Notes under the pieces: model-generated | Seen by the model: the letters and a program-made list of their open reading frames with translations, nothing else | The model's database searches: none | Told to the model about the DNA's origin: nothing | Source: Saprospiraceae bacterium | GTDB lineage: Bacteria; Bacteroidota; Bacteroidia; Chitinophagales; Saprospiraceae | Assembly (NCBI GenBank): GCA_019187225.1 | Contig: JABAQQ010000038.1 | Coordinates: forward strand, 1-58,960 | Length of the DNA: 58,960 nt | Reading direction: 5' to 3' | In this document: piece by piece, positions 1 to 58,960 of the stretch | Layout of the letters: each line of letters opens with the position of its first letter | How positions within the stretch are numbered: position 1 is the stretch's first letter | Made by a program: the position numbers and the translations under genes

Positions 1-1
1 G

Positions 2-37
2 GCGCTTCGGCGCATGGAAGGGGGGATTTATGCGTGA
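2..37 (+). CDS. possible 3' end of an upstream gene
   Basis: One frame is open from the window edge and ends with TGA at 35-37 after eleven codons. A terminator lies about 100 bases downstream, which fits the end of a transcription unit. Too little sequence remains to name a product. Confidence 0.2.
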   Translation, partial: ALRRMEGGIYA

Positions 38-135
38 GAAACACAAATTTCCCCTCCATTTTTCTTTTCCGACATTTCAAAGAACTAAGACCGGTTTTTT
101 CCCGGAAAAATGTGTACCCTTTCTAAAAGTAAACC

Positions 136-176
136 AACCCTGGCGGTGTGACCTTCCGCCAGGGTTAATTTTTTTT
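136..176 (+). terminator. rho-independent terminator
   Basis: A perfect 11-bp GC-rich stem (136-146 with 156-166) with a 9-nt loop is followed by a run of T ending at 176. It closes the transcription unit left of the window and insulates the metal-regulator gene downstream. Confidence 0.8.
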
Positions 177-185
177 GAAAAAATA

Positions 186-201
186 TTTAGGTAAGTCTAA
201 A
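186..201 (+). promoter_or_regulatory. candidate DtxR/MntR-type operator
   Basis: TTTAGGTAAGTCTAAA is an interrupted palindrome (TTTAG-N6-CTAAA) resembling metal-repressor boxes of the DtxR/MntR family. It sits 70 bp before the start of a DtxR-family gene, so autoregulation is the natural guess. This is inference from pattern and position only. Confidence 0.4.
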
Positions 202-270
202 AATAAGTCATATGTTTGCCTTAAAATTTTTCATCCGTACGCCGAAGAGCCTGCATGGGCGAACAAAAAT

Positions 271-942
271 ATGACGATCATGACTATCACGCACGCTGAA
301 GAAAATTACCTCAAAGCCATTTTTACTATTGCGGAAAAAGAGGCTGGCCCTGCCCTTACCAATGCCATTGCAGCCCAGATGCAGACCTCCGCCGCTTCTG
401 TGACCGATATGCTCAAACGCTTGTCGGACAAACAATTGATCACCTACGAGAAATACCGCGGCGTTCAACTGACCGAAGAAGGAGGGCGGTTGGCGACAGC
501 GCTGATCCGCAAACACCGCCTGTGGGAGGTATTTCTGGTGGATAAACTCGGTTTTGCCTGGGACGAGGTACACGAACTGGCCGAACAACTCGAACACGTA
601 CAGGGCAACGACCTCGTGAGTCGCCTCGATTCCTTTCTCGGCTACCCTAAATTCGACCCGCACGGCGACCCTATCCCCGATGCGGAAGGGCGCTGGACGT
701 TCCGCAAACAAGCGCCGCTGGCTACCCTGAAAGCAGGCGAAAGGGGCATCGTTACCGGCGTGGACGATCACAGCACGACTTTTCTTCAATACCTCGACCA
801 ACTCGGCCTTATCCTCGGCGCCGAACTCGAACTGCTCGAACGCTTTCCCTACGACCAGTCCGTTCGTGTGCGCATTCGCGATGGACGCGAGTTGATACTA
901 AGCGATAAAGTGACCCAAAACCTCTTTGTAAAAATTTCATGA
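271..942 (+). CDS. mntR: metal-dependent transcriptional regulator, DtxR/MntR family
   Basis: Likely a manganese- or iron-sensing repressor of metal uptake. The 223-residue protein has the family layout: an N-terminal winged helix (HAEENYLKAIF, then the recognition helix around SAASVTDMLKRLS), a metal-binding dimerisation region with HRLWEVFL and a His/Glu-rich helix, and a C-terminal FeoA/SH3-like domain ending in LILSDKVTQNLFVKI. ATG 271 or ATG 280 is chosen because the family begins just before the HAEENYL motif; the frame is open further upstream, but that stretch covers the putative operator and looks non-coding. The next gene encodes an NRAMP metal transporter, the expected target. Family is firm; manganese rather than iron specificity is inferred from the neighbour. 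Confidence 0.85.
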   Translation: MTIMTITHAEENYLKAIFTIAEKEAGPALTNAIAAQMQTSAASVTDMLKRLSDKQLITYEKYRGVQLTEEGGRLATALIRKHRLWEVFLVDKLGFAWDEVHELAEQLEHVQGNDLVSRLDSFLGYPKFDPHGDPIPDAEGRWTFRKQAPLATLKAGERGIVTGVDDHSTTFLQYLDQLGLILGAELELLERFPYDQSVRVRIRDGRELILSDKVTQNLFVKIS

Positions 943-943
943 G

Positions 944-1153
944 CGGTAGACGGTGGACGGTAGACGGTTGACGGTAGACGGTTGACGGTTGACGGCGTAG
1001 AGTTGACAAAAAAGATAGTCATCCTCCCATCTCCCATCTCCCGTCTACCGTCCACCGTCTACCGTCCACCGTCTACCGTCCACCGTCTACCGTCCACCGT
1101 CCACCGTCCACCGTCCACCGTCCACCGTCCACCGTCCACCGTCCACCGTCCAC
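944..1153 (+). repeat. 7-bp tandem repeat array forming a large inverted repeat
   Basis: Between the regulator and mntH lie two arrays of degenerate heptamers. The left one (944-995) uses units such as GGTAGAC, GGTGGAC and GGTTGAC. The right one (1041-1153) uses the complement, GTCTACC and GTCCACC, in about 16 copies, the last nine or so nearly identical. A 23-base segment at 945-967 is the exact reverse complement of 1041-1063, so the transcript could fold into a long hairpin. The array ends four bases before the mntH start codon, leaving no ordinary ribosome-binding region. Confidence 0.9.
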
Positions 1154-1156
1154 AAC

Positions 1157-3043
1157 ATGAGCAAAATATCCAACACCGACGTATCCCTTTCCGAAGTACA
1201 TGGTTCGGTCGAAACCAATGTGAAAGGCAATTTTTGGAAGCGATTGTTCGCATTTCTCGGCCCTGCCTATCTTGTTAGCGTGGGCTATATGGATCCCGGC
1301 AATTGGGCGACCGACCTGGCCGGAGGCAGCCGTTTCGGCTACCAACTGTTGTGGGTGCTGCTGATGTCGAACCTTATCGCGCTGCTGTTGCAAAGTCTGA
1401 GCGCCCGGCTCGGCGTGGTGGCGCGCCGCGACCTTGCGCAAGCCTCCCGCGAACTCTACCACCCGGCAGCCAATATTTTCAACTACATCCTCGCGGAGAT
1501 TGCCATCGCCGCTACCGACCTCGCCGAAGTGGTGGGCATGGCCATCGGTTTGCAACTGCTGTTCGGTATTCCGTTGACCTGGGGCGTGGCCATCAGCGTG
1601 CTCGACGCGTTCCTGTTGTTGTTCCTGATGCAATTGGGTGTCAGAAAATTAGAAGCATTTATCCTCGGACTGGTGCTGATCATCGGCGGCGCATTCGCTG
1701 TGCAAATGATCTTAGCCAAACCCGAACTGAGCGAGGTGGCAACGGGTTTTGTCCCGTCTATTCCGAATACGGAAGCGTTGTTTATCGCTATCGGCATCAT
1801 CGGCGCGACGGTGATGCCGCACAATTTATACCTGCACTCGGCCCTGGTGCAAACGCGCAAAATCGAGCGTTCGGATACCGGTATCCGCCGGGCCATCAAG
1901 TACAATGTGATTGATTCGGCCATCGCGCTCAACATGGCGCTGTTCGTCAATGCTGCCATTTTGATACTGGCTGCCGCCGTTTTTCACAAACACGGCTACG
2001 ACGGCGTTTCTGAGATACAGGATGCCCACCGCCTGCTGGAACCGCTCCTGGGCAAAAGTTACGCGCCGGTATTATTCGCCATAGCCCTCATCGCTGCCGG
2101 GCAAAGCAGTACGGTAACAGGCACCCTGGCGGGTCAGATCGTCATGGAAGGTTACCTGCGGCTGCGCATTGCACCCTGGTTGCGCCGCATCATTACGCGG
2201 CTTTTGGCTGTCGTCCCAACCATCCTGGTCATCACGATCATGGGAGAATCTGCCACAGGCAACATGCTCGTTCTGAGCCAGGTCATTCTGAGCATGCAGT
2301 TGGGTTTCGCCATTATTCCCTTGCTGCATTACGTGAGCGACAAGAAACGCATGGGCGATTTTGCCGTCGGTTTTTGGGCAAAATTGGGCGGTTGGACGAG
2401 CGCGGCCATCATCGTGGCGCTCAATGTGAATCTTGTGATCCAGCAATTGCAGGGCTGGCTGGAATCGGCCGGTACCCTTGCGTGGGCGATCCGTTTCATC
2501 GTTATCCCTGCTCTGTTGTTCGCCGGCGGTATGCTGGTCTACATTACCCTGCGACCACTGTTGTACCGTTTGCCGCAAAAAAAGGCGAAAGTGCCACACA
2601 GGGATTTTACGGGAATTTCAGACATAAAAGTGCCGGAATTTAAAAAGATTGCCGTCGCGCTCGACTTTTCGCAGGCTGACAAAAAGACGCTGGAACATGC
2701 CCTGCACCTTGGCGGCAAGTCGGCCGGATATATACTCATCCATGCGGTGGAGACGGCAGGCGCCTGGGTCATGGGCTCAGAAATTCAGGACCTGGAAACC
2801 CGCTCTGATGTGAAAAATCTGGAAAAATACGCGCAACAGCTGCAGGAAATGGGCTATCAGTGCGAAGCATTTATCGGCTATGGAAGGGCTAAGAAAGCTA
2901 TTCCCCTTCTCGTTAACGAAAAAGGCGCCGATATTCTGGTGATGGGTGCGCATGGCCACCGGGTGTTGAAGGACCTGATTTTTGGCACTACAATAGGAGC
3001 GGTGCGGCACGCGGTAAAGATTCCGGTGTTGATCGTAAGATAA
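1157..3043 (+). CDS. mntH: NRAMP divalent metal transporter fused to a C-terminal UspA domain
   Basis: Proton-coupled Mn2+/Fe2+ importer of the inner membrane. The signature DPGN (residues 46-49, TM1) and MPHN (220-223, TM6) motifs that form the metal site are both present within about eleven hydrophobic segments. After residue 490 a soluble universal-stress-protein domain begins (VPEFKKIAVALDFS) and ends with the ATP-binding signature GAHGH...GTTIGAVRHAVKIPVLIV. MntH alone is about 410-450 residues; the 628-residue fusion is a form seen in Bacteroidota. The UspA part may couple transport to nucleotide state (inference). The start codon lies directly behind the heptamer array. The gene ends four bases from a convergent gene. 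Confidence 0.9.
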   Translation: MSKISNTDVSLSEVHGSVETNVKGNFWKRLFAFLGPAYLVSVGYMDPGNWATDLAGGSRFGYQLLWVLLMSNLIALLLQSLSARLGVVARRDLAQASRELYHPAANIFNYILAEIAIAATDLAEVVGMAIGLQLLFGIPLTWGVAISVLDAFLLLFLMQLGVRKLEAFILGLVLIIGGAFAVQMILAKPELSEVATGFVPSIPNTEALFIAIGIIGATVMPHNLYLHSALVQTRKIERSDTGIRRAIKYNVIDSAIALNMALFVNAAILILAAAVFHKHGYDGVSEIQDAHRLLEPLLGKSYAPVLFAIALIAAGQSSTVTGTLAGQIVMEGYLRLRIAPWLRRIITRLLAVVPTILVITIMGESATGNMLVLSQVILSMQLGFAIIPLLHYVSDKKRMGDFAVGFWAKLGGWTSAAIIVALNVNLVIQQLQGWLESAGTLAWAIRFIVIPALLFAGGMLVYITLRPLLYRLPQKKAKVPHRDFTGISDIKVPEFKKIAVALDFSQADKKTLEHALHLGGKSAGYILIHAVETAGAWVMGSEIQDLETRSDVKNLEKYAQQLQEMGYQCEAFIGYGRAKKAIPLLVNEKGADILVMGAHGHRVLKDLIFGTTIGAVRHAVKIPVLIVR

Positions 3044-3047
3044 GAGT

Positions 3048-3476
3048 TCACTTATACTCCACCGTCGTCGGTTCCGGCAGCAGCCCGATATGTCGCAAGG
3101 CGGTAGCCACGTCCCAGATGCGGCGTTGGCGGACGATCTTTCCATCTTTCAGCGTAAAAAAGGTGGAACCCATGAATGAAACGGCTTTCCCTGTCGGCGG
3201 AATGTTCATCAGGCGACCGCGCTGGTGGCCGGTCGCCTGCCAGAAGCAGAACACCTTATCACCGTCGGCGCCCCATTCGAGCAGTTCCATTTCCAGGTCG
3301 GGAAAAGCGGTCAGGATATAGTCAATCATGCGCCCGGCGTCGTGCAGGCCATTGGCATTTTTGCCCTCTGAGAGGTCTTCGCCCCGGAATTCGGGGTGGT
3401 ACAGATCGAGCAGGCCTTGTTTGTCGTGGGCATTCCAGGCGGCTATGAGGGCGGTTAAAAAAGAATGGGCATTCAT
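3048..3476 (-). CDS. SnoaL/NTF2-like protein (ester-cyclase type)
   Basis: A 142-residue cytoplasmic protein with the NTF2-like alpha+beta cone layout: N-terminal helix with AWNAHDKQGLLDLYHPEF, a middle strand FCFWQATGHQRG, and the closing GSTFFTLKDGKIVRQRRIWD seen in SnoaL-like cyclases. Members bind or isomerise small hydrophobic molecules; the substrate cannot be read here. It stands alone, convergent with mntH. A good -7 box (TACCTTTG on the minus strand, at 3536-3543) lies about 60 bases upstream of the start. Family assignment is by motif recognition; function unknown. Confidence 0.7.
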   Translation of the reverse strand: MNAHSFLTALIAAWNAHDKQGLLDLYHPEFRGEDLSEGKNANGLHDAGRMIDYILTAFPDLEMELLEWGADGDKVFCFWQATGHQRGRLMNIPPTGKAVSFMGSTFFTLKDGKIVRQRRIWDVATALRHIGLLPEPTTVEYK

Positions 3477-3590
3477 GGGAAACGCAAATTCGAATGTGAA
3501 ACAAGTTCAAGGCAAGGCGTTTTCCTTTGGTACAACAAAGGTAAGCCCCCCTTTAAAAGGCTCCATGCTCAATATTTGCTCAATGTTTGT

Positions 3591-4493
3591 TCAAATTTGC
3601 GAGCTATTCTCCTCTTCCAAAAATTCCTTCAGCATTCCCCATAGGGGTTGGTGTTCAGGAATGAACGACTCTTCGTTCAATTTTTTTACTTCGATCCACC
3701 GCAGTTCGGCAATGTCATCGCTCGGCTGGGGATCGCCTTCGGAAAAGATGCACGCGTAAAGGTGGGTCATCACGGTATCCCATGAATTGCGATAACGCCA
3801 GTCGGCGATGCGGCAGGAGCCGATGTAAGTGAGGTCTTCGATGGTCAGTTCGCCGCATTCCTCGCCAAGTTCGCGCAGGGCGGCGTCTTCGTAACTTTCA
3901 TCGGAAGGGTCGGTGAAGCCACCGGGCAGGCGATAGCGCGTCTCGTTCTCTTTGCGCGCCAGCAGCAATTCGCGCCCGTCGTCGCGGAACACCGCCACAT
4001 CTACCGTCGGATACACCGTCGGGAAGCGGCGCAGGTGGGCGTACAAAATACCCGCCCTGAAATCGCGCATGTTTTCCAGCGCTTCCATTTGCGGGTTTTC
4101 GGGGAAATCTTCTTCTTTGGCTTCCAATACCACAGTGGGATAACGCCCGGTATAGCGTTGCACAAAATTCTCTTCCGTTCCGTACAAAGTCACTTCGCCT
4201 TCGGGGCGCAATTCGAGGATGCGCCGGTCGAACTCCTGGCTCCAGATGCGGTCGTCGGGCAGGTCGGGCATTTCTTCCACCTGGATGCCGTCGCCGTAAC
4301 GGTCGTTGAACATCAACGCACGCAGTTCCACGTCAATCGGGTTGTGTATGCTGGGTGCGGGATTGGAGCCGAGGAAAACGACGACACGCTCGTGCCGCTC
4401 CAGTACCGACGCGATGAGCCGCTCGTGGATTTCGGAAAGTTCGAATATCTGAAAACGCCCGATGAGGATGCCGGTGCCGCGTTTGTCTTCCAT
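3591..4493 (-). CDS. nucleotidyltransferase-like domain fused to a Nudix hydrolase
   Basis: The layout is that of bifunctional NMN adenylyltransferase/Nudix proteins. The N-terminal half starts with GILIGRFQ and carries FLGSNPAPSIHNPIDVELRA, equivalent to the family's NPF...ERR segment. The C-terminal half (about residues 180-290) is a Nudix domain with box GGFTDPSDESYEDAALRELG followed by EECG, including the catalytic REL..EE. The adenylyltransferase HxGH motif that should follow GRFQPF is replaced by ELSEIH, so NMN adenylyl transfer may be lost while Nudix hydrolysis is intact. ATG 4493 is preferred over an upstream in-frame start because GRFQ normally lies within the first ten residues. 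Substrate unknown, possibly ADP-ribose or NAD metabolites. Confidence 0.7.
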   Translation of the reverse strand: MEDKRGTGILIGRFQIFELSEIHERLIASVLERHERVVVFLGSNPAPSIHNPIDVELRALMFNDRYGDGIQVEEMPDLPDDRIWSQEFDRRILELRPEGEVTLYGTEENFVQRYTGRYPTVVLEAKEEDFPENPQMEALENMRDFRAGILYAHLRRFPTVYPTVDVAVFRDDGRELLLARKENETRYRLPGGFTDPSDESYEDAALRELGEECGELTIEDLTYIGSCRIADWRYRNSWDTVMTHLYACIFSEGDPQPSDDIAELRWIEVKKLNEESFIPEHQPLWGMLKEFLEEENSSQI

Positions 4494-4718
4494 GAATAAT
4501 TTTGGCGCAAGGTTAGGGAATTTTTCCTGAAACATCTTCCGGACGAAGTATGGCAACCCATTTCAGCAGATCAGCTGCGGGCAAGTGTGTACTCCTTGTT
4601 CACTGGGAAAACGGAAGCCATCTTGTCGCCGATAGATTTGTCAGGCAATGAACATTCAAATTTTCTCTCCGATTCTCCCTGGCATGCGTACCTTTTCGAT
4701 GCGAAATCACACCTGGGC

Positions 4719-7703
4719 ATGCATATTTACCGGATTCTTTTCTTTTGGCTTTGGCTGTGTACTTCAACGGCACAAACCCCGGCTTATTTGCGCTATGGTG
4801 TAACGGATGGCTTGCCCGGCAATCTCGTCTATTGCGGTTTGCAGGACAGCCGGGGGTTTCTCTGGTTTGGCACGGACAAAGGACTGGCACGATTCGACGG
4901 CAGCCGGTTCCGGACTTACAGTATGGCGGATGGTCTGCCGGATCTGGAAGTACTCAATATGAAGGAGGATACGAAAGGGAGAATATGGCTGTTCTGTTTC
5001 CGCAGGAAGCCCTGTTATCTTTATCAGGGTCAGGTCATCACGGAAAAACAGGATTTATTGCTGGCCAAAATTGGTTTTGCAGGCGGGTCGTATAATATTT
5101 CAGAAGATTCGAGTGGCGGTATCTGGCATTTTGAACCCTCTTACAAGGCATATCGAATGGGGGAGAGTGAAATAACCTCTTACAGTTTTCCCAAAGGAGC
5201 TGCGGCTTTACAGAAAATCGGGTCGGATTACTTAGTGATCGGCACGCATTCCATCATGAAATTTACACCTGGCCGGCAAATAGAAATCATCTATCAATTA
5301 CAATCCGACTACAGACTGCCTTCTATCGGCGTATCGAAAAATCATATTCTATACTCTTATACGGATAAACTATTGTTGCTGGAGTGGGAAAAAGGTAAAA
5401 TCAAAAAAACGATGGAGCTTCCTCATCCTTCGGGACAAGTTTATACCGACAGGAAAGGGCGTTTCTGGGTCTGTTCGCCAACTTTGGGCGCCGTTTGTTT
5501 TGACAATGCGCGTCAGGATTTGTCCAATCCGGTGACTTATTTACCCGGGAAAAAAGTCACAGCAATGTTCGAGGATAAGCAAGGCACCTACTGGTTCTGC
5601 ACCAATGATGAGGGCGTTCTGGCGCTTCCTAAAAATACTCCGGTCACCTATGCAAAGAGCTTCTTGCCCTCCAGCAACATTCGGACGATTTCGAAGAATG
5701 ATGCAGGACAAATTCTAATAGGCGACGATATCGGGAACGTGCATCTGATCAGGGGAACCACGATCAGCACCATTCCTTTTGGCGCAGTGGACGGATACAA
5801 TTTGATCCGGCAGATCATACCGGTAGCGAACGATGGTTTCTGGGCCGCATCGGACGAGTCCCTGCTCTATTGTGCGGATAATTATCTTCGAGCGATCCGG
5901 CACAACCTTCCCCACAGTCTGAAATCCATTGCTATTCAGAACGATAAAATATGGATCGCATCCGCTTCCCGTTTGGGATATGTCCGGCCCAAGGAGAATA
6001 TGTCCAGTCAGGACGTCATTAAAGCCCGTTTTACATCCGTTTGCCACGATGGCAACAATGTATGGGCGGGTAGTATGGAGGGCTTATTTTCCCAGGCAGA
6101 TAGTTTTCAAACAAACTGGGGAGAATATTTTCCTGAACTGAAAAGCCGGATCACGACCATCAACCGGGCGGATGCTGATCACATTTGGGTCGTGACCCCT
6201 GAAAGCGGGTTGTTGTCGGTCGCAGTCAAATCCGGCAAGATCACCGGCGTTGAGGTGGTGAACAAGCGCCTGAAACAGCCTATCCACAATGTTCAATCCC
6301 TTTATGTCGAACCGAATGGAAACATCTGGCTGGCTACCAATCGCGGCGTTTACGGTCTGAGCAGAGATGGCCGGATAATTCATTTCAACCGCTATGACGG
6401 ACTGGCCGACGATGATGTGAATGCGGTGCTTGTTCATCACGATACCTTGTGGACAGGAACTGTTGCCGGCTTGACGCGTGTCATACTTAAAGAGCCCTAT
6501 GAGCGCGGCAATTTCAGGACTTATATAACGGCGTTGCGATATCAACAGGACAACCAACCCCGGTTCCAGTTTTTGGCGGATTCTTCTGTCGCGAAACGCG
6601 AGATCATTTTGCCGCCCAACGCCGTGAACCCGGAGATGGAAATATCCGGACTGGATTTCCGGAGCCGGGGTAACCTGTCGTATGTGATTATTCAAAAGGA
6701 TATGTTGTTGCCGGTTCCATGGTGGACGTTGGACAATATATGGCGCTGGCTGACAGGCAGTTTTCGGGATGGGAGAGATTCATTCAGGGTGAGTGCGCCA
6801 CTATATGCTTTGGGCGCTTATCTGCCACCGGGGCGATACCAATTTCAGGTCACTGCGGTGAAAGCTTCCGGTATTCCAAGTCAGTACCCGGATACCTGCA
6901 CGCTGACAAAACTACCCTATTGGTACGAAACTTTGTGGTTTTATATGTTCATCTGGGGTGCTATAATCTACGCTGTATGGCGCGTTTACCGGGTTCGCGC
7001 AGATTATCGCAAGGCGCTGATTGCCGCATCCACACTCCAGTTGCAGGCGCTGCAGGCGCAGATCAATCCACATTTTATCGGCAACGCCATCAATGCCATC
7101 CAGCAGTTTCTATACCCTCCCAATCCGGTAAAAGCCAGTGAATACATTTCGCTTTTTATGCGTTTGCTGCGCCGCACCATGCTGTTTTCCGAAAAAACGT
7201 TTATCACCTTTCAGGAAGAACTGGACTACAACCACGAATACCTCGAACTGTCGCGGCTGCGGTTTGAACACCACTTCCAATTCCAGATCAACGGCGCTTC
7301 TCAAATTCCGCCTGATACTCCCGTGCCAAGCATGCTGATTCAGCCTATACTGGAAAATGCCACCATACATGGCTTGGCGCCCAAGGGAGTCTCCGTCATC
7401 CAACTTGATTTCCGCTGCGAAAACGAACGGCTGCAATGTATCCTGACGGACAATGGCATCGGTTTTAAAGAAGCGCAAAAGCGAAAACAACTGACCGGCG
7501 TTCAACACGAATCCAAGGGACTGGAAATGCTCCAGAAAAAGATCAGCACGCTCAACCGGTTGTATGACCTGGAATTGAAACTTGAAATGGAAGATATGTC
7601 GGAAGGTCAACCCGCACGTGAAGGCACACGTGTAACGGTTGTTTATAATGTAGCCAAAGCATGGAAAAGCGCAAACAAACCTTCAGAGCATAAACAGGGA
7701 TGA
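4719..7703 (+). CDS. propeller-type sensor histidine kinase, LytS-like (His_kinase family)
   Basis: A 994-residue membrane sensor. ATG 4719 gives a clean signal peptide (MHIYRILFFWLWLCTSTAQ); the open frame upstream lacks a plausible start. Residues 20 to about 640 are two-component-regulator propeller repeats (GLPGNLVYCGLQDSRGFLWF, then repeated W-G/N-x-L blades), followed by a Y_Y_Y-like beta domain, one transmembrane helix (about 737-758) and a LytS-type kinase: phospho-acceptor His785 in QINPHFIGNAINAI, N box LENATIHG (about 878) and G box DNGIGF (about 911). Such kinases normally sit beside a LytTR response regulator, and none follows here. Ligand unknown; glycan or polymer sensing is usual for the architecture. 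Confidence 0.85.
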   Translation: MHIYRILFFWLWLCTSTAQTPAYLRYGVTDGLPGNLVYCGLQDSRGFLWFGTDKGLARFDGSRFRTYSMADGLPDLEVLNMKEDTKGRIWLFCFRRKPCYLYQGQVITEKQDLLLAKIGFAGGSYNISEDSSGGIWHFEPSYKAYRMGESEITSYSFPKGAAALQKIGSDYLVIGTHSIMKFTPGRQIEIIYQLQSDYRLPSIGVSKNHILYSYTDKLLLLEWEKGKIKKTMELPHPSGQVYTDRKGRFWVCSPTLGAVCFDNARQDLSNPVTYLPGKKVTAMFEDKQGTYWFCTNDEGVLALPKNTPVTYAKSFLPSSNIRTISKNDAGQILIGDDIGNVHLIRGTTISTIPFGAVDGYNLIRQIIPVANDGFWAASDESLLYCADNYLRAIRHNLPHSLKSIAIQNDKIWIASASRLGYVRPKENMSSQDVIKARFTSVCHDGNNVWAGSMEGLFSQADSFQTNWGEYFPELKSRITTINRADADHIWVVTPESGLLSVAVKSGKITGVEVVNKRLKQPIHNVQSLYVEPNGNIWLATNRGVYGLSRDGRIIHFNRYDGLADDDVNAVLVHHDTLWTGTVAGLTRVILKEPYERGNFRTYITALRYQQDNQPRFQFLADSSVAKREIILPPNAVNPEMEISGLDFRSRGNLSYVIIQKDMLLPVPWWTLDNIWRWLTGSFRDGRDSFRVSAPLYALGAYLPPGRYQFQVTAVKASGIPSQYPDTCTLTKLPYWYETLWFYMFIWGAIIYAVWRVYRVRADYRKALIAASTLQLQALQAQINPHFIGNAINAIQQFLYPPNPVKASEYISLFMRLLRRTMLFSEKTFITFQEELDYNHEYLELSRLRFEHHFQFQINGASQIPPDTPVPSMLIQPILENATIHGLAPKGVSVIQLDFRCENERLQCILTDNGIGFKEAQKRKQLTGVQHESKGLEMLQKKISTLNRLYDLELKLEMEDMSEGQPAREGTRVTVVYNVAKAWKSANKPSEHKQG

Positions 7704-7895
7704 GGTGAAATTATGGACGTTGAGTCTTGATGTAAATGAATATGTATTCAAAATTGCCTGAGGTTGGCCTAAATGAAAATTTAACACACGCTTCGTAGTA
7801 ATTTTAACCTTGGCGGCAGTATCTTGCTTCAGGAATCACCCTTTTTAAATCGATTATTAAATCATTTCACGCTCATCAACCCTCCGACTTAATCA

Positions 7896-8111
7896 ATGGA
7901 AAATTCCCGCCGTCACAAAACGAAACAGGAATTTGCCCAGGAATTGGGCATGTCCCGCTCCACGCTTTATCGTCGAATGCATAGATTGAATTGGAAGTCC
8001 ACCGGCGAATTGCTCTCGCCTGCCGAACAAAAGGACTTGAAAAAGGCATTGGATAATTACAAAAAGTTAAAAACAGTATTGCGTGAAGAGAAAGCCTTTC
8101 GCCCTCATTGA
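7896..8111 (+). CDS. small helix-turn-helix protein
   Basis: A 71-residue basic protein. Residues 9-31 (TKQEFAQELGMSRSTLYRRM) form a clear helix-turn-helix of the homeodomain-like/Fis type, followed by a charged helix. It could be a DNA-binding regulator or a remnant of a larger gene. It follows the histidine kinase after a 190-base gap with no clear gene. Target unknown. Confidence 0.55.
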   Translation: MENSRRHKTKQEFAQELGMSRSTLYRRMHRLNWKSTGELLSPAEQKDLKKALDNYKKLKTVLREEKAFRPH

Positions 8112-8251
8112 AACAAATTGGCACGGATTGGCACGAATTGAAACAGTGAGCGTCGGATGCGACTCTTTATGTTTGCCATACCGGGAAAAACTTGTCTTAT
8201 GACAAATTGATACCGGTATGACGCACATTTTTAACCAAAACTGATGTAATT

Positions 8252-9115
8252 ATGAATCCAAACAATTTTTCATACCAGGGATTCACCCTTCCCTCCTACG
8301 AAACATTTCGTAGATTTTCCCTTGCCAGCATTTCTTGGTTATTTCTTGGTATTTTGAATGCCCAAACGTCCTGCGGATTCGATGCCGCCATACAATCAGC
8401 ATTCCAGCAAGACCCGGCTTACAGCGCGGTAGTGAACCAGTATGACCAAAATTACAGCCAAAATCCTGACCAGGGCCAAGGCCCAACCGACGGCACCTAC
8501 GAAATCCCGACCGTGGTCCACATTATCCACAACGGCGGTCCCGAAAACATTACTGATGCCCAAGTGCTGGGCGCCATCGCCCAAGCCAATAATCAACTCG
8601 CCGGCGGCGAAGGAGGATATAACACTCAGATCCAATTAGTGCTGGTAAAAATTGATCCCAATGGTAACTGTACCAGCGGAATCAACAGAGTCCAAACACA
8701 GTTTCCTGACATAGATCCAAATAATTACCCCAATCAACTTGCCATAAAAAATCTTAGCCGGTGGCCAGTCGAGCAGTATTTAAATATTTGGATTGTCCGT
8801 GATATCATTAACACTGCGGGAGTGGTGGGTTTCGCCTCGTTTCCCCTATCGGACCCTTTGATTGACGGTATTGTTGTTAAGCACAACTATTTCGGGGCCA
8901 CAGGAACCGCTACGGGGAATGAAACAAACACGCTTGTTCACGAATTTGGACACTATCTTTCTCTTTATCATGTTTGGGGGCCGCTAACTAATGCAGACTG
9001 CGATTATTGCCACGGGCCATCAGATGGCTTAACTAAAGGGGATAAAGTTCCGGATACCAACCCATGCCGTTATGCTCTGCAGATTTCCTCGTGTACGCCG
9101 TATTACGGAGATTGA
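8252..9115 (+). CDS. M43-family (pappalysin-like) metalloprotease, N-terminal part cut by an in-frame TGA
   Basis: Secreted zinc protease domain. A signal anchor (about residues 22-37, ending LGILNAQ) precedes a domain opening with EIPTVVHIIH and containing the full zinc motif HEFGHYLSLYHVWG (His230, Glu231, His234, His240). The frame stops at TGA 9113-9115 after CTPYYGD. The very next codons in the same frame continue the M43 domain: the family's ENYMDYS...CxxMFTxGQ segment appears as KENYMSYVHACQDRFTLGQ. So this and the next entry are one gene interrupted by a single stop. TGA for TGG (Trp) would give GDWSACPIN. It may be a nonsense mutation, a sequencing error or tolerated read-through. 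Confidence 0.75.
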   Translation: MNPNNFSYQGFTLPSYETFRRFSLASISWLFLGILNAQTSCGFDAAIQSAFQQDPAYSAVVNQYDQNYSQNPDQGQGPTDGTYEIPTVVHIIHNGGPENITDAQVLGAIAQANNQLAGGEGGYNTQIQLVLVKIDPNGNCTSGINRVQTQFPDIDPNNYPNQLAIKNLSRWPVEQYLNIWIVRDIINTAGVVGFASFPLSDPLIDGIVVKHNYFGATGTATGNETNTLVHEFGHYLSLYHVWGPLTNADCDYCHGPSDGLTKGDKVPDTNPCRYALQISSCTPYYGD

Positions 9116-9163
9116 AGTGCTTGTCCAATCAATCCCGGTGGGGCTTACCCTAAAGAAAATTAT

Positions 9164-11638
9164 ATGTCATACGTTCATGCTTGTCAAGATAGGTTTACTT
9201 TGGGTCAGGCAATCCGGATGTATCACGCGCTCGACAGCAGCCGGGCAACCCTGTGGTCTTACGCCAACCAGATCTGTACCGGAATTGCCGGATACCATGG
9301 AGCGAACATCGTCATTCATTCAAATACTACCTGGACAACATCAAATCTTCCGAACAACGGCGAAATAACTATCAATGGCAACCTGATCATCGAGCCTGAT
9401 CCCCTCACGCCAAATACACCCGTCAAACTGACCGTCGGCTCAGGGGTAAAAGTTCATTTTTGCGGATATGGCAGAGCAATAATCAAGTCCAATGCTATCC
9501 TCGACCTTTCGGGTACGCTGACAAATAGTTGCGGAACACCATGGAAAGGAGTAGAAGTATGGGGTGATTCCTCCCAGTCCCAAAAATCAACATTGGGCGC
9601 CAATGCGCAGGGACGATTGATCGGTAAGACCGGCGCTGTTATCGAGCATGCGGATATCGGCGCTCAATTGTGGGGGCCGGACAAGTTTGCGAATGCGGGC
9701 GGCATCATTTTTTGTGAAGGAACGACATTCCGGAACAATCGCCGGGCAGTTGAATTCGCTCCTTACCAATGGCAGCCAGCCGACCAACCGGGACAACCCA
9801 ACAATTACGCAGCCTCTTTTAAAGGCTGCACTTTTGAAATTGATGATGACTACCTTAATCCTCTGTCATTCGAGGCATTCCTGCACATGACGGGAGTTCG
9901 CGGCATCAACATCAGCGGCTGTACGTTCAAAAATTTCCAGAGTATCGCCGCTACAGAAATCTATCACTATGGCTATGGAATTTTTGCATCTGACGCAGGT
10001 TTTCACGTTTCCTCTTATTGCAACAACCCAACTACGAATCCGGAGAATTGCGACAGTTACACGCACAGCGAATTCAGAAACCTTGGCTTTGCTATTCACA
10101 CAGCCAATGTGGTAGGAAACCAGCCTTTCAGCGTTAGACAAGCGAGGTTCGAGGATTGCTATTATGGAATTTACAATAAAGCGGTCAGTCAGGGTACTCT
10201 GCTGTTCAATCGTTTCAAACTCGGCAACCTGCCCGATGCCAGCTTGACTCAAGACCAGTTCGGGACATTTTTTGAAGGCGCCATGTCGGGCTTTATTTTC
10301 GAGGAAAACACCTTCGAGAAAAAACCGGGCAACGCCGTGTGGACGACCGGTTCTTACAGTAAAGACCTGGCCTACTCTAACAGCAACGTACTGCGCCGAA
10401 ACAATTACACCGGCATCAGATTGGGCAACGTCGCCAGTGAAACGAACGGCTATCTTGGGGCTATGGGAATATCCTATGGCCTGCACTATTTGTGCAATAA
10501 CAATACGAGCGTAACTTTTGCAGATTTTACCATCAACCCTTCTTCGACTATCAGGAGAGATCAAGGATTGGAGGTGTTAACAAGCCCGGTTTCTTATCGT
10601 GCCGCCGGCAACAAGTTCTCTCAAGTCGCCATTGATTTTTTTAACGCAGGCTTTTCGATCAATTATTACAAAAACCCCGCTAATCCTTTGGAAGACCCGG
10701 TAACTACGGTAGGGCCGGTAAGTGAAATCTCTGCTTCGTCTAATGACTGTGCTGAAAACTACTGTGAGCCTCCGTGCAGGACTCCGGAGCAACTGATGGC
10801 CTTGAAAAACGAATACTTTGTCAAAAAAGAACAGTACAACACTGCAAAAACTGCTTACGACGCAGCAATCGCCGGAGGCAACCAAACTCTGGCTGCGGAA
10901 AAAAGCCATGAAATGGCCGTCGCCCGCTATACTATGGACACGGCGGCCTTTATGGTGACATTGCACCTGTTGTACGACACCACGGAATTCAACCGCGACA
11001 CCCTCCGGGCCTGGTTTCGCCGGATGAATAGCCCTTCGGCGCAATTCCAACTGGCGAGGGACTACCTGGCCGGCGGCATGACAACGGAAGCGGCCAACGC
11101 ACTCTCTCAATCGGCCCAACTTTTTGGATTGAACGGCGAGGACGCCGTAGACTTTGCCAACCTTATCGCTATAGTCAACCTGATTGACACACAATCGGTG
11201 TACGATCTGAGCAGCCAAACGCTTTCCGCACTCGATGCCTACACTTCCGGCAACGGTTTGGAAGCATCCGTTTTCGCCCAAAACATCAAAGCGATGTACG
11301 GCGAATATTTCCCTCCCCGGTACAGGCTGCCCGAGGCAGAAGAACGCGGGAGCATCGACGAAAAAGAACAACCTGGTAGCCCACAGGTTCTATCTGTGTC
11401 GCCAAACCCGGCTTCCGGTTTTGTAAACTTCACGTTCAAAGACAATGCTGACGAACAAGGTAGCGGGTGCCTGACCATTGTGGACAACTACGGAAGAGTC
11501 GTGTGGCAACATCGCTTTTCCAGGGAAGAGCGGCAATTCACCTGGGCTGTTAATGTGCCGTCAGGCATTTACATATTTCGCCTGACCCGCGCCGACCATG
11601 CGCAAATCCAGGCAGGGAAGATCGTTATCCTGAAATAA
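9164..11638 (+). CDS. C-terminal part of the interrupted M43 protease: beta-helix and T9SS sorting tail
   Basis: In the same frame as the preceding protease (the frame is open from 9116; ATG 9164 is only the first Met). It begins with the last conserved M43 block, continues into a right-handed beta-helix-like region (NGEITINGNLII, GSGVKVHFCG, repeated R-N-N turns; about residues 55-480), then a helical stretch with heptad character (about 540-700), and ends in a type A T9SS sorting domain (VSPNPASGFVNFTF ... GIYIFRLTRADHAQIQAG). Without the upstream half it has no signal peptide, so on its own it would stay in the cytoplasm and be useless as a T9SS cargo. The intact product would be about 1128 residues, secreted and surface-attached. 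Confidence 0.7.
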   Translation: MSYVHACQDRFTLGQAIRMYHALDSSRATLWSYANQICTGIAGYHGANIVIHSNTTWTTSNLPNNGEITINGNLIIEPDPLTPNTPVKLTVGSGVKVHFCGYGRAIIKSNAILDLSGTLTNSCGTPWKGVEVWGDSSQSQKSTLGANAQGRLIGKTGAVIEHADIGAQLWGPDKFANAGGIIFCEGTTFRNNRRAVEFAPYQWQPADQPGQPNNYAASFKGCTFEIDDDYLNPLSFEAFLHMTGVRGINISGCTFKNFQSIAATEIYHYGYGIFASDAGFHVSSYCNNPTTNPENCDSYTHSEFRNLGFAIHTANVVGNQPFSVRQARFEDCYYGIYNKAVSQGTLLFNRFKLGNLPDASLTQDQFGTFFEGAMSGFIFEENTFEKKPGNAVWTTGSYSKDLAYSNSNVLRRNNYTGIRLGNVASETNGYLGAMGISYGLHYLCNNNTSVTFADFTINPSSTIRRDQGLEVLTSPVSYRAAGNKFSQVAIDFFNAGFSINYYKNPANPLEDPVTTVGPVSEISASSNDCAENYCEPPCRTPEQLMALKNEYFVKKEQYNTAKTAYDAAIAGGNQTLAAEKSHEMAVARYTMDTAAFMVTLHLLYDTTEFNRDTLRAWFRRMNSPSAQFQLARDYLAGGMTTEAANALSQSAQLFGLNGEDAVDFANLIAIVNLIDTQSVYDLSSQTLSALDAYTSGNGLEASVFAQNIKAMYGEYFPPRYRLPEAEERGSIDEKEQPGSPQVLSVSPNPASGFVNFTFKDNADEQGSGCLTIVDNYGRVVWQHRFSREERQFTWAVNVPSGIYIFRLTRADHAQIQAGKIVILK

Positions 11639-11653
11639 ACAGATTGCTCAACT

Positions 11654-11696
11654 GCCTCTCCGGCTGCCAGGCGGTAGCCAGAGAGGCCATTTTTTA
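11654..11696 (+). terminator. rho-independent terminator
   Basis: Stem GCCTCTC (11654-11660) with GAGAGGC (11681-11687), extended by an inner GGCT/AGCC pairing, followed by a T run to 11696. It closes the protease gene; the next gene starts four bases later at 11701, so that gene needs its own promoter or read-through. Confidence 0.75.
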
Positions 11697-11700
11697 TGCC

Positions 11701-13218
11701 ATGAACAAAACTGTCCTTATCTTTTCCATACTATTGATCCCGTTCAAGAGCTATACCCAAACGGGTTTCAACAAAACCTACGGTTTAGAGCCGGATCTGA
11801 TCGGCTCGACGTTTATGAACATCCTGCTCGACCATGATACGATTGTATTGTTTGGTAGCGCATACCCTTCCAATCCTCCCATTATCCAGGGGCTTCTGTT
11901 CGTGAAAATGGATACCTTGGGAAATGTCCTGCTTCAGAAGTTTTATCCCGACCCCGACCTGGATAAATATGCCGCGGCGCCCAACTATGAAATAATCAAA
12001 ACATCTGACGGCGGATATGCATTGACGGGGGAAACACTAATTGGGAGAGAGGGGGTACTCGTCAAGTTATCGCATGAAGGCGATATCGAATTTTACAAAA
12101 AATACCCACCTGCGCTAACATCCTCCTATCGCAAAGTGTTGGAATTAGAAAACGGTTATTTAATAGCGGGCTACCTACAAATGCAAGATTACAACATCGA
12201 GATTTTTGTGATGAAAACTGACAAACAAGGCAATATGATATGGCAAAAAACATATGGAGAGGCAAATACTATAGACATTATGGGTAGTATTATAACAAAA
12301 GATGGTAATCATTTTATTATAGGCGCAAGTAAAGCAACTGACCCAAACATTCCAATCACATCCGCTTGGGGCAGGAGCCATATCATTGTTATTGACAGTT
12401 TGGGAAATGTAATAGACGATTGGCTAGGTGAAACAAACAAAGAAACGGGCATCGTCGGGCTCAACAAATTGCCTGACGGCTGGCTGTATGCTACCAGAAC
12501 TTACGAGGTGTTAAATCCTTGGGAGTGGGGTAGTTATTGCAAAATAGTTCGGCGTGATGACAACTACAACCTCGTTTGGGAAAAAATCGTGAGCACTACC
12601 GCTTATTACGTAAACGTGATGGTTGATATCAAGCCCACCCCTGATGGGAACTGGATAGCGGCAGGCGAGTGGGTGACCCCTTCTCCCTCCTTTCCGCCCA
12701 ATCCGGATGATCAATACTTACCTGCCTTTACCTATAAGTTCACGACAGACGGGGACAGTTTATGGAGCAGGCAGGATACCATATTCTGGCATACCGCCGA
12801 CACGGTGTGTTCTTCTCCTGTAAAAACGGGCGGGGTCGCCGTGTTGCCAAGCGGGAGTATCATCACCGCAGGCTATACGGACAGGTATTGTACAGCGCCC
12901 GTCCGCTCCTTCGGCTGGGTGATAAAAATGTCGAAAGACGGCTGTATGGATACGCTTTGTGTCACAACGAGTTTGAACATCTTGCCTAACTTAAAGAATA
13001 ACATTACGGTGTATCCGAATCCGACAAGTGGAATCGTTTATATGGACAACTGTCAAAACTGTACAGTTGAAGTATTCAATGTTTTAGGTAATTTAGTTTT
13101 TCAGCAACAAAGCCAGCCCGATCAACTAAATTTGTCAGGCTTACCCGATGGGATGTACGTTATCAAAATGTCCAATGGAAAAACAAATCACAGTAAAAAA
13201 ATAATAAAGAGTCAATAA
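11701..13218 (+). CDS. T9SS-secreted protein with propeller-like repeats
   Basis: 505 residues from ATG 11701, giving a signal peptide MNKTVLIFSILLIPFKSYTQ; the frame upstream runs through the terminator and is not coding. The body repeats a motif of the type TSDGGYALTGETLIG ... LVKLSHEGDIEFYKKY, typical of Bacteroidota beta-propeller cargo proteins. The end is a type A T9SS sorting domain (ITVYPNPTSGIVYMDN ... GLPDGMYVIKMSNGK), which directs export across the outer membrane and surface attachment. Three Cys near the tail (CQNC plus an upstream CMDTLC segment) may form disulfides. Ligand or activity unknown. Confidence 0.75.
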   Translation: MNKTVLIFSILLIPFKSYTQTGFNKTYGLEPDLIGSTFMNILLDHDTIVLFGSAYPSNPPIIQGLLFVKMDTLGNVLLQKFYPDPDLDKYAAAPNYEIIKTSDGGYALTGETLIGREGVLVKLSHEGDIEFYKKYPPALTSSYRKVLELENGYLIAGYLQMQDYNIEIFVMKTDKQGNMIWQKTYGEANTIDIMGSIITKDGNHFIIGASKATDPNIPITSAWGRSHIIVIDSLGNVIDDWLGETNKETGIVGLNKLPDGWLYATRTYEVLNPWEWGSYCKIVRRDDNYNLVWEKIVSTTAYYVNVMVDIKPTPDGNWIAAGEWVTPSPSFPPNPDDQYLPAFTYKFTTDGDSLWSRQDTIFWHTADTVCSSPVKTGGVAVLPSGSIITAGYTDRYCTAPVRSFGWVIKMSKDGCMDTLCVTTSLNILPNLKNNITVYPNPTSGIVYMDNCQNCTVEVFNVLGNLVFQQQSQPDQLNLSGLPDGMYVIKMSNGKTNHSKKIIKSQ

Positions 13219-13340
13219 TCCCTGCATTAGAGATTAAGTCATTGACGATCAATTCTCTGTGGCGCTCTGTGAATTGTTTTGCGTATGCTGTGTTAAAATT
13301 TCAAGAGGATGCCTGACACAGTTATCTGAATACTCTCTTT

Positions 13341-16300
13341 TCAACGCTTCACCGTCACATCCCCCGAAAACACCTCTACCTCCCCGTCTTCAAATTCCAC
13401 CACTGCCTGCCATACGAACACCGCCGGATTGAGCTCCTTGCCCCGGAAGGTACCGTTCCAGCCGCGCGTTTCGTCGTTGGCCTGCAAGTGTTCCACGATG
13501 AATAGTTCAGCCCCCCAACGGTCAAATATTTGCAAGCGGCGAATCTCCGTTACGCTTTTGCCGTAAATCGTGAACACGTCGTTGACGCCATCGCCGTCGG
13601 GAGAAAAGATGTTCGGTGCATAAATATGCCGCCGCCGGTCCACACGGAGGATGACTTTTGCCGTGGCTTCGCAGCCGTTCAGGTCGGTGATCGTCAGGGT
13701 ATAGGCGCTCGGCCGGAAAGGTTTTGCCGACGGCGAAGGACAATCGGCACAGGAAAGCCCCTCGGCAGGCGACCACTGCCAGACGGCGATATTGGAAGCC
13801 GGCTGATTGAGCACCGGTTCTAAGTACACGGAGTCGCCCAACTCGATGTCAATGTAAGCAGGCAGCGTCACCTCCGGAATAAACGGCTCCGTCACCTCGA
13901 TTTCCGTTGCTGCAGTGCAACCATAGGCGTCGCGCACCACGAAGGTATACTGGCCCGGCGACAAATTGCCGATAAATGCCTGGCTTCCAAATGTTTGGCC
14001 TCCATCCTTCGAATAAACGAAAGGCGCTTTGCCACCGGAAACGCCGCCGAAATCCACCGCGCCTTTAGGCTCGTTGCAATTGGGCTGCATCAGTTCGGGC
14101 TCAAAAGCAGGCGGCGGCACGTCACTTACCGCGACCGCGTCGGTTGAGGTGCAGCCGTTAGCCGGGTTGGTGACGATGAGCGAATAAGTACCCGGTGCGT
14201 CTACCGATGGAGTTGGTGTCGCGGCGCCGCTGACGAGATTCCCGTCTGTTGTTGTCCAGGCGAATGCCATGCTACCGGCGGTCGGGCTGGAGCCTTGCAA
14301 CACGGCTTCCGGCTGGTTGCAGTGCAGTTCAGCCGGAGTGCCGGCGTCGGCTCCCGGCGGCGTGATGTTTTGCAAAACCATCGTCTGTTTCGTTGTGGAG
14401 CAACCGTTCTCCACATCAATCACCGTTAATACATACTCGCCGGGTTGGTCCACAACGGGGAACAGGGAATTTTGTCCCGAAATGAAATGACCGTTCGCCG
14501 TCGTCCAGTTGGCGGTGAAGTCGGGTAGTGTGGTGGGCAAATTCCCGGTCAGCGTCACTTCTTGTTGCACACAGGTCAGCGTTTCCGGTTCCGGGATGGC
14601 AAGCGCAGGCGCCGCTGTATTTTCCGCCACCACCACTACGGCAATGGAAATGCAGCCATTCACTTCGTTCGTTACCGTCAGAATGTAAGAACCGGCAGCG
14701 GCAACGAGTGGTGAAAGCGTGTTTTGGCCACTGACGATCTGGCCGCCCGACCAGGCGTAGGCGAAACCGGCTCCAACGGACGACCCCGTTCCGTTGAGGC
14801 TGACCGTCGTGTTGCTGCAGGTGATGGCTTCGGGCGCCAATGCCTGCGCAACGGGAGCTGTAGTGTCTTGTAAAACAGTGGTTTGTGCTGTGGCGGAACA
14901 ACCGTTTTGATTGTTCTGCACGGTCAGTGTATAAATCCCCGGCGCATCTACAATGGGGTTCAAAGAATTTTGACCGAGGATAAAATGGCCTCCGCCGGTC
15001 GTCCAGGCAGCGGTAAATCCGCCCGTGGGTTGGGTCACCGAGCCGGTTAGCGGCAGGGTTGTCAGGGTGCAGGTGAGGGTATCGGGGACATCGATCGCAA
15101 TGACGGGAGGGGCCACGTCTTCTCCGACAATGACGACCGCGGTAGCGGAGCAGCCGTTCTGCTGATCGGTCACGAACAAAGTATAGGCGCCGGGCTGGTC
15201 TATTACCGGGTTAGCCGTATTTGCTCCGGAAACGAAATTACCGTTGCCCGTCGTCCAGAGCCAGGAGTAATTGCCTGTCGCGGGCATTCCGGCGAGGCTG
15301 AGGCTCGTGACGGTGCAGGTCAACAGGCCCGATGGCGCAATGCCGGCGGGCGGAGGCGCTACATTTTCAGGGACCGTCGTTTGCGCGGTTGCGATGCAGC
15401 CATTGGAAAGATTGGTCACGGTCAGCGTGTAGTCGCCGGGTTCATTCACCAGCGGCGTCAGGGTATTTTGACCGGAAAGTATGTTGCCGCCGTTGGAAGC
15501 AGCCCACGAGTAGATAAAGTTCGATCCCATGCTGGCTGCGGCATTCAGATTTGTTTGCTGAACGGCACAGGTAAGTGTGGCCGGGGCGTCAATACTGACC
15601 TGGGGCGTATTGATGTCTTCAAATATCTGAACCACGTCGGTCGCGGAACATCCGTTGCCCGTATTGATCACGACCAGCGTATAAGTGCCGGGTGCGTCTA
15701 CCACCGGATTCAGGCTGTCGGCGCCTGATACAATGTTCCCGCCATTCGAAGCGGTCCAGGAAAAAGTCAGGAACGATGAGCCCGAACCGGCGCTGTTGAT
15801 GGTCAGCGTGTTGACATTGCAACTCAGGGTATCGTCGTCGCCCGCTTCGGCAAGGGGCGATGCGATGTCCTGCTGCACCGTCACTGAGGCCGTTGCCGTG
15901 CAGCCGTTCGCGGGGTCGAGTGTGGTCAGGGTATAAGTGCCGGGAGCGTTGATGAGGGGGGTAAATTGACCTTGTCCGGACAGGATGTTGCCATCGCCGG
16001 TCGTCCACGAGGGGTTGCCGGTGCCGCTGCCTTCCAGTTCAAATTGGGTGAAATTGCAGGTCAGTGTATAGGGCGGTTCGACACTCACCTGGGGTGTTGC
16101 GGTATCCTGCGCCACGACGGCGCTCTGCTGATTGGTACATCCATTGACGGGATCAGTCACCAACACCGAGTAGATACCCGGCATGTCCACGACGGGTGTT
16201 GCGCTGTTTTGGCCGGAAACAAATTGACCGTCTATAGTCTGCCAGTCGAATGCGAGGGCATTGCCGGTTGCATTTGCAGTCAAGGTTACTGTTGCCTGCA

Positions 16301-19300
16301 CACAGGTGAGCGCAGCGGGTGGGGTGATATTCAATGATGGTTGTTGCTGATTCGCATTGACCTGAACCGAATCGGTGGCGCTACACCCGTTTGCAGGGTC
16401 CGTCACTTCCACCACGTAAAGACCGGCTTGATCGCATTCCGTTTGCGCGGAATCCTGAGGCCCCGTAAAGTTCCCATCGGGGGTTGACCAACTGAAAATA
16501 AAAGGCCCACCGGGCTGGCCGTTGTTTGCTGTAAGGATAAAAAGAGGTTGGAAGCAGGTGAGCAAACCTACCGGTCCCGCATCGGCAGGAGGGATGGTTT
16601 TATTTTCCGAAACGACAACCGTATCGGTAGCCGTGCAGCCGTTCTGCGTATTCGTTATCAATAAATTATAACTGCCGGGCTGGTCTACCGTCGGTGCGGG
16701 CGTATTGGCTCCGGTAACGATGTTGCCGTTTGAAGTCGTCCAGCCGTATGTATAATTTGGCCCGAAGGACGAACCGCTGGTATTTAAAATCTGAGTCGGC
16801 TGAACGCAGGTCAGCGGGCCGGGCGTGCCAGCGATGGCGACGGGCGTGCCGGCTTCAATCGCTACCTGAACGGTATCCCGGGAAACGCAACTGTTCGCAA
16901 GATTGGTAGTCGTGAGGACATACATCCCCGCCGCGTTGACGACCGGATTCAGCGTATCCTGACCTGATACGATGTTGCCGCCGTTGGAAGCCGACCAGTT
17001 GTAGGAAAAACTGCCGGGCAAGGAAAGATTCTGAGATTGAATGGTTTGTGTTGGATTGGCACAGGTCAGCGTGTCGGGCTGCGCAATCTGGATGTTGGGC
17101 GCCGAAAGATTTTGTATCGCAACGGCCAGGTCGGTAGCCGAGCAGCCGTTGGCGGTGTTGGTGAGCAGCAGTTGATAAGTGCCGGGTTGGTTGACGGTCG
17201 GATTGGGGGTGTTGGCGCCGCCGGTGATGTTGCCGTCCGTTGTTGTCCAGAGGTACGTCATGGACGGCCCGGACGACGACCCGTTGGCGTTCAGGGTGAT
17301 CGTATCCACGGCACAATTCATCGTATCGGGCGCATTGGCAATGGCGACGACAATATTGGTATCGGCTGTGACGGACACGGAGGCAGAGGCCGTGCAGGCG
17401 TTTGCCGCATTGGTCACCAGCAGCGTATAGGCGCCGGCGGCATTCACGACAGGGGAAAGGGTATTCTGCCCCGACACAATGTTGCCACCCGACGAGGCTG
17501 TCCACAAATACTGGATGTTTGGCCCGCTGCTGGAGCCGTTGCCGGAGAGCGAAATACTGGGTTGCTGGCAGGTGAGCGAACCGGCGGGTTGCACGACGGC
17601 AACGGGGGTAGTGTAATCTGATCCGACGGTTGCGGAAGTGCTGGCCGTGCAACCGTTGGCGGGATTTGTTGCCGTGAGGGTATAAGTACCGGCTGCCGTT
17701 ATCCGTGGATTGACCGTGTTTTGACCCGATGCGATGTTGCCTCCGCCGGAAGCCGTCCATACGACGGTCACCGCGGCAGGGGTTACCGTCGCCGAAAGGG
17801 TGAGCGTATCGGTGTCGCAATCGAGGATGCCCGGCGGCTGAATGCTGAGCGTTGGCGGAGCAACGTCGGCGGCTACCGTTACGGTGTCGTAAGACGTGCA
17901 ATTGTTGGAGGTATTGGTGACGCCGAGGATGTAGGTACCGCCCGCACCGGCGACAGCGTTCAGGCTGTTCTGCCCGCTTACGACATTGCCATCGGGCGTC
18001 GTCCACGCGTAAATGATATTCGGACCGGAAGAGGAGCCCGCGCCGGAAAGGGTAGCGGTCGTTTGCACACAAGTAATGGTGCCGAAAGTGCCGGCATTGG
18101 CGACGGGCGGGTTCATGGCTGTACCGACGGTCACCTCAGCCGTAGCGGTGCAGCCGGTACTGGTATTGGTGACGAGCAGGGTGTACGTCCCGGGTTCGTT
18201 GACCACCACATTTTTATTGGTTTGCCCGCTGACGATGTTGCCGTCGGTCGTAGTCCATTGGTAAGATGCGAAAGCGGGTTGGTTGGTGTTGCCGATGATG
18301 GTCACGGTATTGGAGCCGCAGCCGATGGGCTGTGGCGGTGTGATCCAGGCGGCCAGTTGATTGGCACTTTGGACGACGTTGACGGTGGCGGTTTTGGTAC
18401 AGGTCACAAAGCCGTTGTCGTAAATGACGGACAATGTGTAGGTGCCGGCTGCGTTGACAACGGGTGTCAGCGTATTACCTCCTGAAACGATGTTGCCGTC
18501 GGGTGTGTCCCAGCTATAAGTGATGTCAGGGCCCGTGCTCGATCCCGTACCGTTCAGGGTCACATTGGCGCCTTCGCAGGGAATGAAAGTGATAGCCGGA
18601 GAAGCGACAGCGGTGATGTTGACGACGTGTACCGTGACGGTATCGCTCACGAGACATGTGGGCGCAAAAACAATGTCGTCGAGGGCAAAGTCGTTCCCGC
18701 CGAGCGTAGTGTTCTGATTGACCAGGCAAATAGTGGCGCTGCCGTTGCCGCCGCTGTTCCAGGTTTGATAAAAATTGACCCAGTTGCAAGTGCCGCCCGG
18801 TGCCGAAAAGATGTTGCCGAGCGGGCTGCCGTTGATGTAAAATTGCAGGAGTGCAGGCGATGCCGCTACTACCGAAGTCACCCAGGCTGAAAAAACGTAT
18901 TGCGTGTTGGGTGTAACGGCCACGGTCTGGCACCACACGTTTTGATTGGGCGTTCCGGCGCCGTTGACGACCATCATGTTGCCGGAGCCCGAGGTATGAT
19001 CGTCGCAGGCTGCAAAACCCGGGTGGTCGGCCTGCGGGTTGTCAATCACATCGTAATAGCCTTCGGGAACGAGATCGCCGGGATTGTAGATATAATCGCT
19101 TGTAAAATCGCTGTTCCCCGATTCGAAATCGCCGTTGATGATCAGGTTGTTGCCCATGTCCGCCGCGCGCGCTGTCAGCACGTAGCTGATGGTCGAGTTC
19201 ACATTGACCGTTGGGGTAAGCGTATTCGCGCCGCTCATGCCGGTGGTAGGCGTCCAGAAAAAATTGAGATAATCGCCGTCGATGCTGCCGTTGAGTTGGG

Positions 19301-19418
19301 TCGGCGTGGGCGGAGCGCAGAGGTAGATGTCGTCGCCGGCGTTGACGGTGATGGGGCATTGGGCCCTTGCGGTTATGGGTAGTAAAAATATAAAAAAGAG
19401 CGGGTAGCAAAATTTCAT
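13341..19418 (-). CDS. giant repeat adhesin with CHU_C gliding/T9SS type B C-terminus
   Basis: 2025 residues from ATG 19418, which gives the signal peptide MKFCYPLFFIFLLPITARAQ. The frame extends upstream into the prophage end, but that is chance. Order: an N-terminal segment, a jelly-roll carbohydrate-binding-like module (NLIINGDFESG ... ALDDIVFAP), about 18 Ig/PKD-like repeats of roughly 88 residues, each with a LTC cysteine and a TYTL-V-N-NGCTA cysteine that probably pair, one SprB-like repeat (CNEPKGAVDFGGVSGG), and a CHU_C domain (IYAPNIFSPDGDGVNDVF ... IFDRWGAELF) that serves as T9SS type B signal. Role: long cell-surface adhesin or gliding protein. The prophage lies 110-120 bp upstream of its start and may have replaced its native promoter. 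Confidence 0.85.
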   Translation of the reverse strand: MKFCYPLFFIFLLPITARAQCPITVNAGDDIYLCAPPTPTQLNGSIDGDYLNFFWTPTTGMSGANTLTPTVNVNSTISYVLTARAADMGNNLIINGDFESGNSDFTSDYIYNPGDLVPEGYYDVIDNPQADHPGFAACDDHTSGSGNMMVVNGAGTPNQNVWCQTVAVTPNTQYVFSAWVTSVVAASPALLQFYINGSPLGNIFSAPGGTCNWVNFYQTWNSGGNGSATICLVNQNTTLGGNDFALDDIVFAPTCLVSDTVTVHVVNITAVASPAITFIPCEGANVTLNGTGSSTGPDITYSWDTPDGNIVSGGNTLTPVVNAAGTYTLSVIYDNGFVTCTKTATVNVVQSANQLAAWITPPQPIGCGSNTVTIIGNTNQPAFASYQWTTTDGNIVSGQTNKNVVVNEPGTYTLLVTNTSTGCTATAEVTVGTAMNPPVANAGTFGTITCVQTTATLSGAGSSSGPNIIYAWTTPDGNVVSGQNSLNAVAGAGGTYILGVTNTSNNCTSYDTVTVAADVAPPTLSIQPPGILDCDTDTLTLSATVTPAAVTVVWTASGGGNIASGQNTVNPRITAAGTYTLTATNPANGCTASTSATVGSDYTTPVAVVQPAGSLTCQQPSISLSGNGSSSGPNIQYLWTASSGGNIVSGQNTLSPVVNAAGAYTLLVTNAANACTASASVSVTADTNIVVAIANAPDTMNCAVDTITLNANGSSSGPSMTYLWTTTDGNITGGANTPNPTVNQPGTYQLLLTNTANGCSATDLAVAIQNLSAPNIQIAQPDTLTCANPTQTIQSQNLSLPGSFSYNWSASNGGNIVSGQDTLNPVVNAAGMYVLTTTNLANSCVSRDTVQVAIEAGTPVAIAGTPGPLTCVQPTQILNTSGSSFGPNYTYGWTTSNGNIVTGANTPAPTVDQPGSYNLLITNTQNGCTATDTVVVSENKTIPPADAGPVGLLTCFQPLFILTANNGQPGGPFIFSWSTPDGNFTGPQDSAQTECDQAGLYVVEVTDPANGCSATDSVQVNANQQQPSLNITPPAALTCVQATVTLTANATGNALAFDWQTIDGQFVSGQNSATPVVDMPGIYSVLVTDPVNGCTNQQSAVVAQDTATPQVSVEPPYTLTCNFTQFELEGSGTGNPSWTTGDGNILSGQGQFTPLINAPGTYTLTTLDPANGCTATASVTVQQDIASPLAEAGDDDTLSCNVNTLTINSAGSGSSFLTFSWTASNGGNIVSGADSLNPVVDAPGTYTLVVINTGNGCSATDVVQIFEDINTPQVSIDAPATLTCAVQQTNLNAAASMGSNFIYSWAASNGGNILSGQNTLTPLVNEPGDYTLTVTNLSNGCIATAQTTVPENVAPPPAGIAPSGLLTCTVTSLSLAGMPATGNYSWLWTTGNGNFVSGANTANPVIDQPGAYTLFVTDQQNGCSATAVVIVGEDVAPPVIAIDVPDTLTCTLTTLPLTGSVTQPTGGFTAAWTTGGGHFILGQNSLNPIVDAPGIYTLTVQNNQNGCSATAQTTVLQDTTAPVAQALAPEAITCSNTTVSLNGTGSSVGAGFAYAWSGGQIVSGQNTLSPLVAAAGSYILTVTNEVNGCISIAVVVVAENTAAPALAIPEPETLTCVQQEVTLTGNLPTTLPDFTANWTTANGHFISGQNSLFPVVDQPGEYVLTVIDVENGCSTTKQTMVLQNITPPGADAGTPAELHCNQPEAVLQGSSPTAGSMAFAWTTTDGNLVSGAATPTPSVDAPGTYSLIVTNPANGCTSTDAVAVSDVPPPAFEPELMQPNCNEPKGAVDFGGVSGGKAPFVYSKDGGQTFGSQAFIGNLSPGQYTFVVRDAYGCTAATEIEVTEPFIPEVTLPAYIDIELGDSVYLEPVLNQPASNIAVWQWSPAEGLSCADCPSPSAKPFRPSAYTLTITDLNGCEATAKVILRVDRRRHIYAPNIFSPDGDGVNDVFTIYGKSVTEIRRLQIFDRWGAELFIVEHLQANDETRGWNGTFRGKELNPAVFVWQAVVEFEDGEVEVFSGDVTVKR

Positions 19419-19517
19419 AAGCAGCAACGGGTTGGCTCCGATTAGGCAAAGGTTGTAATTGGAGGGTAAAAGTATGGTTTTTGAGGGTGGGGGCGGAATT
19501 TTTTTACTCCGGCTGAC

Positions 19518-19549
19518 CAAGACTATTATCTTTAAGGGGTAAAACCAAA
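19518..19549 (-). promoter_or_regulatory. possible hybrid promoter reading out of the phage end into the adhesin gene
   Basis: On the minus strand TTTG (complement of 19546-19549, inside the phage end repeat) is followed after exactly 20 bases by TAGTCTTG (complement of 19518-19525), a 7 of 8 match to the Bacteroidota -7 box TAnnTTTG. The expected start would be near 19511, about 90 bases before the adhesin ATG. Spacing and direction are right, but chance cannot be excluded. Confidence 0.35.
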
Positions 19550-19558
19550 TGTACACTT
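19541..19558 (-). repeat. left-end transposase-binding repeat (L1)
   Basis: Complement of AAGTGTACATTTGGTTTT, the outermost copy, inverted relative to the right-end copy at 58810-58827 as expected for the terminal repeats of a transposable phage. Binding by the transposase is inferred from position and copy number. Confidence 0.75.
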
Positions 19559-19685
19559 ATTGTATATTTTGCCTAAAAGCCTTAAAGTGTTGATAATAAG
19601 CCATTTATTGTATTATTGTCGGACGGAATGAAGGAGACAGGCGATGTGCATAGATAAGCATAGGAAGTACACCAAGAGCCGCGAA

Positions 19686-19707
19686 AAGCCCTTTAAACGC
19701 CTTTAAA
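19686..19707 (-). repeat. 22-bp repeat, left-end copy
   Basis: This 22-base segment is the exact reverse complement of 37722-37743 in the middle of the phage. It contains two TTTAAA-type cores flanked by GC pairs. A related hairpin with the same cores lies near the right end (58728-58760). Function unknown; see findings. Confidence 0.7.
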
Positions 19708-19775
19708 ATCGCATAACTGCCACCAAGATGGCCTCTACACCGGAAAACAACCCACAGCCCCTGAAACGAAAACAA

Positions 19776-19844
19776 AAGTGTACATTTGGTTTTAAACGAA
19801 AAGTACACTCGAAATCAGGGTTTTGGAAGTGTACATTTGGTTTT
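19776..19844 (+). repeat. internal left-end transposase-binding repeats (L2, L3)
   Basis: Two exact 18-bp copies of AAGTGTACATTTGGTTTT at 19776-19793 and 19827-19844, 51 bp apart, in the opposite orientation to L1. A partial inverted copy (AAAAGTACAC, about 19799-19808) lies between them. Several subterminal sites at the left end match the Mu arrangement. L3 also contains the -33 box of the cargo-gene promoter. Confidence 0.75.
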
Positions 19845-19867
19845 TAAAACAGGTTGTTTTACCTTTG
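19836..19867 (+). promoter_or_regulatory. promoter of the left-end cargo gene, overlapping repeat L3
   Basis: TTTG at 19836-19839, 20 bases, then TACCTTTG at 19860-19867: a perfect match to the Bacteroidota consensus TTTG-N19-21-TAnnTTTG. The start of transcription would be about ten bases before ATG 19883. The -33 box lies within the transposase-binding repeat, so end binding should block this promoter. Confidence 0.7.
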
Positions 19868-19882
19868 TCAAAAGTGAAATTT

Positions 19883-20419
19883 ATGATGTCAGAAAAAACG
19901 ACTTTCGACCTGACTGATTGGACGGTCATTGCACCCAAAACCGCAGATTTATTCTTTACTGAAAGCAGCAAGCGCCTTCAATCATCCATAGATAATTTCA
20001 GAAACAGCAAGCAGGTTGCACATCGGCTCCTGGGTATAGTGCTTCCACTTATCGCGGTTGCTGTTGGCTATGTTTACTCAAAGCCGGAATATCTGACGTG
20101 GCCTGTTATTGCTTTCGTCGCCCTGGAAGCAGCAGGGCTGTGGTTCATCGTCCGCTCAATGTATTCTCAAACGTTCCAACCCGTAGGTGCGATGCCTGTT
20201 GATTTATTTCGTGATGATATGTTCATCAAAGGGCAAAAAGAAGACTTACAGTACCTTGGCGCACTGCTCAATCATTGTGAAAATATGCAGGATAAAATTT
20301 CTCAAAACGAGGCCGCAAATAAATTTCTGACCCGTAATGTTAACATCGCGCTCACGCTTTGCGCTGTAGCGGCTCCTGCCGTTTTCGTTATGTTTTCTTT
20401 AGTGGCGTTTTGTCGTTAA
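19883..20419 (+). CDS. three-TM membrane protein, probable lysogenic cargo
   Basis: 178 residues from ATG 19883 (or 19886); the longer open frame would run through the promoter. Layout: soluble N-terminus, two hydrophobic helices (LLGIVLPLIAVAVGYVY; WPVIAFVALEAAGLWFIV), a cytoplasmic helical stretch with FIKGQKEDLQYLGALLNHCE, and a third helix (ALTLCAVAAPAVFVMFSLV). It lies between the phage end and the repressor, has its own strong promoter and terminator, and is outside the lytic programme, which fits a gene expressed in the lysogen. Superinfection exclusion or another membrane defence is plausible; the two-TM-plus-helix layout recalls SLATT-type membrane effectors, but no diagnostic motif is seen. 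Confidence 0.7.
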   Translation: MMSEKTTFDLTDWTVIAPKTADLFFTESSKRLQSSIDNFRNSKQVAHRLLGIVLPLIAVAVGYVYSKPEYLTWPVIAFVALEAAGLWFIVRSMYSQTFQPVGAMPVDLFRDDMFIKGQKEDLQYLGALLNHCENMQDKISQNEAANKFLTRNVNIALTLCAVAAPAVFVMFSLVAFCR

Positions 20420-20492
20420 GTGTTTCCGAAGCGCCACCTTGTGTAGTGTTGGGCCGAGGTGGAGGCGGCGGTGGAGGGGTTTCCTGCTTGGG

Positions 20493-20518
20493 CCGTTCCG
20501 TTTGGGACGGTTTTTTTT
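20493..20518 (+). terminator. rho-independent terminator
   Basis: Stem CCGTTCC (20493-20499) with GGGACGG (20504-20510), one G-T pair, followed by eight T to 20518. It ends the cargo-gene transcript before the regulatory region. Confidence 0.75.
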
Positions 20519-20571
20519 CATCGTTTACCATAATCTTTTGTATTAGTATTAGAAATATACAAACAGTTTGT

Positions 20572-20601
20572 TTTGAAATGCGGCTCTCGCCGTTACTTTT
20601 G
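20572..20601 (+). promoter_or_regulatory. candidate promoter
   Basis: TTTG at 20572-20575, 18 bases, then TACTTTTG at 20594-20601, a perfect -7 box with slightly short spacing. It reads toward a small ORF at 20621 and antisense into the 3' end of the repressor gene. Confidence 0.4.
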
Positions 20602-20620
20602 TAAAACAAACCGTTTTCTC

Positions 20621-20818
20621 ATGGATTCTACCTTTACTCCCGTACAGCGCGCTGAAATCAAAAAAATAGTGGCCGATTCTACACTCAACAGGCTGCTCAA
20701 AGGACTTAACCATTATCGTCAAACGAAGTCCCTTCTGCCATCTCTTCAATCTGCTTCGCTTTTTCCTCAAAAGCCGCGTGCAATTCCTCAAGCACAACAG
20801 AAGCCTCCACATTCCTAA
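20621..20818 (+). CDS. small ORF convergent with the repressor, uncertain
   Basis: 65 codons starting MDSTFTPVQRAEIKKIVADS, preceded by a good -7 box and ATG at a sensible distance. The first 30 residues look like a normal amphipathic helix-rich protein. The C-terminal part overlaps the opposite-strand repressor gene by more than 100 bases and is Pro/Gln-rich, as expected of a shadow. It may be a real short peptide or only an antisense transcript over the repressor mRNA. Confidence 0.3.
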   Translation: MDSTFTPVQRAEIKKIVADSTLNRLLKGLNHYRQTKSLLPSLQSASLFPQKPRAIPQAQQKPPHS

Positions 20819-21170
20819 TGTCGGCGATCGTTTTCGCGTAGTGTTCGATCAAAACTTCTATCCAGATTGGTGCCGTGCTTTGCCGGGCCTCCAAATCGGC
20901 ATTTAATTCCCTCGCCTTCTCCTCTCTTTCCAACCATATTTCCCACGCTTTTCGGCTGCTGAATCTCTTCGTTAAATCCTCGTTTAAAAGCATTTCAGCC
21001 GACACCATAAAGTAATTTGCTATCGCTACGGCCTCGTGGTGATCAGGAGTCCCACCCGTCTCAATTCTCGAAATCTTAGACTGCTTTATACCCGTCGCGC
21101 GTCCTAAATCAATTTGGTTCACATTTTTTAGTGAACGCAAATACTTGATATTGTTGCCGATACGATTCAT
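20706..21170 (-). CDS. XRE-family phage repressor
   Basis: 154 residues. An N-terminal Cro/C1-type helix-turn-helix (residues 8-45: YLRSLKNVNQIDLGRATGIK, then QSKISRIETGG) is followed by a charged, helical C-terminal region (about 60-150) likely for oligomerisation. It is divergent from the Ner-like early gene across a 99-base region containing a palindromic operator and the early promoter, the standard layout of a lysogeny switch. It should hold the transposase operon off. It lacks the peptidase S24 domain, so induction would not be by LexA-like self-cleavage; how it is released is unknown. Confidence 0.8.
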   Translation of the reverse strand: MNRIGNNIKYLRSLKNVNQIDLGRATGIKQSKISRIETGGTPDHHEAVAIANYFMVSAEMLLNEDLTKRFSSRKAWEIWLEREEKARELNADLEARQSTAPIWIEVLIEHYAKTIADIRNVEASVVLEELHAAFEEKAKQIEEMAEGTSFDDNG

Positions 21171-21197
21171 TAAGAAAAATATTTTCGTTTTATACAG

Positions 21198-21238
21198 TAT
21201 TGGGTATTGATTTTATCCAATATTGCATAATACTTTTG
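21198..21238 (+). promoter_or_regulatory. early promoter with repressor operator
   Basis: TATTGG (21198-21203) and CCAATA (21217-21222) form an inverted repeat with a 13-base spacer. The -7 box TACTTTTG at 21231-21238 is perfect, and a weak -33 (ATTG, 21206-21209) lies 21 bases upstream of it. The right half of the operator lies between the two boxes, so a bound repressor would occlude the early promoter. TATTG occurs three times here. Confidence 0.6.
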
Positions 21239-21269
21239 TGCCAACAAACAGCGCAAAGAACGACAACTA

Positions 21270-21512
21270 ATGACAAAGCGACAACAGATTTACGAAGGAT
21301 TAAAAAAACACTACGGAAGCCAAAAGCGGCTGGCAAAAGAGCAGGGTGTAACGCGTGAATGGGTGCGCATGGTGCTGAACGGCGAGCAGGAAGATGAGAA
21401 GTTGCTCGCAGCCGCCGCAAAACTTTGGCTGGAACTCGAACAAGAGCGCGTCCAGGCGCTGAAAGAGGCTGAAGAATACGCCGATCAAGCCGCCGCCCTC
21501 GCCCTCACCTGA
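21270..21512 (+). CDS. Ner/Cro-like small DNA-binding protein
   Basis: 80 residues, first gene of the early operon. Residues 5-38 (YEGLKKHYGSQKRLAKEQGV, then TREWVRMVLNGEQED) form a helix-turn-helix of the phage regulator type, followed by a long Glu/Ala-rich helix probably used for dimerisation. Position opposite the repressor and directly before the transposase operon corresponds to Mu ner, which turns down early and repressor transcription. Function by position and fold, not by close sequence match. Confidence 0.7.
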   Translation: MTKRQQIYEGLKKHYGSQKRLAKEQGVTREWVRMVLNGEQEDEKLLAAAAKLWLELEQERVQALKEAEEYADQAAALALT

Positions 21513-21544
21513 AAGGAGTAAACGGATTAGTCATATTGGAACCA

Positions 21545-21570
21545 GCCGGGCTGTAGAAATATCGCCCGGC
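21545..21570 (+). terminator. GC hairpin after the Ner-like gene (attenuator candidate)
   Basis: GCCGGGC (21545-21551) pairs with GCCCGGC (21564-21570), followed by GCATTTT. The T run is short, so partial termination or transcript stabilisation between the regulator and the transposase genes is more likely than a full stop. Confidence 0.4.
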
Positions 21571-21601
21571 GCATTTTGAAACCAACACAAACAGCAACGA
21601 T

Positions 21602-21994
21602 ATGAACAACACAGCAACAAAAGTTCAAGCCTCAAAGCCGCTAACCCGATGGGAGCCTTCAGACACCGAGTTCAAACGGGCCCGATTGAACACACAGCCA
21701 GGATGCGCATACGCCCATCTGAACGGCAAAGAGTTCTGGGTAGTGGAACAGGTTGGTAATCGCACATCGGTTAAAATCAATGGCCAGACGACAGATTTCT
21801 ACGGCGACGAGGTGACTGTTACGCAGACCATCAAGATACCCCCGCAGCCGGTTCGATATTACACTTGGGGGAATGAGCCGAGAGGCTATGTTTCGACATG
21901 GAAATTAGCCGATAATGGAGAGGTAATGCCGACTGGTCTCATCCATCGCGACAAACTGCCCAAATATGCCATACACGACTGCCCCTACAATTAA
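21602..21994 (+). CDS. hypothetical early phage protein
   Basis: 130 residues, no signal peptide or membrane segment. It contains aromatic, beta-rich stretches (GKEFWVVEQVGNRTSVKING; QPVRYYTWGNEPRGYVSTWK) suggestive of small SH3-like or OB-like strands. It lies between the Ner-like gene and the transposase, in the early operon, so a role in early control or transposition is possible. No family recognised. Confidence 0.55.
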   Translation: MNNTATKVQASKPLTRWEPSDTEFKRARLNTQPGCAYAHLNGKEFWVVEQVGNRTSVKINGQTTDFYGDEVTVTQTIKIPPQPVRYYTWGNEPRGYVSTWKLADNGEVMPTGLIHRDKLPKYAIHDCPYN

Positions 21995-21999
21995 ACGAC

Positions 22000-22125
22000 A
22001 TGAGAAAGTCCGACAATACCAAACGCAGATACTTGATGCTTCGCTATTGGCTACGCAAGCAAGGCTACTCACAGAAACCGGGATTTGAAGACAAATTATA
22101 TTTTCAATACCTTCTGATTGCTTGA
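22000..22125 (+). CDS. small basic early ORF
   Basis: 41 codons beginning MRKSDNTKRRYLMLRYWLRK and ending YLLIA, five bases after the previous stop. Strongly basic and aromatic, in line with its neighbours, and it fills an otherwise empty gap before the transposase. Could be a nucleic-acid-binding peptide. No family recognised. Confidence 0.45.
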   Translation: MRKSDNTKRRYLMLRYWLRKQGYSQKPGFEDKLYFQYLLIA

Positions 22126-22149
22126 AGTCAAGCCACACACCGGGACGGA

Positions 22150-24000
22150 ATGACGATTAAACTACCGACGCTTATGACTGAAACACGCACATCCAACCGA
22201 ACTGAAGCCTCCAAAAGAGGGGGTTTATCAAATCTTGAAAGACTGGTTAAGGGACATTTAAAAAGGCTTGAACATAAATATCGCAAGCACTATACCCGCT
22301 ACAGCGCTGTCCAAATGTGCGACCTCTCCCGTGCTTGCGCAGCCCTCCAAATTGGCCTCGAACTGGGAAAGGGAGAAGGCTACAGCGGCGCCTGGCTCCG
22401 CGACTTCGGCGCAGTGCTCGACCGGCTGGGAGTGCGCTACTTGCCCACCAACTGGCGCAGACTGAAGGAAAAATTAGAAGCCGTGCGTGTTGGCGGCTTA
22501 CCTATATGGCAGGTAATAGACCTGCCACGCGCCGGAAACCAAAATGCCCGACGCCTCGACGACATGGAAATGGAGTTGTGGATCGTGCAGATGCGCGGGA
22601 TGCCGCAAAACTTCACCTCAGCCCATATCATCCGGAAAATCCGGCAGATGTGCGAACTGACAGGAAAGCGTCAGCCCTCGGAATCCTGGCTTTCGGCGAT
22701 GTTGGCAGCGCCCGCAACACACTTTCTGACAAGTGCCGGGCGCTATGGCGAGCGGGGCAAGTTGGGCCAGGTATACCGCGAATATACGCCGGTTGCAAAT
22801 GCGCTTTTCGCTGACGACGCCTGGCAACTGGACGGAACCAGGGTGAACTTCATCCCCTGGAAGGACGAAAACGGACGCGAGCAGTTCCTGTACATGGTCG
22901 TCTGCCGGGATGTTCACAGCGGCATGATCCTCGGCTGCCATTTCTCGCTGACAGAAGACCGCTGGGCCTACGTCAACGCCCTGATGATGGCCTGCCGGGT
23001 GACGCACAGCCTGCCTTACGAGGTCGTAATAGACCGTTTTCCTGGTCATAACACCCCGGAATGGCAGACGATACAGGGGCGAATGGAAGCCATTGGAGTG
23101 AAGGTGAGTTACAAGCACACGGCGCAGGGTAAGGCGCAAATGGAACGCTGGTTCGGAACGCTACAGTCGGTTTTCTTCCAGGAAAGCCCTTACTACTATG
23201 GCGAAGGTATCCAGAGTCGCCGCCCTGCTGCCCATCGCAGCGCCGAATACCTGAAAGCGGTGCGCAAAGTGGCAACAAAAGAAGGCTGGAACATGGACAC
23301 AGCGACCCGCGAAGCGATGATGTGTATCAGTCGGTACAACGAAACGCCGCTGAATACCTACAGCCGCAAACACGCCGCCATAACGCACAGCCCGCAGCAA
23401 CTCTACCAAATCTCCGAAAAACCCCACTGCAAGACAGTGGCCGACTGGCAACGCACGATGCTATTCGGCCTGATGAAGCGGGTAACGATTCGGAACAGCA
23501 TGATCAGGACGGAAATCCACCGCGCAGAATATCACTACGCAGTGCGCGATTACGACACTGTGAAAAACCACCGGCAAGTATGGCTTGCCTACGACCTGGA
23601 AGACCTCTCGAAAGCCTGGATTTTTGAAGACGACGACAAACGACTCCTTAACCCGAATTGCCTGTGCGAAGTGGATTTGATTCCACGGGTGCAGGTATTC
23701 GGCCCCGAAGCAGACTACAAAGCACTTGGCCGCGACGCTCGGCGCAGGGGCGAAACAGAAAGCAAACGCACACAGGAAATTGAAGCAATCAGGGGCGCGG
23801 GAAGCCCGGTAGCGATAATGCTCAACGGCCTTGCTCCCAAAGGCGAGGCGGAGGAGGCGGAAAGCTGCTGGCTGCTCGAACAACTCGAAAAATCAACCGC
23901 GCCGAGAGTTTTCGCACTATCGGACAACAGCGAGGAAACTGAGCACCCGGAAGTCGGCGACGACATTGATATAGCGGCCTTGGTGCTCTCACAAATGTAA
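22150..24000 (+). CDS. DDE transposase, Mu A type
   Basis: 616 residues; catalyses strand transfer of the phage ends for integration and replicative transposition. The RNase H-fold core carries the acidic triad Asp228 (AWQLDGTRVNF), Asp295 (VVIDRFPGHN) and Glu332 (GKAQMERWFGTL), with an rve-type spacing. Residues 1-200 should hold the end-binding helical domains, recognising the 18-bp repeats; the C-terminal beta-barrel and acidic tail (DDIDIAALVLSQM) likely contact the MuB-like ATPase. The start could also be ATG 22174. MuA itself is 663 residues. The gene is in the early operon behind the Ner-like regulator. Confidence 0.9.
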   Translation: MTIKLPTLMTETRTSNRTEASKRGGLSNLERLVKGHLKRLEHKYRKHYTRYSAVQMCDLSRACAALQIGLELGKGEGYSGAWLRDFGAVLDRLGVRYLPTNWRRLKEKLEAVRVGGLPIWQVIDLPRAGNQNARRLDDMEMELWIVQMRGMPQNFTSAHIIRKIRQMCELTGKRQPSESWLSAMLAAPATHFLTSAGRYGERGKLGQVYREYTPVANALFADDAWQLDGTRVNFIPWKDENGREQFLYMVVCRDVHSGMILGCHFSLTEDRWAYVNALMMACRVTHSLPYEVVIDRFPGHNTPEWQTIQGRMEAIGVKVSYKHTAQGKAQMERWFGTLQSVFFQESPYYYGEGIQSRRPAAHRSAEYLKAVRKVATKEGWNMDTATREAMMCISRYNETPLNTYSRKHAAITHSPQQLYQISEKPHCKTVADWQRTMLFGLMKRVTIRNSMIRTEIHRAEYHYAVRDYDTVKNHRQVWLAYDLEDLSKAWIFEDDDKRLLNPNCLCEVDLIPRVQVFGPEADYKALGRDARRRGETESKRTQEIEAIRGAGSPVAIMLNGLAPKGEAEEAESCWLLEQLEKSTAPRVFALSDNSEETEHPEVGDDIDIAALVLSQM

Positions 24001-24035
24001 AGAAGCGTGTTTTCATAAATTGGGGTTTGATGGTT

Positions 24036-24092
24036 TCGCCTGAAAGTTGGATTGCCGCGAATGGCAAGCGGGTTCGATTCCCGCCAGGCGGG
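24036..24092 (+). pseudogene. internally deleted tRNA-like copy
   Basis: A complete T arm (GCGGG-TTCGATT-CCCGC, 24068-24084) is followed by CAGGCGG, which can pair with TCGCCTG at 24036-24042. Only a small hairpin (TTGCC-GCGAAT-GGCAA, 24052-24067) lies between, and there is no D arm. AATGGCAAGC joined straight to GGGTTCGATTCCCGCC matches the outer parts of the tRNA-like gene at 24136-24205 with its middle removed, so this looks like a tandem duplicate that lost its core between short GC-containing repeats. Confidence 0.4.
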
Positions 24093-24135
24093 CGAAATGC
24101 GGTTTTACCAGAGGAGGTGGAAGTTCCTTTTCAAT

Positions 24136-24205
24136 GGCAAGCATTGCGACGGTAGTCCTGGAGGCTCATAATCTCCGGGAGCGGGTTCGATTCCCGCCTT
24201 TGCTG
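24136..24205 (+). tRNA. tRNA-Met(CAT)-like gene with reduced D arm
   Basis: The anticodon arm is well formed: GGAGG / CTCATAA / TCTCC (24160-24176), with the usual C32, T33, CAT, A37, A38. A four-base variable loop precedes a perfect T arm GCGGG-TTCGATT-CCCGC (24181-24197). The acceptor GGCAAGC (24136-24142) pairs with CTTTGCT (24198-24204) at six of seven positions, two of them G-T. The D arm is only GAC-GGTA-GTC, well short of normal, and CCA is not encoded. It may be a functional phage tRNA of unusual shape or a decaying one. Confidence 0.4.
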
Positions 24206-24271
24206 CAAGTCAAGCCCCCCGGCTTTTATTCTTCACAAATCCCGCTTCGGCGGGAGCAAAAAACAAACACA

Positions 24272-24697
24272 ATGAAAGTGCTCTCTCTTTTTTGCACATT
24301 GCTCTTCGTGCTCATCGGCACGATGGCTGTTTTGGGGCAGGAAACCAAACTGATCGAACTCGACCCGGTTCCTGCCGACTACGACACGAAAGCCTCGAAT
24401 GTATCGGTAGGTCGGCACACCATCACCGCCGCTTACCCGAACATCGAGTTTCGGATGTACCCGGCAGAAATGAAACTCCGCGTCACTCGTACCAACTTGT
24501 TTGGCGATACGGATGACCAGGTTACCGAGGCTCTTGTCACACAAGTGACGACCTGGGTATACCGGGCAGAAGTTTCCGAAACTGCCTTCGTGGAAATCAA
24601 CGCCGCTACCGGCACCACATTCGTACACCAGCACTGCATCACAACGGTATTTACTCATGATCCCGCAGCCTGGAAGACGGAAACAACCGGGCAGTGA
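24272..24697 (+). CDS. exported hypothetical phage protein
   Basis: 141 residues from ATG 24272, where a Sec signal peptide begins (MKVLSLFCTLLFVLIGTMAV, cleavage after LGQ). The longer open frame upstream runs through the tRNA-like sequences and is not coding. The mature part is beta-rich (HTITAAYPNIEFRMYPAEMK; TTWVYRAEVSETAFVEINA) without known motif. It lies between the transposase and MuB-like genes, an odd place for a secreted protein, and is followed by a second exported gene. May act in the periplasm of the host. Function unknown. Confidence 0.6.
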   Translation: MKVLSLFCTLLFVLIGTMAVLGQETKLIELDPVPADYDTKASNVSVGRHTITAAYPNIEFRMYPAEMKLRVTRTNLFGDTDDQVTEALVTQVTTWVYRAEVSETAFVEINAATGTTFVHQHCITTVFTHDPAAWKTETTGQ

Positions 24698-24736
24698 CCG
24701 AACTCAGGTTTTTTCACAAAAACAAACACTACAACG

Positions 24737-25249
24737 ATGAAAACGCAAACTGTTTTCGCAATCCTGGCGCTTTTGTTCGCTGCCGTCACATCGAATGCCC
24801 AGCCCTGGCTCAACGAAGCCGAAGCGCCCTACAACTACCACGACCAGACGCCGACGATCTACGAACTGAGTCGCCTCGATGCTGACGATGCCGCCCCGAA
24901 GTTCTGGCCTGTGCGCATCATCATCGAGAACCCCGGTAAAGCCGGCTTTTTCTACGACGCGCTCGGATTCGGCAGCCTGCTCGCAGGCGCATACCTGCGC
25001 GGCAAAGCCGAGCACCACCGGATGTATCACGGCACGAGCGGCAACTTCGACAACTTTCACGTCACGCGTGATGCCGGTTTGATTTTCACCGGCATCGGCG
25101 CGGCAAGCCTCGGCGTAGCGACCGCCTGCAACGCAAGGGACGGCAAAGGCAAATTCTGGCTCCGTACCCTCAACCGCACAGCCTTCGCCCTGCTCTTCAG
25201 CCGAATCGTATCGGAAGGCACTTATAACTCGATGCCCAGAAATTACTAA
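24737..25249 (+). CDS. exported hypothetical phage protein with hydrophobic C-terminal half
   Basis: 170 residues with signal peptide MKTQTVFAILALLFAAVTSN, cleavage near AQ. The mature region has Asp/Glu/Pro-rich sequence, then two possible membrane segments (FFYDALGFGSLLAGAYLRG; AGLIFTGIGAASLGVATAC) separated by a His/Tyr-rich loop. Start-to-start spacing and the shared leader type suggest co-transcription with the preceding exported gene. Could be an envelope protein that alters the host surface or supports exclusion; no family recognised. Confidence 0.6.
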   Translation: MKTQTVFAILALLFAAVTSNAQPWLNEAEAPYNYHDQTPTIYELSRLDADDAAPKFWPVRIIIENPGKAGFFYDALGFGSLLAGAYLRGKAEHHRMYHGTSGNFDNFHVTRDAGLIFTGIGAASLGVATACNARDGKGKFWLRTLNRTAFALLFSRIVSEGTYNSMPRNY

Positions 25250-25502
25250 CTAAATGCCCTCCCTGTCGGGCAAAAACCGCCAGTAGGATAAGCGGGAAAA
25301 GACAGCGACGCGAGCCTACCCACCACTACCATATTATTCTTGACCGCAGGTGTGCAGAAAGGTGGAGCCTGCCGATTGCAAAAAATTCTGCCAGCCCGCT
25401 ACGCTGCGAGTACGGATAATCTACCTAATCCCCCCTCTTTTTTTTCCGCTGTCGCCTTGGCGAAAGCGGGCATATCACTTGAAACACGAACAGCAGAAAA
25501 AT

Positions 25503-26435
25503 ATGTCAACTATGACCGACGAACAAAAAAATGCCATAGTCGCACTGATTGAGACAGAGATAAACCGTCTCGGCAGTCAGGAAAAAACCGCTAAAAAGTG
25601 TGCCGTCAGCGCCGCTACGCTCACCCAGATGCGAGCGGGCAACTGGACGAACATCGCCGACGCGATGTGGAACAAAGTCGGCTCCGCGCTCGGCTACCGG
25701 CCACAAGGCTGGACGATGGCCGAAACCACCAACGTTCGCATGATGTACCGGGTGCTCGACAACGCCAAATCCGGCAGCCTCTTTATGGCTGTATCAGACA
25801 AAGCGGGCAGTGGAAAGACGGCTGGCCTACGCGCCTACGAAGCCGAAAACCGTCGCAACTCGGTATTCTACCTTTCCTGCCGCGAATGGGCCAAGCGAGA
25901 ATTTCTTCAAAACCTCGCCCAATCGCTCGGCCTCGAGGCATGGGGCAAAGCCCAATCCATTGACAAGATGCTGATGGATGTGGTGGATTTTTTCAAACAG
26001 CGCCGCGCAATGCGTCCGCTGCTTATCCTCGACGAAGCCGACAAACTGCGTGGGCCGGCTCTGCGCAGCCTCATTACCCTCTATAATGAATGCGAGGATG
26101 AAATGGGCGTTCTCATCGCAGGCACCGACCACTTAGAAAAGCAGATGCGCTCCGATGCCCGCTACAACCGCAAAGGAGCCGAGGAACTGCTTAGCCGGTT
26201 TGGTAGCCGGTTCATCAACCTGGCCGGTGCTACCGATATGGATGTGCAAAATATCGCCAACGCCAACGGCCTGAACGATATCGCCACGATAAAAGCCATC
26301 TTCAAAGAGTGCGAGCCGGTACGCCGAATGGTAGGCAACCGCAGCGTAGAAGTTGTGGAAGATCTGCGGCGCGTCAAACGCGCCGTGCAGCGTGAACTAC
26401 TTAAACAAGCCGGGGCCATTGCCGAGGCAGCATAG
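25503..26435 (+). CDS. MuB-like AAA+ ATPase, transposition target selector
   Basis: 310 residues from ATG 25503; the frame upstream crosses a 250-base gap and includes a Cys/Pro-rich stretch unlike coding sequence. Residues 1-75 hold a helix-turn-helix resembling the MuB N-terminus (KKCAVSAATLTQMRAGNW). The ATPase core follows: Walker A SDKAGSGKT (Lys105), Walker B PLLILDEAD (about 174-182), and sensor/arginine elements near GAEELLSRFGSRF. MuB polymerises on target DNA, stimulates the transposase and confers target immunity; the same is expected here. Position after the transposase is conserved with Mu, apart from the two exported genes between them. Confidence 0.85.
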   Translation: MSTMTDEQKNAIVALIETEINRLGSQEKTAKKCAVSAATLTQMRAGNWTNIADAMWNKVGSALGYRPQGWTMAETTNVRMMYRVLDNAKSGSLFMAVSDKAGSGKTAGLRAYEAENRRNSVFYLSCREWAKREFLQNLAQSLGLEAWGKAQSIDKMLMDVVDFFKQRRAMRPLLILDEADKLRGPALRSLITLYNECEDEMGVLIAGTDHLEKQMRSDARYNRKGAEELLSRFGSRFINLAGATDMDVQNIANANGLNDIATIKAIFKECEPVRRMVGNRSVEVVEDLRRVKRAVQRELLKQAGAIAEAA

Positions 26436-26494
26436 CACTTACAGGGTGACAAACAGAATAACAAAACAGCAGCAGGACATAAAAACACAGTCAC

Positions 26495-26710
26495 ATGAAA
26501 GAATTGAGATTGCCGCTCACAGAGCCAACCGAACAAACGCCGCCAGAACATAAGCCTATACTGTTCATCCTCCTGGATGACGACAGCCTGCTTTACGGCG
26601 GCTTTGCCGGAAACACTTTCTTCAGCGGAGGCCGATTGTTCCGGCCCAACCAGGTGAAGTCCTGGACTGAATTACCAAAGCGGCTGCCCAATCCGATCAT
26701 GAACACCTGA
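26495..26710 (+). CDS. hypothetical small early protein
   Basis: 71 residues beginning MKELRLPLTEPTEQTPPEHK, with an acidic hydrophobic core (PILFILLDDDSLLYGGFAG) and a basic tail. No signal peptide. It follows the MuB-like gene by 60 bases in the same operon. No family recognised. Confidence 0.5.
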   Translation: MKELRLPLTEPTEQTPPEHKPILFILLDDDSLLYGGFAGNTFFSGGRLFRPNQVKSWTELPKRLPNPIMNT

Positions 26711-26737
26711 TTTATTCAACATTCAAAATTATTTCAA

Positions 26738-27175
26738 ATGTCCGCTAAAAAAAATACTGCACGCGCCTCGAAGCGCATCCCCTTGACGCCCGCTGAACTT
26801 GCCGAAACACGTGCCTCGCGCATTGTCGAACTCCGCAAGGAGATTGATATTCGGGAAAATGAACTTTCATACGAAACAGCAGAACTCGCCAAATACGTCG
26901 AGGAAACCGGCACGGAAGACTTTGCGACGCTGAAAGCCATCAAACGCTTTGGCTCGGCTCGGCTCGTCGGCGAAGGCATGACCCCCAATGAAATCAAATA
27001 CGCCGAAGAGCAATTGATGAACGAACTGCCCGACTTCGTAAAACGCTCGTTGGATACCACCAAGATGTTCAACGCTCAGAAAACGAACGTAGGCGTATCC
27101 AACGCCCTTGCCGCCAAAGGGCTGACATTCGAGCAAACTTCCTCCTGGACTTTCCGCACGAAAAACGCAGAATAA
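26738..27175 (+). CDS. hypothetical early protein, coiled-coil; positional equivalent of Mu gam
   Basis: 145 residues: basic N-terminus (MSAKKNTARASKRIPLT), a long charged helix (residues 18-55, ELAETRASRIVELRKEIDIR) and a mixed C-terminal part ending SWTFRTKNAE. In Mu the gam gene, which protects linear phage ends from nucleases, lies in this stretch behind B, and Gam proteins are coiled-coil dimers. Sequence similarity is not evident by eye, so the link is positional only. Confidence 0.5.
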   Translation: MSAKKNTARASKRIPLTPAELAETRASRIVELRKEIDIRENELSYETAELAKYVEETGTEDFATLKAIKRFGSARLVGEGMTPNEIKYAEEQLMNELPDFVKRSLDTTKMFNAQKTNVGVSNALAAKGLTFEQTSSWTFRTKNAE

Positions 27176-27229
27176 ACCACCCGTTGCGCCCGCGCCAATC
27201 TGCGCGGGTGCAACACCAACCCACCTGAT

Positions 27230-27463
27230 ATGGAACCACTGATTTGTACAACCTGCAAATGCGATATATCCCCCGAAGGCCTTGTGTGCCCCAGGCGCCT
27301 TTGCCCGCTCGATCACTTCACGTCGGTCGGTGAAATCGAACTCGATGTCACAGCCCCTAAAAAGCCCCGCAAAGCCAAACGCTACTACATGCCAACCGAA
27401 TCAATGCAACAAAACGCAAACGGCGGCCCGGCCCCATCCGACACCCTCAAACGCTATGAATAA
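27230..27463 (+). CDS. hypothetical small zinc-ribbon-like protein
   Basis: 77 residues with Cys at CTTC and CPRRLCPLDH near the N-terminus, a spacing that could hold one zinc ion, then a basic linker (KKPRKAKRYY). Its last codons overlap the start of the next gene (27456), implying translational coupling. No family recognised. Confidence 0.5.
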   Translation: MEPLICTTCKCDISPEGLVCPRRLCPLDHFTSVGEIELDVTAPKKPRKAKRYYMPTESMQQNANGGPAPSDTLKRYE

Positions 27464-27887
27464 ATACGTCATCACTTTCAAAGGCAAAAGCGCCAATGTG
27501 CCGATTACGGTCGCCTATGGCGAAAACGGTTTGTTGCGAAGCCTGGACTTTGGCGACCAATTACTTGGCGAGGAGGCGGTTCGTTTTTGTTACGCCAGGA
27601 TACCCTGCACAGAGCTCGAATTGTCCGAACTCGCATACAACTGCCTGATAGAACCCGTCCCGACCGACCTTTCATTCAACGCATTTTGGGAGCAATACGG
27701 CAACAAACAGAACAAAGACAGAGCCTATAAATTCTGGACGGCCCTGCCCGATGCAGACAGGATCGCGGCGCTCCGCGCCATCCGGCGCTACAATCAATAC
27801 CTCGCACAGAAACCAGGTATCGAAAAGAAATATCCCGACACCTGGCTTAAAAACAGATGCTGGACGGACGAATACAAAATCAAATAA
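27456..27887 (+). CDS. hypothetical early phage protein
   Basis: 143 residues from ATG 27456, which overlaps the previous stop; the longer frame upstream is a shadow of that gene. Two parts: a beta-rich N-terminal half (MNKYVITFKGKSANVPITVA) and a helical half (FNAFWEQYGNKQNKDRAYKF, then WLKNRCWTDEYKIK) resembling segments found in phage replication or helicase-loader proteins that read FW..Y..K..K..A...W. Function not assignable. Confidence 0.55.
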   Translation: MNKYVITFKGKSANVPITVAYGENGLLRSLDFGDQLLGEEAVRFCYARIPCTELELSELAYNCLIEPVPTDLSFNAFWEQYGNKQNKDRAYKFWTALPDADRIAALRAIRRYNQYLAQKPGIEKKYPDTWLKNRCWTDEYKIK

Positions 27888-27893
27888 GAAACC

Positions 27894-28169
27894 ATGTACG
27901 AGAAATTTGCACCGACCAATTTCGAACAAGCCAACTGCTTCATCAAGGGCCGACCGGTATCGGACGAAGAAAAGCGGGTGACGGATGACGCCGAAATAAA
28001 AGGCGCCAATGCCTGGACAGATGGCAACCAGGTGATCACCGTCTGGAAAACCAAATCCCTGCTGGCCCGTATCTCATTTCTCATAAACGGCAAAATCAAC
28101 CTGATCGTCATGGGGCCGCGCATGTTGCCAGTGGCCATGTCTATCGGAAAAATATTCCACAGGAAATGA
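27894..28169 (+). CDS. hypothetical early phage protein
   Basis: 91 residues, no signal peptide. It contains a strand-rich central part (AWTDGNQVITVWKTKSLLAR) and a hydrophobic C-terminal third ending in IFHRK. The stop overlaps the start of the next gene by four bases, so the two are translationally coupled. No family recognised. Confidence 0.5.
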   Translation: MYEKFAPTNFEQANCFIKGRPVSDEEKRVTDDAEIKGANAWTDGNQVITVWKTKSLLARISFLINGKINLIVMGPRMLPVAMSIGKIFHRK

Positions 28170-28444
28170 CCGCCTACTTTGAATTCTGGCCGACCGAAAA
28201 CATGAGCGCTTACCAGTTCGAGAATCGTATAAAAGCGACACCGCAACTGCGAGGTCTCACCCTCAAAATATGGAGCCGCCAAACGAATAAAAACGTATAC
28301 CAGGTCATAGCTGACCGCCCTGAAGCCCTGATACTACTTGGACAAACGCTACAAATCATCCTTGACGAAATCATTCCCGATGAAACAGGTATCAACCGAC
28401 CCACTCTCCAAAAAGCGCCAATTGGCGGGCGCGCTCTTGTCTGA
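28166..28444 (+). CDS. hypothetical early phage protein
   Basis: 92 residues beginning MTAYFEFWPTENMSAYQFEN, overlapping the previous gene by four bases and the next one (28380) by 65 bases in another frame. The mixed alpha/beta sequence (IKATPQLRGLTLKIWSR; VIADRPEALILLGQTLQIIL) looks like a compact soluble domain. Translation may be coupled through this small-gene series. No family recognised. Confidence 0.5.
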   Translation: MTAYFEFWPTENMSAYQFENRIKATPQLRGLTLKIWSRQTNKNVYQVIADRPEALILLGQTLQIILDEIIPDETGINRPTLQKAPIGGRALV

Positions 28445-28823
28445 ACGCGGGCTGATAGCACAAAAAGAGGCCGTACTCTCTCGCTACGGTGTGGAGCGCA
28501 TCCGCGATCTCAGTGAAAAGCAACTGGACCACCTGATCGACGGCCTGCGCGCCATGCCCGAAATCCATCGCCGCGAAGCCGCCCCGGACATCCGCAAGGC
28601 CCGCTCCGTCGTGCTCAACCTGCTCGACGACCTGGGCATAAAGGCTAAAAACGGGAACTGGAAACCGGTCAACGATTACCTCATGCAGCCCCGTATCGCC
28701 GGAAAAGTGCTGTATGATATGACCGCCGACGAACTAAAAGACTGCGCGAAAAGACTTCGTGTGGTCATCAAGAAGCGCCGGGCGGAAAACGAGGATCTGG
28801 CACGGCAGGCGCTGGAAAATTAG
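28380..28823 (+). CDS. GemA-like (Mu gp16 type) early regulatory protein
   Basis: 147 residues from ATG 28380, chosen because the upstream part of the frame is a shadow. The N-terminal domain (LLSERGLIAQKEAVLSRYGV, then LSEKQLDHLIDGLRAM) resembles the GemA/DUF1018 pattern of two short helical repeats; the C-terminal part (ARSVVLNLLDDLGIKAKNGN, WKPVNDYLMQPRIAGKVLYDM) is the K-x-NW-x3-N type segment common to such proteins in Bacteroidota phages. Mu GemA modulates host gene expression and DNA supercoiling. Assignment moderate, by pattern and position. Confidence 0.5.
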   Translation: MKQVSTDPLSKKRQLAGALLSERGLIAQKEAVLSRYGVERIRDLSEKQLDHLIDGLRAMPEIHRREAAPDIRKARSVVLNLLDDLGIKAKNGNWKPVNDYLMQPRIAGKVLYDMTADELKDCAKRLRVVIKKRRAENEDLARQALEN

Positions 28824-28853
28824 AATCATCATTTTTAAACAACCGTATACACA

Positions 28854-29105
28854 ATGGCAAAGGAAATCGTAGTTGCCCAACGAGGTTGGGTCTTCATCGG
28901 AGATGTCAGCATATCTGACAACGAAATCACCATCCAAAATGCTAAAAACATCCGGCGTTGGGGTACGACTGGCGGACTGGGGCAACTTGCTGCCGAAGGC
29001 CCCCAGGAAGGCACCAAACTGGATGAATATGGCACTGTATCTCTTCACCCGCTGGCGGTTATCGCCCGTATCAAAGTCACGTCCGATAAATGGCAGCAGC
29101 AGTAA
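28854..29105 (+). CDS. small beta-rich phage protein (DUF6948-like pattern)
   Basis: 83 residues beginning MAKEIVVAQRGWVFIGDVSI and continuing IQNAKNIRRWGTTGGLGQLA ... VIARIKV. The pattern V-A-Q-R-G-W-V-F-G with RxWGTTxGLG is familiar from Bacteroidota phages, where it commonly precedes a Gly-Tyr/Gly-Asp repeat ORF exactly as here. Its last five codons overlap the start of that ORF. Function unknown. Confidence 0.6.
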   Translation: MAKEIVVAQRGWVFIGDVSISDNEITIQNAKNIRRWGTTGGLGQLAAEGPQEGTKLDEYGTVSLHPLAVIARIKVTSDKWQQQ

Positions 29106-29380
29106 CCTTCGCCGATGAGGTGTCTCACGCAACTCAATTAGGCGACGGCGACGGCGACGGCTACGGCTACGGCTACGGCTACGGCGACGGCTACGGCGAC
29201 GGCTACGGCGACGGCTACGGCTACGGCTACGGCGACGGCTACGGCTACGGCTACGGCTACGGCGACGGCTACGGCTACGGCTACGGCGACGGCGACGGCG
29301 ACGGCTACGGCTACGGCTACGGCGACGGCGACGGCGACGGCTACGGCTACGGCTACGGCTACGGCTACGGCGACGGCTAA
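29090..29380 (+). CDS. Gly-Asp/Gly-Tyr repeat protein
   Basis: 96 residues: a 17-residue leader (MAAAVTFADEVSHATQL) followed to the end by an unbroken series in which Gly alternates with Asp or Tyr, about 39 pairs. Start codon lies inside the previous gene. The repeat is built from hexamers GGC-GAC and GGC-TAC with almost no silent variation, so expansion by slippage is recent. A Gly-Tyr-rich, Asp-patterned chain is expected to be disordered and prone to condensation or calcium binding. It may be a real protein, or the DNA itself may be the functional element. Confidence 0.5.
   Translation: MAAAVTFADEVSHATQLGDGDGDGYGYGYGYGDGYGDGYGDGYGYGYGDGYGYGYGYGDGYGYGYGDGDGDGYGYGYGDGDGDGYGYGYGYGYGDG
29141..29377 (+). 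repeat. hexanucleotide repeat tract GGC(G/T)AC
   Basis: 237 bases composed only of GGCGAC and GGCTAC units (39 full units plus GGC). Only the fourth base varies. The order of the two units is irregular, with higher-order blocks such as three GGCGAC followed by three to five GGCTAC. A GC-rich tract with a strict purine/pyrimidine-poor pattern and strong strand bias. Confidence 0.95.
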
Positions 29381-29399
29381 TTCCAGCCTAAAAGAGATT

Positions 29400-29422
29400 A
29401 TCCGGCCACAGGCCGGATTTTT
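29400..29422 (+). terminator. rho-independent terminator
   Basis: Perfect 8-bp stem ATCCGGCC (29400-29407) with GGCCGGAT (29411-29418), a 3-base loop and five T. It closes the transcript after the repeat ORF and stands just before the tRNA-like gene. Confidence 0.85.
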
Positions 29423-29425
29423 GGA

Positions 29426-29496
29426 AATACAGTGCCGGAGCGGTCAAACGGCCCCCTTTTTAGGGGTGTTCACGGGTTCAAATCCCGTCTGTATTG
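29426..29496 (+). tRNA. tRNA-like gene, anticodon TTT (Lys) by position
   Basis: Perfect 7-bp acceptor AATACAG (29426-29432) with CTGTATT (29489-29495); positions 8-9 TG; a D arm of the Ser/Leu shape (CCG-GAGCGGTCAAA-CGG); an anticodon arm CCCC/GGGG with 7-base loop CTTTTTA, which places TTT at 34-36; a four-base variable loop; and a perfect T arm ACGGG-TTCAAAT-CCCGT (29472-29488). T at position 37 is unusual for a working tRNA, and CCA is not encoded. It lies just downstream of a terminator, so it needs its own transcription. Confidence 0.55.
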
Positions 29497-29539
29497 CGAG
29501 TAGATAGCCCAAAAATGCCACCATAAACACACTTAAATC

Positions 29540-29749
29540 ATGGACGGACACTCAATGCACAAACTCATGCAAGCCGGCTACACCTTCTATCGGGTTCGTT
29601 GGTCAGATATGATGCCTATTGGCGAAATCTGGAAGGCATCTGAGCACGGCAAATGGCGCAAACACGAAAGCGGATTCAAATCTAAAACCGCCACTGAAAA
29701 GCGCCTCAAACAAATCATCCAGGAAGATCCTAAAGCGCTCACTGAATAA
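29540..29749 (+). CDS. hypothetical small phage protein
   Basis: 69 residues beginning MDGHSMHKLMQAGYTFYRVR, basic, with a compact aromatic core and C-terminal helix (TEKRLKQIIQEDPKALTE). Five bases separate its stop from the next start. No family recognised. Confidence 0.5.
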   Translation: MDGHSMHKLMQAGYTFYRVRWSDMMPIGEIWKASEHGKWRKHESGFKSKTATEKRLKQIIQEDPKALTE

Positions 29750-29753
29750 AGCT

Positions 29754-30077
29754 ATGGAAAAAGCCATCGAACTCATCATCCACAAAAAGCCCTGGGGCGC
29801 TACATCCGGCGATGTAATTCTGCAGGCACAACTTGAAATAACCGAACTTAATACCCCGCCGCCATTCGAGACGCAGCCAGATAAGCCAGATATGGCCGAA
29901 CTCGCCAGGCGCATGAAAGATGCCTGCGAGAACGCCACAAAAGGGCGCCGCAAAGGGATGATGATAAGCAGTCGCTTCCGGGTCGAAACCCCCAACGCTC
30001 ACACGGTAATCATCCTGCATGTATTGAATGAGCACGAACCCGATCTATTTCTTACTTTCAAACGAATGGGCGCATAA
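29754..30077 (+). CDS. hypothetical small phage protein
   Basis: 107 residues from ATG 29754; the longer frame upstream only shadows the previous gene. It has a helical N-terminus (MEKAIELIIHKKPWGATSGD), a Pro/Asp linker, a charged helix (AELARRMKDACENATKGRRK) and a C-terminal strand pair. No family recognised. Confidence 0.5.
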   Translation: MEKAIELIIHKKPWGATSGDVILQAQLEITELNTPPPFETQPDKPDMAELARRMKDACENATKGRRKGMMISSRFRVETPNAHTVIILHVLNEHEPDLFLTFKRMGA

Positions 30078-30106
30078 CTTTTAAAACAATAAAACAGCAG
30101 TAACAA

Positions 30107-30310
30107 ATGGCAAACACTATCCAAATCCTGATCGGCCTTATGCTGATCCACAAATACGAACCGGCCAGCCCGGTCAGCCTCGGCAGAAACTGCATCATCT
30201 GTGGAAGCACTGACGCCATCGAGCAAATGACTACAAAGGAATACGACCTGATGATAGAAAACGGCTGGGATATAGACCCGGCCAACGAATGCTGGACACA
30301 CAAAGCCTGA
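30107..30310 (+). CDS. hypothetical small protein with a CxxC pair
   Basis: 67 residues. A hydrophobic N-terminal segment (IQILIGLMLIH) is followed by GRNCIICGST, a CxxC that could be half of a zinc site, with a third Cys near the end (NECWTHKA). Four bases separate it from the next gene. No family recognised. Confidence 0.45.
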   Translation: MANTIQILIGLMLIHKYEPASPVSLGRNCIICGSTDAIEQMTTKEYDLMIENGWDIDPANECWTHKA

Positions 30311-30313
30311 ACG

Positions 30314-30619
30314 ATGAAAATTGTGATTGAAAAAGAAGAATGGCAACTGCTCGGCCAACTGGCACTACAGGTCAGAAATGGCATTTTCCCCAAAGGATAC
30401 TCCCTTCATGCATGTATTTTATGGGAATTTTATCAGGGACACGCTTCGGCGTTTGTCCAGCCGCAGCGCAGAAAAAGAAAACTGCACACCAGCACCGTAT
30501 TTGCCATTTATCAAATCCTGAAGGTGCAGCCCTGGTCTTATGATGCCTATTGGGATTTGGTGCTCGATCAGTTAAGAGAAAAACTATACAAATACATCTT
30601 AGGAACAAATCTGCTTTAA
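30314..30619 (+). CDS. hypothetical small phage protein
   Basis: 101 residues, MKIVIEKEEWQLLGQLALQV at the start, helical throughout with aromatic clusters (CILWEFYQGHASAFVQ; SYDAYWDLVLDQLREKLYKY) and a very basic middle (PQRRKRKL). Tightly packed between its neighbours. Might bind nucleic acid. No family recognised. Confidence 0.5.
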   Translation: MKIVIEKEEWQLLGQLALQVRNGIFPKGYSLHACILWEFYQGHASAFVQPQRRKRKLHTSTVFAIYQILKVQPWSYDAYWDLVLDQLREKLYKYILGTNLL

Positions 30620-30620
30620 C

Positions 30621-30851
30621 ATGGCCGACTTCATTTTACTTGAACCAATGGGAAAAAACGCTACCCGCCTTAAAATCAATGGCAACAAGGGTGCTATTGT
30701 CAAAATGCTGGCCGATGCAATAGTCTGCCATCCGGCGTTTAGAGAATGTGTATTGGATGCAGTAGTCACTGCCAAGGAATACATGAAAAAGGGAGGGCCA
30801 TCCTTTATTGAAGATTTGAAACAAAATCCAGTTCATCCAACCGAGAACTAA
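30621..30851 (+). CDS. hypothetical small phage protein
   Basis: 76 residues, MADFILLEPMGKNATRLKIN at the start, mostly helical with one Cys pair at VCHPAFREC. Two bases downstream begins the P-loop ATPase, so the pair is likely translated together. No family recognised. Confidence 0.45.
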   Translation: MADFILLEPMGKNATRLKINGNKGAIVKMLADAIVCHPAFRECVLDAVVTAKEYMKKGGPSFIEDLKQNPVHPTEN

Positions 30852-30853
30852 TC

Positions 30854-31477
30854 ATGTCCCGCTCTATCGGCATCACCGACTTTCTATCCCGCCAATTCAT
30901 CACCCATGCCTTTGACGGCCCCTGGGCAGCCACATTCGGCGAGCCTGAACGCAATATGAAGGTCATCATTTGGGGTGATCCCGGCCAGGGAAAAACGGAA
31001 TTCTGCATCCAGTTGGCAAAGTACATGGCGCGGTTCACGAAGGTATATTACAACTCCTTCGAACAGGGAGTTTGCAAAACCCTACAGGATGCGCTCAAGA
31101 GAAATAATATGCAGGAAGTGGCCGGGCGCGTCATCTTCGGCGATCAGGAGACTTTCCCTGAGATGATGCAGCGTCTATCCAATAAAAATAGTCCCGGCGT
31201 GTGCATCATCGACAGCCGTGACTATATCAACCTCACCACTGAGCAATTCAAAAAACTGATAGACCGCTTCCCGCGCAAGTGCTTCATCGTCGTGTGTTGG
31301 GAATCGGCCAGCAAGCCTCGCGGGGAGTATGCAAAGCAAATCGCCTACATGTGCGACGTGAAAATCCACGTCCGCGACTTCGTGGCTTACCCGCGTTCGC
31401 GCTTTGGTGGCAATCAGAAATTCGTGATATGGGAAAGGAAATCCAGCGTAGGCCAACAACTTGCTTTAATACAGTGA
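30854..31477 (+). CDS. P-loop (RecA-like) ATPase of the early region
   Basis: 207 residues. Walker A GDPGQGKTEFCIQLAKYMA (about residues 41-48) and a Walker B-like strand VCIIDSRDY (about 117-125) lie in the order of RecA/AAA_24 folds; FIVVCWESASKPRGEYAKQI looks like the sensor strand with an Arg finger candidate. Such single-domain ATPases in phages act in DNA processing or helicase loading, or as regulators. It is the last sizeable gene of the early arm. Distinct from the MuB-like protein, so the phage has two ATPases. Confidence 0.65.
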   Translation: MSRSIGITDFLSRQFITHAFDGPWAATFGEPERNMKVIIWGDPGQGKTEFCIQLAKYMARFTKVYYNSFEQGVCKTLQDALKRNNMQEVAGRVIFGDQETFPEMMQRLSNKNSPGVCIIDSRDYINLTTEQFKKLIDRFPRKCFIVVCWESASKPRGEYAKQIAYMCDVKIHVRDFVAYPRSRFGGNQKFVIWERKSSVGQQLALIQ

Positions 31478-31510
31478 ATTTTAAAACAATTCGTTTATTT
31501 TTGTGCCGGA

Positions 31511-31741
31511 ATGACACTGAACAAGCGACAACATACTCTGAAGACAAACGCCCTGCACAAAGCGAAAGCCGTGCAGGACTTTTACCAGGAGGTTCGGGTA
31601 GAGGGCCAACCCGATGCCTACATCTGGCGGACGCACATCTGGCCCCGTTTCTTCATCAGCCTGCCCACGTTCTACCGATACCTCCAAATGAACCCCGCCA
31701 AAGAACTAAAGACGCTCACCAGCCAGGCCACCCTTTTCTGA
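31511..31741 (+). CDS. small HTH-like protein, late-activator candidate
   Basis: 76 residues beginning MTLNKRQHTLKTNALHKAKA. The C-terminal half, WPRFFISLPTFYRYLQMNPA, looks like a recognition helix of a homeodomain-like fold. A -7 box TATTTTTG (31496-31503) lies seven bases before the start, so it probably has its own promoter. It stands between the early and the lysis/late genes, where Mu keeps mor and C; a role in late activation is possible but not shown. Confidence 0.45.
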   Translation: MTLNKRQHTLKTNALHKAKAVQDFYQEVRVEGQPDAYIWRTHIWPRFFISLPTFYRYLQMNPAKELKTLTSQATLF

Positions 31742-31837
31742 TTGCCCGCCTCCACTTCGACACATTGTTCATCTGGCTTTTACACACCGCGTGTTTTATC
31801 GCGCTGCTCAAAGCCGTTTTTTAAAACAAACACTACC

Positions 31838-32314
31838 ATGAAAAAGGCACTTAACAACATCGCCAGCATCAGCATCGGAGCCATCCTATGCGCTGTTGGT
31901 CTCTTGTTCATTCACTTGCTGTCGGGCTGCCAGCCGCGCATAGGCGACATCCTGAAAGCAGAGCCACCGCTCGTGGTGTTCGACACAATCACCACCGAGA
32001 AAACCATCACCGATACGGTTTTGCTTGCCGCCGAGCTGGTACCTTTTTTTGATTCCATCCTATGCCCGCCCGGACTCGAGGTTGCTCGATATTTCTACAT
32101 ACATGATACCGTTATGTTGCCGCCGCGCCGAGTGCCGGTAGAAATAGTCGTGCGCGATACGGTATTCATCCCGCAGGTCGTGCAGACGATATTGCCCGGC
32201 GAAGACATGGGCTGGCCTGAGCGCCTTACCTGGCTCACCGGTGTTTTCACGCTTCTGTTTGGGTTATGGAAGAGTTGGAAGGACAAACAAAAACAAAACC
32301 CCGCCGGCGCATGA
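31838..32314 (+). CDS. lipoprotein with C-terminal membrane segment, spanin-like
   Basis: 158 residues from ATG 31838. The N-terminal hydrophobic segment ends in a lipobox (LLFIHLLSGC), the middle is beta-rich with repeated DT motifs (DTITTEKTITDTV; VEIVVRDTVFIPQ), and a second hydrophobic helix (LTWLTGVFTLLFGLW) is followed by a basic tail. A lipoprotein anchored at both ends in the lysis region may serve as a spanin linking inner and outer membrane. Its stop overlaps the next start (ATGA). Confidence 0.5.
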   Translation: MKKALNNIASISIGAILCAVGLLFIHLLSGCQPRIGDILKAEPPLVVFDTITTEKTITDTVLLAAELVPFFDSILCPPGLEVARYFYIHDTVMLPPRRVPVEIVVRDTVFIPQVVQTILPGEDMGWPERLTWLTGVFTLLFGLWKSWKDKQKQNPAGA

Positions 32315-32445
32315 AATGGCTACTGGTCGGCATCGCGGTAGGCGTAGTAGTGGGCTGGTTCCTTTGCGCTCTGTGCGTCATCAGCCGCCGCGCCGATACA
32401 GCCTACCGCAATGCTGCCGAAGATAAACAGGCCAGGGAAAATTGA
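32311..32445 (+). CDS. 44-residue membrane protein
   Basis: MKWLLVGIAVGVVVGWFLCA is one transmembrane helix, followed by CVISRRADTAYRNAAEDKQA. The shape, one glycine-rich helix with a charged cytoplasmic tail, resembles small holin-associated or DUF3789-like proteins. It overlaps the lipoprotein gene by four bases and ends within a terminator stem. Likely part of the lysis unit. Confidence 0.5.
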   Translation: MKWLLVGIAVGVVVGWFLCALCVISRRADTAYRNAAEDKQAREN

Positions 32446-32460
32446 ACTGGCCTTCTTTTT
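32430..32460 (+). terminator. rho-independent terminator
   Basis: GGCCAG (32430-32435) pairs with CTGGCC (32447-32452), then TTCTTTTT. The stop codon of the 44-residue membrane protein lies in the loop. Confidence 0.65.
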
Positions 32461-32496
32461 GTAAAAGTCTATTTTTCATTACCAAAACCACAAACT

Positions 32497-33306
32497 ATGA
32501 AAAACACACTAAAATGGCTTGCTGTAGCCATATTCCTTATCACAGCGCTTTCCGCACTAACTCTTAGCCAAATCACCTCCTCAGTTTTCTTTTTCCTGGG
32601 CGCTATTTTTTGTGCTCCACCATTCTGGCCATGGATTGAAAGAATGACCAACTTCCCTTTCGAGAGATGGCAAAAATACTTTTTGGCCATATCTTTCTTT
32701 GTGTTGGGTTGCGCTTTTATGAATCCGAAAAACGAGCAAAAACCGCGAGAGGCTTCAAAAGAGGCCACACAACAAGTAGTGACCAATGAAAAGAAGCCTG
32801 ATACAATATCAACAGTAGATGCGCTTCGCAAAGAAATTGATTTCATTAAAGGGTTTGATGAATCAACATTCAGGGGAAGCCTCGAAGCCGCACAGGGAGA
32901 GTTGGCGTTGTTTTACATCTGGAAAACAAGGATTGAGCAAGGTCTTAATCATCCTGACCCAAACGCTCAAAAAGCAGCTGCAGAACTGAAAAAAGCAGTC
33001 ATAAATTTGCAGGTACGAGATTACCCCAAACTTCGGAAAGAGTACGCTAACTGGCTGCACAACAAAACATGGGAGCACGATGTAGATGTACAAGTCACCG
33101 GCAAAGGCAATACAATCCTGAAACTAACCGGCTACCATTTTGCAGCCAACCGAAACATCAAGGAAATGCAGGAGATTCTTGCAGTGACTCCGCTCGAATT
33201 TCGTTTCAAACAAGTTCAATACCGATGGTACAGCGGCGCTAATGAATATCAGTATTACGACATCAAGCCGCCTGCCGATTCTGAACTGTTAAACCTGACA
33301 CAGTAA
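32497..33306 (+). CDS. membrane protein with coiled-coil periplasmic/cytoplasmic domain
   Basis: 269 residues. Three closely spaced hydrophobic helices at the N-terminus (LAVAIFLITALSALTL; VFFFLGAIFCAPPFWPWI; YFLAISFFVLGCAFM), then a charged linker and a helical domain (DALRKEIDFIKGFDESTF ... AQKAAAELKKAVINLQVRDY), ending in a beta region with VQYRWYSGANEYQYYD. It has its own transcription unit, between two terminators, next to the lysis genes. Could be lysogenic cargo or a holin-like factor; no family recognised. Confidence 0.55.
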   Translation: MKNTLKWLAVAIFLITALSALTLSQITSSVFFFLGAIFCAPPFWPWIERMTNFPFERWQKYFLAISFFVLGCAFMNPKNEQKPREASKEATQQVVTNEKKPDTISTVDALRKEIDFIKGFDESTFRGSLEAAQGELALFYIWKTRIEQGLNHPDPNAQKAAAELKKAVINLQVRDYPKLRKEYANWLHNKTWEHDVDVQVTGKGNTILKLTGYHFAANRNIKEMQEILAVTPLEFRFKQVQYRWYSGANEYQYYDIKPPADSELLNLTQ

Positions 33307-33313
33307 ATACAGA

Positions 33314-33345
33314 AAAGCCCACTGGAATTATCCAGTGGGCTTTTT
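33314..33345 (+). terminator. rho-independent terminator
   Basis: A strong 13-bp stem (33314-33326 with 33331-33343), loop ATTA, and a T run. It ends the preceding membrane-protein gene eight bases after the stop. Confidence 0.85.
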
Positions 33346-33366
33346 CTATTTTAACCCTAAAATGCC

Positions 33367-33489
33367 ATGCCAGAATACGAATCATTCTCCTTTTTTCAAA
33401 AAGCGGCCATAGTTCTGGGCTTCATCCTTTTCCTCATTGCCGGCGGTTATATCCGCGCCTGGATTGACCGCAATCGCCGCCGTTACTGA
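33367..33489 (+). CDS. 40-residue single-TM protein
   Basis: Begins MPEYESFSFFQKAAIVLGFI, continues LFLIAGGYIRAWIDRNRRRY and stops at 33489. One transmembrane helix with a strongly basic C-terminal end, like small holin partners. The last seven bases overlap the end of the convergent minus-strand gene. It fills a gap that otherwise holds nothing. Confidence 0.45.
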   Translation: MPEYESFSFFQKAAIVLGFILFLIAGGYIRAWIDRNRRRY

Positions 33490-33977
33490 TTGATCTCCAC
33501 ATCGAGGCACAAACCCACACTCACCCCATCGGGCAGCGGCTTGAACGGGCTTTCGGGCGGAGCCGGGTAATGTTCGCAGGCGAAGCGCAGCCGCCATACG
33601 CGCAGGTCGGCGCGGCGGTCTTTGGAAAAACCTCTGTACTCGAGTCCTGTGAAAGTATCACCCTCCAGCCCTGTGAGCGCGATACGCACAGCCTCTATGA
33701 GGTCAATGTGTTCGAGCGCCTCATCGCTGAATGATTCGGGCGCTACGGAATGTGTGCGTTCGCGCAGCCGGAATGCCAGCACCGCTTCCACATTGACAGT
33801 GCCAGTGTTCGCATCCTGCGCAAGCAGGGTGTAGTCACCGGAAGTAAAACCCACGAGCACACAAGGGTAGGACACGGGCGGCGGCGAAGTGTCCAACTGG
33901 CCCAGGTCGAAATCTACCCAGCGGATGCCCGGCACGGCTGCGGCAGTGTCTCTTATGGTTTTGAAAATCTCTTTCAT
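33483..33977 (-). CDS. Mu gp37-like head-tail/tail completion protein
   Basis: 164 residues, last gene of the minus-strand head operon. The sequence (FDLGQLDTSPPPVSYPCVLV ... VEAVLAFRLRER ... YRGFSKDRRADLRVWRLRFA) follows the pattern of phage proteins of the gp37/tail-terminator type with the P-C-V-L-V strand and a central acidic helix (SFSDEALEHIDLIEAVRIAL). It overlaps the amidase gene start by four bases. Assignment by size, position beside head genes and pattern. Confidence 0.5.
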   Translation of the reverse strand: MKEIFKTIRDTAAAVPGIRWVDFDLGQLDTSPPPVSYPCVLVGFTSGDYTLLAQDANTGTVNVEAVLAFRLRERTHSVAPESFSDEALEHIDLIEAVRIALTGLEGDTFTGLEYRGFSKDRRADLRVWRLRFACEHYPAPPESPFKPLPDGVSVGLCLDVEINQ

Positions 33978-34594
33978 GGCTTTGCGAGCGGGAGTTTTAT
34001 TTTGGAAAAATCAAAAGCCGGGCTGATGTCTGTTTTATCCTTCCTGACATTGCAATGGCTGTAAATTGTAGCCATGTCGGGGGCTTCTGGTCTAAAGTCA
34101 TACGAATAAAAAAGCGACGGTTTCAGGGCGAACAAATCTATCAAAGTAATCAGCAGTTCATTGAGCGCTTCGTATTGTTGCGGCGTGTAGGCTGCCCAGA
34201 ATTCGTACCCGCGCCACGAGCGGGCAACGTGCTCGCCTTCAAATCTCGCAGGCCGGCTACCGATGCCCAAGTTCCACCAAAAAACGCCTTTTTCATTTCG
34301 CATCAACGGCCCTTCGTTCACCAATTCAATACCGATGGAGCGGCGGTTGAGTTCGATGTTTCTGCCGTCTTTCAAGCCCAGATGATGCGCCCAAAACTTT
34401 GGGTGAAACAGGCAATGAATCACGCCGTTTTTGTCAATAATGTAAGAGGTGCCGATGCGTTCGGGCGTAGCCTTCCACCACTGAATGGCCGACTGTGCCG
34501 TACTGCTCACCGTATGATGGAGTACGATGTTCCTTTTTGGAAAAACTTGTCTGAAGTATTGGCTTTGCGTCAAAGCCGCCGATTTTATATTCAT
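33974..34594 (-). CDS. endolysin, N-acetylmuramoyl-L-alanine amidase (Amidase_2)
   Basis: 206 residues. The zinc amidase fold shows the first ligand in NIVLHHTVSS, the core SIGIELVNEG, and the closing HCNVRKDKTDISPAFDF, where His and the D-P/S-A-F-D-F segment complete the site. It cleaves the amide between muramic acid and the stem peptide for host lysis. No signal peptide, so it needs a holin; several small membrane proteins lie nearby. It is embedded in the head operon between gpG-like and gp37-like genes. Confidence 0.85.
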   Translation of the reverse strand: MNIKSAALTQSQYFRQVFPKRNIVLHHTVSSTAQSAIQWWKATPERIGTSYIIDKNGVIHCLFHPKFWAHHLGLKDGRNIELNRRSIGIELVNEGPLMRNEKGVFWWNLGIGSRPARFEGEHVARSWRGYEFWAAYTPQQYEALNELLITLIDLFALKPSLFYSYDFRPEAPDMATIYSHCNVRKDKTDISPAFDFSKIKLPLAKP

Positions 34595-34596
34595 TG

Positions 34597-35034
34597 CTAA
34601 ATCTTCTTTAAATGCTGTGTAATTAGCGTTTTAGCCTTCTTTTCAATCCGGTCGGTGAGCACCTGGCTTTCTCCGACGAATTTGCGTTTCGGCATCTGGA
34701 AGCCCGCGCCGCGCCCGGCGCGCCCGCCTTCGTTGTGTACTTTCTCGTACTCAAGCGGAAAAACGAACTCTACAGCATCACCGACCACCCGCCCTTTCAG
34801 GGCGTGGCCTTTGAGCGTGCCGGTCTTGACCAGCAGCGCCCGGCGCGCTTTGTTGTACTTGTCGTTTTTTTTGCGCGGCGGCCACTTTTGCACCGGCGTA
34901 TCTATGAACGCCTCTGCCCGGAAATTTTCCGCGTGGATGCGTTCGGCTTCGATCGCAATCACGTCCTGCAGAATCTTTCGCTCCAGGTCGGGTATCGAGT
35001 TGGCCAGCCTTCGGAAATAATCGCTTGCGTTCAT
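34597..35034 (-). CDS. Mu gpG-like virion morphogenesis protein
   Basis: 145 residues. The C-terminal pattern H-N-E-GG-RAGRGAG-F-QMPKRKFVG is the hallmark of the phage virion morphogenesis (gpG) family, which joins heads and tails or completes the tail. The N-terminal part is a long charged helix (IPDLERKILQDVIAIEAERI). Position downstream of MuF and portal agrees with Mu (genes 29, 30, 31). Confidence 0.8.
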   Translation of the reverse strand: MNASDYFRRLANSIPDLERKILQDVIAIEAERIHAENFRAEAFIDTPVQKWPPRKKNDKYNKARRALLVKTGTLKGHALKGRVVGDAVEFVFPLEYEKVHNEGGRAGRGAGFQMPKRKFVGESQVLTDRIEKKAKTLITQHLKKI

Positions 35035-35107
35035 TTAAAATGCTTTACTTTTGTTGCGGCTCCACACGAGAGCGCGGTTTTCAATCGCGAGGCAGTGCGG
35101 GGCTTTT

Positions 35108-36328
35108 TTATGGCCCTCCAAAATCGGGCAGCCGGTCGCTGATGGCCTGTAGGCCGATTCTTTCGATACCGTCGTCGAGCAGCAAATTCCACAGGTTTAG
35201 GATGTACTCGACATTTCCCACACGAAGTCCATAGTAATGCCAGGCGCGCACTTGCGGGTGACTGCCGTCGTCGGCCTTGCTGCCCAGGTATCGAAGTTGG
35301 TCAGCAGCGGCCATGAGCACATAGAGCAGCGAGTTCCTTGCTGCAACTTCCCTATGCGGCTTGCCAGTCACGGCTTTCGCCTCGCGGTTACTAAGCGTCA
35401 CCGGCTGTTTCAGTTGTGGCAGTCGCAAGGCGAAGTCATTATGCTTTGCCCAAGCGCGCACATCTTCCCTGGTTATCTTCGCATGGAGCCGCTCGGCGTT
35501 GCGACTGATGCGTTCGGCATCGAGCGGCGCGAAATCGAAATATGGATGATCGTCGGCGAAGAGTTTGCCGGTTTTTCCGACATTCTGCCTAAAGCCCTTT
35601 GGCGGATCGAAGTCCACGCCATCGCCTGCGGTCGCAGCCTCGTCGGTCTGGATGACTTTGCATCGGCAATTCCAGCCGTTCGGTGGATAATAAATGTCCC
35701 AAAACGGGTCATCCACCGGTCTTACCGTGCCATCGAGGGAGCGGTGGCTTTGCCGCACCCGCTCGTCACCTGCTGTTTCATATTTCAGGTTCGGGTACAA
35801 ATACTTGCGGCGCTCGAAGTGTTGCCATGATTCGGCAGCCTGGGCTGCAGCGGTGGCAGCCTGCACCTCGGCGCGCAGGTAAAGGCCATTGTGCCGTTTG
35901 AGAATCCGCTGCGCTTCTTTCTCCCAGTCGGCGCGGCTGCGCTTTTGGCCGTCTTTACCGACGAGCAGCGTCCGCAAATCTCCTGTGATAGTGGCCTGCT
36001 TGTGGGCTGCGAATTCGCGAAGGTTGGTTTCTATTTTTTGGAAAAACGACCACTCTTTCAGGTCGGCAGCGTCCTTGAACCGCTTACCCCAACCCGCCTC
36101 GGCGTGATTCTTCAGCCGGTCGAAATACTCCCTGAACAAACCTTCGTGCAAATCCGTGCGCGTGATTTGTTGCGAATAAATGTCGTCGAGGTAGTCTTTA
36201 ATGACCGATTCGGGCACGCGGCGCCAAGCGATGGAAAGCGGCTCGTCGGCAAGCGAAACCATGCATCCGGCACAGCCGCAACCGGGCGGGTGTTTATCGT
36301 TTTCGCCGTAGAGCGCGAGTAATGCCAA
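35108..36328 (-). CDS. MuF-like minor head protein with C-terminal toxin-like nuclease domain
   Basis: 406 residues. The MuF/SPP1 gp7 domain (about 100-225) contains AETAGDER-type segment TAGDERVRQSHRSLDGTVRP and YYPPNGWNCRC, typical of this portal-associated head protein. The tail (about 303-395: QPVTLSNREAKAVTGKPHRE, then HPQVRAWHYYGLRVGNVEYI) resembles the phage Barnase/EndoU/ColicinE5/RelE-like (PBECR) domains found fused to MuF proteins of temperate phages. MuF is packaged in the head and can be injected, so a nuclease could be delivered on infection. The N-terminal GCGCAGC cysteines may bind zinc. Head role firm; toxin activity inferred. Confidence 0.8.
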   Translation of the reverse strand: MALLALYGENDKHPPGCGCAGCMVSLADEPLSIAWRRVPESVIKDYLDDIYSQQITRTDLHEGLFREYFDRLKNHAEAGWGKRFKDAADLKEWSFFQKIETNLREFAAHKQATITGDLRTLLVGKDGQKRSRADWEKEAQRILKRHNGLYLRAEVQAATAAAQAAESWQHFERRKYLYPNLKYETAGDERVRQSHRSLDGTVRPVDDPFWDIYYPPNGWNCRCKVIQTDEAATAGDGVDFDPPKGFRQNVGKTGKLFADDHPYFDFAPLDAERISRNAERLHAKITREDVRAWAKHNDFALRLPQLKQPVTLSNREAKAVTGKPHREVAARNSLLYVLMAAADQLRYLGSKADDGSHPQVRAWHYYGLRVGNVEYILNLWNLLLDDGIERIGLQAISDRLPDFGGP

Positions 36329-36348
36329 CCCGCGCCGCGCACTACGGC

Positions 36349-37626
36349 TCAGGCTTTTTTTGGTTGCCGCTTCGCTGCAGTGGATTTGGCCTCTCCCGGT
36401 TTTACAGATTCTTCGCTCTCGTCCTGGTCGTCGCCAGGCGTCAGTTCGTCGCCTTCCGGTTTCGGGATGCCGTATTTGTCGTACCAGTAGTTCATGCCTA
36501 TGGGTACGCCGATGCCGTGAATACGTGTATCAATGTTGAGCCGCTCGGTAAGGCTCAAGCCGTCGCCATCCTCGAAGGCGAATTCGCCTCCTTCAACCTG
36601 GTAGCCCAGGCTTGCGAGGTATGGCACCAAATCCTCATTGAGCACAGAGAGCACGAAGGCGCGGTCGTCGGCATGCACCTCGTCCTGTGTTTTCATCTGT
36701 GTTTCGCTCTGTGCGTAGCCGCTATGCTTCGCCTCGGTCGTCGTCATCGTGTTGCCGAGTATCGTGATAGATAGTTCCTGGTTGCAGGCGTCTATCAGGA
36801 ACCGGAAAATATCATTCGATTGGCTTCCGGCTGTAGGGTTGAAGAATTGGAGTTGCGCATCTTCCGGGGCAACCACATACCCAGCGGAGCCAGCCTGTGC
36901 GAGCGCCTCTTCCAGTATGGCGCGGCTGGGTTCGTTGTTGTAGGTAGCCCATCGGAACGGCATACCGAACACTTCAGCGAATTCAGCCCAGTCGCCAAAT
37001 CCGCCGCGCTTGTAGATGACGTGCGGGCAGGCTTCCAGGATAAGACCCAAATCGTCAGGCTCACCCACTTCAATACAAAAGCGGCTGTATGGCGGCTGGC
37101 GATACGGCAGGCCCTCCATATCCCAGGAGTTTTTTGTTACGATTCCCTTTTTGGGTTTTACGTGTTTGCGCGGAATCAAATTCGTGACACCCTTGCAGTC
37201 GCTATCAGGAACCGGCCAATATAATTCCATGAGCGAATGGCCCCAAAAGCGAGCGTTGAGCGCTTCCTGTATGAACTTCCTGAAAAACCTTTTTTTTGCG
37301 AGGGCCTCCACATCATCCACCGGCTTGCCATTCACTTTGAAGGTCAGCGGCGTATTGGTGATGCGCGCTATGCGCTGGAACATGAGCGCCTTCAAACGCC
37401 CGTCGAGCAGGATGTCGGCGAAGAGGTCGTATATCAGCGTCCGCTGCTGGTAATCCTGCTCTGCTGCGATGAGTGCCGTCCGCCATTTTTGGATGTCCTG
37501 GCTCTGCCGGTTGACGGGCCGGACGGTCACGTGATTGATGACGACGTTTTTGGCGTCTTTATTCCGGGCGGCGAGTTCTATTTCAGTCGCTTTAAGCCGG
37601 GCATATTTCTGGTTGATGGTCTCCAT
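36349..37626 (-). CDS. portal protein, DUF935/Mu gp29 family
   Basis: 425 residues from ATG 37626. The family pattern is clear: DILLDGRLKALMFQRIARIT, RFWGHSLMELYWP, YKRGGFGDWAEFAEVFGMPF, and ITILGNTMTTTEAKHSGYAQ in the C-terminal third. Twelve copies form the DNA channel of the capsid vertex and bind the terminase. The Asp/Glu/Lys-rich tail is probably disordered. Stop lies 20 bases before the MuF start. Confidence 0.9.
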   Translation of the reverse strand: METINQKYARLKATEIELAARNKDAKNVVINHVTVRPVNRQSQDIQKWRTALIAAEQDYQQRTLIYDLFADILLDGRLKALMFQRIARITNTPLTFKVNGKPVDDVEALAKKRFFRKFIQEALNARFWGHSLMELYWPVPDSDCKGVTNLIPRKHVKPKKGIVTKNSWDMEGLPYRQPPYSRFCIEVGEPDDLGLILEACPHVIYKRGGFGDWAEFAEVFGMPFRWATYNNEPSRAILEEALAQAGSAGYVVAPEDAQLQFFNPTAGSQSNDIFRFLIDACNQELSITILGNTMTTTEAKHSGYAQSETQMKTQDEVHADDRAFVLSVLNEDLVPYLASLGYQVEGGEFAFEDGDGLSLTERLNIDTRIHGIGVPIGMNYWYDKYGIPKPEGDELTPGDDQDESEESVKPGEAKSTAAKRQPKKA

Positions 37627-37721
37627 ATTTTTAAAAAACAAAATGTTTGTTTATTTGCCCCCACAGGCAAACATTTTATTTAAACCCTTCCCGATATACT
37701 ACTGCGTGGGCGAAAAGATGA

Positions 37722-37743
37722 TTTAAAGGCGTTTAAAGGGCTT
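37722..37743 (+). repeat. 22-bp repeat, central copy
   Basis: Exact reverse complement of 19686-19707 at the left end, placed in the 130-base intergenic gap between the portal and gp36-like genes, 46 percent of the way along the phage. Both genes read on the minus strand, so a terminator is not needed here. A site for a DNA-binding protein or gyrase is possible; see findings. Confidence 0.7.
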
Positions 37744-37756
37744 CACGGCCTTTTGG

Positions 37757-38167
37757 TCAATAGTAGTTGCTGCGTTTTTGATTGCTTCCGTAGGTAATGT
37801 GTGTCTGGCTTGTTTCGGTGCGTCTTGGAAGGTCGGCGTAGAGTTCGGTCTTCGCAGCAGATTTAAGCCAGGCGATGGCCCGGTCGTAGCGGCTTTTCCG
37901 GTCTTCAAAATCCTGGCCGGCCTGCCCTCTTGCCACGATGTAGTAGATGGCGAGGTCAGCGCCGTACTGCACGAGGAGCGGGTGTCGGCTCGTGCCTGTT
38001 TGCGCAAACACAGTGTCCACATCGAAAGTGTCGTAAAGCCACTGGCGCATTTCACTCACGGCTGCCAATGCCGCCTGTGTCACAAGTGCATCATCGGCAC
38101 GGGTGATTTCGTCAAGTTCTTCGGTTAGCACCGACAAATTCAAATCGTCTTTGGTCAAAAAAGCCAT
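37757..38167 (-). CDS. Mu gp36-like protein (DUF1320)
   Basis: 136 residues: MAFLTKDDLNLSVLTEELDE at the start, then LLVQYGADLAIYYIVARG and RKSRYDRAIAWLKSAAKTEL, the helical pattern of the DUF1320 family (head-tail connector, helix-bundle adaptor type). Lies between the portal and large terminase genes. Confidence 0.75.
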   Translation of the reverse strand: MAFLTKDDLNLSVLTEELDEITRADDALVTQAALAAVSEMRQWLYDTFDVDTVFAQTGTSRHPLLVQYGADLAIYYIVARGQAGQDFEDRKSRYDRAIAWLKSAAKTELYADLPRRTETSQTHITYGSNQKRSNYY

Positions 38168-38168
38168 T

Positions 38169-39683
38169 TTAATACTTTTTGGATGTGCGTTTGTCTTGAC
38201 CTACTTTGATAGGCGCAAGACGCCGCAGTTTGGTATTGATTATCCACACCCCGCCCTCGGCGGCATCGGGGCCGTCGTCGTGGGCGGGAAGCGTGGGTTC
38301 TATTGCCTTGAATTGCTCTTCGAGGCGCATCATGTGCGGGTCGTTGCGCTCGTCTTCATTAAATATGAGTGAGCCGCGCCGGTTGAGCGGCTCGAGGTTG
38401 CCCTCGATGCGGCTGAACTTGTCGGGCTTGTCGCGGTCGTCGGGAGAAACTGCCAATGTTCCTTTGGTTTTTTCCATCTGCCGCAAGGCAGGCATAAATA
38501 CATCCTGGTACCACGCGTCCTGGAAGCCGTTGCACTCCACGTAGTTGTACACCTGTGTTTTTTGGGCGGCGCTTTCCGTCAGGTCATAGAACCAGGTGAG
38601 CATCTGGTTCAGGACTGTTTGTTCGAGCCGACACCTAATAATATAATAGGTGCCGTTCAGTTCCCCGACCTGAACGATTGCTTTGAAGTCGTTTTTGCGA
38701 CTATCCTTGTAGGAAGAATCGCAATAATTGACCACGAAACGGAACTTGTTCAAAGGCGGCACTTTGCCATATCGGATGTCGGTAAAGACCGTGCCCTCGC
38801 TGATCGGGTTGTTGAAATACTCCTTTTGCCCGGAGGCATAAGAGATTTTTGAAAGCATGTAGTTGACATCCGCCAGCGAGTACCGGCCCGACCAGGAGGG
38901 CTGACCTTTCGCGTCCAGGATATTGATTTGCTCGAAGTCATCGGCCTTTTTCGAGGCTCGCACGATGATGCCGTCTTTTGCAATGATGTTGCCGACGAAA
39001 ATCATCCGTTTCCGTCCCGATATACTGAGCGTCGGGAACAGCGCCTGCTCCACCCAGTCCCATTTCTTTTTGAGTCGCACCGCGTTGCGCGCTTCTTCAT
39101 CGGTATCAATGTCATCCACGAGGATGAAATCCGGGCGTTTCTCCTCGTTGCGCGAGCCGCGCGGCGACTGGCCGGCACCGATCGCACGAAACGAGCAGCC
39201 CGACGCTGTGACAAACTTGCCCACTTCCCATCCGCGCCATGACTTTTGCTGACCAAAGTCGTGGATAAAGCGCTGGTTGCTTTCCAGATTAAGCATGAGC
39301 GGCATGAGCAGTTCGCAGGCGTTGTCGTAACTATGTGACACAAGCAGCATGTTGTGCAGCCGTTGATTCACCATCTCGAAGAGCGGCACGAAAAGCCCGG
39401 CTGCAACCGATTTAGCATGTTCGCGTGCCCAGGCGCGTACGATATAAATGGTGTCGGATTTCGCCACCTTTTTGGCGAAGCGCAGGTGAAATGGTGCAAA
39501 TGGCGCGCTGGCGTAGTTGGGAAAGTAGTATTGGCAAAAAGCCTCGAAATTGCCTTTGAGCCTTTCGATACGTTTTTTCTGGTCGAATTCGGACTCTCCG
39601 ACCGGGGCGGGCGTCTCGCGCTGGAGGTTTTTGCGGAATGCCTCCCAGCGCTCCATGATATGTCTGTCGCTGCGCTGGCTCAT
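38169..39683 (-). CDS. terminase large subunit
   Basis: 504 residues; packaging motor ATPase and headful nuclease. Walker A-like AREHAKS (86-92) follows the strand YIVRAW, Walker B is FILVDDID (186-193), and the RNase H-fold nuclease shows Asp322 in NYCDSSYKDS and the late acidic motif HDDGPDAAEGG (about 470-480), as in Mu gp28-type terminases. It overlaps the small-subunit stop by four bases. In Mu packaging starts inside host DNA beyond the left end, which would carry flanking host DNA in virions. Confidence 0.9.
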   Translation of the reverse strand: MSQRSDRHIMERWEAFRKNLQRETPAPVGESEFDQKKRIERLKGNFEAFCQYYFPNYASAPFAPFHLRFAKKVAKSDTIYIVRAWAREHAKSVAAGLFVPLFEMVNQRLHNMLLVSHSYDNACELLMPLMLNLESNQRFIHDFGQQKSWRGWEVGKFVTASGCSFRAIGAGQSPRGSRNEEKRPDFILVDDIDTDEEARNAVRLKKKWDWVEQALFPTLSISGRKRMIFVGNIIAKDGIIVRASKKADDFEQINILDAKGQPSWSGRYSLADVNYMLSKISYASGQKEYFNNPISEGTVFTDIRYGKVPPLNKFRFVVNYCDSSYKDSRKNDFKAIVQVGELNGTYYIIRCRLEQTVLNQMLTWFYDLTESAAQKTQVYNYVECNGFQDAWYQDVFMPALRQMEKTKGTLAVSPDDRDKPDKFSRIEGNLEPLNRRGSLIFNEDERNDPHMMRLEEQFKAIEPTLPAHDDGPDAAEGGVWIINTKLRRLAPIKVGQDKRTSKKY

Positions 39684-40114
39684 CGTTTCATCTTCGTTTT
39701 GATGAACGAATCGTAGAGCGTGACGACATCGCCCGATTTTTCAGGGGCATTCTGCCGGACAAACTCACAGAACTCCATTCCTATTTCTACCACGTCGCCG
39801 AGGTTGACCTCTGTTTCCATGTTGCGGATGGCCGCTGTGAGTTTACTGATCACGTCGGCCTCTTTGTTGTTGGCGGTCTTCTCGTCACGCTCGGCTATCA
39901 ATTCATTGATGGCTTCGAGTTGCGCATAGAGGGCTGCGATCTGCTCGTGTTTGGTGACGAGCAGGGAGCGGCGCAGTTTTTCCCAGCCGCCGTCTTTCAC
40001 CCAGCGCCCGATGGTGTGTTCATTGGCGCCCACGCGCTCTGCCACCTCCTTTTGGGTGAGGCGCTCGCGGATGTACAGGAGTTTTGCAAAATCCTTTTTC
40101 TGGTCGTTTGTCAT
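39680..40114 (-). CDS. terminase small subunit, HTH type (Mu gp27-like)
   Basis: 144 residues from ATG 40114. The N-terminal helix-turn-helix (RERLTQKEVAERVGANEHTI, then GRWVKDGGW) recognises the packaging site; a long coiled coil (QIAALYAQLEAINELIAERD) supports oligomerisation. The longer frame starts in the promoter region and is rejected. First gene of the minus-strand head operon. Confidence 0.8.
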   Translation of the reverse strand: MTNDQKKDFAKLLYIRERLTQKEVAERVGANEHTIGRWVKDGGWEKLRRSLLVTKHEQIAALYAQLEAINELIAERDEKTANNKEADVISKLTAAIRNMETEVNLGDVVEIGMEFCEFVRQNAPEKSGDVVTLYDSFIKTKMKR

Positions 40115-40122
40115 AAGCGTCA

Positions 40123-40142
40123 ATTCTGCCGAACGGCAGAAT
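40123..40142 (-). promoter_or_regulatory. inverted repeat in the leader of the head operon
   Basis: ATTCTGCC (40123-40130) and GGCAGAAT (40135-40142) with a 4-base gap. It lies between the -7 box (40149-40156) and the terminase start, at the expected transcription start. A dimeric activator or repressor site, or an RNA hairpin, would both fit. Confidence 0.5.
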
Positions 40143-40148
40143 GTAGGG

Positions 40149-40156
40149 CAAAAGTA
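40149..40156 (-). promoter_or_regulatory. -7 box of the head-operon promoter
   Basis: The minus strand reads TACTTTTG, a perfect Bacteroidota -7 box, about 35 bases before ATG 40114. No TTTG lies 19-21 bases upstream, as expected for a late promoter needing a phage activator. Confidence 0.5.
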
Positions 40157-40233
40157 GGCGCACAAACAGGGGGGAAAGTGCAACTGTCGGCAAGGTGTCG
40201 CGAGGTGTCGGCACGGTGATAAGAGCGCTTTTT

Positions 40234-40260
40234 TTTGAGGTTTTCGCGCTATTATGTTTG
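40234..40260 (+). promoter_or_regulatory. promoter of the capsid-tail operon
   Basis: The -7 box TATGTTTG (40253-40260) is perfect. TTTG at 40234-40237 is only 15 bases upstream, shorter than usual, within a T-rich tract that offers weaker alternatives. It is divergent from the head-operon promoter 80 bases away, so both late arms may be switched on together. Confidence 0.5.
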
Positions 40261-40285
40261 TGGCATCAAACGCACAAAGCGTACT

Positions 40286-41290
40286 ATGGCGAAGACATTT
40301 GTACTTAGCACAGGCGGTTTGAACTCTTATGGGTTCAGAGTTCTGACGGAAGGCATTCAGTTGCCAAAGTCAAAGCGACTGACTTTGCTTTGGAATCACG
40401 CACGGGGCGATAAAGGGAAAAAAGACGAGGTTTTGCCTATTGGGAAATGGGTGAACCTGCGATTTGAAAAAGGAGACCTTGTTGCTGATGCCGAGTTTGA
40501 TATGGAAGATGCTTTCGCTGCCGAAATAGCCAGGAAGGTCGAGAAGGAATACATTTTCGAGGCAAGTGCGGGCTTGAGGCCGATAGAGTGGAGCGCAGAT
40601 AAGAAACTTATGGTGGAGGGCCAGACTCTACCAACGCTTTCAAAAAGCCGCCTGCGCGAGGCGAGTATTGCTACAATAGCGTCCGACGAGGATTCGGTTT
40701 CTCTTTATGATGACAGGGGTGATTTGATTGACTTGAACGACCGTACTGCGCTTGTGCAACTTACTTCATCAAGTAAAAATTCACGTATTCCAACGAACAT
40801 GGAAGAATTGAAACTCGTGGCGCTGTCGCTCGGACTGAGCGAAAATGCCGAACAAAACAAAGTGCTTGAGTTAATCAAAGAACTCAAAGAAAAGGCAGGC
40901 AAATACGACAGCGTATTCGCCGAACTCAAACTCTTGAAAGGGCAAGAAGGCGAGCGCCGCAAGGCCGAAGTCAAAAGCCTGCTCGATGCCGCATTGACCG
41001 ACAATCGCATTGTCGCAGCGCAGCGCCCGGCATACGAAAAACTGTTCGAGGCCGACCACGAAAGCACAAAAGCCGTGCTGGAAGCATTGCCGAAGCCGGT
41101 AAAACTCTCTGAAGTACCTGCTGGAAAAACGACTGGCGAGGGTGGGTTTACCTACCAGGGCAAGACGTTTAGCCAACTCTCGAAGGAAAGCCCCAATATT
41201 CTTGAAACCCTCAAGGCCAATGACTTCTCAACCTTCAACCAGTTGTACAAATCAGAGTTCGGCAAGGATTACAAGGTGACTGAAAAGTAA
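40286..41290 (+). CDS. prohead protease fused to scaffold (Mu gpI-like)
   Basis: 334 residues from ATG 40286. The N-terminal domain (residues 1-150) reads FVLSTGGLNSYGFRVLTEGI ... LTLLWNHARGDKGKKDEVLP ... FEASAGLRP, the pattern of phage self-processing proteases with a His in WNHARG. The C-terminal half is a Lys/Glu-rich coiled coil (ENAEQNKVLELIKELKEKAG), the scaffold part, and ends with a short domain repeated in capsid assembly proteins (TFSQLSKESPNILETLKAN). It shapes the procapsid and is degraded before packaging. Precedes the capsid gene, as in Mu. Confidence 0.75.
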   Translation: MAKTFVLSTGGLNSYGFRVLTEGIQLPKSKRLTLLWNHARGDKGKKDEVLPIGKWVNLRFEKGDLVADAEFDMEDAFAAEIARKVEKEYIFEASAGLRPIEWSADKKLMVEGQTLPTLSKSRLREASIATIASDEDSVSLYDDRGDLIDLNDRTALVQLTSSSKNSRIPTNMEELKLVALSLGLSENAEQNKVLELIKELKEKAGKYDSVFAELKLLKGQEGERRKAEVKSLLDAALTDNRIVAAQRPAYEKLFEADHESTKAVLEALPKPVKLSEVPAGKTTGEGGFTYQGKTFSQLSKESPNILETLKANDFSTFNQLYKSEFGKDYKVTEK

Positions 41291-41350
41291 TCGCCTGGCG
41301 TTCGGAAAGCATTTTCACAAAAAACAAACACTCACAAACTGACCTGAACA

Positions 41351-42250
41351 ATGGCAGTCAATAAAGAAATGTGGCGGCCCGATATTATCGAGTCGCTGTT
41401 CAAAAGCAACGCCTGGCTTAGCCGCTCTTTCAATGCCGACGAGTATGTGGTCGGCGGGCGGATTGTTCACATTCCGCAGGCTGGCGCTCCTTCAAATGTA
41501 GAGCGCAACCGCGTGAACTTGCCCGCGCCCATCGTGAAGCGCAACGACACGGATATTCTGTACTCGCTCGACGAGTACACAAGCGACCCGCGCCTTATCC
41601 CTGACATTGACAAAAAAGAACTGTCGTACGACAAGCGGCAGTCTGTCATTCGGGAAGATACCGGCAAAATGATGGAAGTGGCCGGCGACAATATGCTCTA
41701 CAACTGGGCAAAAAATGTCCCTTCAGGCTTCAAGGTCGTGACGACTGGCGGCAACGCTGCGGCAACCGCTCCGGGCGCGACAGGTAACCGCAAAATCATC
41801 ACTCAGGCTGATGTGCGCAAAGCCCAAACTACACTGAACCTTCAGAATGTGCCTAAGGAAGGCCGTGTTTTGATTCTTCCCAGCAATATGCTTGACCAGT
41901 TGATGAGCGATGTCGAAGTTCAAAAACTCTTTCAAATGGTCATCAATGTCAAAGAAGGCTCTTTGGGCCGTGTTTGGGGCTTCGACATTTATGAGCGTTC
42001 CAGCGTGTTGATCGAAACGAACGGCGGCACCGTCAAACTGCCGGAAGCAGCAAGCGCGACTGATGACAATGAGTGCGCACTTTTTTACTACGAAAATCAT
42101 GTGGAGCGGGCGCTCGGCGATGTCGAGATTTTCGACAACCCTAATCAGGCAGCGTACTATGGCGATTTGATTTCATTCCTGCTTCGCCTGGGCGGTCGCA
42201 ATCGCCGCGAAGACAACAAAGGGGTAGGTCTCATCTGCGCTCGTGCGTAA
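41351..42250 (+). CDS. major capsid protein
   Basis: 299 residues, HK97 fold expected. MAVNKEMWRPDIIESLFKSN at the start, SRSFNADEYVVGGRIVHIPQ, a long middle with IIEQADVRKAQTTLNLQNVP-type helix, and FQMVINVKEGSLGRVWGFDI near the end are the pattern of Bacteroidota phage capsids. Position directly behind the protease/scaffold gene supports it. Confidence 0.8.
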   Translation: MAVNKEMWRPDIIESLFKSNAWLSRSFNADEYVVGGRIVHIPQAGAPSNVERNRVNLPAPIVKRNDTDILYSLDEYTSDPRLIPDIDKKELSYDKRQSVIREDTGKMMEVAGDNMLYNWAKNVPSGFKVVTTGGNAAATAPGATGNRKIITQADVRKAQTTLNLQNVPKEGRVLILPSNMLDQLMSDVEVQKLFQMVINVKEGSLGRVWGFDIYERSSVLIETNGGTVKLPEAASATDDNECALFYYENHVERALGDVEIFDNPNQAAYYGDLISFLLRLGGRNRREDNKGVGLICARA

Positions 42251-42288
42251 TCCCTCAATTTTTCAACTTTTCAACCACGACCATTAAA

Positions 42289-42627
42289 ATGGCAAACGGT
42301 GTAAAATATCCATTCGGAAAGGCTGACGTGCGCACTGTCACCACAGCCACGACCATCGCCGATACGGTCAGCGACCAGTTGACATATCTGAAACTTTCGG
42401 CCAACCTGACCGGCGCGACCACTATCAACATAACGCCCAGTGGCGTGGAGAACGGCGCACAGTTGTTTATCGAAATTCCCTGCGGCGGCACTGCTTACGA
42501 CGTGACTTTCGGCACTACTTACGTGACCAGCGCGGGCGTGACCGGCACGATTAACAAGACCAAAGTGGCTTCCTTCGTGTACGCCAGTGGCAAGTTCGTG
42601 CACGTGGGTACGCAGCAAGTCAACTAA
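42289..42627 (+). CDS. hypothetical structural protein, capsid decoration candidate
   Basis: 112 residues, almost all beta: LTYLKLSANLTGATTINITP, then GTAYDVTFGTTYVTSAGVTG and KVASFVYASGKFVHVG. Ig-like or jelly-roll shape, no charged helices. Genes of this size behind the capsid gene often encode head decoration or stabilising proteins. No family recognised. Confidence 0.55.
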   Translation: MANGVKYPFGKADVRTVTTATTIADTVSDQLTYLKLSANLTGATTINITPSGVENGAQLFIEIPCGGTAYDVTFGTTYVTSAGVTGTINKTKVASFVYASGKFVHVGTQQVN

Positions 42628-42633
42628 TCCGCA

Positions 42634-42867
42634 ATGGCGACGCCGAGGATGAAAGAATTGAGCGAGCGGGAGATGCTCTTGATTCTTATCGAAAAGGTAG
42701 ACAGGCTCGAACATGAGGTGGCTGCCAACAAGGCATCGGCAGAGCGTATTGCAGAACTCGAAAAGCAGGTCATCGAACTGCGAGTCAAATACCAAACATG
42801 GGCTGCCGCCATTGGCTTTTTTGCAAGCGTAAGCGGCGGCCTTATTTCAAAACTCATCAATTTTTGA
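42634..42867 (+). CDS. coiled-coil plus TM small protein, holin-like
   Basis: 77 residues: a charged heptad-rich helix (LEHEVAANKASAERIAELEK) followed by one hydrophobic helix (AAIGFFASVSGGLISKLI) at the C-terminus. Tail-anchored proteins of this type occur as phage haemolysin XhlA-like or holin partners. Four bases before the next gene. Confidence 0.5.
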   Translation: MATPRMKELSEREMLLILIEKVDRLEHEVAANKASAERIAELEKQVIELRVKYQTWAAAIGFFASVSGGLISKLINF

Positions 42868-42870
42868 CCC

Positions 42871-43110
42871 ATGAATTGGGAAAATGTTTTTGAAAACTAC
42901 CCCGCCGTTACCGAGATATTCGTCGTTGGCGACATGCCGTTCATCAATTCCGATCACGCGCAGGCGCACAGCCGCTCCACCGGCTTGCCGGTGCAAACTG
43001 TGAAGCGCGGCCAGTCGAAGACTTCCGTTGAAGAGCCTACAGAACCCAAAGCGCCGAAGGAACCCAAAGCGCCGAAGGAACCCAAAGCGCCGAAGGAACC
43101 CAAAGCATGA
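42871..43110 (+). CDS. small protein with EPKAPK tandem repeats
   Basis: 79 residues: an N-terminal part (MNWENVFENYPAVTEIFVVG) and a tail of four near-identical Glu-Pro-Lys-Ala-Pro-Lys units. The repeats are coded by an 18-bp direct repeat (from about 43046 to 43107) with no silent changes, so copy number may vary. Pro/Lys tails often act as flexible spacers. No family recognised. Confidence 0.5.
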   Translation: MNWENVFENYPAVTEIFVVGDMPFINSDHAQAHSRSTGLPVQTVKRGQSKTSVEEPTEPKAPKEPKAPKEPKAPKEPKA

Positions 43111-43171
43111 CGCGTGTTGCGCTCCGAATTATAGCCCCTTCCATCTTCGCACACAAAACAAACACTTCGCC

Positions 43172-43618
43172 ATGAAAGGCAAATTCATTGTACCTAAAAT
43201 TGCGCTGCTCGTGCTGGCGCTTTGTTTTCTGGCTCAAAAATTCCTTATCGCCCATACTGACCTGAAAAACGGTCGAAAGGAGCGGCTCGAACAGCGCGAC
43301 TTTTCCGAAAGCGCCGATGTGCAGCCCACCGAAACAGCCCCGATTGCCTACTCCCAAACCGGCGAGACAACGCCCGCGCCTGAAGAAACGGAGCCGGTCG
43401 CACCGACTGATGAATCTTCGGAGCAGGAAAGCAACGGCGGCGTGTGGGGATGGATTAAGCAAAACTGGGCGGCCCTGATTCTGCCACTATTCGCATTGCT
43501 GGAAGCCATCGTCCGATTGACGCCTACGAATACCGACAACAGCATCCTGAATTTTTTGAAAGCGATTCTCGATTGGATTTTGCCCAATAAAGCAAAAGAC
43601 GGCGATTATCATAAGTGA
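43172..43618 (+). CDS. membrane protein with two TM segments, holin candidate
   Basis: 148 residues from ATG 43172. N-terminal helix FIVPKIALLVLALCFLAQKF, then a Glu/Thr/Pro-rich linker (QTGETTPAPEETEPVAPTDE), and a second helix WAALILPLFALLEAIVRL with a basic C-terminus. A holin-like role is suggested by size and neighbouring small membrane proteins, but the long acidic linker is unusual. Frame extends upstream, but that part shadows the EPKAPK gene. Confidence 0.5.
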   Translation: MKGKFIVPKIALLVLALCFLAQKFLIAHTDLKNGRKERLEQRDFSESADVQPTETAPIAYSQTGETTPAPEETEPVAPTDESSEQESNGGVWGWIKQNWAALILPLFALLEAIVRLTPTNTDNSILNFLKAILDWILPNKAKDGDYHK

Positions 43619-43702
43619 ATCATTCCGAACCGGCGCATGGGTGTCGGATTGCCATAAACTTCCCGGCACCCTCCCGCCAGTTTTCAAAAATAATTTCGAT
43701 CA

Positions 43703-44884
43703 ATGGCACTGCCAGGCGTATCTATAACACTCACAAACGGCGCATTGGGGCTTGTCGCCCCCGGGGAAGATAGCGTGGTCGGCATCATATTTAATGGTGT
43801 GGCGGCCAGCGGGCTTTCGCTCGGCGTGTCGTTTCAAGGCTTCGATCTCGCTGATTTTGAGGCTGTCGGCGTGACGAGCGCCTATGACACTACTAATTCG
43901 GTGGAAGTTTGGCGCCATATAAAAGAGTTCTACGACGAAGCCGGAGAGGGCGCCGAATTGTGGATAATGATCGTGTCACAGGCAACCAACGCGCAGACGA
44001 TCCTTGATAAAACAACGGCGAACGCGAAGAAATTACTTCAGGACGCAGGCGGGCGCATTCGCTTGCTGGCTGTGGCGCGTAACCCTGCCGGAGGGTATAC
44101 CCCGAACACAACGGCCAATGAGATTGATCTCGATATCGTCAACGCCCTCACGACTGGCCAGGCACTGGCCGACGATTTTCAGGCTGCCTTTACGCCTGTG
44201 CGCATCATACTCGAAGCATACGCCTTCACGGGCACAACCTCGACGCTCGCGAACCTCAAAGCGCAGACGAAGCCGAACATGGCCATCCTTTTGGGCGATA
44301 CGGAAAGCGGCGCCCGCTCTGCGGTGGGCCTGCTGCTGGGCCGGCTGGCGTCGGTCCCGGTGCAGCGAAATCCCGGGCGTGTTAAAGACGGAAGCCTGCT
44401 CATCACGGCGGCTTACCTCGGATCGGCCACACTCGAAAGTGACGAGAGCAAAGCGACTGCGATTCACGACAAAGGTTTTATCACTTTCCGCAAGCATCCG
44501 GGCAAAGCCGGGTACTATTTCAGCGACGACCCGACCTGTGTGGCAGCGAATGACGATTACAGCAGTCTGGCCCGTGGCCGGGTAATTGACAAAGCCATCC
44601 GCATCGCCGCCGAGACGTTCACCAACGAACTGCTCGACGAGGTGCAGATAGACGCGAACGGTCGCATTTCGACCAATAAGGCAAAATATTACCAGGCTAT
44701 CATTGACAACGCCGTAAACACGGCCATGACCGCCGAGGGCGAAATCAGCGCCTTCGAGAGTTTTGTAGACGACCAGCAAAATGTACTCAGCACGAACAAA
44801 ATCTGCATTGAGTTGCGCATCACGCCGGTCGGCTATGCGAAGCAAATCGAGATTCAATTGGGGTTCAACAATCCCGCAAATTGA
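43703..44884 (+). CDS. tail sheath protein (DUF2586-like)
   Basis: 393 residues. MALPGVSITLTNGALGLVAP at the start, VWRHIKEFYDEAGEGAELWI, ARNPAGGYTPNTT, SVPVQRNPGRVKDGSLLITA and, in the C-terminal half, GFITFRKHPGKAGYYFSDDP followed by YSSLARGRVIDKAIRIAAET form the pattern of sheath proteins of contractile tails (Mu gpL equivalent). The next gene is the tube protein. Confidence 0.85.
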   Translation: MALPGVSITLTNGALGLVAPGEDSVVGIIFNGVAASGLSLGVSFQGFDLADFEAVGVTSAYDTTNSVEVWRHIKEFYDEAGEGAELWIMIVSQATNAQTILDKTTANAKKLLQDAGGRIRLLAVARNPAGGYTPNTTANEIDLDIVNALTTGQALADDFQAAFTPVRIILEAYAFTGTTSTLANLKAQTKPNMAILLGDTESGARSAVGLLLGRLASVPVQRNPGRVKDGSLLITAAYLGSATLESDESKATAIHDKGFITFRKHPGKAGYYFSDDPTCVAANDDYSSLARGRVIDKAIRIAAETFTNELLDEVQIDANGRISTNKAKYYQAIIDNAVNTAMTAEGEISAFESFVDDQQNVLSTNKICIELRITPVGYAKQIEIQLGFNNPAN

Positions 44885-44892
44885 CCTGACAA

Positions 44893-45312
44893 ATGGCATT
44901 TAACTCGAAACAATACGCCTTTTCAGACATCACTGTCAACGTGCTGGGTCGCGAACTGCAAGGGTTTCGCGGCGTAAAATACAAGGTCTCGGTCGAGAAG
45001 GAAGTTTTGCACGCTCGCGGCAAAAAAGCCTTTAGCATCCAAAGCGGAAACGAGACCATAGAGGGAGAACTGATGCTTTTGCAAAGCGAACTCGAAGCCT
45101 TGCGCGCTGCGGTCAAGTCCGTGAACCCCGACCTAAAACTTACGGATGTCGCTTTTGACATCGTGGTGACATACGGCAACGGCACAACTGCCGTGACCGA
45201 CATCATCCAGGGCGCAGAGTTCACCGAATACGAAAAAGGCATGGAAAACGGCGACAAACAAATGGAAATCTCGCTGCCCTTCCTTGCGCTCGATGTGAAA
45301 GAGGGGGCCTAA
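44893..45312 (+). CDS. tail tube protein
   Basis: 139 residues, beta-rich with a single helix. MAFNSKQYAFSDITVNVLGR, GVKYKVSVEKEVLHARGKKA and the G-N-E-T-I-E-G-ELMLLQSELEAL segment match the tube fold (Mu gpM type). It lies directly behind the sheath gene and before a terminator and the chaperone pair, the universal order in contractile tails. Confidence 0.85.
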   Translation: MAFNSKQYAFSDITVNVLGRELQGFRGVKYKVSVEKEVLHARGKKAFSIQSGNETIEGELMLLQSELEALRAAVKSVNPDLKLTDVAFDIVVTYGNGTTAVTDIIQGAEFTEYEKGMENGDKQMEISLPFLALDVKEGA

Positions 45313-45333
45313 CGATTAGGTCTTTACATATCC

Positions 45334-45371
45334 AAAAAGGGCGGGGCTGAAAGCAGCGCCCGCCCTTTTTT
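45334..45371 (+). terminator. terminator between tube and chaperone genes
   Basis: A long stem with A/T outer part and GGGCGGG / CCCGCCC inner part (one bulge), loop AAAG, and a T run. A leaky terminator here would keep the tube protein abundant and the chaperones and tape measure low, a common design in tail operons. Confidence 0.8.
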
Positions 45372-45397
45372 CATCATTTAAAACACTTTTAAAAAAA

Positions 45398-45919
45398 ATG
45401 GCGACGATAACTCGGAATGAAACAGGAACCCTGACCTTGATATTCAGGGACGGCTACAAAGCCGAATTCAAACAACCGACAGAAACCGTGCTCGCGCAGA
45501 GCATGACAAATCCCAAAAACCTCGCTTTTCATGCGGTGGATGTTTTGATAGACCAGTGCCTCATCGTCGGTGACAAATCGCTGCTCAAGCAGAAAGTAGC
45601 CTATTTGCGACAAATAGAGGAGGTGGCTGACGACCTTTTTGGAAAAGTTCCATGCTCTTTAGCATGGGATGAAGACCTGGCAACTTTCGAGTTTCTGGAT
45701 GGGAAAATGATTATCCTCAAGCCTGTGACGCGACAGGTATATGCAGATGCACAGGCCAAAACCCGGAACAACCGCCTGAACGCCGTAAGGCACGTGCTCA
45801 ATAATTGCTGGCACAGCGGCGACGATGAAATCAAAAAAAGCGCCGGGCACCTGTTAGGGTTCGTCGAGATCATGGAGGAATACCTCGACTACACCGGCGA
45901 GAAACTGGGAAACTCCTAA
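45398..45919 (+). CDS. tail assembly chaperone, short form (G-like)
   Basis: 173 residues. MATITRNETGTLTLIFRDGY, then helical sequence (VDVLIDQCLIVGDKSLLKQK ... NNRLNAVRHVLNNCWHSGDD ... GFVEIMEEYLDYTGEKLGNS) and stop TAA at 45917. Between tube and tape measure, this place always holds the chaperones that coat the tape measure during tail assembly. A slippery heptamer lies six codons before its end, so part of the ribosomes make the longer G-T fusion described at 45913-46083. Confidence 0.85.
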   Translation: MATITRNETGTLTLIFRDGYKAEFKQPTETVLAQSMTNPKNLAFHAVDVLIDQCLIVGDKSLLKQKVAYLRQIEEVADDLFGKVPCSLAWDEDLATFEFLDGKMIILKPVTRQVYADAQAKTRNNRLNAVRHVLNNCWHSGDDEIKKSAGHLLGFVEIMEEYLDYTGEKLGNS

Positions 45920-45940
45920 CCGGGACGGATGGCAGTCCCG
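45907..45940 (+). promoter_or_regulatory. programmed -1 frameshift signal
   Basis: GGGAAAC (45907-45913) is read as G GGA AAC in the short frame, a canonical X XXY YYZ slippery heptamer. After a 7-base spacer comes a perfect 6-bp stem CGGGAC (45921-45926) with GTCCCG (45935-45940) and 8-base loop, the stimulatory hairpin. The zero-frame stop lies only one codon past the heptamer. Confidence 0.85.
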
Positions 45941-46083
45941 AAGCAAACTGGATCGAGTACCACAACTCATTGCTACAATACTACCTGCACATAAGCGAGC
46001 CGGAAAAATTGCCCGACGAACTATGGGCGCTCAAAATCAAACAACTCGAACACATCCGCAAATCTGAATCGCAGCAAAAATGA
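45913..46083 (+). CDS. T-like extension of the tail assembly chaperone (-1 frame)
   Basis: After slippage, translation continues from 45913 in the -1 frame for 56 codons: LLTGTDGSPEANWIEYHNSL, then LQYYLHISEPEKLPDELWAL, then KIKQLEHIRKSESQQK, stopping at TGA 46081-46083, which overlaps the tape-measure ATG at 46080. It has no start codon of its own, is acidic/aromatic like known T domains, and the fusion would be about 228 residues. T domains bind the tape measure and the tube protein. Confidence 0.8.
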   Translation, partial: LLTGTDGSPEANWIEYHNSLLQYYLHISEPEKLPDELWALKIKQLEHIRKSESQQK

Positions 46084-47738
46084 GTGGTTTCAAATATCTC
46101 ATAGACTTGCAAGTGCTGAACGGCAGCGCCTTTGGCAAACTGGCTGCTGGCGCAGGACAGTTCGAGTCGGCGCTCGAAAGTGCGCAGGGCGAGGTAGGCG
46201 ATACCAACCGGGCGGTGAAAAAATTGGGTGATGACGGGCGGCGGTCTTTTGATGGGATGGCTGGCAGTGTTCGTTCCTGGTTGACTGGCCTTGCTATTGG
46301 GGCGGCAACACTGGGCAGCCTCAATGCTGCAGTGGATACGAGTAGCCTGGAAACTGCGATTGTTTTCGCCGGTGGAAAGGATGGCGCGGCCAACCTCGCT
46401 TTTGTCGAACAGTCCGTCACCGACCTGAACACGACCATCGAGTCGGCACTCAGCGGCTTCCGAACGCTGGAAGGCTCGATGATGGGAACAAATGTGACCG
46501 CGCAGCAAACCCGCGATATTTATCAGTCGGTGGCGGTGGCTTCGCGGGTAATGGGCCTGAGCGCCGACAATACGACCGGGGCGCTGCTTGCCCTCGGTCA
46601 AATGGCATCCAAAGGCAAGGTGCAAGCAGAGGAACTGCGCGGACAGTTGGGAGAGCGGATACCAGGCGCTTTCGCCATCGCAGCGCGGGCAATGGGCGTG
46701 AGCAATAGCCAATTAGACAAGATGCTCGAGAGGGGCGAAGTGATGGCAGAGGAGTTTCTGCCAAAGTTCGCGGCTGAAATGATGAAGACTTTTGGGCCTG
46801 GGCTTGAGTCCGCCATCAATGGCCCGCGCGCGCAGATGGACAAATTTCACAATTCCGTTTTTCGACTGAAAAACGAGGTGGGCATGGGACTTATGCCGGT
46901 GGCCACTGCGCTTATCAACAATGCCCTTGTTCCTCTTTTCAACCTCATCGGCAATAATATACCGCTCGTTTTCGGCCTTGCCGGGGCGGTGGCCGCACTG
47001 ACCTACAGAACGCAGTTGCAAGCCGCCTGGACGGTCATCACTACAGCTGGCACCTGGTCATTCACCGGCGCAATGACGGCTCTCAATGCAGCGATGATGG
47101 CAAACCCGGTCGGTTTCATCATCGCCGGGTTTATGGCGCTGGCAGGGGCGGTGACTTGGGCCTGGCAGAAATCGGAGGGCTTCAGGGGTTTCTTGTTCGG
47201 GATGTGGGAAACCATCAAGACGTTCGCAGGGCTTCTGATTGACCGATTTGTAAAGCCTGTAATTGGGGCATTCCAGGTATTGCGCGGTGCATGGAACGGA
47301 AGCACGGAGCAGATTCAGCAAGGAATGAGTACGCTGAATGAATCTGCCAACGCATGGAGCAAAGACTTTGGCTCTGAAATGGGCAATGCCTTCGATCGCG
47401 GCTGGAATAATGGAGTTGCGGATTTTCGCGGCGGCCAGTCTGCAACCGATACTGCCGCAAATCTGGGCGGAGCTGCGGCTCCATTCGGCGGCGCAAATTT
47501 CAACGCCAATACTCCTGCAAACAATAACACTGCTGGCTCACAAGCCAAACAGATGGCTGACAACATTACTGGCGGTGGCCAGCGTAATGTGACGATTCAC
47601 GTCGGGAAAATGACGGGTGTGGAAACATTGCATACGGTCAATATGAAAGAAGGAACCGAGCGAATCGGGCAGGAACTTATCAAAATCCTGTCACAGGTGC
47701 TTAACTCCGCAAATCAGATGCAAACGGCAAATGGCTGA
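46080..47738 (+). CDS. tail tape measure protein
   Basis: 552 residues. The N-terminal two thirds show the tape-measure/TP901 core: AIVFAGGKDGAANLAFVEQS, SALSGFRTLEGSMMGTNVTA, GKVQAEELRGQLGERIPGAF, and an alternating Gly/Ala helix pattern. Two or three hydrophobic stretches (LVFGLAGAVAALTYRTQL; PVGFIIAGFMALAGAVTW) are expected for DNA ejection through the inner membrane. Its length predicts a short tail. It starts within the chaperone stop (ATGA), so it is translationally coupled. Confidence 0.85.
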   Translation: MSGFKYLIDLQVLNGSAFGKLAAGAGQFESALESAQGEVGDTNRAVKKLGDDGRRSFDGMAGSVRSWLTGLAIGAATLGSLNAAVDTSSLETAIVFAGGKDGAANLAFVEQSVTDLNTTIESALSGFRTLEGSMMGTNVTAQQTRDIYQSVAVASRVMGLSADNTTGALLALGQMASKGKVQAEELRGQLGERIPGAFAIAARAMGVSNSQLDKMLERGEVMAEEFLPKFAAEMMKTFGPGLESAINGPRAQMDKFHNSVFRLKNEVGMGLMPVATALINNALVPLFNLIGNNIPLVFGLAGAVAALTYRTQLQAAWTVITTAGTWSFTGAMTALNAAMMANPVGFIIAGFMALAGAVTWAWQKSEGFRGFLFGMWETIKTFAGLLIDRFVKPVIGAFQVLRGAWNGSTEQIQQGMSTLNESANAWSKDFGSEMGNAFDRGWNNGVADFRGGQSATDTAANLGGAAAPFGGANFNANTPANNNTAGSQAKQMADNITGGGQRNVTIHVGKMTGVETLHTVNMKEGTERIGQELIKILSQVLNSANQMQTANG

Positions 47739-48339
47739 ACTATCATTCGACATCGGCACTCTTTTGAACCGTGCTTTCGGTATCGGGCGGGGCAAGCCTT
47801 TTGACCCCGGACAGATTCAGCAGCCGGGTATTCGCACCGAGCAGCCGTTTCCTGCACAACCCGCCACCGATAGTACTGAAGGCGATGAGTTCGTACAGAT
47901 GCGAAACAGTATTGTGTCGAGGCTCCCGACCGGCCAGCCGGTTTTTATGCCGGTCCGACTTGGCGGCGTTGTGTTGCCCAACGAGCCGAGCCTTATCATC
48001 AACAGCCGGAAAAACATCGTGGAGACAGCGTTGGCCGGTTCCGAGCGGCGCGGCACGGTAAAGGAATTGATCAGCATCGAGGATTGGAGTGTCGTGATTC
48101 GAGGGGTAGCCATCAACTACAAATCAAGCCAATTTTATCCTGAAGACCAGGTGAAGGAACTGCGCGATTTGTACGAGCGCAATGAATCAATGGAAATACA
48201 ATGCGCCCTGACCAACCTGCTGGGCATTTATCGGCTTGTCATTCGGGAGTTTGATTTGCCGGAAATGATAGGCGTGCAACACGCGCAGGCGTATCAGTTC
48301 ATTTGTACAAGCGACGAAGACTTCATTTTGGAATTGTAA
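47731..48339 (+). CDS. tail protein (DUF6046-like)
   Basis: 202 residues overlapping the tape measure end by eight bases. An extended N-terminus (FDIGTLLNRAFGIGRGKPFD) is followed by a conserved domain: IINSRKNIVETALAGSERRG, then VKELISIEDWSVVIRGVAIN, a pattern found next to tape measures in Bacteroidota phages. Probably a tail initiator or hub-proximal protein (Mu gp43 position). Confidence 0.6.
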   Translation: MAELSFDIGTLLNRAFGIGRGKPFDPGQIQQPGIRTEQPFPAQPATDSTEGDEFVQMRNSIVSRLPTGQPVFMPVRLGGVVLPNEPSLIINSRKNIVETALAGSERRGTVKELISIEDWSVVIRGVAINYKSSQFYPEDQVKELRDLYERNESMEIQCALTNLLGIYRLVIREFDLPEMIGVQHAQAYQFICTSDEDFILEL

Positions 48340-48341
48340 CC

Positions 48342-49316
48342 ATGTACGTCCTTTCAGCACAAATCGAAATCGCGGGCAAGAAATTTAGCCGCGTCAACCT
48401 GGTCGAAATCGAAAGTTCGGCAAAGGTGCTGGAAGATACGGCCATTATCCGGCTGCCGACCACGGCGCGGCTCGAGCGCGAAGGCGAGTTTGTGACGGAG
48501 GTGGAGACGGCAAAGACCTTTAAGGTGGGTGATTCGGTGGTGATTCGGCTGGGCTATAATGGCGGCTTAAAGGAAGAATTCAGGGGATATGTGGGCAAGA
48601 TAAAACCCGGCACCCCGCTCGAAATCGAGTGCGTGGACGCGACTTGGACGCTGCGCCGCAAGAACCTGAAGGCGAGTTTCCGGGCAACGACGCTGAAGGC
48701 GCTGCTCGAATACATCCTGCAAGGCTCGGGCATCGAACTGAAAGGCGAAGTACCTGGTATCAACTTCACGCATTTCTACTTCAGGAACGTGTCGGCTGCC
48801 TCGGCGATTCAGCAACTGAAAGACGACTACGGCCTCACGATGTACCTCAAAAACTTCAACCAACTCTACGTCGGCCTCGTCAGTGCCACTGACAATGTGA
48901 CAGTGGTCTATGGCCTTGGCGAGAACATCATTGAAAATGACCTCGAGTGGGTGAACGAAGATGATACCCGAATCCGGGTGAAGGCGGTGCACATCCGCGC
49001 CAACAACACGAAGGTGGAAAAGGAGTACGGCGACGCGGACGGCGAACTGCGGACGCTGCATTTCTATGCGCTTGAAAACGAGGCCGATTTGGAAAAAATG
49101 GCACTGGCGGAATCGAACAAGTACAAATACAACGGCTACCGGGGCGGGTTCAGAACCTTCCTTTTGCCATACGTCGAGGTGGGCAATGTGGCTCGGCTCC
49201 GCGACAAACAATATAGCGAGCGCGACGGTGACTACTTGGTGGACAAAGTGACCACCACGTTTGGCACTGAGGGCGCTCGCAGGAAAATCGAACTGGGAAT
49301 CAAAGTATCAGCATGA
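48342..49316 (+). CDS. baseplate hub protein (gpD/gp44/gp27 type)
   Basis: 324 residues from ATG 48342; the in-frame extension shadows the previous gene. The pattern YVLSAQIEIAGKKFSRVNLV ... GDSVVIRLGYNGGLKEEFRG ... LKALLEYILQGSGIELKG ... YRNVSAASAIQQLKDDYGL-like LRL (FYFRNVSAASAIQQLKDDYG) is that of phage late control D proteins: two tube-like barrels joined by helices. A trimer links the tail tube to the spike. Confidence 0.8.
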   Translation: MYVLSAQIEIAGKKFSRVNLVEIESSAKVLEDTAIIRLPTTARLEREGEFVTEVETAKTFKVGDSVVIRLGYNGGLKEEFRGYVGKIKPGTPLEIECVDATWTLRRKNLKASFRATTLKALLEYILQGSGIELKGEVPGINFTHFYFRNVSAASAIQQLKDDYGLTMYLKNFNQLYVGLVSATDNVTVVYGLGENIIENDLEWVNEDDTRIRVKAVHIRANNTKVEKEYGDADGELRTLHFYALENEADLEKMALAESNKYKYNGYRGGFRTFLLPYVEVGNVARLRDKQYSERDGDYLVDKVTTTFGTEGARRKIELGIKVSA

Positions 49317-49822
49317 GCGACACACGCGAAGAATTGAAAAACGCCCTGGGCGAGTTTATCAATCGCCGGACAACGGTGACGGTGTTCCCGGCCATGGTGA
49401 CGAGCGTGAACGAAGGCGAGCGCACTTGCGATGTGACTGATTCGGAGGGTATTGAGTATTTCGACGTGCGGCTGCAAGCGTCGGTGGATGACCAGAACAA
49501 GGGGTGGGTGCTGATACCGGCTGTTGACAGCGCGGTGTTGGTGGGCAACATCGGGAACAGCCAGAATGTCTGGTTTGTGGTGGCCACATCGAACATCACA
49601 AAAGCGATGATGCAGGTGAGCAACACGCGCTACCAACTCGACGCCAGCGGGATTTTACTGCAGCGGAATGAGCAGACTTTGAAATCAGCACTTTTCGCGC
49701 TGATTGACCAGATTAAATTACTGACAGTGACCTGCGCCGCGCCCGGCAGCCCAAGTACGGTTCCGATCAACGCGGCGGCATTCGATACGGTGAAAACCTT
49801 TATTGACGAGGTGCTCAATTAA
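49313..49822 (+). CDS. baseplate spike protein (gpV/gp45 type)
   Basis: 169 residues. An OB-fold begins near FPAMVTSVNEGERTCDVTDS and includes GWVLIPAVDSAVLVGNIGNS, then FVVATSNITKAMMQVSNTRY as the start of a short beta-helix. Sits on the hub trimer and pierces the outer membrane. Four-base overlap with the hub gene. Confidence 0.8.
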   Translation: MSDTREELKNALGEFINRRTTVTVFPAMVTSVNEGERTCDVTDSEGIEYFDVRLQASVDDQNKGWVLIPAVDSAVLVGNIGNSQNVWFVVATSNITKAMMQVSNTRYQLDASGILLQRNEQTLKSALFALIDQIKLLTVTCAAPGSPSTVPINAAAFDTVKTFIDEVLN

Positions 49823-49865
49823 CTGAAAAAATATTCCGCAAAAAGCCCAAAAAATATTCCTGCTG

Positions 49866-50156
49866 ATGCTCGATGTACTGCTCGATACGGATTTCGACCT
49901 CAAAATAACGGGAGGCGACTTTGTGAGCGGGGAAAGTACCCGCCAGCATCAGCAGTTACTTTTGTTGATTGAAAAAGGTGAGTTGAGGGAATTCCCTACA
50001 CGAGGGGTCGGCGCTCAGTCCTGGTTGTTGGATGACATATATGTGGGCGATTTTAACGCTGCGGTGAAACGAGAGTTAGAGGCCGATGGGATGAAGGTGT
50101 TGCGGGTTTCCGGTTCGCAACTGGGCAAACTGACCATAGAGGCATATTATCAATGA
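49866..50156 (+). CDS. baseplate wedge protein (gpW/gp25-like, Mu gp46 type)
   Basis: 96 residues. MLDVLLDTDFDLKITGGDFV, then STRQHQQLLLLIEKGELREF and RELEADGMKVLRV: the lysozyme-like fold of T4 gp25, Mu gp46. It bridges sheath and wedge. Overlaps the next gene by four bases. Confidence 0.8.
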   Translation: MLDVLLDTDFDLKITGGDFVSGESTRQHQQLLLLIEKGELREFPTRGVGAQSWLLDDIYVGDFNAAVKRELEADGMKVLRVSGSQLGKLTIEAYYQ

Positions 50157-50641
50157 ACACGACAACCGTCATACCCGGCGAAAGCCTTGCAGATGTGAGC
50201 GTGCGCGCTTATGGGCGGCTCGATGCGCTCCCGGCGCTGGCTGCGGCCAACGGGCTGGCGATGACGGCGAGTGTCGCGGCAGGTCAGGAATTGTGGTTGC
50301 CAGTGGTGGTTTTTCCAAAACCTGTTGAAAGTCGGACAACAACCGCCCAGCTCATCGAGCGAACGGCTGTTGTAAAAGCCGGGCAAACGCTGCCTGATAT
50401 TGCCGTACAGTATTGTGGCAATATGTCGGCTTTTCCGGCTATTGCCGCGCTGAACGGCCTGAATCTTACGGATGAAATCGTGGCTGGCGCCACACTCAAA
50501 CTGCCGCCAGTAGTTGACAAAAGGGCGGCTTACATTTTATCGGGCGGCTATTTCCCCGCAGCCGGTCGGACGCTTACTCAAATCGGAGGATTGGAGGGCG
50601 TGGATTATTGGGGAATCGAATTTGACTTTATCGTACAGTAA
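50153..50641 (+). CDS. LysM-domain baseplate protein
   Basis: 162 residues with two tandem LysM-type repeats (about 5-50: VIPGESLADVSVRAYGRLDA, then LAAANGLAMTASVAAGQELW; and about 75-120: VKAGQTLPDIAVQYCGNMSA, then LNGLNLTDEIVAGATLKLPP). LysM proteins in contractile tails join the sheath end to the baseplate or bind peptidoglycan. The C-terminal segment YWGIEFDFIVQ is unique. It lies between wedge and J-like genes. Confidence 0.75.
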   Translation: MNTTTVIPGESLADVSVRAYGRLDALPALAAANGLAMTASVAAGQELWLPVVVFPKPVESRTTTAQLIERTAVVKAGQTLPDIAVQYCGNMSAFPAIAALNGLNLTDEIVAGATLKLPPVVDKRAAYILSGGYFPAAGRTLTQIGGLEGVDYWGIEFDFIVQ

Positions 50642-51483
50642 TGGCAAGAACTATCGCTGAAATACAGGCTCAAATCATCGCTGCAGTCGAGGCTGACGCT
50701 ACGCTGAGTGCACAACTGACCAGCACCAGCGTGACGGCCATCTGGCGGCTTTGGACGTATATCGTCGCGGCCAGTGTGTGGACGCTTGAAACGTTGTTCG
50801 ATAGTTTCAAGGTGGAAACGTCGGCTTTGATTGCCGCCCAAAAGCCTCATACACTTCGCTGGTACCAGGCTAAAGCCCTGGCATATCAGCACGGCGGCAC
50901 CTTGCTCGAAGGTAGCGACCAATACGATAATGCCAGCCTGACGCCCGACCAAATAGCAGATATGAAAATAGTGGCGCAGGCGGCGGCTGTCGAAGACCCG
51001 ACGAACAACGCGGTAGTGGTGAAGGTGGCCAAAGATGACGGCGGCGAACTTGAGCCGCTCGACGGATCCGAGACTACGGCCATCACAGCCTACTTCGCAA
51101 CCATCAAAGATGCAGGTGTAAAACTGCTCGTGCGGTCGGTGAATGCCGACCGGCTGCGCATCGAAGTGGATGTGTACTATGACGCGACGATTCTCTCAAG
51201 TGACGGCGCGCGGCTCGATGGTACGGATTCGGAACCTGTGCAAACGGCCGTGAAGGCGTTTTTGAGAGCGGCGCCATTCGATGGTGAATTCGTGAAAGCC
51301 CATTTGGTGGATGCGATGCAGGTCATCGAGGGGGTAAAAGTGCCCGACTTGAAAGTATGCCAGGCTCGTCGCGATGACGACCCCTCTTTCAGTAGTGTAA
51401 ATGTGTTTTATCAGCCCTTTGCCGGGTATTTAAAAATATACGACGAGGAGGATGACCTCGTCCTGAATTTCATAGCAGACTGA
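50641..51483 (+). CDS. baseplate J-like protein (Mu gp47 type)
   Basis: 280 residues. Helical start (ARTIAEIQAQIIAAVEADAT), a middle with TLRWYQAKALAYQHGGTLLE, then VNADRLRIEVDVYYDATILS and FDGEFVKAHLVDAMQVIEGV, the pattern of J proteins of contractile tails, which form the wedge with the gp46-like and gp48-like proteins. Shares a base with both neighbours, so coupled translation is likely. Confidence 0.75.
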   Translation: MARTIAEIQAQIIAAVEADATLSAQLTSTSVTAIWRLWTYIVAASVWTLETLFDSFKVETSALIAAQKPHTLRWYQAKALAYQHGGTLLEGSDQYDNASLTPDQIADMKIVAQAAAVEDPTNNAVVVKVAKDDGGELEPLDGSETTAITAYFATIKDAGVKLLVRSVNADRLRIEVDVYYDATILSSDGARLDGTDSEPVQTAVKAFLRAAPFDGEFVKAHLVDAMQVIEGVKVPDLKVCQARRDDDPSFSSVNVFYQPFAGYLKIYDEEDDLVLNFIAD

Positions 51484-51929
51484 TGTACGCGCTCGACCTC
51501 GACAAGTTTATTCAATGGCTTTTGCCAACTGCGATTCGCAAGACTACTATGGTAGCCTGGCTGAACGCGCTGGCTGCGCCGCTGAAGTGGCTGCATGGTC
51601 GCTTTCTGATTTTTATCAACGAAAAACGCTACGAAATCCAGATTACCGGGCAAGTGCGGGTGCTCGAGTTTCATTTGCACCGGCTTTTCGACCCTTACGA
51701 AAACATCTACATCGAGGATGCAAGCGACGACGACCCAGTATTTATCTACTTAGAAAGCGAAAATCAGCCCTTGTACCTGCCGACCTTCATTACAGGTTCG
51801 CAGGTTGATTTTATCGTTCATTGCCCCAATAATATTACTGCCCAGGAGACGGTGATAAGGGCCTTCCTGGACAAATACAAATTGCCCACAAAGCGCTACG
51901 AATTACTCTTCGACATCACTGTGATATGA
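51483..51929 (+). CDS. baseplate/tail protein, Mu gp48 position
   Basis: 148 residues: MYALDLDKFIQWLLPTAIRK at the start, then QITGQVRVLEFHLHRLFDPY and VIRAFLDKYKLPTKRYELLF. The place between J-like and fibre genes is that of Mu gp48, a wedge protein to which the fibre attaches; similarity is not evident by eye. Four-base overlap with the fibre gene. Confidence 0.6.
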   Translation: MYALDLDKFIQWLLPTAIRKTTMVAWLNALAAPLKWLHGRFLIFINEKRYEIQITGQVRVLEFHLHRLFDPYENIYIEDASDDDPVFIYLESENQPLYLPTFITGSQVDFIVHCPNNITAQETVIRAFLDKYKLPTKRYELLFDITVI

Positions 51930-53053
51930 ACAACATTGATTTTTCACAACCAAATGGCTTCCCGCTTGAAGCCGACGTAACACTGGGTTTCATGCAGTCA
52001 ACCTATCAAAACGGGTTGAATGGCATCGGCAAATACTTCGGCGAGGGCGTTATTTTGTCGGGCCTGGTAGAGGGCGGCGGCAGCGCTTCGGACGGGTGGA
52101 TAATGCTCGATGGGGAATTGCTCTTCTTCGAGGGCGGTACTATCGGAAGTACGTTTATTATCGATGAAATTGTCGTGACGAAAGCGAACAATGGCGGCAC
52201 ATTGGTTGACCGCTACTTTACCCGAAAAGCCAAATTTGGCACTGGGGGCACTACTTACAATTATGCCGACCTGCAACGTTTGGAAGGCATACAGGCGCTG
52301 CAAAACCGCATCCTCGACGCGATACTTCACGAGCCGGAAGTGGTACTGAGCGGCTGCGCTGTGAGCAGTGTGAACACCGGACTTTCCACGCTTGCCATTT
52401 CGGAGGGCGTGGTGGTAATCAACCGCAAATTCATCAATGTACCGGCCTATTCGGGCGGCTATCCAGTGTACATAGACGAAACGGGCGAGTGGCAAAACAG
52501 CCCTCCAAGTGGTGACTACATCATTTTCAACCCTTACACAAGCCAGCGCCATGCCGACGTGATCGCTCGGGCCACGTCGCCCGTTGGAGACGTGAAAATG
52601 CGCGTGGCGCTCAGCGACCGATTCGACAATACCGGGCTGGGCAAATGGGAGATGTTGGGCTGGGCCATCTGCAACGGTAGTAACGGAACCATTGACATGC
52701 GTAGCCGATTTCCGGTAGCATACGATAATCGGAACAGTGATCCTGGAGGGAACATCTGGGATACTAACTATCAAACCCCCGGTAATACAGGGGGGGAAAA
52801 GGTACATACGCTTATCGTGGATGAGATACCAGCCCATAGACACACAAATGCTTCTATTGCTGAAGGAGAACTCGGTATGATCAGGAAATCTGTATCTGGT
52901 CAATCAACAACTGTCACTGGTATTGACAGCAATGGTTCAGGTTCTGAACCTAATGTCATAGATGATCCGGAGCCAATGCCTACCGCCGGTGGAGGATTGG
53001 CACATGAAAACCGTCCACCTTGGAAAGTTATGGTATTTATTCAACGCATTTAG
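51926..53053 (+). CDS. collar-type tail fibre protein
   Basis: 375 residues, no signal peptide. The N-terminal part attaches to the baseplate; the C-terminal third is a T4 gp12-like collar domain: LGWAICNGSNGTIDMRSRFP, HTLIVDEIPAHRHTN with the zinc-binding His cluster, and AHENRPPWKVMVFIQRI. Likely the first receptor-binding fibre. The region 52760-53050 is poorer in GC than the rest, which may mark an exchanged tip. Confidence 0.8.
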   Translation: MNNIDFSQPNGFPLEADVTLGFMQSTYQNGLNGIGKYFGEGVILSGLVEGGGSASDGWIMLDGELLFFEGGTIGSTFIIDEIVVTKANNGGTLVDRYFTRKAKFGTGGTTYNYADLQRLEGIQALQNRILDAILHEPEVVLSGCAVSSVNTGLSTLAISEGVVVINRKFINVPAYSGGYPVYIDETGEWQNSPPSGDYIIFNPYTSQRHADVIARATSPVGDVKMRVALSDRFDNTGLGKWEMLGWAICNGSNGTIDMRSRFPVAYDNRNSDPGGNIWDTNYQTPGNTGGEKVHTLIVDEIPAHRHTNASIAEGELGMIRKSVSGQSTTVTGIDSNGSGSEPNVIDDPEPMPTAGGGLAHENRPPWKVMVFIQRI

Positions 53054-53054
53054 A

Positions 53055-53510
53055 ATGGCAAAGCAGTCAGTCGCAACGCTCAAAGGCTGGTTTGAAACCG
53101 GCGACAAACCGACTCAGCAGCAGTTCTGGGACTGGCTGGATTCGTTCATCCATAAGGATGATGCCATCGCTCAAAGCCAAATAACCGGGCTTGTTACTTC
53201 GCTCAATTCGCTGGCGACTCAGGCAAGTGTGGATGCGCTAAAGGCTCGAATCATCACAACCAGTGCGGCTTCGGCAAGTATCGTGTTGCCTGCCGGTGTG
53301 ATTTTAACCAAAGTTCGCATCAAAAGCAGTGCAGGACAGACTGTAAATATTGGCACGATGCCGGGGGAATCTGATATCTATCCTTGCGATGCTACGGCTC
53401 CAAACCAAGTGCAAATTGTGACGCTGGATTACGACATAGAAAACGTGATGACTGTCTATTTTTCAGGACTATCTGGCAACAACAACATCAAAATTTATCT
53501 CGAACAATGA
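53055..53510 (+). CDS. tail fibre-associated protein with LKGWFETGDKPTQ motif
   Basis: 151 residues from ATG 53055. The start (SVATLKGWFETGDKPTQQQF, then WDWLDSFIHKDD) is a recurring N-terminal module of Bacteroidota phage tail proteins that reads like a trimerising tip connector; the remainder is beta-rich (ITTSAASASIVLPAGVILTK). No signal peptide, in contrast to the four genes that follow. Its stop overlaps the next start (ATGA). Confidence 0.6.
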   Translation: MAKQSVATLKGWFETGDKPTQQQFWDWLDSFIHKDDAIAQSQITGLVTSLNSLATQASVDALKARIITTSAASASIVLPAGVILTKVRIKSSAGQTVNIGTMPGESDIYPCDATAPNQVQIVTLDYDIENVMTVYFSGLSGNNNIKIYLEQ

Positions 53511-54022
53511 GGGCAACATTCTTGATGCTGGCGCTGATAATGTGCCTTCAGGTAAAGGCACAGCGAACGCTCGTCACGGACATTTTAAAAGTCACACAAA
53601 AGATTGTGCTGGACTCGCGAGAGATTACCAGCATTTCAGTAGATACGACATTGGCGGCTGCAACCGATAATCAGGTGGCTACGGCTAAAGCTGTTCGTGC
53701 ATACGCCTGGAAGCTTGGCGGCCGGCCGGTATCGAGCACAGCGCCTACCACAGGCCAGGCGCTTGTGTGGAACGGTACGCGCTGGGGGCCTGCAGATGTG
53801 AGCGGCGGCGGCGTGACAAAATCCTATGAGGCGTTTGATGGGGTAACAGGCTCGGCCATCGCGGTTACTGCAACGATACCCGCGACTGACCGCGATTACA
53901 GAATTAATCTTTACCGGTCGGGCATCCGACTGCAATATATCAAGGACTTCACAATCAGTGGCACCAACATACTGTTGGTGCTTGCTGCTGACGATGAAGA
54001 CTTTGTTCTTATCATGGAATAA
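53507..54022 (+). CDS. exported fibre-like protein 1
   Basis: 171 residues from ATG 53507. A Sec signal peptide (MRATFLMLALIMCLQVKAQ) precedes a fibre-type body: VDTTLAAATDNQVATAKAVR, then APTTGQALVWNGTRWGPADV, a motif of phage tail fibres, and a beta C-terminus. The overlap with the previous gene ties it to the tail operon. A signal peptide on a cytoplasmically assembled structural protein is unexpected. Confidence 0.65.
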   Translation: MRATFLMLALIMCLQVKAQRTLVTDILKVTQKIVLDSREITSISVDTTLAAATDNQVATAKAVRAYAWKLGGRPVSSTAPTTGQALVWNGTRWGPADVSGGGVTKSYEAFDGVTGSAIAVTATIPATDRDYRINLYRSGIRLQYIKDFTISGTNILLVLAADDEDFVLIME

Positions 54023-54037
54023 AAACGTTTTCAAAAA

Positions 54038-55198
54038 ATGAAAATCAAACACTTTCTGGCGGTCGCGATGTTGTTTTTGGCATCGTTCGCCTTCGCACAA
54101 ACAACAAAAATTAACCCAGCCACCATGTTGAAGCCGGGAGGCAACAGCACGTTTCTGTTGACGGACGGTTCTGGCAACGTCTTGTTCGCCAACGCCGCAA
54201 CGCTGCTCACGGGCGGCACTGGCATCAGTATCAGCGGTAACACTGTGACCAACAGCGCACCCGATCAGACGGTAAGTTTCGCGGGCGGCGGTGGCATCAC
54301 CGGAACTTATCCGTCATTTACAGTGGATGCCGAATTGGTTGGCCTGGCTGGACTTTCCGGCACGGGCTTCCCGGCTATGACCGGCGCAGGCGCTTTTACC
54401 AATAGGAGCCTTGCCATTGGTACCGATGCTTCAGGTCTTACCGGGACATGGACAAACCCAGCAGGTACGGCGGGCAACCCCACTCTTGCTATCGAGACGG
54501 GTGCGTTGGCTTGGAAAAGAGCGGTGCGCGTGGCGACAACCGCCAACATCACGCTGAGCGCCAACCAAACGATAGACGGAGTAGCAACAAGTACAGGCGA
54601 CCGTGTGCTCGTAAAGAATCAAACAACAGCCTCTGCTAACGGTATTTATATTACCGCATCGGGCGCTTGGACACGGGCCGGGGACGCTGACGCGGCCAGC
54701 GAGTTTGATGGGCAAGCGGTGTTTGTGCGTGAGGGTACAGCGAACGGCGATGCCGTATTCGCGCTCACGAATGACGGCGCTGTTACGGTCGGTACGACCT
54801 CGCTTGTATACGAGCGACTCGACCAAACGCTGACAGCCGGTGATGGGACTGGCGATGATCGAACCATTACCCTAAGTCGCGGCGGCGGTACAGTAACGCT
54901 TGCCGAAGGCAGTGGCATTGCTTTGACAAGAAGCGGCCAGACCATCACAATCGCATCTAGCGCGTCGGCTCCGACTGTTACCATTCAGCGATACGAGGAG
55001 GTGTTGGGTTCGAACGGGACAACCGTCACGGTCTCAGGATTCACGCCGTTGACTACAGACACTATGGTGTTTGTGGATGGTGTTCACATGGATTGGGGAG
55101 CGGGTGAGGATATCACCGTAAGCGGCTCGGTGATCACGTTCAGCCAAACAATCTTGGCAGGGCAGAAAGTCCTTGTCAAGAAAATTACCGTCAACTAA
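54038..55198 (+). CDS. exported fibre-like protein 2
   Basis: 386 residues. Signal peptide MKIKHFLAVAMLFLASFAFA with cleavage after AQ, then a conserved head module (INPATMLKPGGNSTFLLTDG ... LLTGGTGISISGNTVT) shared with the 55526 gene. The middle is a widespread tail-fibre module (TLSANQTIDGVATSTGDRVL, then VKNQTTASANGIYITASGAW). The end VFVDGVHMDWGAGEDITVSG, then VITFSQTILAGQKVLV is a fibre-tip pattern. Exported fibre or surface adhesin. Confidence 0.7.
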   Translation: MKIKHFLAVAMLFLASFAFAQTTKINPATMLKPGGNSTFLLTDGSGNVLFANAATLLTGGTGISISGNTVTNSAPDQTVSFAGGGGITGTYPSFTVDAELVGLAGLSGTGFPAMTGAGAFTNRSLAIGTDASGLTGTWTNPAGTAGNPTLAIETGALAWKRAVRVATTANITLSANQTIDGVATSTGDRVLVKNQTTASANGIYITASGAWTRAGDADAASEFDGQAVFVREGTANGDAVFALTNDGAVTVGTTSLVYERLDQTLTAGDGTGDDRTITLSRGGGTVTLAEGSGIALTRSGQTITIASSASAPTVTIQRYEEVLGSNGTTVTVSGFTPLTTDTMVFVDGVHMDWGAGEDITVSGSVITFSQTILAGQKVLVKKITVN

Positions 55199-55226
55199 CC
55201 CTATTAAAAATAAAAATTCCGGTTCA

Positions 55227-55541
55227 ATGAAGTATGTAATTGTTTTAGCTGCCATGTTGATTAGCCTCGCAGCCTTTGCACAAACTCCAACTTACAGCAT
55301 CGAGCGTGACTCAACAACGGGTGGATTCGTAATGATTCAAGGCGCTCATGTGATTCCGTTTGACACTGCCACCGTTTCGCAAAACCTCAAACAAAAAGAC
55401 CAGGCGTTGCAGGTAATTGAAAACGAGATTTCGCTCTTGGAGCGGCTTGTGTTGCTGCGGCGACAGGCTGCCCAGGTACGGGAAGAGAAAAATACATTGG
55501 TAGAAATTCTTGAAAAGGCTCGAAAATGCGGTACAAACTGA
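55227..55541 (+). CDS. exported coiled-coil protein
   Basis: 104 residues from ATG 55227. Signal peptide MKYVIVLAAMLISLAAFA, then a short beta part (YSIERDSTTGGFVMIQGAHV) and a long heptad helix (KDQALQVIENEISLLERLVL, then LRRQAAQVREEKNTLVEILE) with one Cys at the end. It overlaps the next gene. It could be a chaperone or trimeriser for the fibre-like proteins around it. Confidence 0.6.
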   Translation: MKYVIVLAAMLISLAAFAQTPTYSIERDSTTGGFVMIQGAHVIPFDTATVSQNLKQKDQALQVIENEISLLERLVLLRRQAAQVREEKNTLVEILEKARKCGTN

Positions 55542-57808
55542 TCTTTATATTCGCGGCCTGTGCAACATTAAGCCTTGCGCAGGTGACCAAAATAGACCCA
55601 GCAAGGATGTTGGAGCCGGGTGCGAATTCGACGTTTCTCACTACGGATGGATCCGGTAATGCTATTTGGGGCAATGCTGCGACTCTACTGACTGGTGGCA
55701 CTGGCATCAGCATCAGCGGTAACACGGTTTCGGTCAACAACATTCCGGAAACGTCCATTGAGGACGGCTCATTACTTGCCCGTGTTGGTGGCAATGAGAC
55801 AATCACAGGTAACTGGGATTTCTCTTCTAACCTTACCAGGCTAAAAGATGTCGGAACATACCTGTATGACGATGGTGACGGAACAAAAACCCTAAGGTTT
55901 CAACTTTCCGGCATTTCTACCGGCACCACAATAAATCTGACTGTGCCAAATGGCGATGGCATAATCGCCCGCACAACTGACTTATGGGGTGCGACCGTAG
56001 GCGGTACGGGTCAAACGTCTGTAACACAGGGTGATTTACTATATGGATCGGCTGCGAATACCTGGTCAAGGTTGGCGAAAAACACGTCGTCAACTCGATA
56101 CCTGGCAAATACAGGAACGAGCAATAATCCGGCATGGGCGCAAGTGGATTTAAGCAATGGGGTCACAGGAGACTTACCATTCTCCAATCTTGCACAAATC
56201 GCCGGACTTTCCATTCTGGGGCGCTCGGCCAACTCAACCGGCGATATGGCGGCCATCACCGGCACTGTGCAAACGGCGCCGCAGGTGCGGGGCACGACGC
56301 TTGGTTTTTATCCGATACCGAGCAAAACGTTTTTTACCACCGTCTCAACATTGCCGACATCGAATCTCGAAACGGTAGAAATAGGCGTTTTGACGCATAA
56401 TGAAAATGGAAGAACCGCTTTCGTGGAGATTGATGTTATTATCGCAGTATCTGGGATCTCGTGTCTCAGAAAGTACATATACCCGGCCACGTTCAACCAC
56501 ACCAACAACGGCTCATGGGTGCGGCTTGCGCCATTTTTTTCGAACGGCAAATATGTAAATGAAGACTTCGAGTTAGAGGTGAAGAACTGCTGCTCAAACT
56601 CCTCGCCCACATACGCATACGACACGCTCAGGATTGTCCGAACCTCCGGCACCGTCGCCGGTTCAGCCGACGTCGTTATCCAGTTTTATGGCAGCAATGT
56701 TGATGGGAATGACTTTACAGCTACATCAGCCAATGGCATCTCAACATCGCCTGGGATGCACCAATTACAGGCGTTCAGTCAGGTAAAGCAAAGCGTTGGC
56801 ATCAACACACCAAACCCGGTGGCAAACCTGGATGTTTACGGCACGGGCAGCACAAATGCTACGACAGGATTGAGCGTTAAGAATCTGACAGGCACACAGT
56901 CGCTATTAGTCAGCAATGATGCGACAAGCGCGTTCGGTGGGGCACTTGTTTCATCTTATCGTTTGGCTGTTCACGGCGCTCTTACCACCCAGGCGGGTAA
57001 TGTTCGGGCGACGGGTACCGGTGCGGTATCGGCGCTAACTTCTGCGTCGGTAGCCTTGGAAAATACCACAGGCGGAAGTGCAAATAAATGGACGATGACG
57101 AGCACGGACGCAGGGCACCTCCGGATATACATCAACAACACTCTCCTGACTACCCAAATACGTGGCAGCAACCTCGAAATGAGACATTGGGGCACGGGGT
57201 TGTTCGGGGCTGGCTCATCAACAATTGAGGGGGCCGGGTTAGTGTTTACAGATACGACCACAGCCGATGCCGTCACAGGTGCTGAAAATAAACTCGCCAA
57301 TAGTTCCGCCGACGCTGTTTTGTATGCAAAAGCAGCGGCCAGTGGCGGTGACGCCAAATTAAAACTGCATACGGGTTCCAACCTTTGGAGCATCGGTAGC
57401 GACGCGTCGGATGGCGGGCGGGTGAAAATTGCCCCCAGCGATGACCCCGGGTCTGGCAACGTCGTTTCGATAGGCGCGAATGACTGGCAATTCAATGCGC
57501 AGTTTTTCAGCAACAAATTTGCCTTGACTGACGGCGCGACTATCGCCGTGAACTGGAACAACGGCAACACTCAAAGCGTCACCCTGGGCGGCAACCGCAC
57601 TTTCACGTTTGCCAATCCCAAGTCAGGGGCGCAATACCAAATTTACATAAAACAGGACGGCACCGGGTCACGCACGGTGACCTGGCCAACAATAAAGTGG
57701 GCAGGCGGTAGCGCGCCGACGCTCACCACGACTGCCGGAAAAACAGACATTATCACAATCACCTACGACGGCAATGACTACTTTGGAAGTGCCAGTCTGA
57801 ACTACTAA
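55526..57808 (+). CDS. exported fibre-like protein 3, long
   Basis: 760 residues. Signal peptide MRYKLIFIFAACATLSLA, cleavage after Q, then the head module shared with 54038 (IDPARMLEPGANSTFLTTDG ... LLTGGTGISISGNTVS). Fibre repeats follow (VGGTGQTSVTQGDLLYGSAA; QIAGLSILGRSANSTGDMAA), a central globular part with four Cys (SGISCLRKY; VKNCCSNSS), and a C-terminal knob of the type TQSVTLGGNRTFTFANPKSG, then RTVTWPTIKWAGGSAPTLTT, well known from tail fibres. Last gene of the tail operon before a terminator. Confidence 0.75.
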   Translation: MRYKLIFIFAACATLSLAQVTKIDPARMLEPGANSTFLTTDGSGNAIWGNAATLLTGGTGISISGNTVSVNNIPETSIEDGSLLARVGGNETITGNWDFSSNLTRLKDVGTYLYDDGDGTKTLRFQLSGISTGTTINLTVPNGDGIIARTTDLWGATVGGTGQTSVTQGDLLYGSAANTWSRLAKNTSSTRYLANTGTSNNPAWAQVDLSNGVTGDLPFSNLAQIAGLSILGRSANSTGDMAAITGTVQTAPQVRGTTLGFYPIPSKTFFTTVSTLPTSNLETVEIGVLTHNENGRTAFVEIDVIIAVSGISCLRKYIYPATFNHTNNGSWVRLAPFFSNGKYVNEDFELEVKNCCSNSSPTYAYDTLRIVRTSGTVAGSADVVIQFYGSNVDGNDFTATSANGISTSPGMHQLQAFSQVKQSVGINTPNPVANLDVYGTGSTNATTGLSVKNLTGTQSLLVSNDATSAFGGALVSSYRLAVHGALTTQAGNVRATGTGAVSALTSASVALENTTGGSANKWTMTSTDAGHLRIYINNTLLTTQIRGSNLEMRHWGTGLFGAGSSTIEGAGLVFTDTTTADAVTGAENKLANSSADAVLYAKAAASGGDAKLKLHTGSNLWSIGSDASDGGRVKIAPSDDPGSGNVVSIGANDWQFNAQFFSNKFALTDGATIAVNWNNGNTQSVTLGGNRTFTFANPKSGAQYQIYIKQDGTGSRTVTWPTIKWAGGSAPTLTTTAGKTDIITITYDGNDYFGSASLNY

Positions 57809-57833
57809 CTGGCTGTTGGTAAAACAGGTTGTT

Positions 57834-57866
57834 AACGCCCGGTTTCAAGAAAAGAAGTCGGGCGTT
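57834..57866 (+). terminator. terminator of the tail operon
   Basis: AACGCCCG (57834-57841) pairs with CGGGCGTT (57859-57866) across a 17-base loop, then TTTT. It separates the fibre genes from the methylase. Confidence 0.75.
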
Positions 57867-57886
57867 TTCGTTTCTATTTTAGAGCC

Positions 57887-58696
57887 ATGAATAATAATCA
57901 AAGTACGCATCATCGAATCCACATCAAGCCGCCGATTTCCTATTACGGCGGCAAGCAGACGCTTTTAAGTGTCATTTTACCTCAAATCCCAGAACACACG
58001 CGCTACATCGAGCCTTTTCTCGGTGGGGGCGCTGTGTTCTGGGCCAAAAAGCCCAGCGAAATTGAGGTCATCAATGACCTCGATGGTTTTGTGACAAACT
58101 TTTACCGGGTTGTTAAAACGGATTTTGCGGCACTCAAGCCGCTTGTTGATGGCACTGTATATGGCCGCGAGTCGCACGAGCGAGCGGCCACAATTCGCCA
58201 GATGCAAGCCTATTTTACACCTATGCAGCGAGCATGGGCGTTTTTCGTGCTGACCAATTCCAGTATTTACGGAATCCTCGACAACCAATGTACTTTCCCA
58301 GGAAAAGACATCAAGCCTGCCACGACTTTTTACAACAAAGTCGAAAGATTTGACCATCGTTATGTTGACCGACTACAGAACACTTTTGTGGAGCAACGTG
58401 ACGCGATTTATGTGATCGAGCGCAACGATAGCGAGGCTTCATTTTTCTTTGTTGACCCTCCATATTTCAATGCCAATATGGGACATTACGCAGGCTATAA
58501 AGAGAGCGATTTCGAGGCTTTGTTGGCGACGTTGTCGAAGGTGAAAGGGAGGTTTCTGCTTACTTGTTATCCTTCGGATTTACTCGAAAAGTGGCTTAGA
58601 AACTGCTCGAATTGGATGGCAGATTTTCGAGAAATGTCGCTGAGCGCAGGCGCGAAAGGCAAGCGGAAAACAGAGGTTTTAGTGCGCAATTATTGA
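57887..58696 (+). CDS. DNA adenine N6-methyltransferase, D12 class (Dam-like)
   Basis: 269 residues. Order of motifs is that of the D12 class: ISYYGGKQTLL (17-27) with the SAM-loop, IEPFLGGGAVFW (41-52), and FFVDPPYFNANMGHYAGY with DPPY at 180-183. Probably methylates adenine in a short site, protecting phage DNA from host restriction or marking regulatory sites. It is the last gene before the right end, where Mu has the modification gene mom, so phage DNA modification appears conserved in place but by another chemistry. Confidence 0.85.
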   Translation: MNNNQSTHHRIHIKPPISYYGGKQTLLSVILPQIPEHTRYIEPFLGGGAVFWAKKPSEIEVINDLDGFVTNFYRVVKTDFAALKPLVDGTVYGRESHERAATIRQMQAYFTPMQRAWAFFVLTNSSIYGILDNQCTFPGKDIKPATTFYNKVERFDHRYVDRLQNTFVEQRDAIYVIERNDSEASFFFVDPPYFNANMGHYAGYKESDFEALLATLSKVKGRFLLTCYPSDLLEKWLRNCSNWMADFREMSLSAGAKGKRKTEVLVRNY

Positions 58697-58727
58697 CCTC
58701 TCTTTGTGAAGATTTTTTAGGTTATTT

Positions 58728-58760
58728 CAGCAGCCTTTAAATGGGCTTTAAAGGCTGCTG
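58728..58760 (+). repeat. 14-bp inverted repeat near the right end
   Basis: CAGCAGCCTTTAAA (58728-58741) and TTTAAAGGCTGCTG (58747-58760) with 5-base loop. No T run follows, so a terminator is doubtful. Its TTTAAA cores resemble those of the 22-bp repeat at 19686 and 37722. Confidence 0.7.
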
Positions 58761-58765
58761 AAAAT

Positions 58766-58793
58766 GTTACACTTTTGCGGGCAAAAGTGTAAC
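58766..58793 (+). repeat. subterminal palindrome at the right end
   Basis: GTTACACTTTTGC (58766-58778) and GCAAAAGTGTAAC (58781-58793), with a 2-base centre. The half AAAAGTGTAAC is a degenerate form of the end repeat AAGTGTACATTTGG, so it may be a second, weaker binding site (R2). Confidence 0.55.
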
Positions 58794-58809
58794 CAAAAAT
58801 GACGATTTT

Positions 58810-58827
58810 AGGTGTACATTTGGTTTT
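58810..58827 (+). repeat. right-end transposase-binding repeat (R1)
   Basis: AGGTGTACATTTGGTTTT, one mismatch from the left-end copies and inverted relative to L1. Marks the right boundary; shared bases TTAAAG five positions further out suggest the true end may be near 58838. Confidence 0.75.
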
Positions 58828-58838
58828 GCGGATTAAAG

Positions 58839-58960
58839 TTGTTCCTGCGCAGTGCCGACAACTATGTGGAAATTTTTCTTCTGAAAAACCAAACCGTACA
58901 ACGACTCATGCTCCGCATCGCCCTGAGCCGTTTGCCCGCCCAACTCGACGCCGACTTTTT
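58839..58960 (+). CDS. LytTR DNA-binding domain, host gene truncated at both ends
   Basis: The frame starting at 58839 reads LFLRSADNYVEIFLLKNQTV and then QRLMLRIALSRLPAQLDADF to the window edge. This is the core of a LytTR domain (usual pattern ILYIxSADNYVxI ... R.tL..lE.qL), as in response regulators partnered with LytS-type kinases. Its N-terminal part is missing: upstream lies the phage end, and the left flank holds no matching sequence. Either the gene was cut by a phage-mediated rearrangement or the flank was joined in assembly. Confidence 0.6.
   Translation, partial: MFLRSADNYVEIFLLKNQTVQRLMLRIALSRLPAQLDADF

Follow-up and report, generated by a model that had tools for sequence, protein, structure and literature searches.

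Introduction

Long-tailed phages are said to share a conserved frameshift in their tail genes, reportedly described by Xu, Hendrix and Duda in 2004. The locus considered here raises the question of whether the gene lying between the tail tube and the tape measure of a Bacteroidota phage is translated into one protein or two. The window, which is the whole stretch of DNA that was analysed, comprises 58,960 nucleotides (nt) of contig JABAQQ010000038.1 from a Saprospiraceae bacterium (assembly GCA_019187225.1; 7.18 Mb in 73 contigs). On the evidence summarized below, it is very probable that a programmed -1 ribosomal frameshift yields two tail assembly chaperones, G and GT, from one message.

Tail genes and frameshift signal in the window

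The genes and signal elements of the locus, ordered as sheath, tube, G, -1 extension and tape measure, are as follows.

43703..44884, + strand: contractile tail sheath, 393 aa (PF10758, DUF2586, E 4.7e-59; phrog_907, tail sheath)
44893..45312, + strand: tail tube, 139 aa (phrog_4579, tail protein, E 1.9e-14; position)
45398..45919, + strand: gene G, predicted tail assembly chaperone, zero-frame product 173 aa (phrog_19076, unknown function, E 1.4e-7; position and conservation)
45416..45622, + strand: predicted chaperone domain copy 1 of G, residues 7-75 (short-G profile, domain E 6e-07; AlphaFold2 model)
45683..45898, + strand: predicted chaperone domain copy 2 of G, residues 96-167 (short-G profile, domain E 8e-11; N-half versus C-half profile-profile probability 99.0)
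45907..45913, + strand: slippery heptamer G_GGA_AAC (sequence; same place in related loci)
45914..45920, + strand: spacer TCCTAAC, 7 nt, containing the zero-frame stop TAA (45917-45919)
45921..45940, + strand: hairpin, presumed stimulator, with a 6-bp stem and an 8-nt loop (sequence; family-level structure enrichment here)
45913..46083, + strand: T extension in the -1 frame, 56 codons plus TGA (signs of purifying selection; two-helix model, mean pLDDT 92)
46080..47738, + strand: tape measure protein, 552 aa (TMP_3, PF20155, E 1.2e-23)

The 139-aa ORF is called tube mainly from its location behind the sheath, and its top PHROGs match is phrog_9206, labelled major head protein (E 3.7e-33). Mu-type head genes were recognized by Pfam elsewhere in the window (Portal_Mu, PF06074; Phage_Mu_F, PF04233), together with a Mu-like protease match under its cut-off and an AAA_22 protein at 25350-26435; the 616-aa ORF at 22150-24000 had no match to a transposase family in Pfam. 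Judged from its genes, the element appears to be a Mu-like contractile-tailed phage (myophage) of Bacteroidota, integrated in the genome. The closest sheaths on genome contigs were 72% identical (a Bacteroidetes MAG), 71% (a Saprospiraceae MAG) and 69% (a MAG labelled Proteobacteria), and the sheath of a cut viral contig, L072, was 80% identical. Two further stretches were recorded. A tRNA-Lys (UUU) gene at 29426-29497 (ARAGORN; Rfam 45.6 bits), probably within the phage, decodes the A-site codon of the AAAAAAG sites found in many relatives, not that of the GGGAAAC of the window, and a second ARAGORN call, tRNA-Met at 24136-24206, scored under the Rfam gathering score. At 43028-43110, the end of a 79-aa ORF carries a short tandem repeat of EPKAPK-like units with CCCAAAG every 18 nt.

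The 3' end of the ORF at 45398-45919 reads CTG GGA AAC TCC TAA, which places GGGAAAC in the X_XXY_YYZ register one codon (TCC) before the stop, and the hairpin stem that follows is formed by CGGGAC (45921-45926) and GTCCCG (45935-45940). No stop interrupts the -1 frame between 45829 and the TGA at 46081-46083, which overlaps the tape-measure ATG (46080) as ATGA, and the frame holds no ATG, GTG or TTG upstream of the TTG at 45970, about one third into the extension. A reading of this DNA from the sequence alone (hereafter, the sequence-only reading) had described the heptamer register, the stop one codon on, the 7-nt spacer and the hairpin, all of which proved exact to the base; its 56-codon -1 frame ending at the tape-measure start was borne out, and its fusion of about 228 residues agrees with the 228 aa obtained by conceptual reading of the frames. 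Its assignment of the locus to a G/GT pair in a Mu-like Bacteroidota phage is supported by gene place, order and conservation and by the Portal_Mu, Phage_Mu_F, DUF2586 sheath and TMP_3 matches.

The following course of translation can be proposed. Most ribosomes would read G to the TAA at 45917 and release the 173-aa protein. In a minority, tRNA-Gly on GGA and tRNA-Asn on AAC would slip one base back to GGG and AAA, the pause probably being caused by the hairpin 7 nt downstream, and translation of 56 further codons would then yield the 228-aa GT. If lambda is a guide, the tape measure would be coated by many G and few GT molecules, with the T part recruiting the tube subunit. What the sequences show is the signal, its conservation and the link with the tape measure; the slippage itself, its rate and these binding roles are inferred.

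Related loci and the spread of the -1 extension

With G as the query, relatives were found in only 2 of 395 genomes of the phylum besides the window's own genome, at no IMG/VR locus and, with E 0.01 as the limit, in no phage record; scanning IMG/VR for a hub protein also gave nothing. G being too divergent for finding its kin, the conserved sheath was used as the anchor, and 13 genome regions, 7 phage records, 32 genome contigs and the best 80 of 111 viral contigs were gathered. Including the window, 133 sources were scanned, some of them one record fetched twice. In 117 of the 133, a script detected an ORF of 80-300 aa that lies between tube and tape measure and has a -1 extension of 45-95 aa behind it; one more extension, at L054, where masked sequence precedes G, was seen by eye, giving 118. 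Since extension length enters the choice of G in the count of 117, a fairer count begins from the tape measure. A long ORF after the tube was present in 112 loci and was a tape-measure relative by profile in 108; a -1 extension runs past the G stop in 107 of these 108 (106 by script and L054 by eye). The sole exception is Meiothermus phage MMP7 (L039), whose extension is open in the +1/-2 frame, not the -1 frame; there (7280-7520) that frame stays open after an XkdN-like gene until the tape measure is reached. No extension was present in the four loci whose long ORF is not a tape measure (L024, L076, L078, L079).

The remaining 15 of the 133 comprise six loci cut by contig ends (L023, L051, L072, L095, L132, L143), five with G but neither extension nor adjoining tape measure (L024, L025, L027, L028, and L030, whose contig ends shortly after G), three with neither G nor tape measure at the locus (L076, L078, L079), and MMP7. 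L023, though cut, has AAAAAAG one codon before its G stop. Against a simple rule linking extension and tape measure stand 11 loci that have an extension and no adjoining tape measure found. Eight of them run into a contig end (L073, L077, L101, L104, L106, L119, L123, L141); in L026 and L029 no tape measure was identified among the one candidate tested in each; and in fF4 (L037) the gene annotated as tape measure is found at a distance, on the opposite strand. In the record of this Flavobacterium phage (L152; 12078-14078 and 23388-23923), the extension is kept although the tape measure is far from G, and GGGAAAG stands four codons before the stop.

Some loci of other composition were also noted. 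L153 (G316), L024, L025, L027, L028 and L030 carry contractile-tail clusters with sheath, tube and a G relative and without extension or adjoining tape measure; in L153 the G relative matches phrog_19076, and a holin and an fn3/Hint protein are also present. Such clusters possibly encode tailocin-like particles. The viral contigs L076, L078 and L079 have a DUF2586-type sheath and a tube, with no G found, and the ORF after the tube in L076 and L078 resembles tail-fibre and collagen-like proteins. The analyses below use a non-redundant set of 94 loci, from which 23 near-copies among the 117 were dropped and L054 was left out.

The slip site

A canonical XXXYYYZ heptamer separated from the stop by one codon (heptamer-NNN-stop) was present in 59 of the 94 loci, the window included: AAAAAAG in 49, AAAAAAA in 4, GGGAAAC in 3 (window, L041, L043), AAAAAAT in 2 and GGGTTTT in 1. 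In control ORFs it stood at the equivalent place in 9 of 565, and inside the G genes of the 94 loci at 111 of 10811 in-frame places (1.0%). Among the same 565 control ORFs, YYYZ occurred in 72, a -1 extension of 45-95 aa in 34, and heptamer and extension together in 4, all four of which come down to a single ordinary downstream gene that has an ATG.

The other 35 loci have no strict XXXYYYZ at the exact place. NNNYYYZ variants account for 26 of the 94 (GGAAAAG 15, GGTAAAC 6, GGTAAAG 2, AGAAAAG 2, AGCAAAG 1), and in L040, near kin of the window, GGGAAAC lies one codon later, directly before the stop. Eight of the 35 depart from the canonical form in the second half as well, GGGGGAA (L026), GGAGGAG, GGAGGAA, GGACAGG and AATAAGT being among them; three of these 8 (L032, L037, L116) have canonical heptamers 4-7 codons before the stop. 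The place of the slip site is kept and its letters vary across the family. The non-canonical variants fit published precedents and would presumably function in Bacteroidota as well.

A heptamer with an open -1 frame was also met at the end of another gene (L020, L021, L044, L047). This candidate was rejected: the gene behind it is an ordinary one that starts at an ATG of its own, and in the relative L108 the -1 frame is not open. It follows that these two features alone do not prove frameshifting.

RNA structure and upstream elements

The 50 nt that begin 5 nt downstream of the fixed heptamer position were folded and compared with shuffles in the 94 loci. The mean z was -1.41 at the site versus -0.37 at 60 nt further on and -0.33 inside G (paired p 1.6e-5 and 2.6e-5), and z fell below -2.5 in 26, 7 and 4 loci, respectively. 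In 78 of 94 loci pairing begins 5-8 nt beyond the site, the stretch starting at 5 by design. Given its composition, the hairpin of the window taken alone (-13.1 kcal/mol, z -0.71, equalled by 46 of 200 shuffles; z -1.54 for a folded stretch with slightly different limits) has no exceptional stability; its support comes from the family-level comparison. The near kin L041 and L043 have strong hairpins of different sequence (z -3.9 each), very strong ones occur in a few loci (L057, L075), and none was evident in L035 and L036. The notion that weak slip sites are offset by stronger structure did not hold overall, the mean z being -0.67 in the 35 non-canonical and -1.85 in the 59 canonical loci.

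A Shine-Dalgarno-like motif upstream of the heptamer was found in 30 of 94 loci versus 24.5 expected from synonymous shuffles (p 0.048), which makes an upstream stimulator of this type marginal. According to excerpts of one study, the ribosomes of Bacteroidia occlude the anti-Shine-Dalgarno, and prfB +1 frameshifting is nevertheless common there (PMC8710568); the marginal signal fits this occlusion.

The sequence-only reading had proposed that heptamer, hairpin and -1 frame should be conserved in homologous loci with no other start available. The -1 frame is indeed kept, mostly without another start, and structure is enriched in place, but neither the letters of the heptamer nor the sequence of the hairpin are conserved.

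Coding character of the T extension and alternative explanations

T is a conserved protein across the family, with a consensus around L.YYLHI.P..LSDEEWA...L..IRK, and its predicted structure consists of two helices (mean pLDDT 92). Four T extensions tested had no Pfam family match and gave one weak PHROGs match (E 0.15). Between the window and its close relative L041, pN and pS were 0.171 and 0.678 for T and 0.377 and 0.714 for G. pN was lower than pS for T in each pair of the four groups compared, synonymous sites being saturated in many other pairs, and in the Tenacibaculum group G is the better conserved of the two (L020 versus L021, pN 0.097 versus 0.009). By these substitution patterns the T extension is under purifying selection. 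The G stop is TAG in 62 of 94 loci, compared with 7-16% in sheath, tube, T and the four gene positions that come next, seven classes in all. A signal role of its own for TAG was entertained and then set aside, since the codon composition of the -1 frame can account for the excess: the G:A ratio is 1.94 at the third base of the G stop, 2.53 over the next nine -1 codons and 1.58 over the next nineteen. In composition, the third base of the stop resembles the first position of -1 codons, which indicates that -1 coding crosses the stop.

Three other explanations of the broken frame were weighed against the frameshift. T could be the product of a small independent gene, initiated at a start codon of its own or by ribosomes re-initiating at the G stop, without any fusion; some annotators have in fact called part of it as a small ORF in pippi8-1 (HWC86_gp39) and fF4 (QHJ72924.1). 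An ATG, GTG or TTG able to give at least 75% of T exists in 40 of 94 loci, but it is absent from the other 54, the window among them, and no ATG would do so in 86 of 94. Moreover, the extension is conserved from the heptamer onward, a separate start leaves the heptamer at its fixed place unexplained, and -1 coding across the G stop, as seen in the composition of its third base, argues for fusion and not for separate initiation. A separate gene is accordingly given only a slim chance.

Slippage of the RNA polymerase at A- or G-runs is slightly less probable still. It would suit the many relatives with AAAAAAG or longer A runs, whereas the GGGAAAC of the window has runs of three only, no run in the GGGAAAC, GGTAAAC and GGAAAAG sites exceeds four, and the RNA structure enriched downstream of the slip site counts against it. 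That the G stop is a sequencing error, or a recent mutation splitting one continuous gene, has a negligible probability: one added base would fuse the frames at any single locus, but 118 of 133 loci, drawn from isolates, MAGs and viral contigs, share the break at nearly the same position, some of them being copies (94 of 117 remain after near-copy removal), and a motif search for in-frame G-T fusions returned one candidate (L144), which was T read in its own frame. Programmed ribosomal frameshifting remains the explanation that we adopt.

Tandem domains and homology of the G chaperone

G proteins fall into two length classes, 94-147 aa and 171-232 aa. Of 30 long G proteins, 29, among them that of the window, gave two domain hits to the short-G profile (E < 0.01 each); the two halves of the L075 G are 51% identical; and the AlphaFold2 model of the window G (mean pLDDT 92) has a similar strand-helix order twice. 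Profile and model together indicate that the window G consists of two tandem copies of one chaperone domain, a duplication absent from the sequence-only reading. A tree of 58 domains (18 of the 30 long G proteins with both copies, plus 22 of the 59 short ones), built on 98 columns, which are few for so many rows, paired the two L075 copies with each other (100/92) and likewise grouped the L035/L036 copies (98/94). These groupings indicate more than one duplication, so that the domain was apparently duplicated more than once, and single-domain and two-domain versions coexist within the family.

No match of known function was found for G in the libraries searched (Pfam, PHROGs, PDB and BFVD). 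phrog_19076 matches the window G and four other G proteins of the family; for the window G, Pfam gave nothing over its cut-off and a PDB sequence search nothing. BFVD gave one clear match, the unnamed A0A6M2VCE7 (175 aa, E 7.5e-6), and a weak one in its third row, the tail assembly chaperone of Propionibacterium phage B3, with probability 0.96, E 0.073 and TM 0.34.

Significance

The window pair belongs to a long-known kind of device, of which these phages are added members. What they add is a duplicated chaperone, varied letters at a fixed slip place and an unannotated T. The G/GT frameshift would thus reach diverse contractile phages of Bacteroidota in which T goes unrecognised, and for annotation the T extension belongs joined to G. 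Slip sites, spacers and downstream structures vary naturally within the family, in hosts with presumably weak Shine-Dalgarno-type stimulation, and the one- and two-domain chaperones of the family make a link between domain number and tail building testable.

A wider reading that joins these points is put forward tentatively, and we consider it rather doubtful as a whole. In this reading, the device would be fixed in place and free in letters: P-site re-pairing through G.U or near-cognate contacts (G_GAA_AAG, G_GUA_AAC, G_GAG_GAG) would replace canonical heptamers; the A-site codon and downstream structure would carry the signal, because the ribosomes of the phylum hide the anti-Shine-Dalgarno; and chaperone domains would have been duplicated several times, independently and in parallel. 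If so, a single duplicated G could bind two segments of the tape measure, and the G:GT arithmetic behind tail length would be altered.

Comparison with known systems

In the one library searched, whose papers were available in part, no published description of the frameshift in these Bacteroidota phages was found. The nearest relatives with phage records are FPSV-S27, pippi8-1, fF4 and Peternella_1 (records labelled Winoviridae), which show sheath, tube, a G relative and a -1 extension in the order of the window, a likeness drawn from gene order and protein similarity alone. In the stretches covered of these four records, the G-T fusion is not annotated. They use AAAAAAG, or GGGAAAG in fF4, whereas the window, L040, L041 and L043 have GGGAAAC. 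According to excerpts of a review (PMC5009743), G_GGA_AAC is also the slip site of HCTV-1.

In lambda, G binds the tape measure and T binds the tube, at about 30:1 (PMC5009743, in part). The locus shares with lambda gpG/gpGT a chaperone gene between tube and tape measure, a heptamer at its 3' end and a -1 extension towards the tape measure; it differs in the duplicated domain of the window G, in G and T without a Pfam match above cut-off, and in the host, given the occluded anti-Shine-Dalgarno of Bacteroidia ribosomes (excerpts of PMC8710568). Phage Mu is alike in purpose and has related head genes. Its tail decoding uses a -2 frameshift (PMC5009743, in part), whereas the window and its Bacteroidota relatives use -1; the extension of MMP7 (L039) is in the +1/-2 frame.

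For the varied slip sites, the available parts of two sources offer precedents. Among the actinophage motifs outside the XXXYYYZ form that PRFect names is GGGGGAA, with G:U re-pairing (PMC10885494), and this heptamer also stands at the fixed place in L026; judged from its name, the 'twofour' class of PRFect may cover GGAAAA. Relaxed first halves are described for T7 gene 10 (G_GU) and several RNA viruses (G_GA) (PMC5009743), which the GGTAAAC and GGAAAAG of the Bacteroidota phages resemble. What differs from the actinophage and relaxed sites is that here such variants stand beside canonical sites within one Bacteroidota phage gene family.
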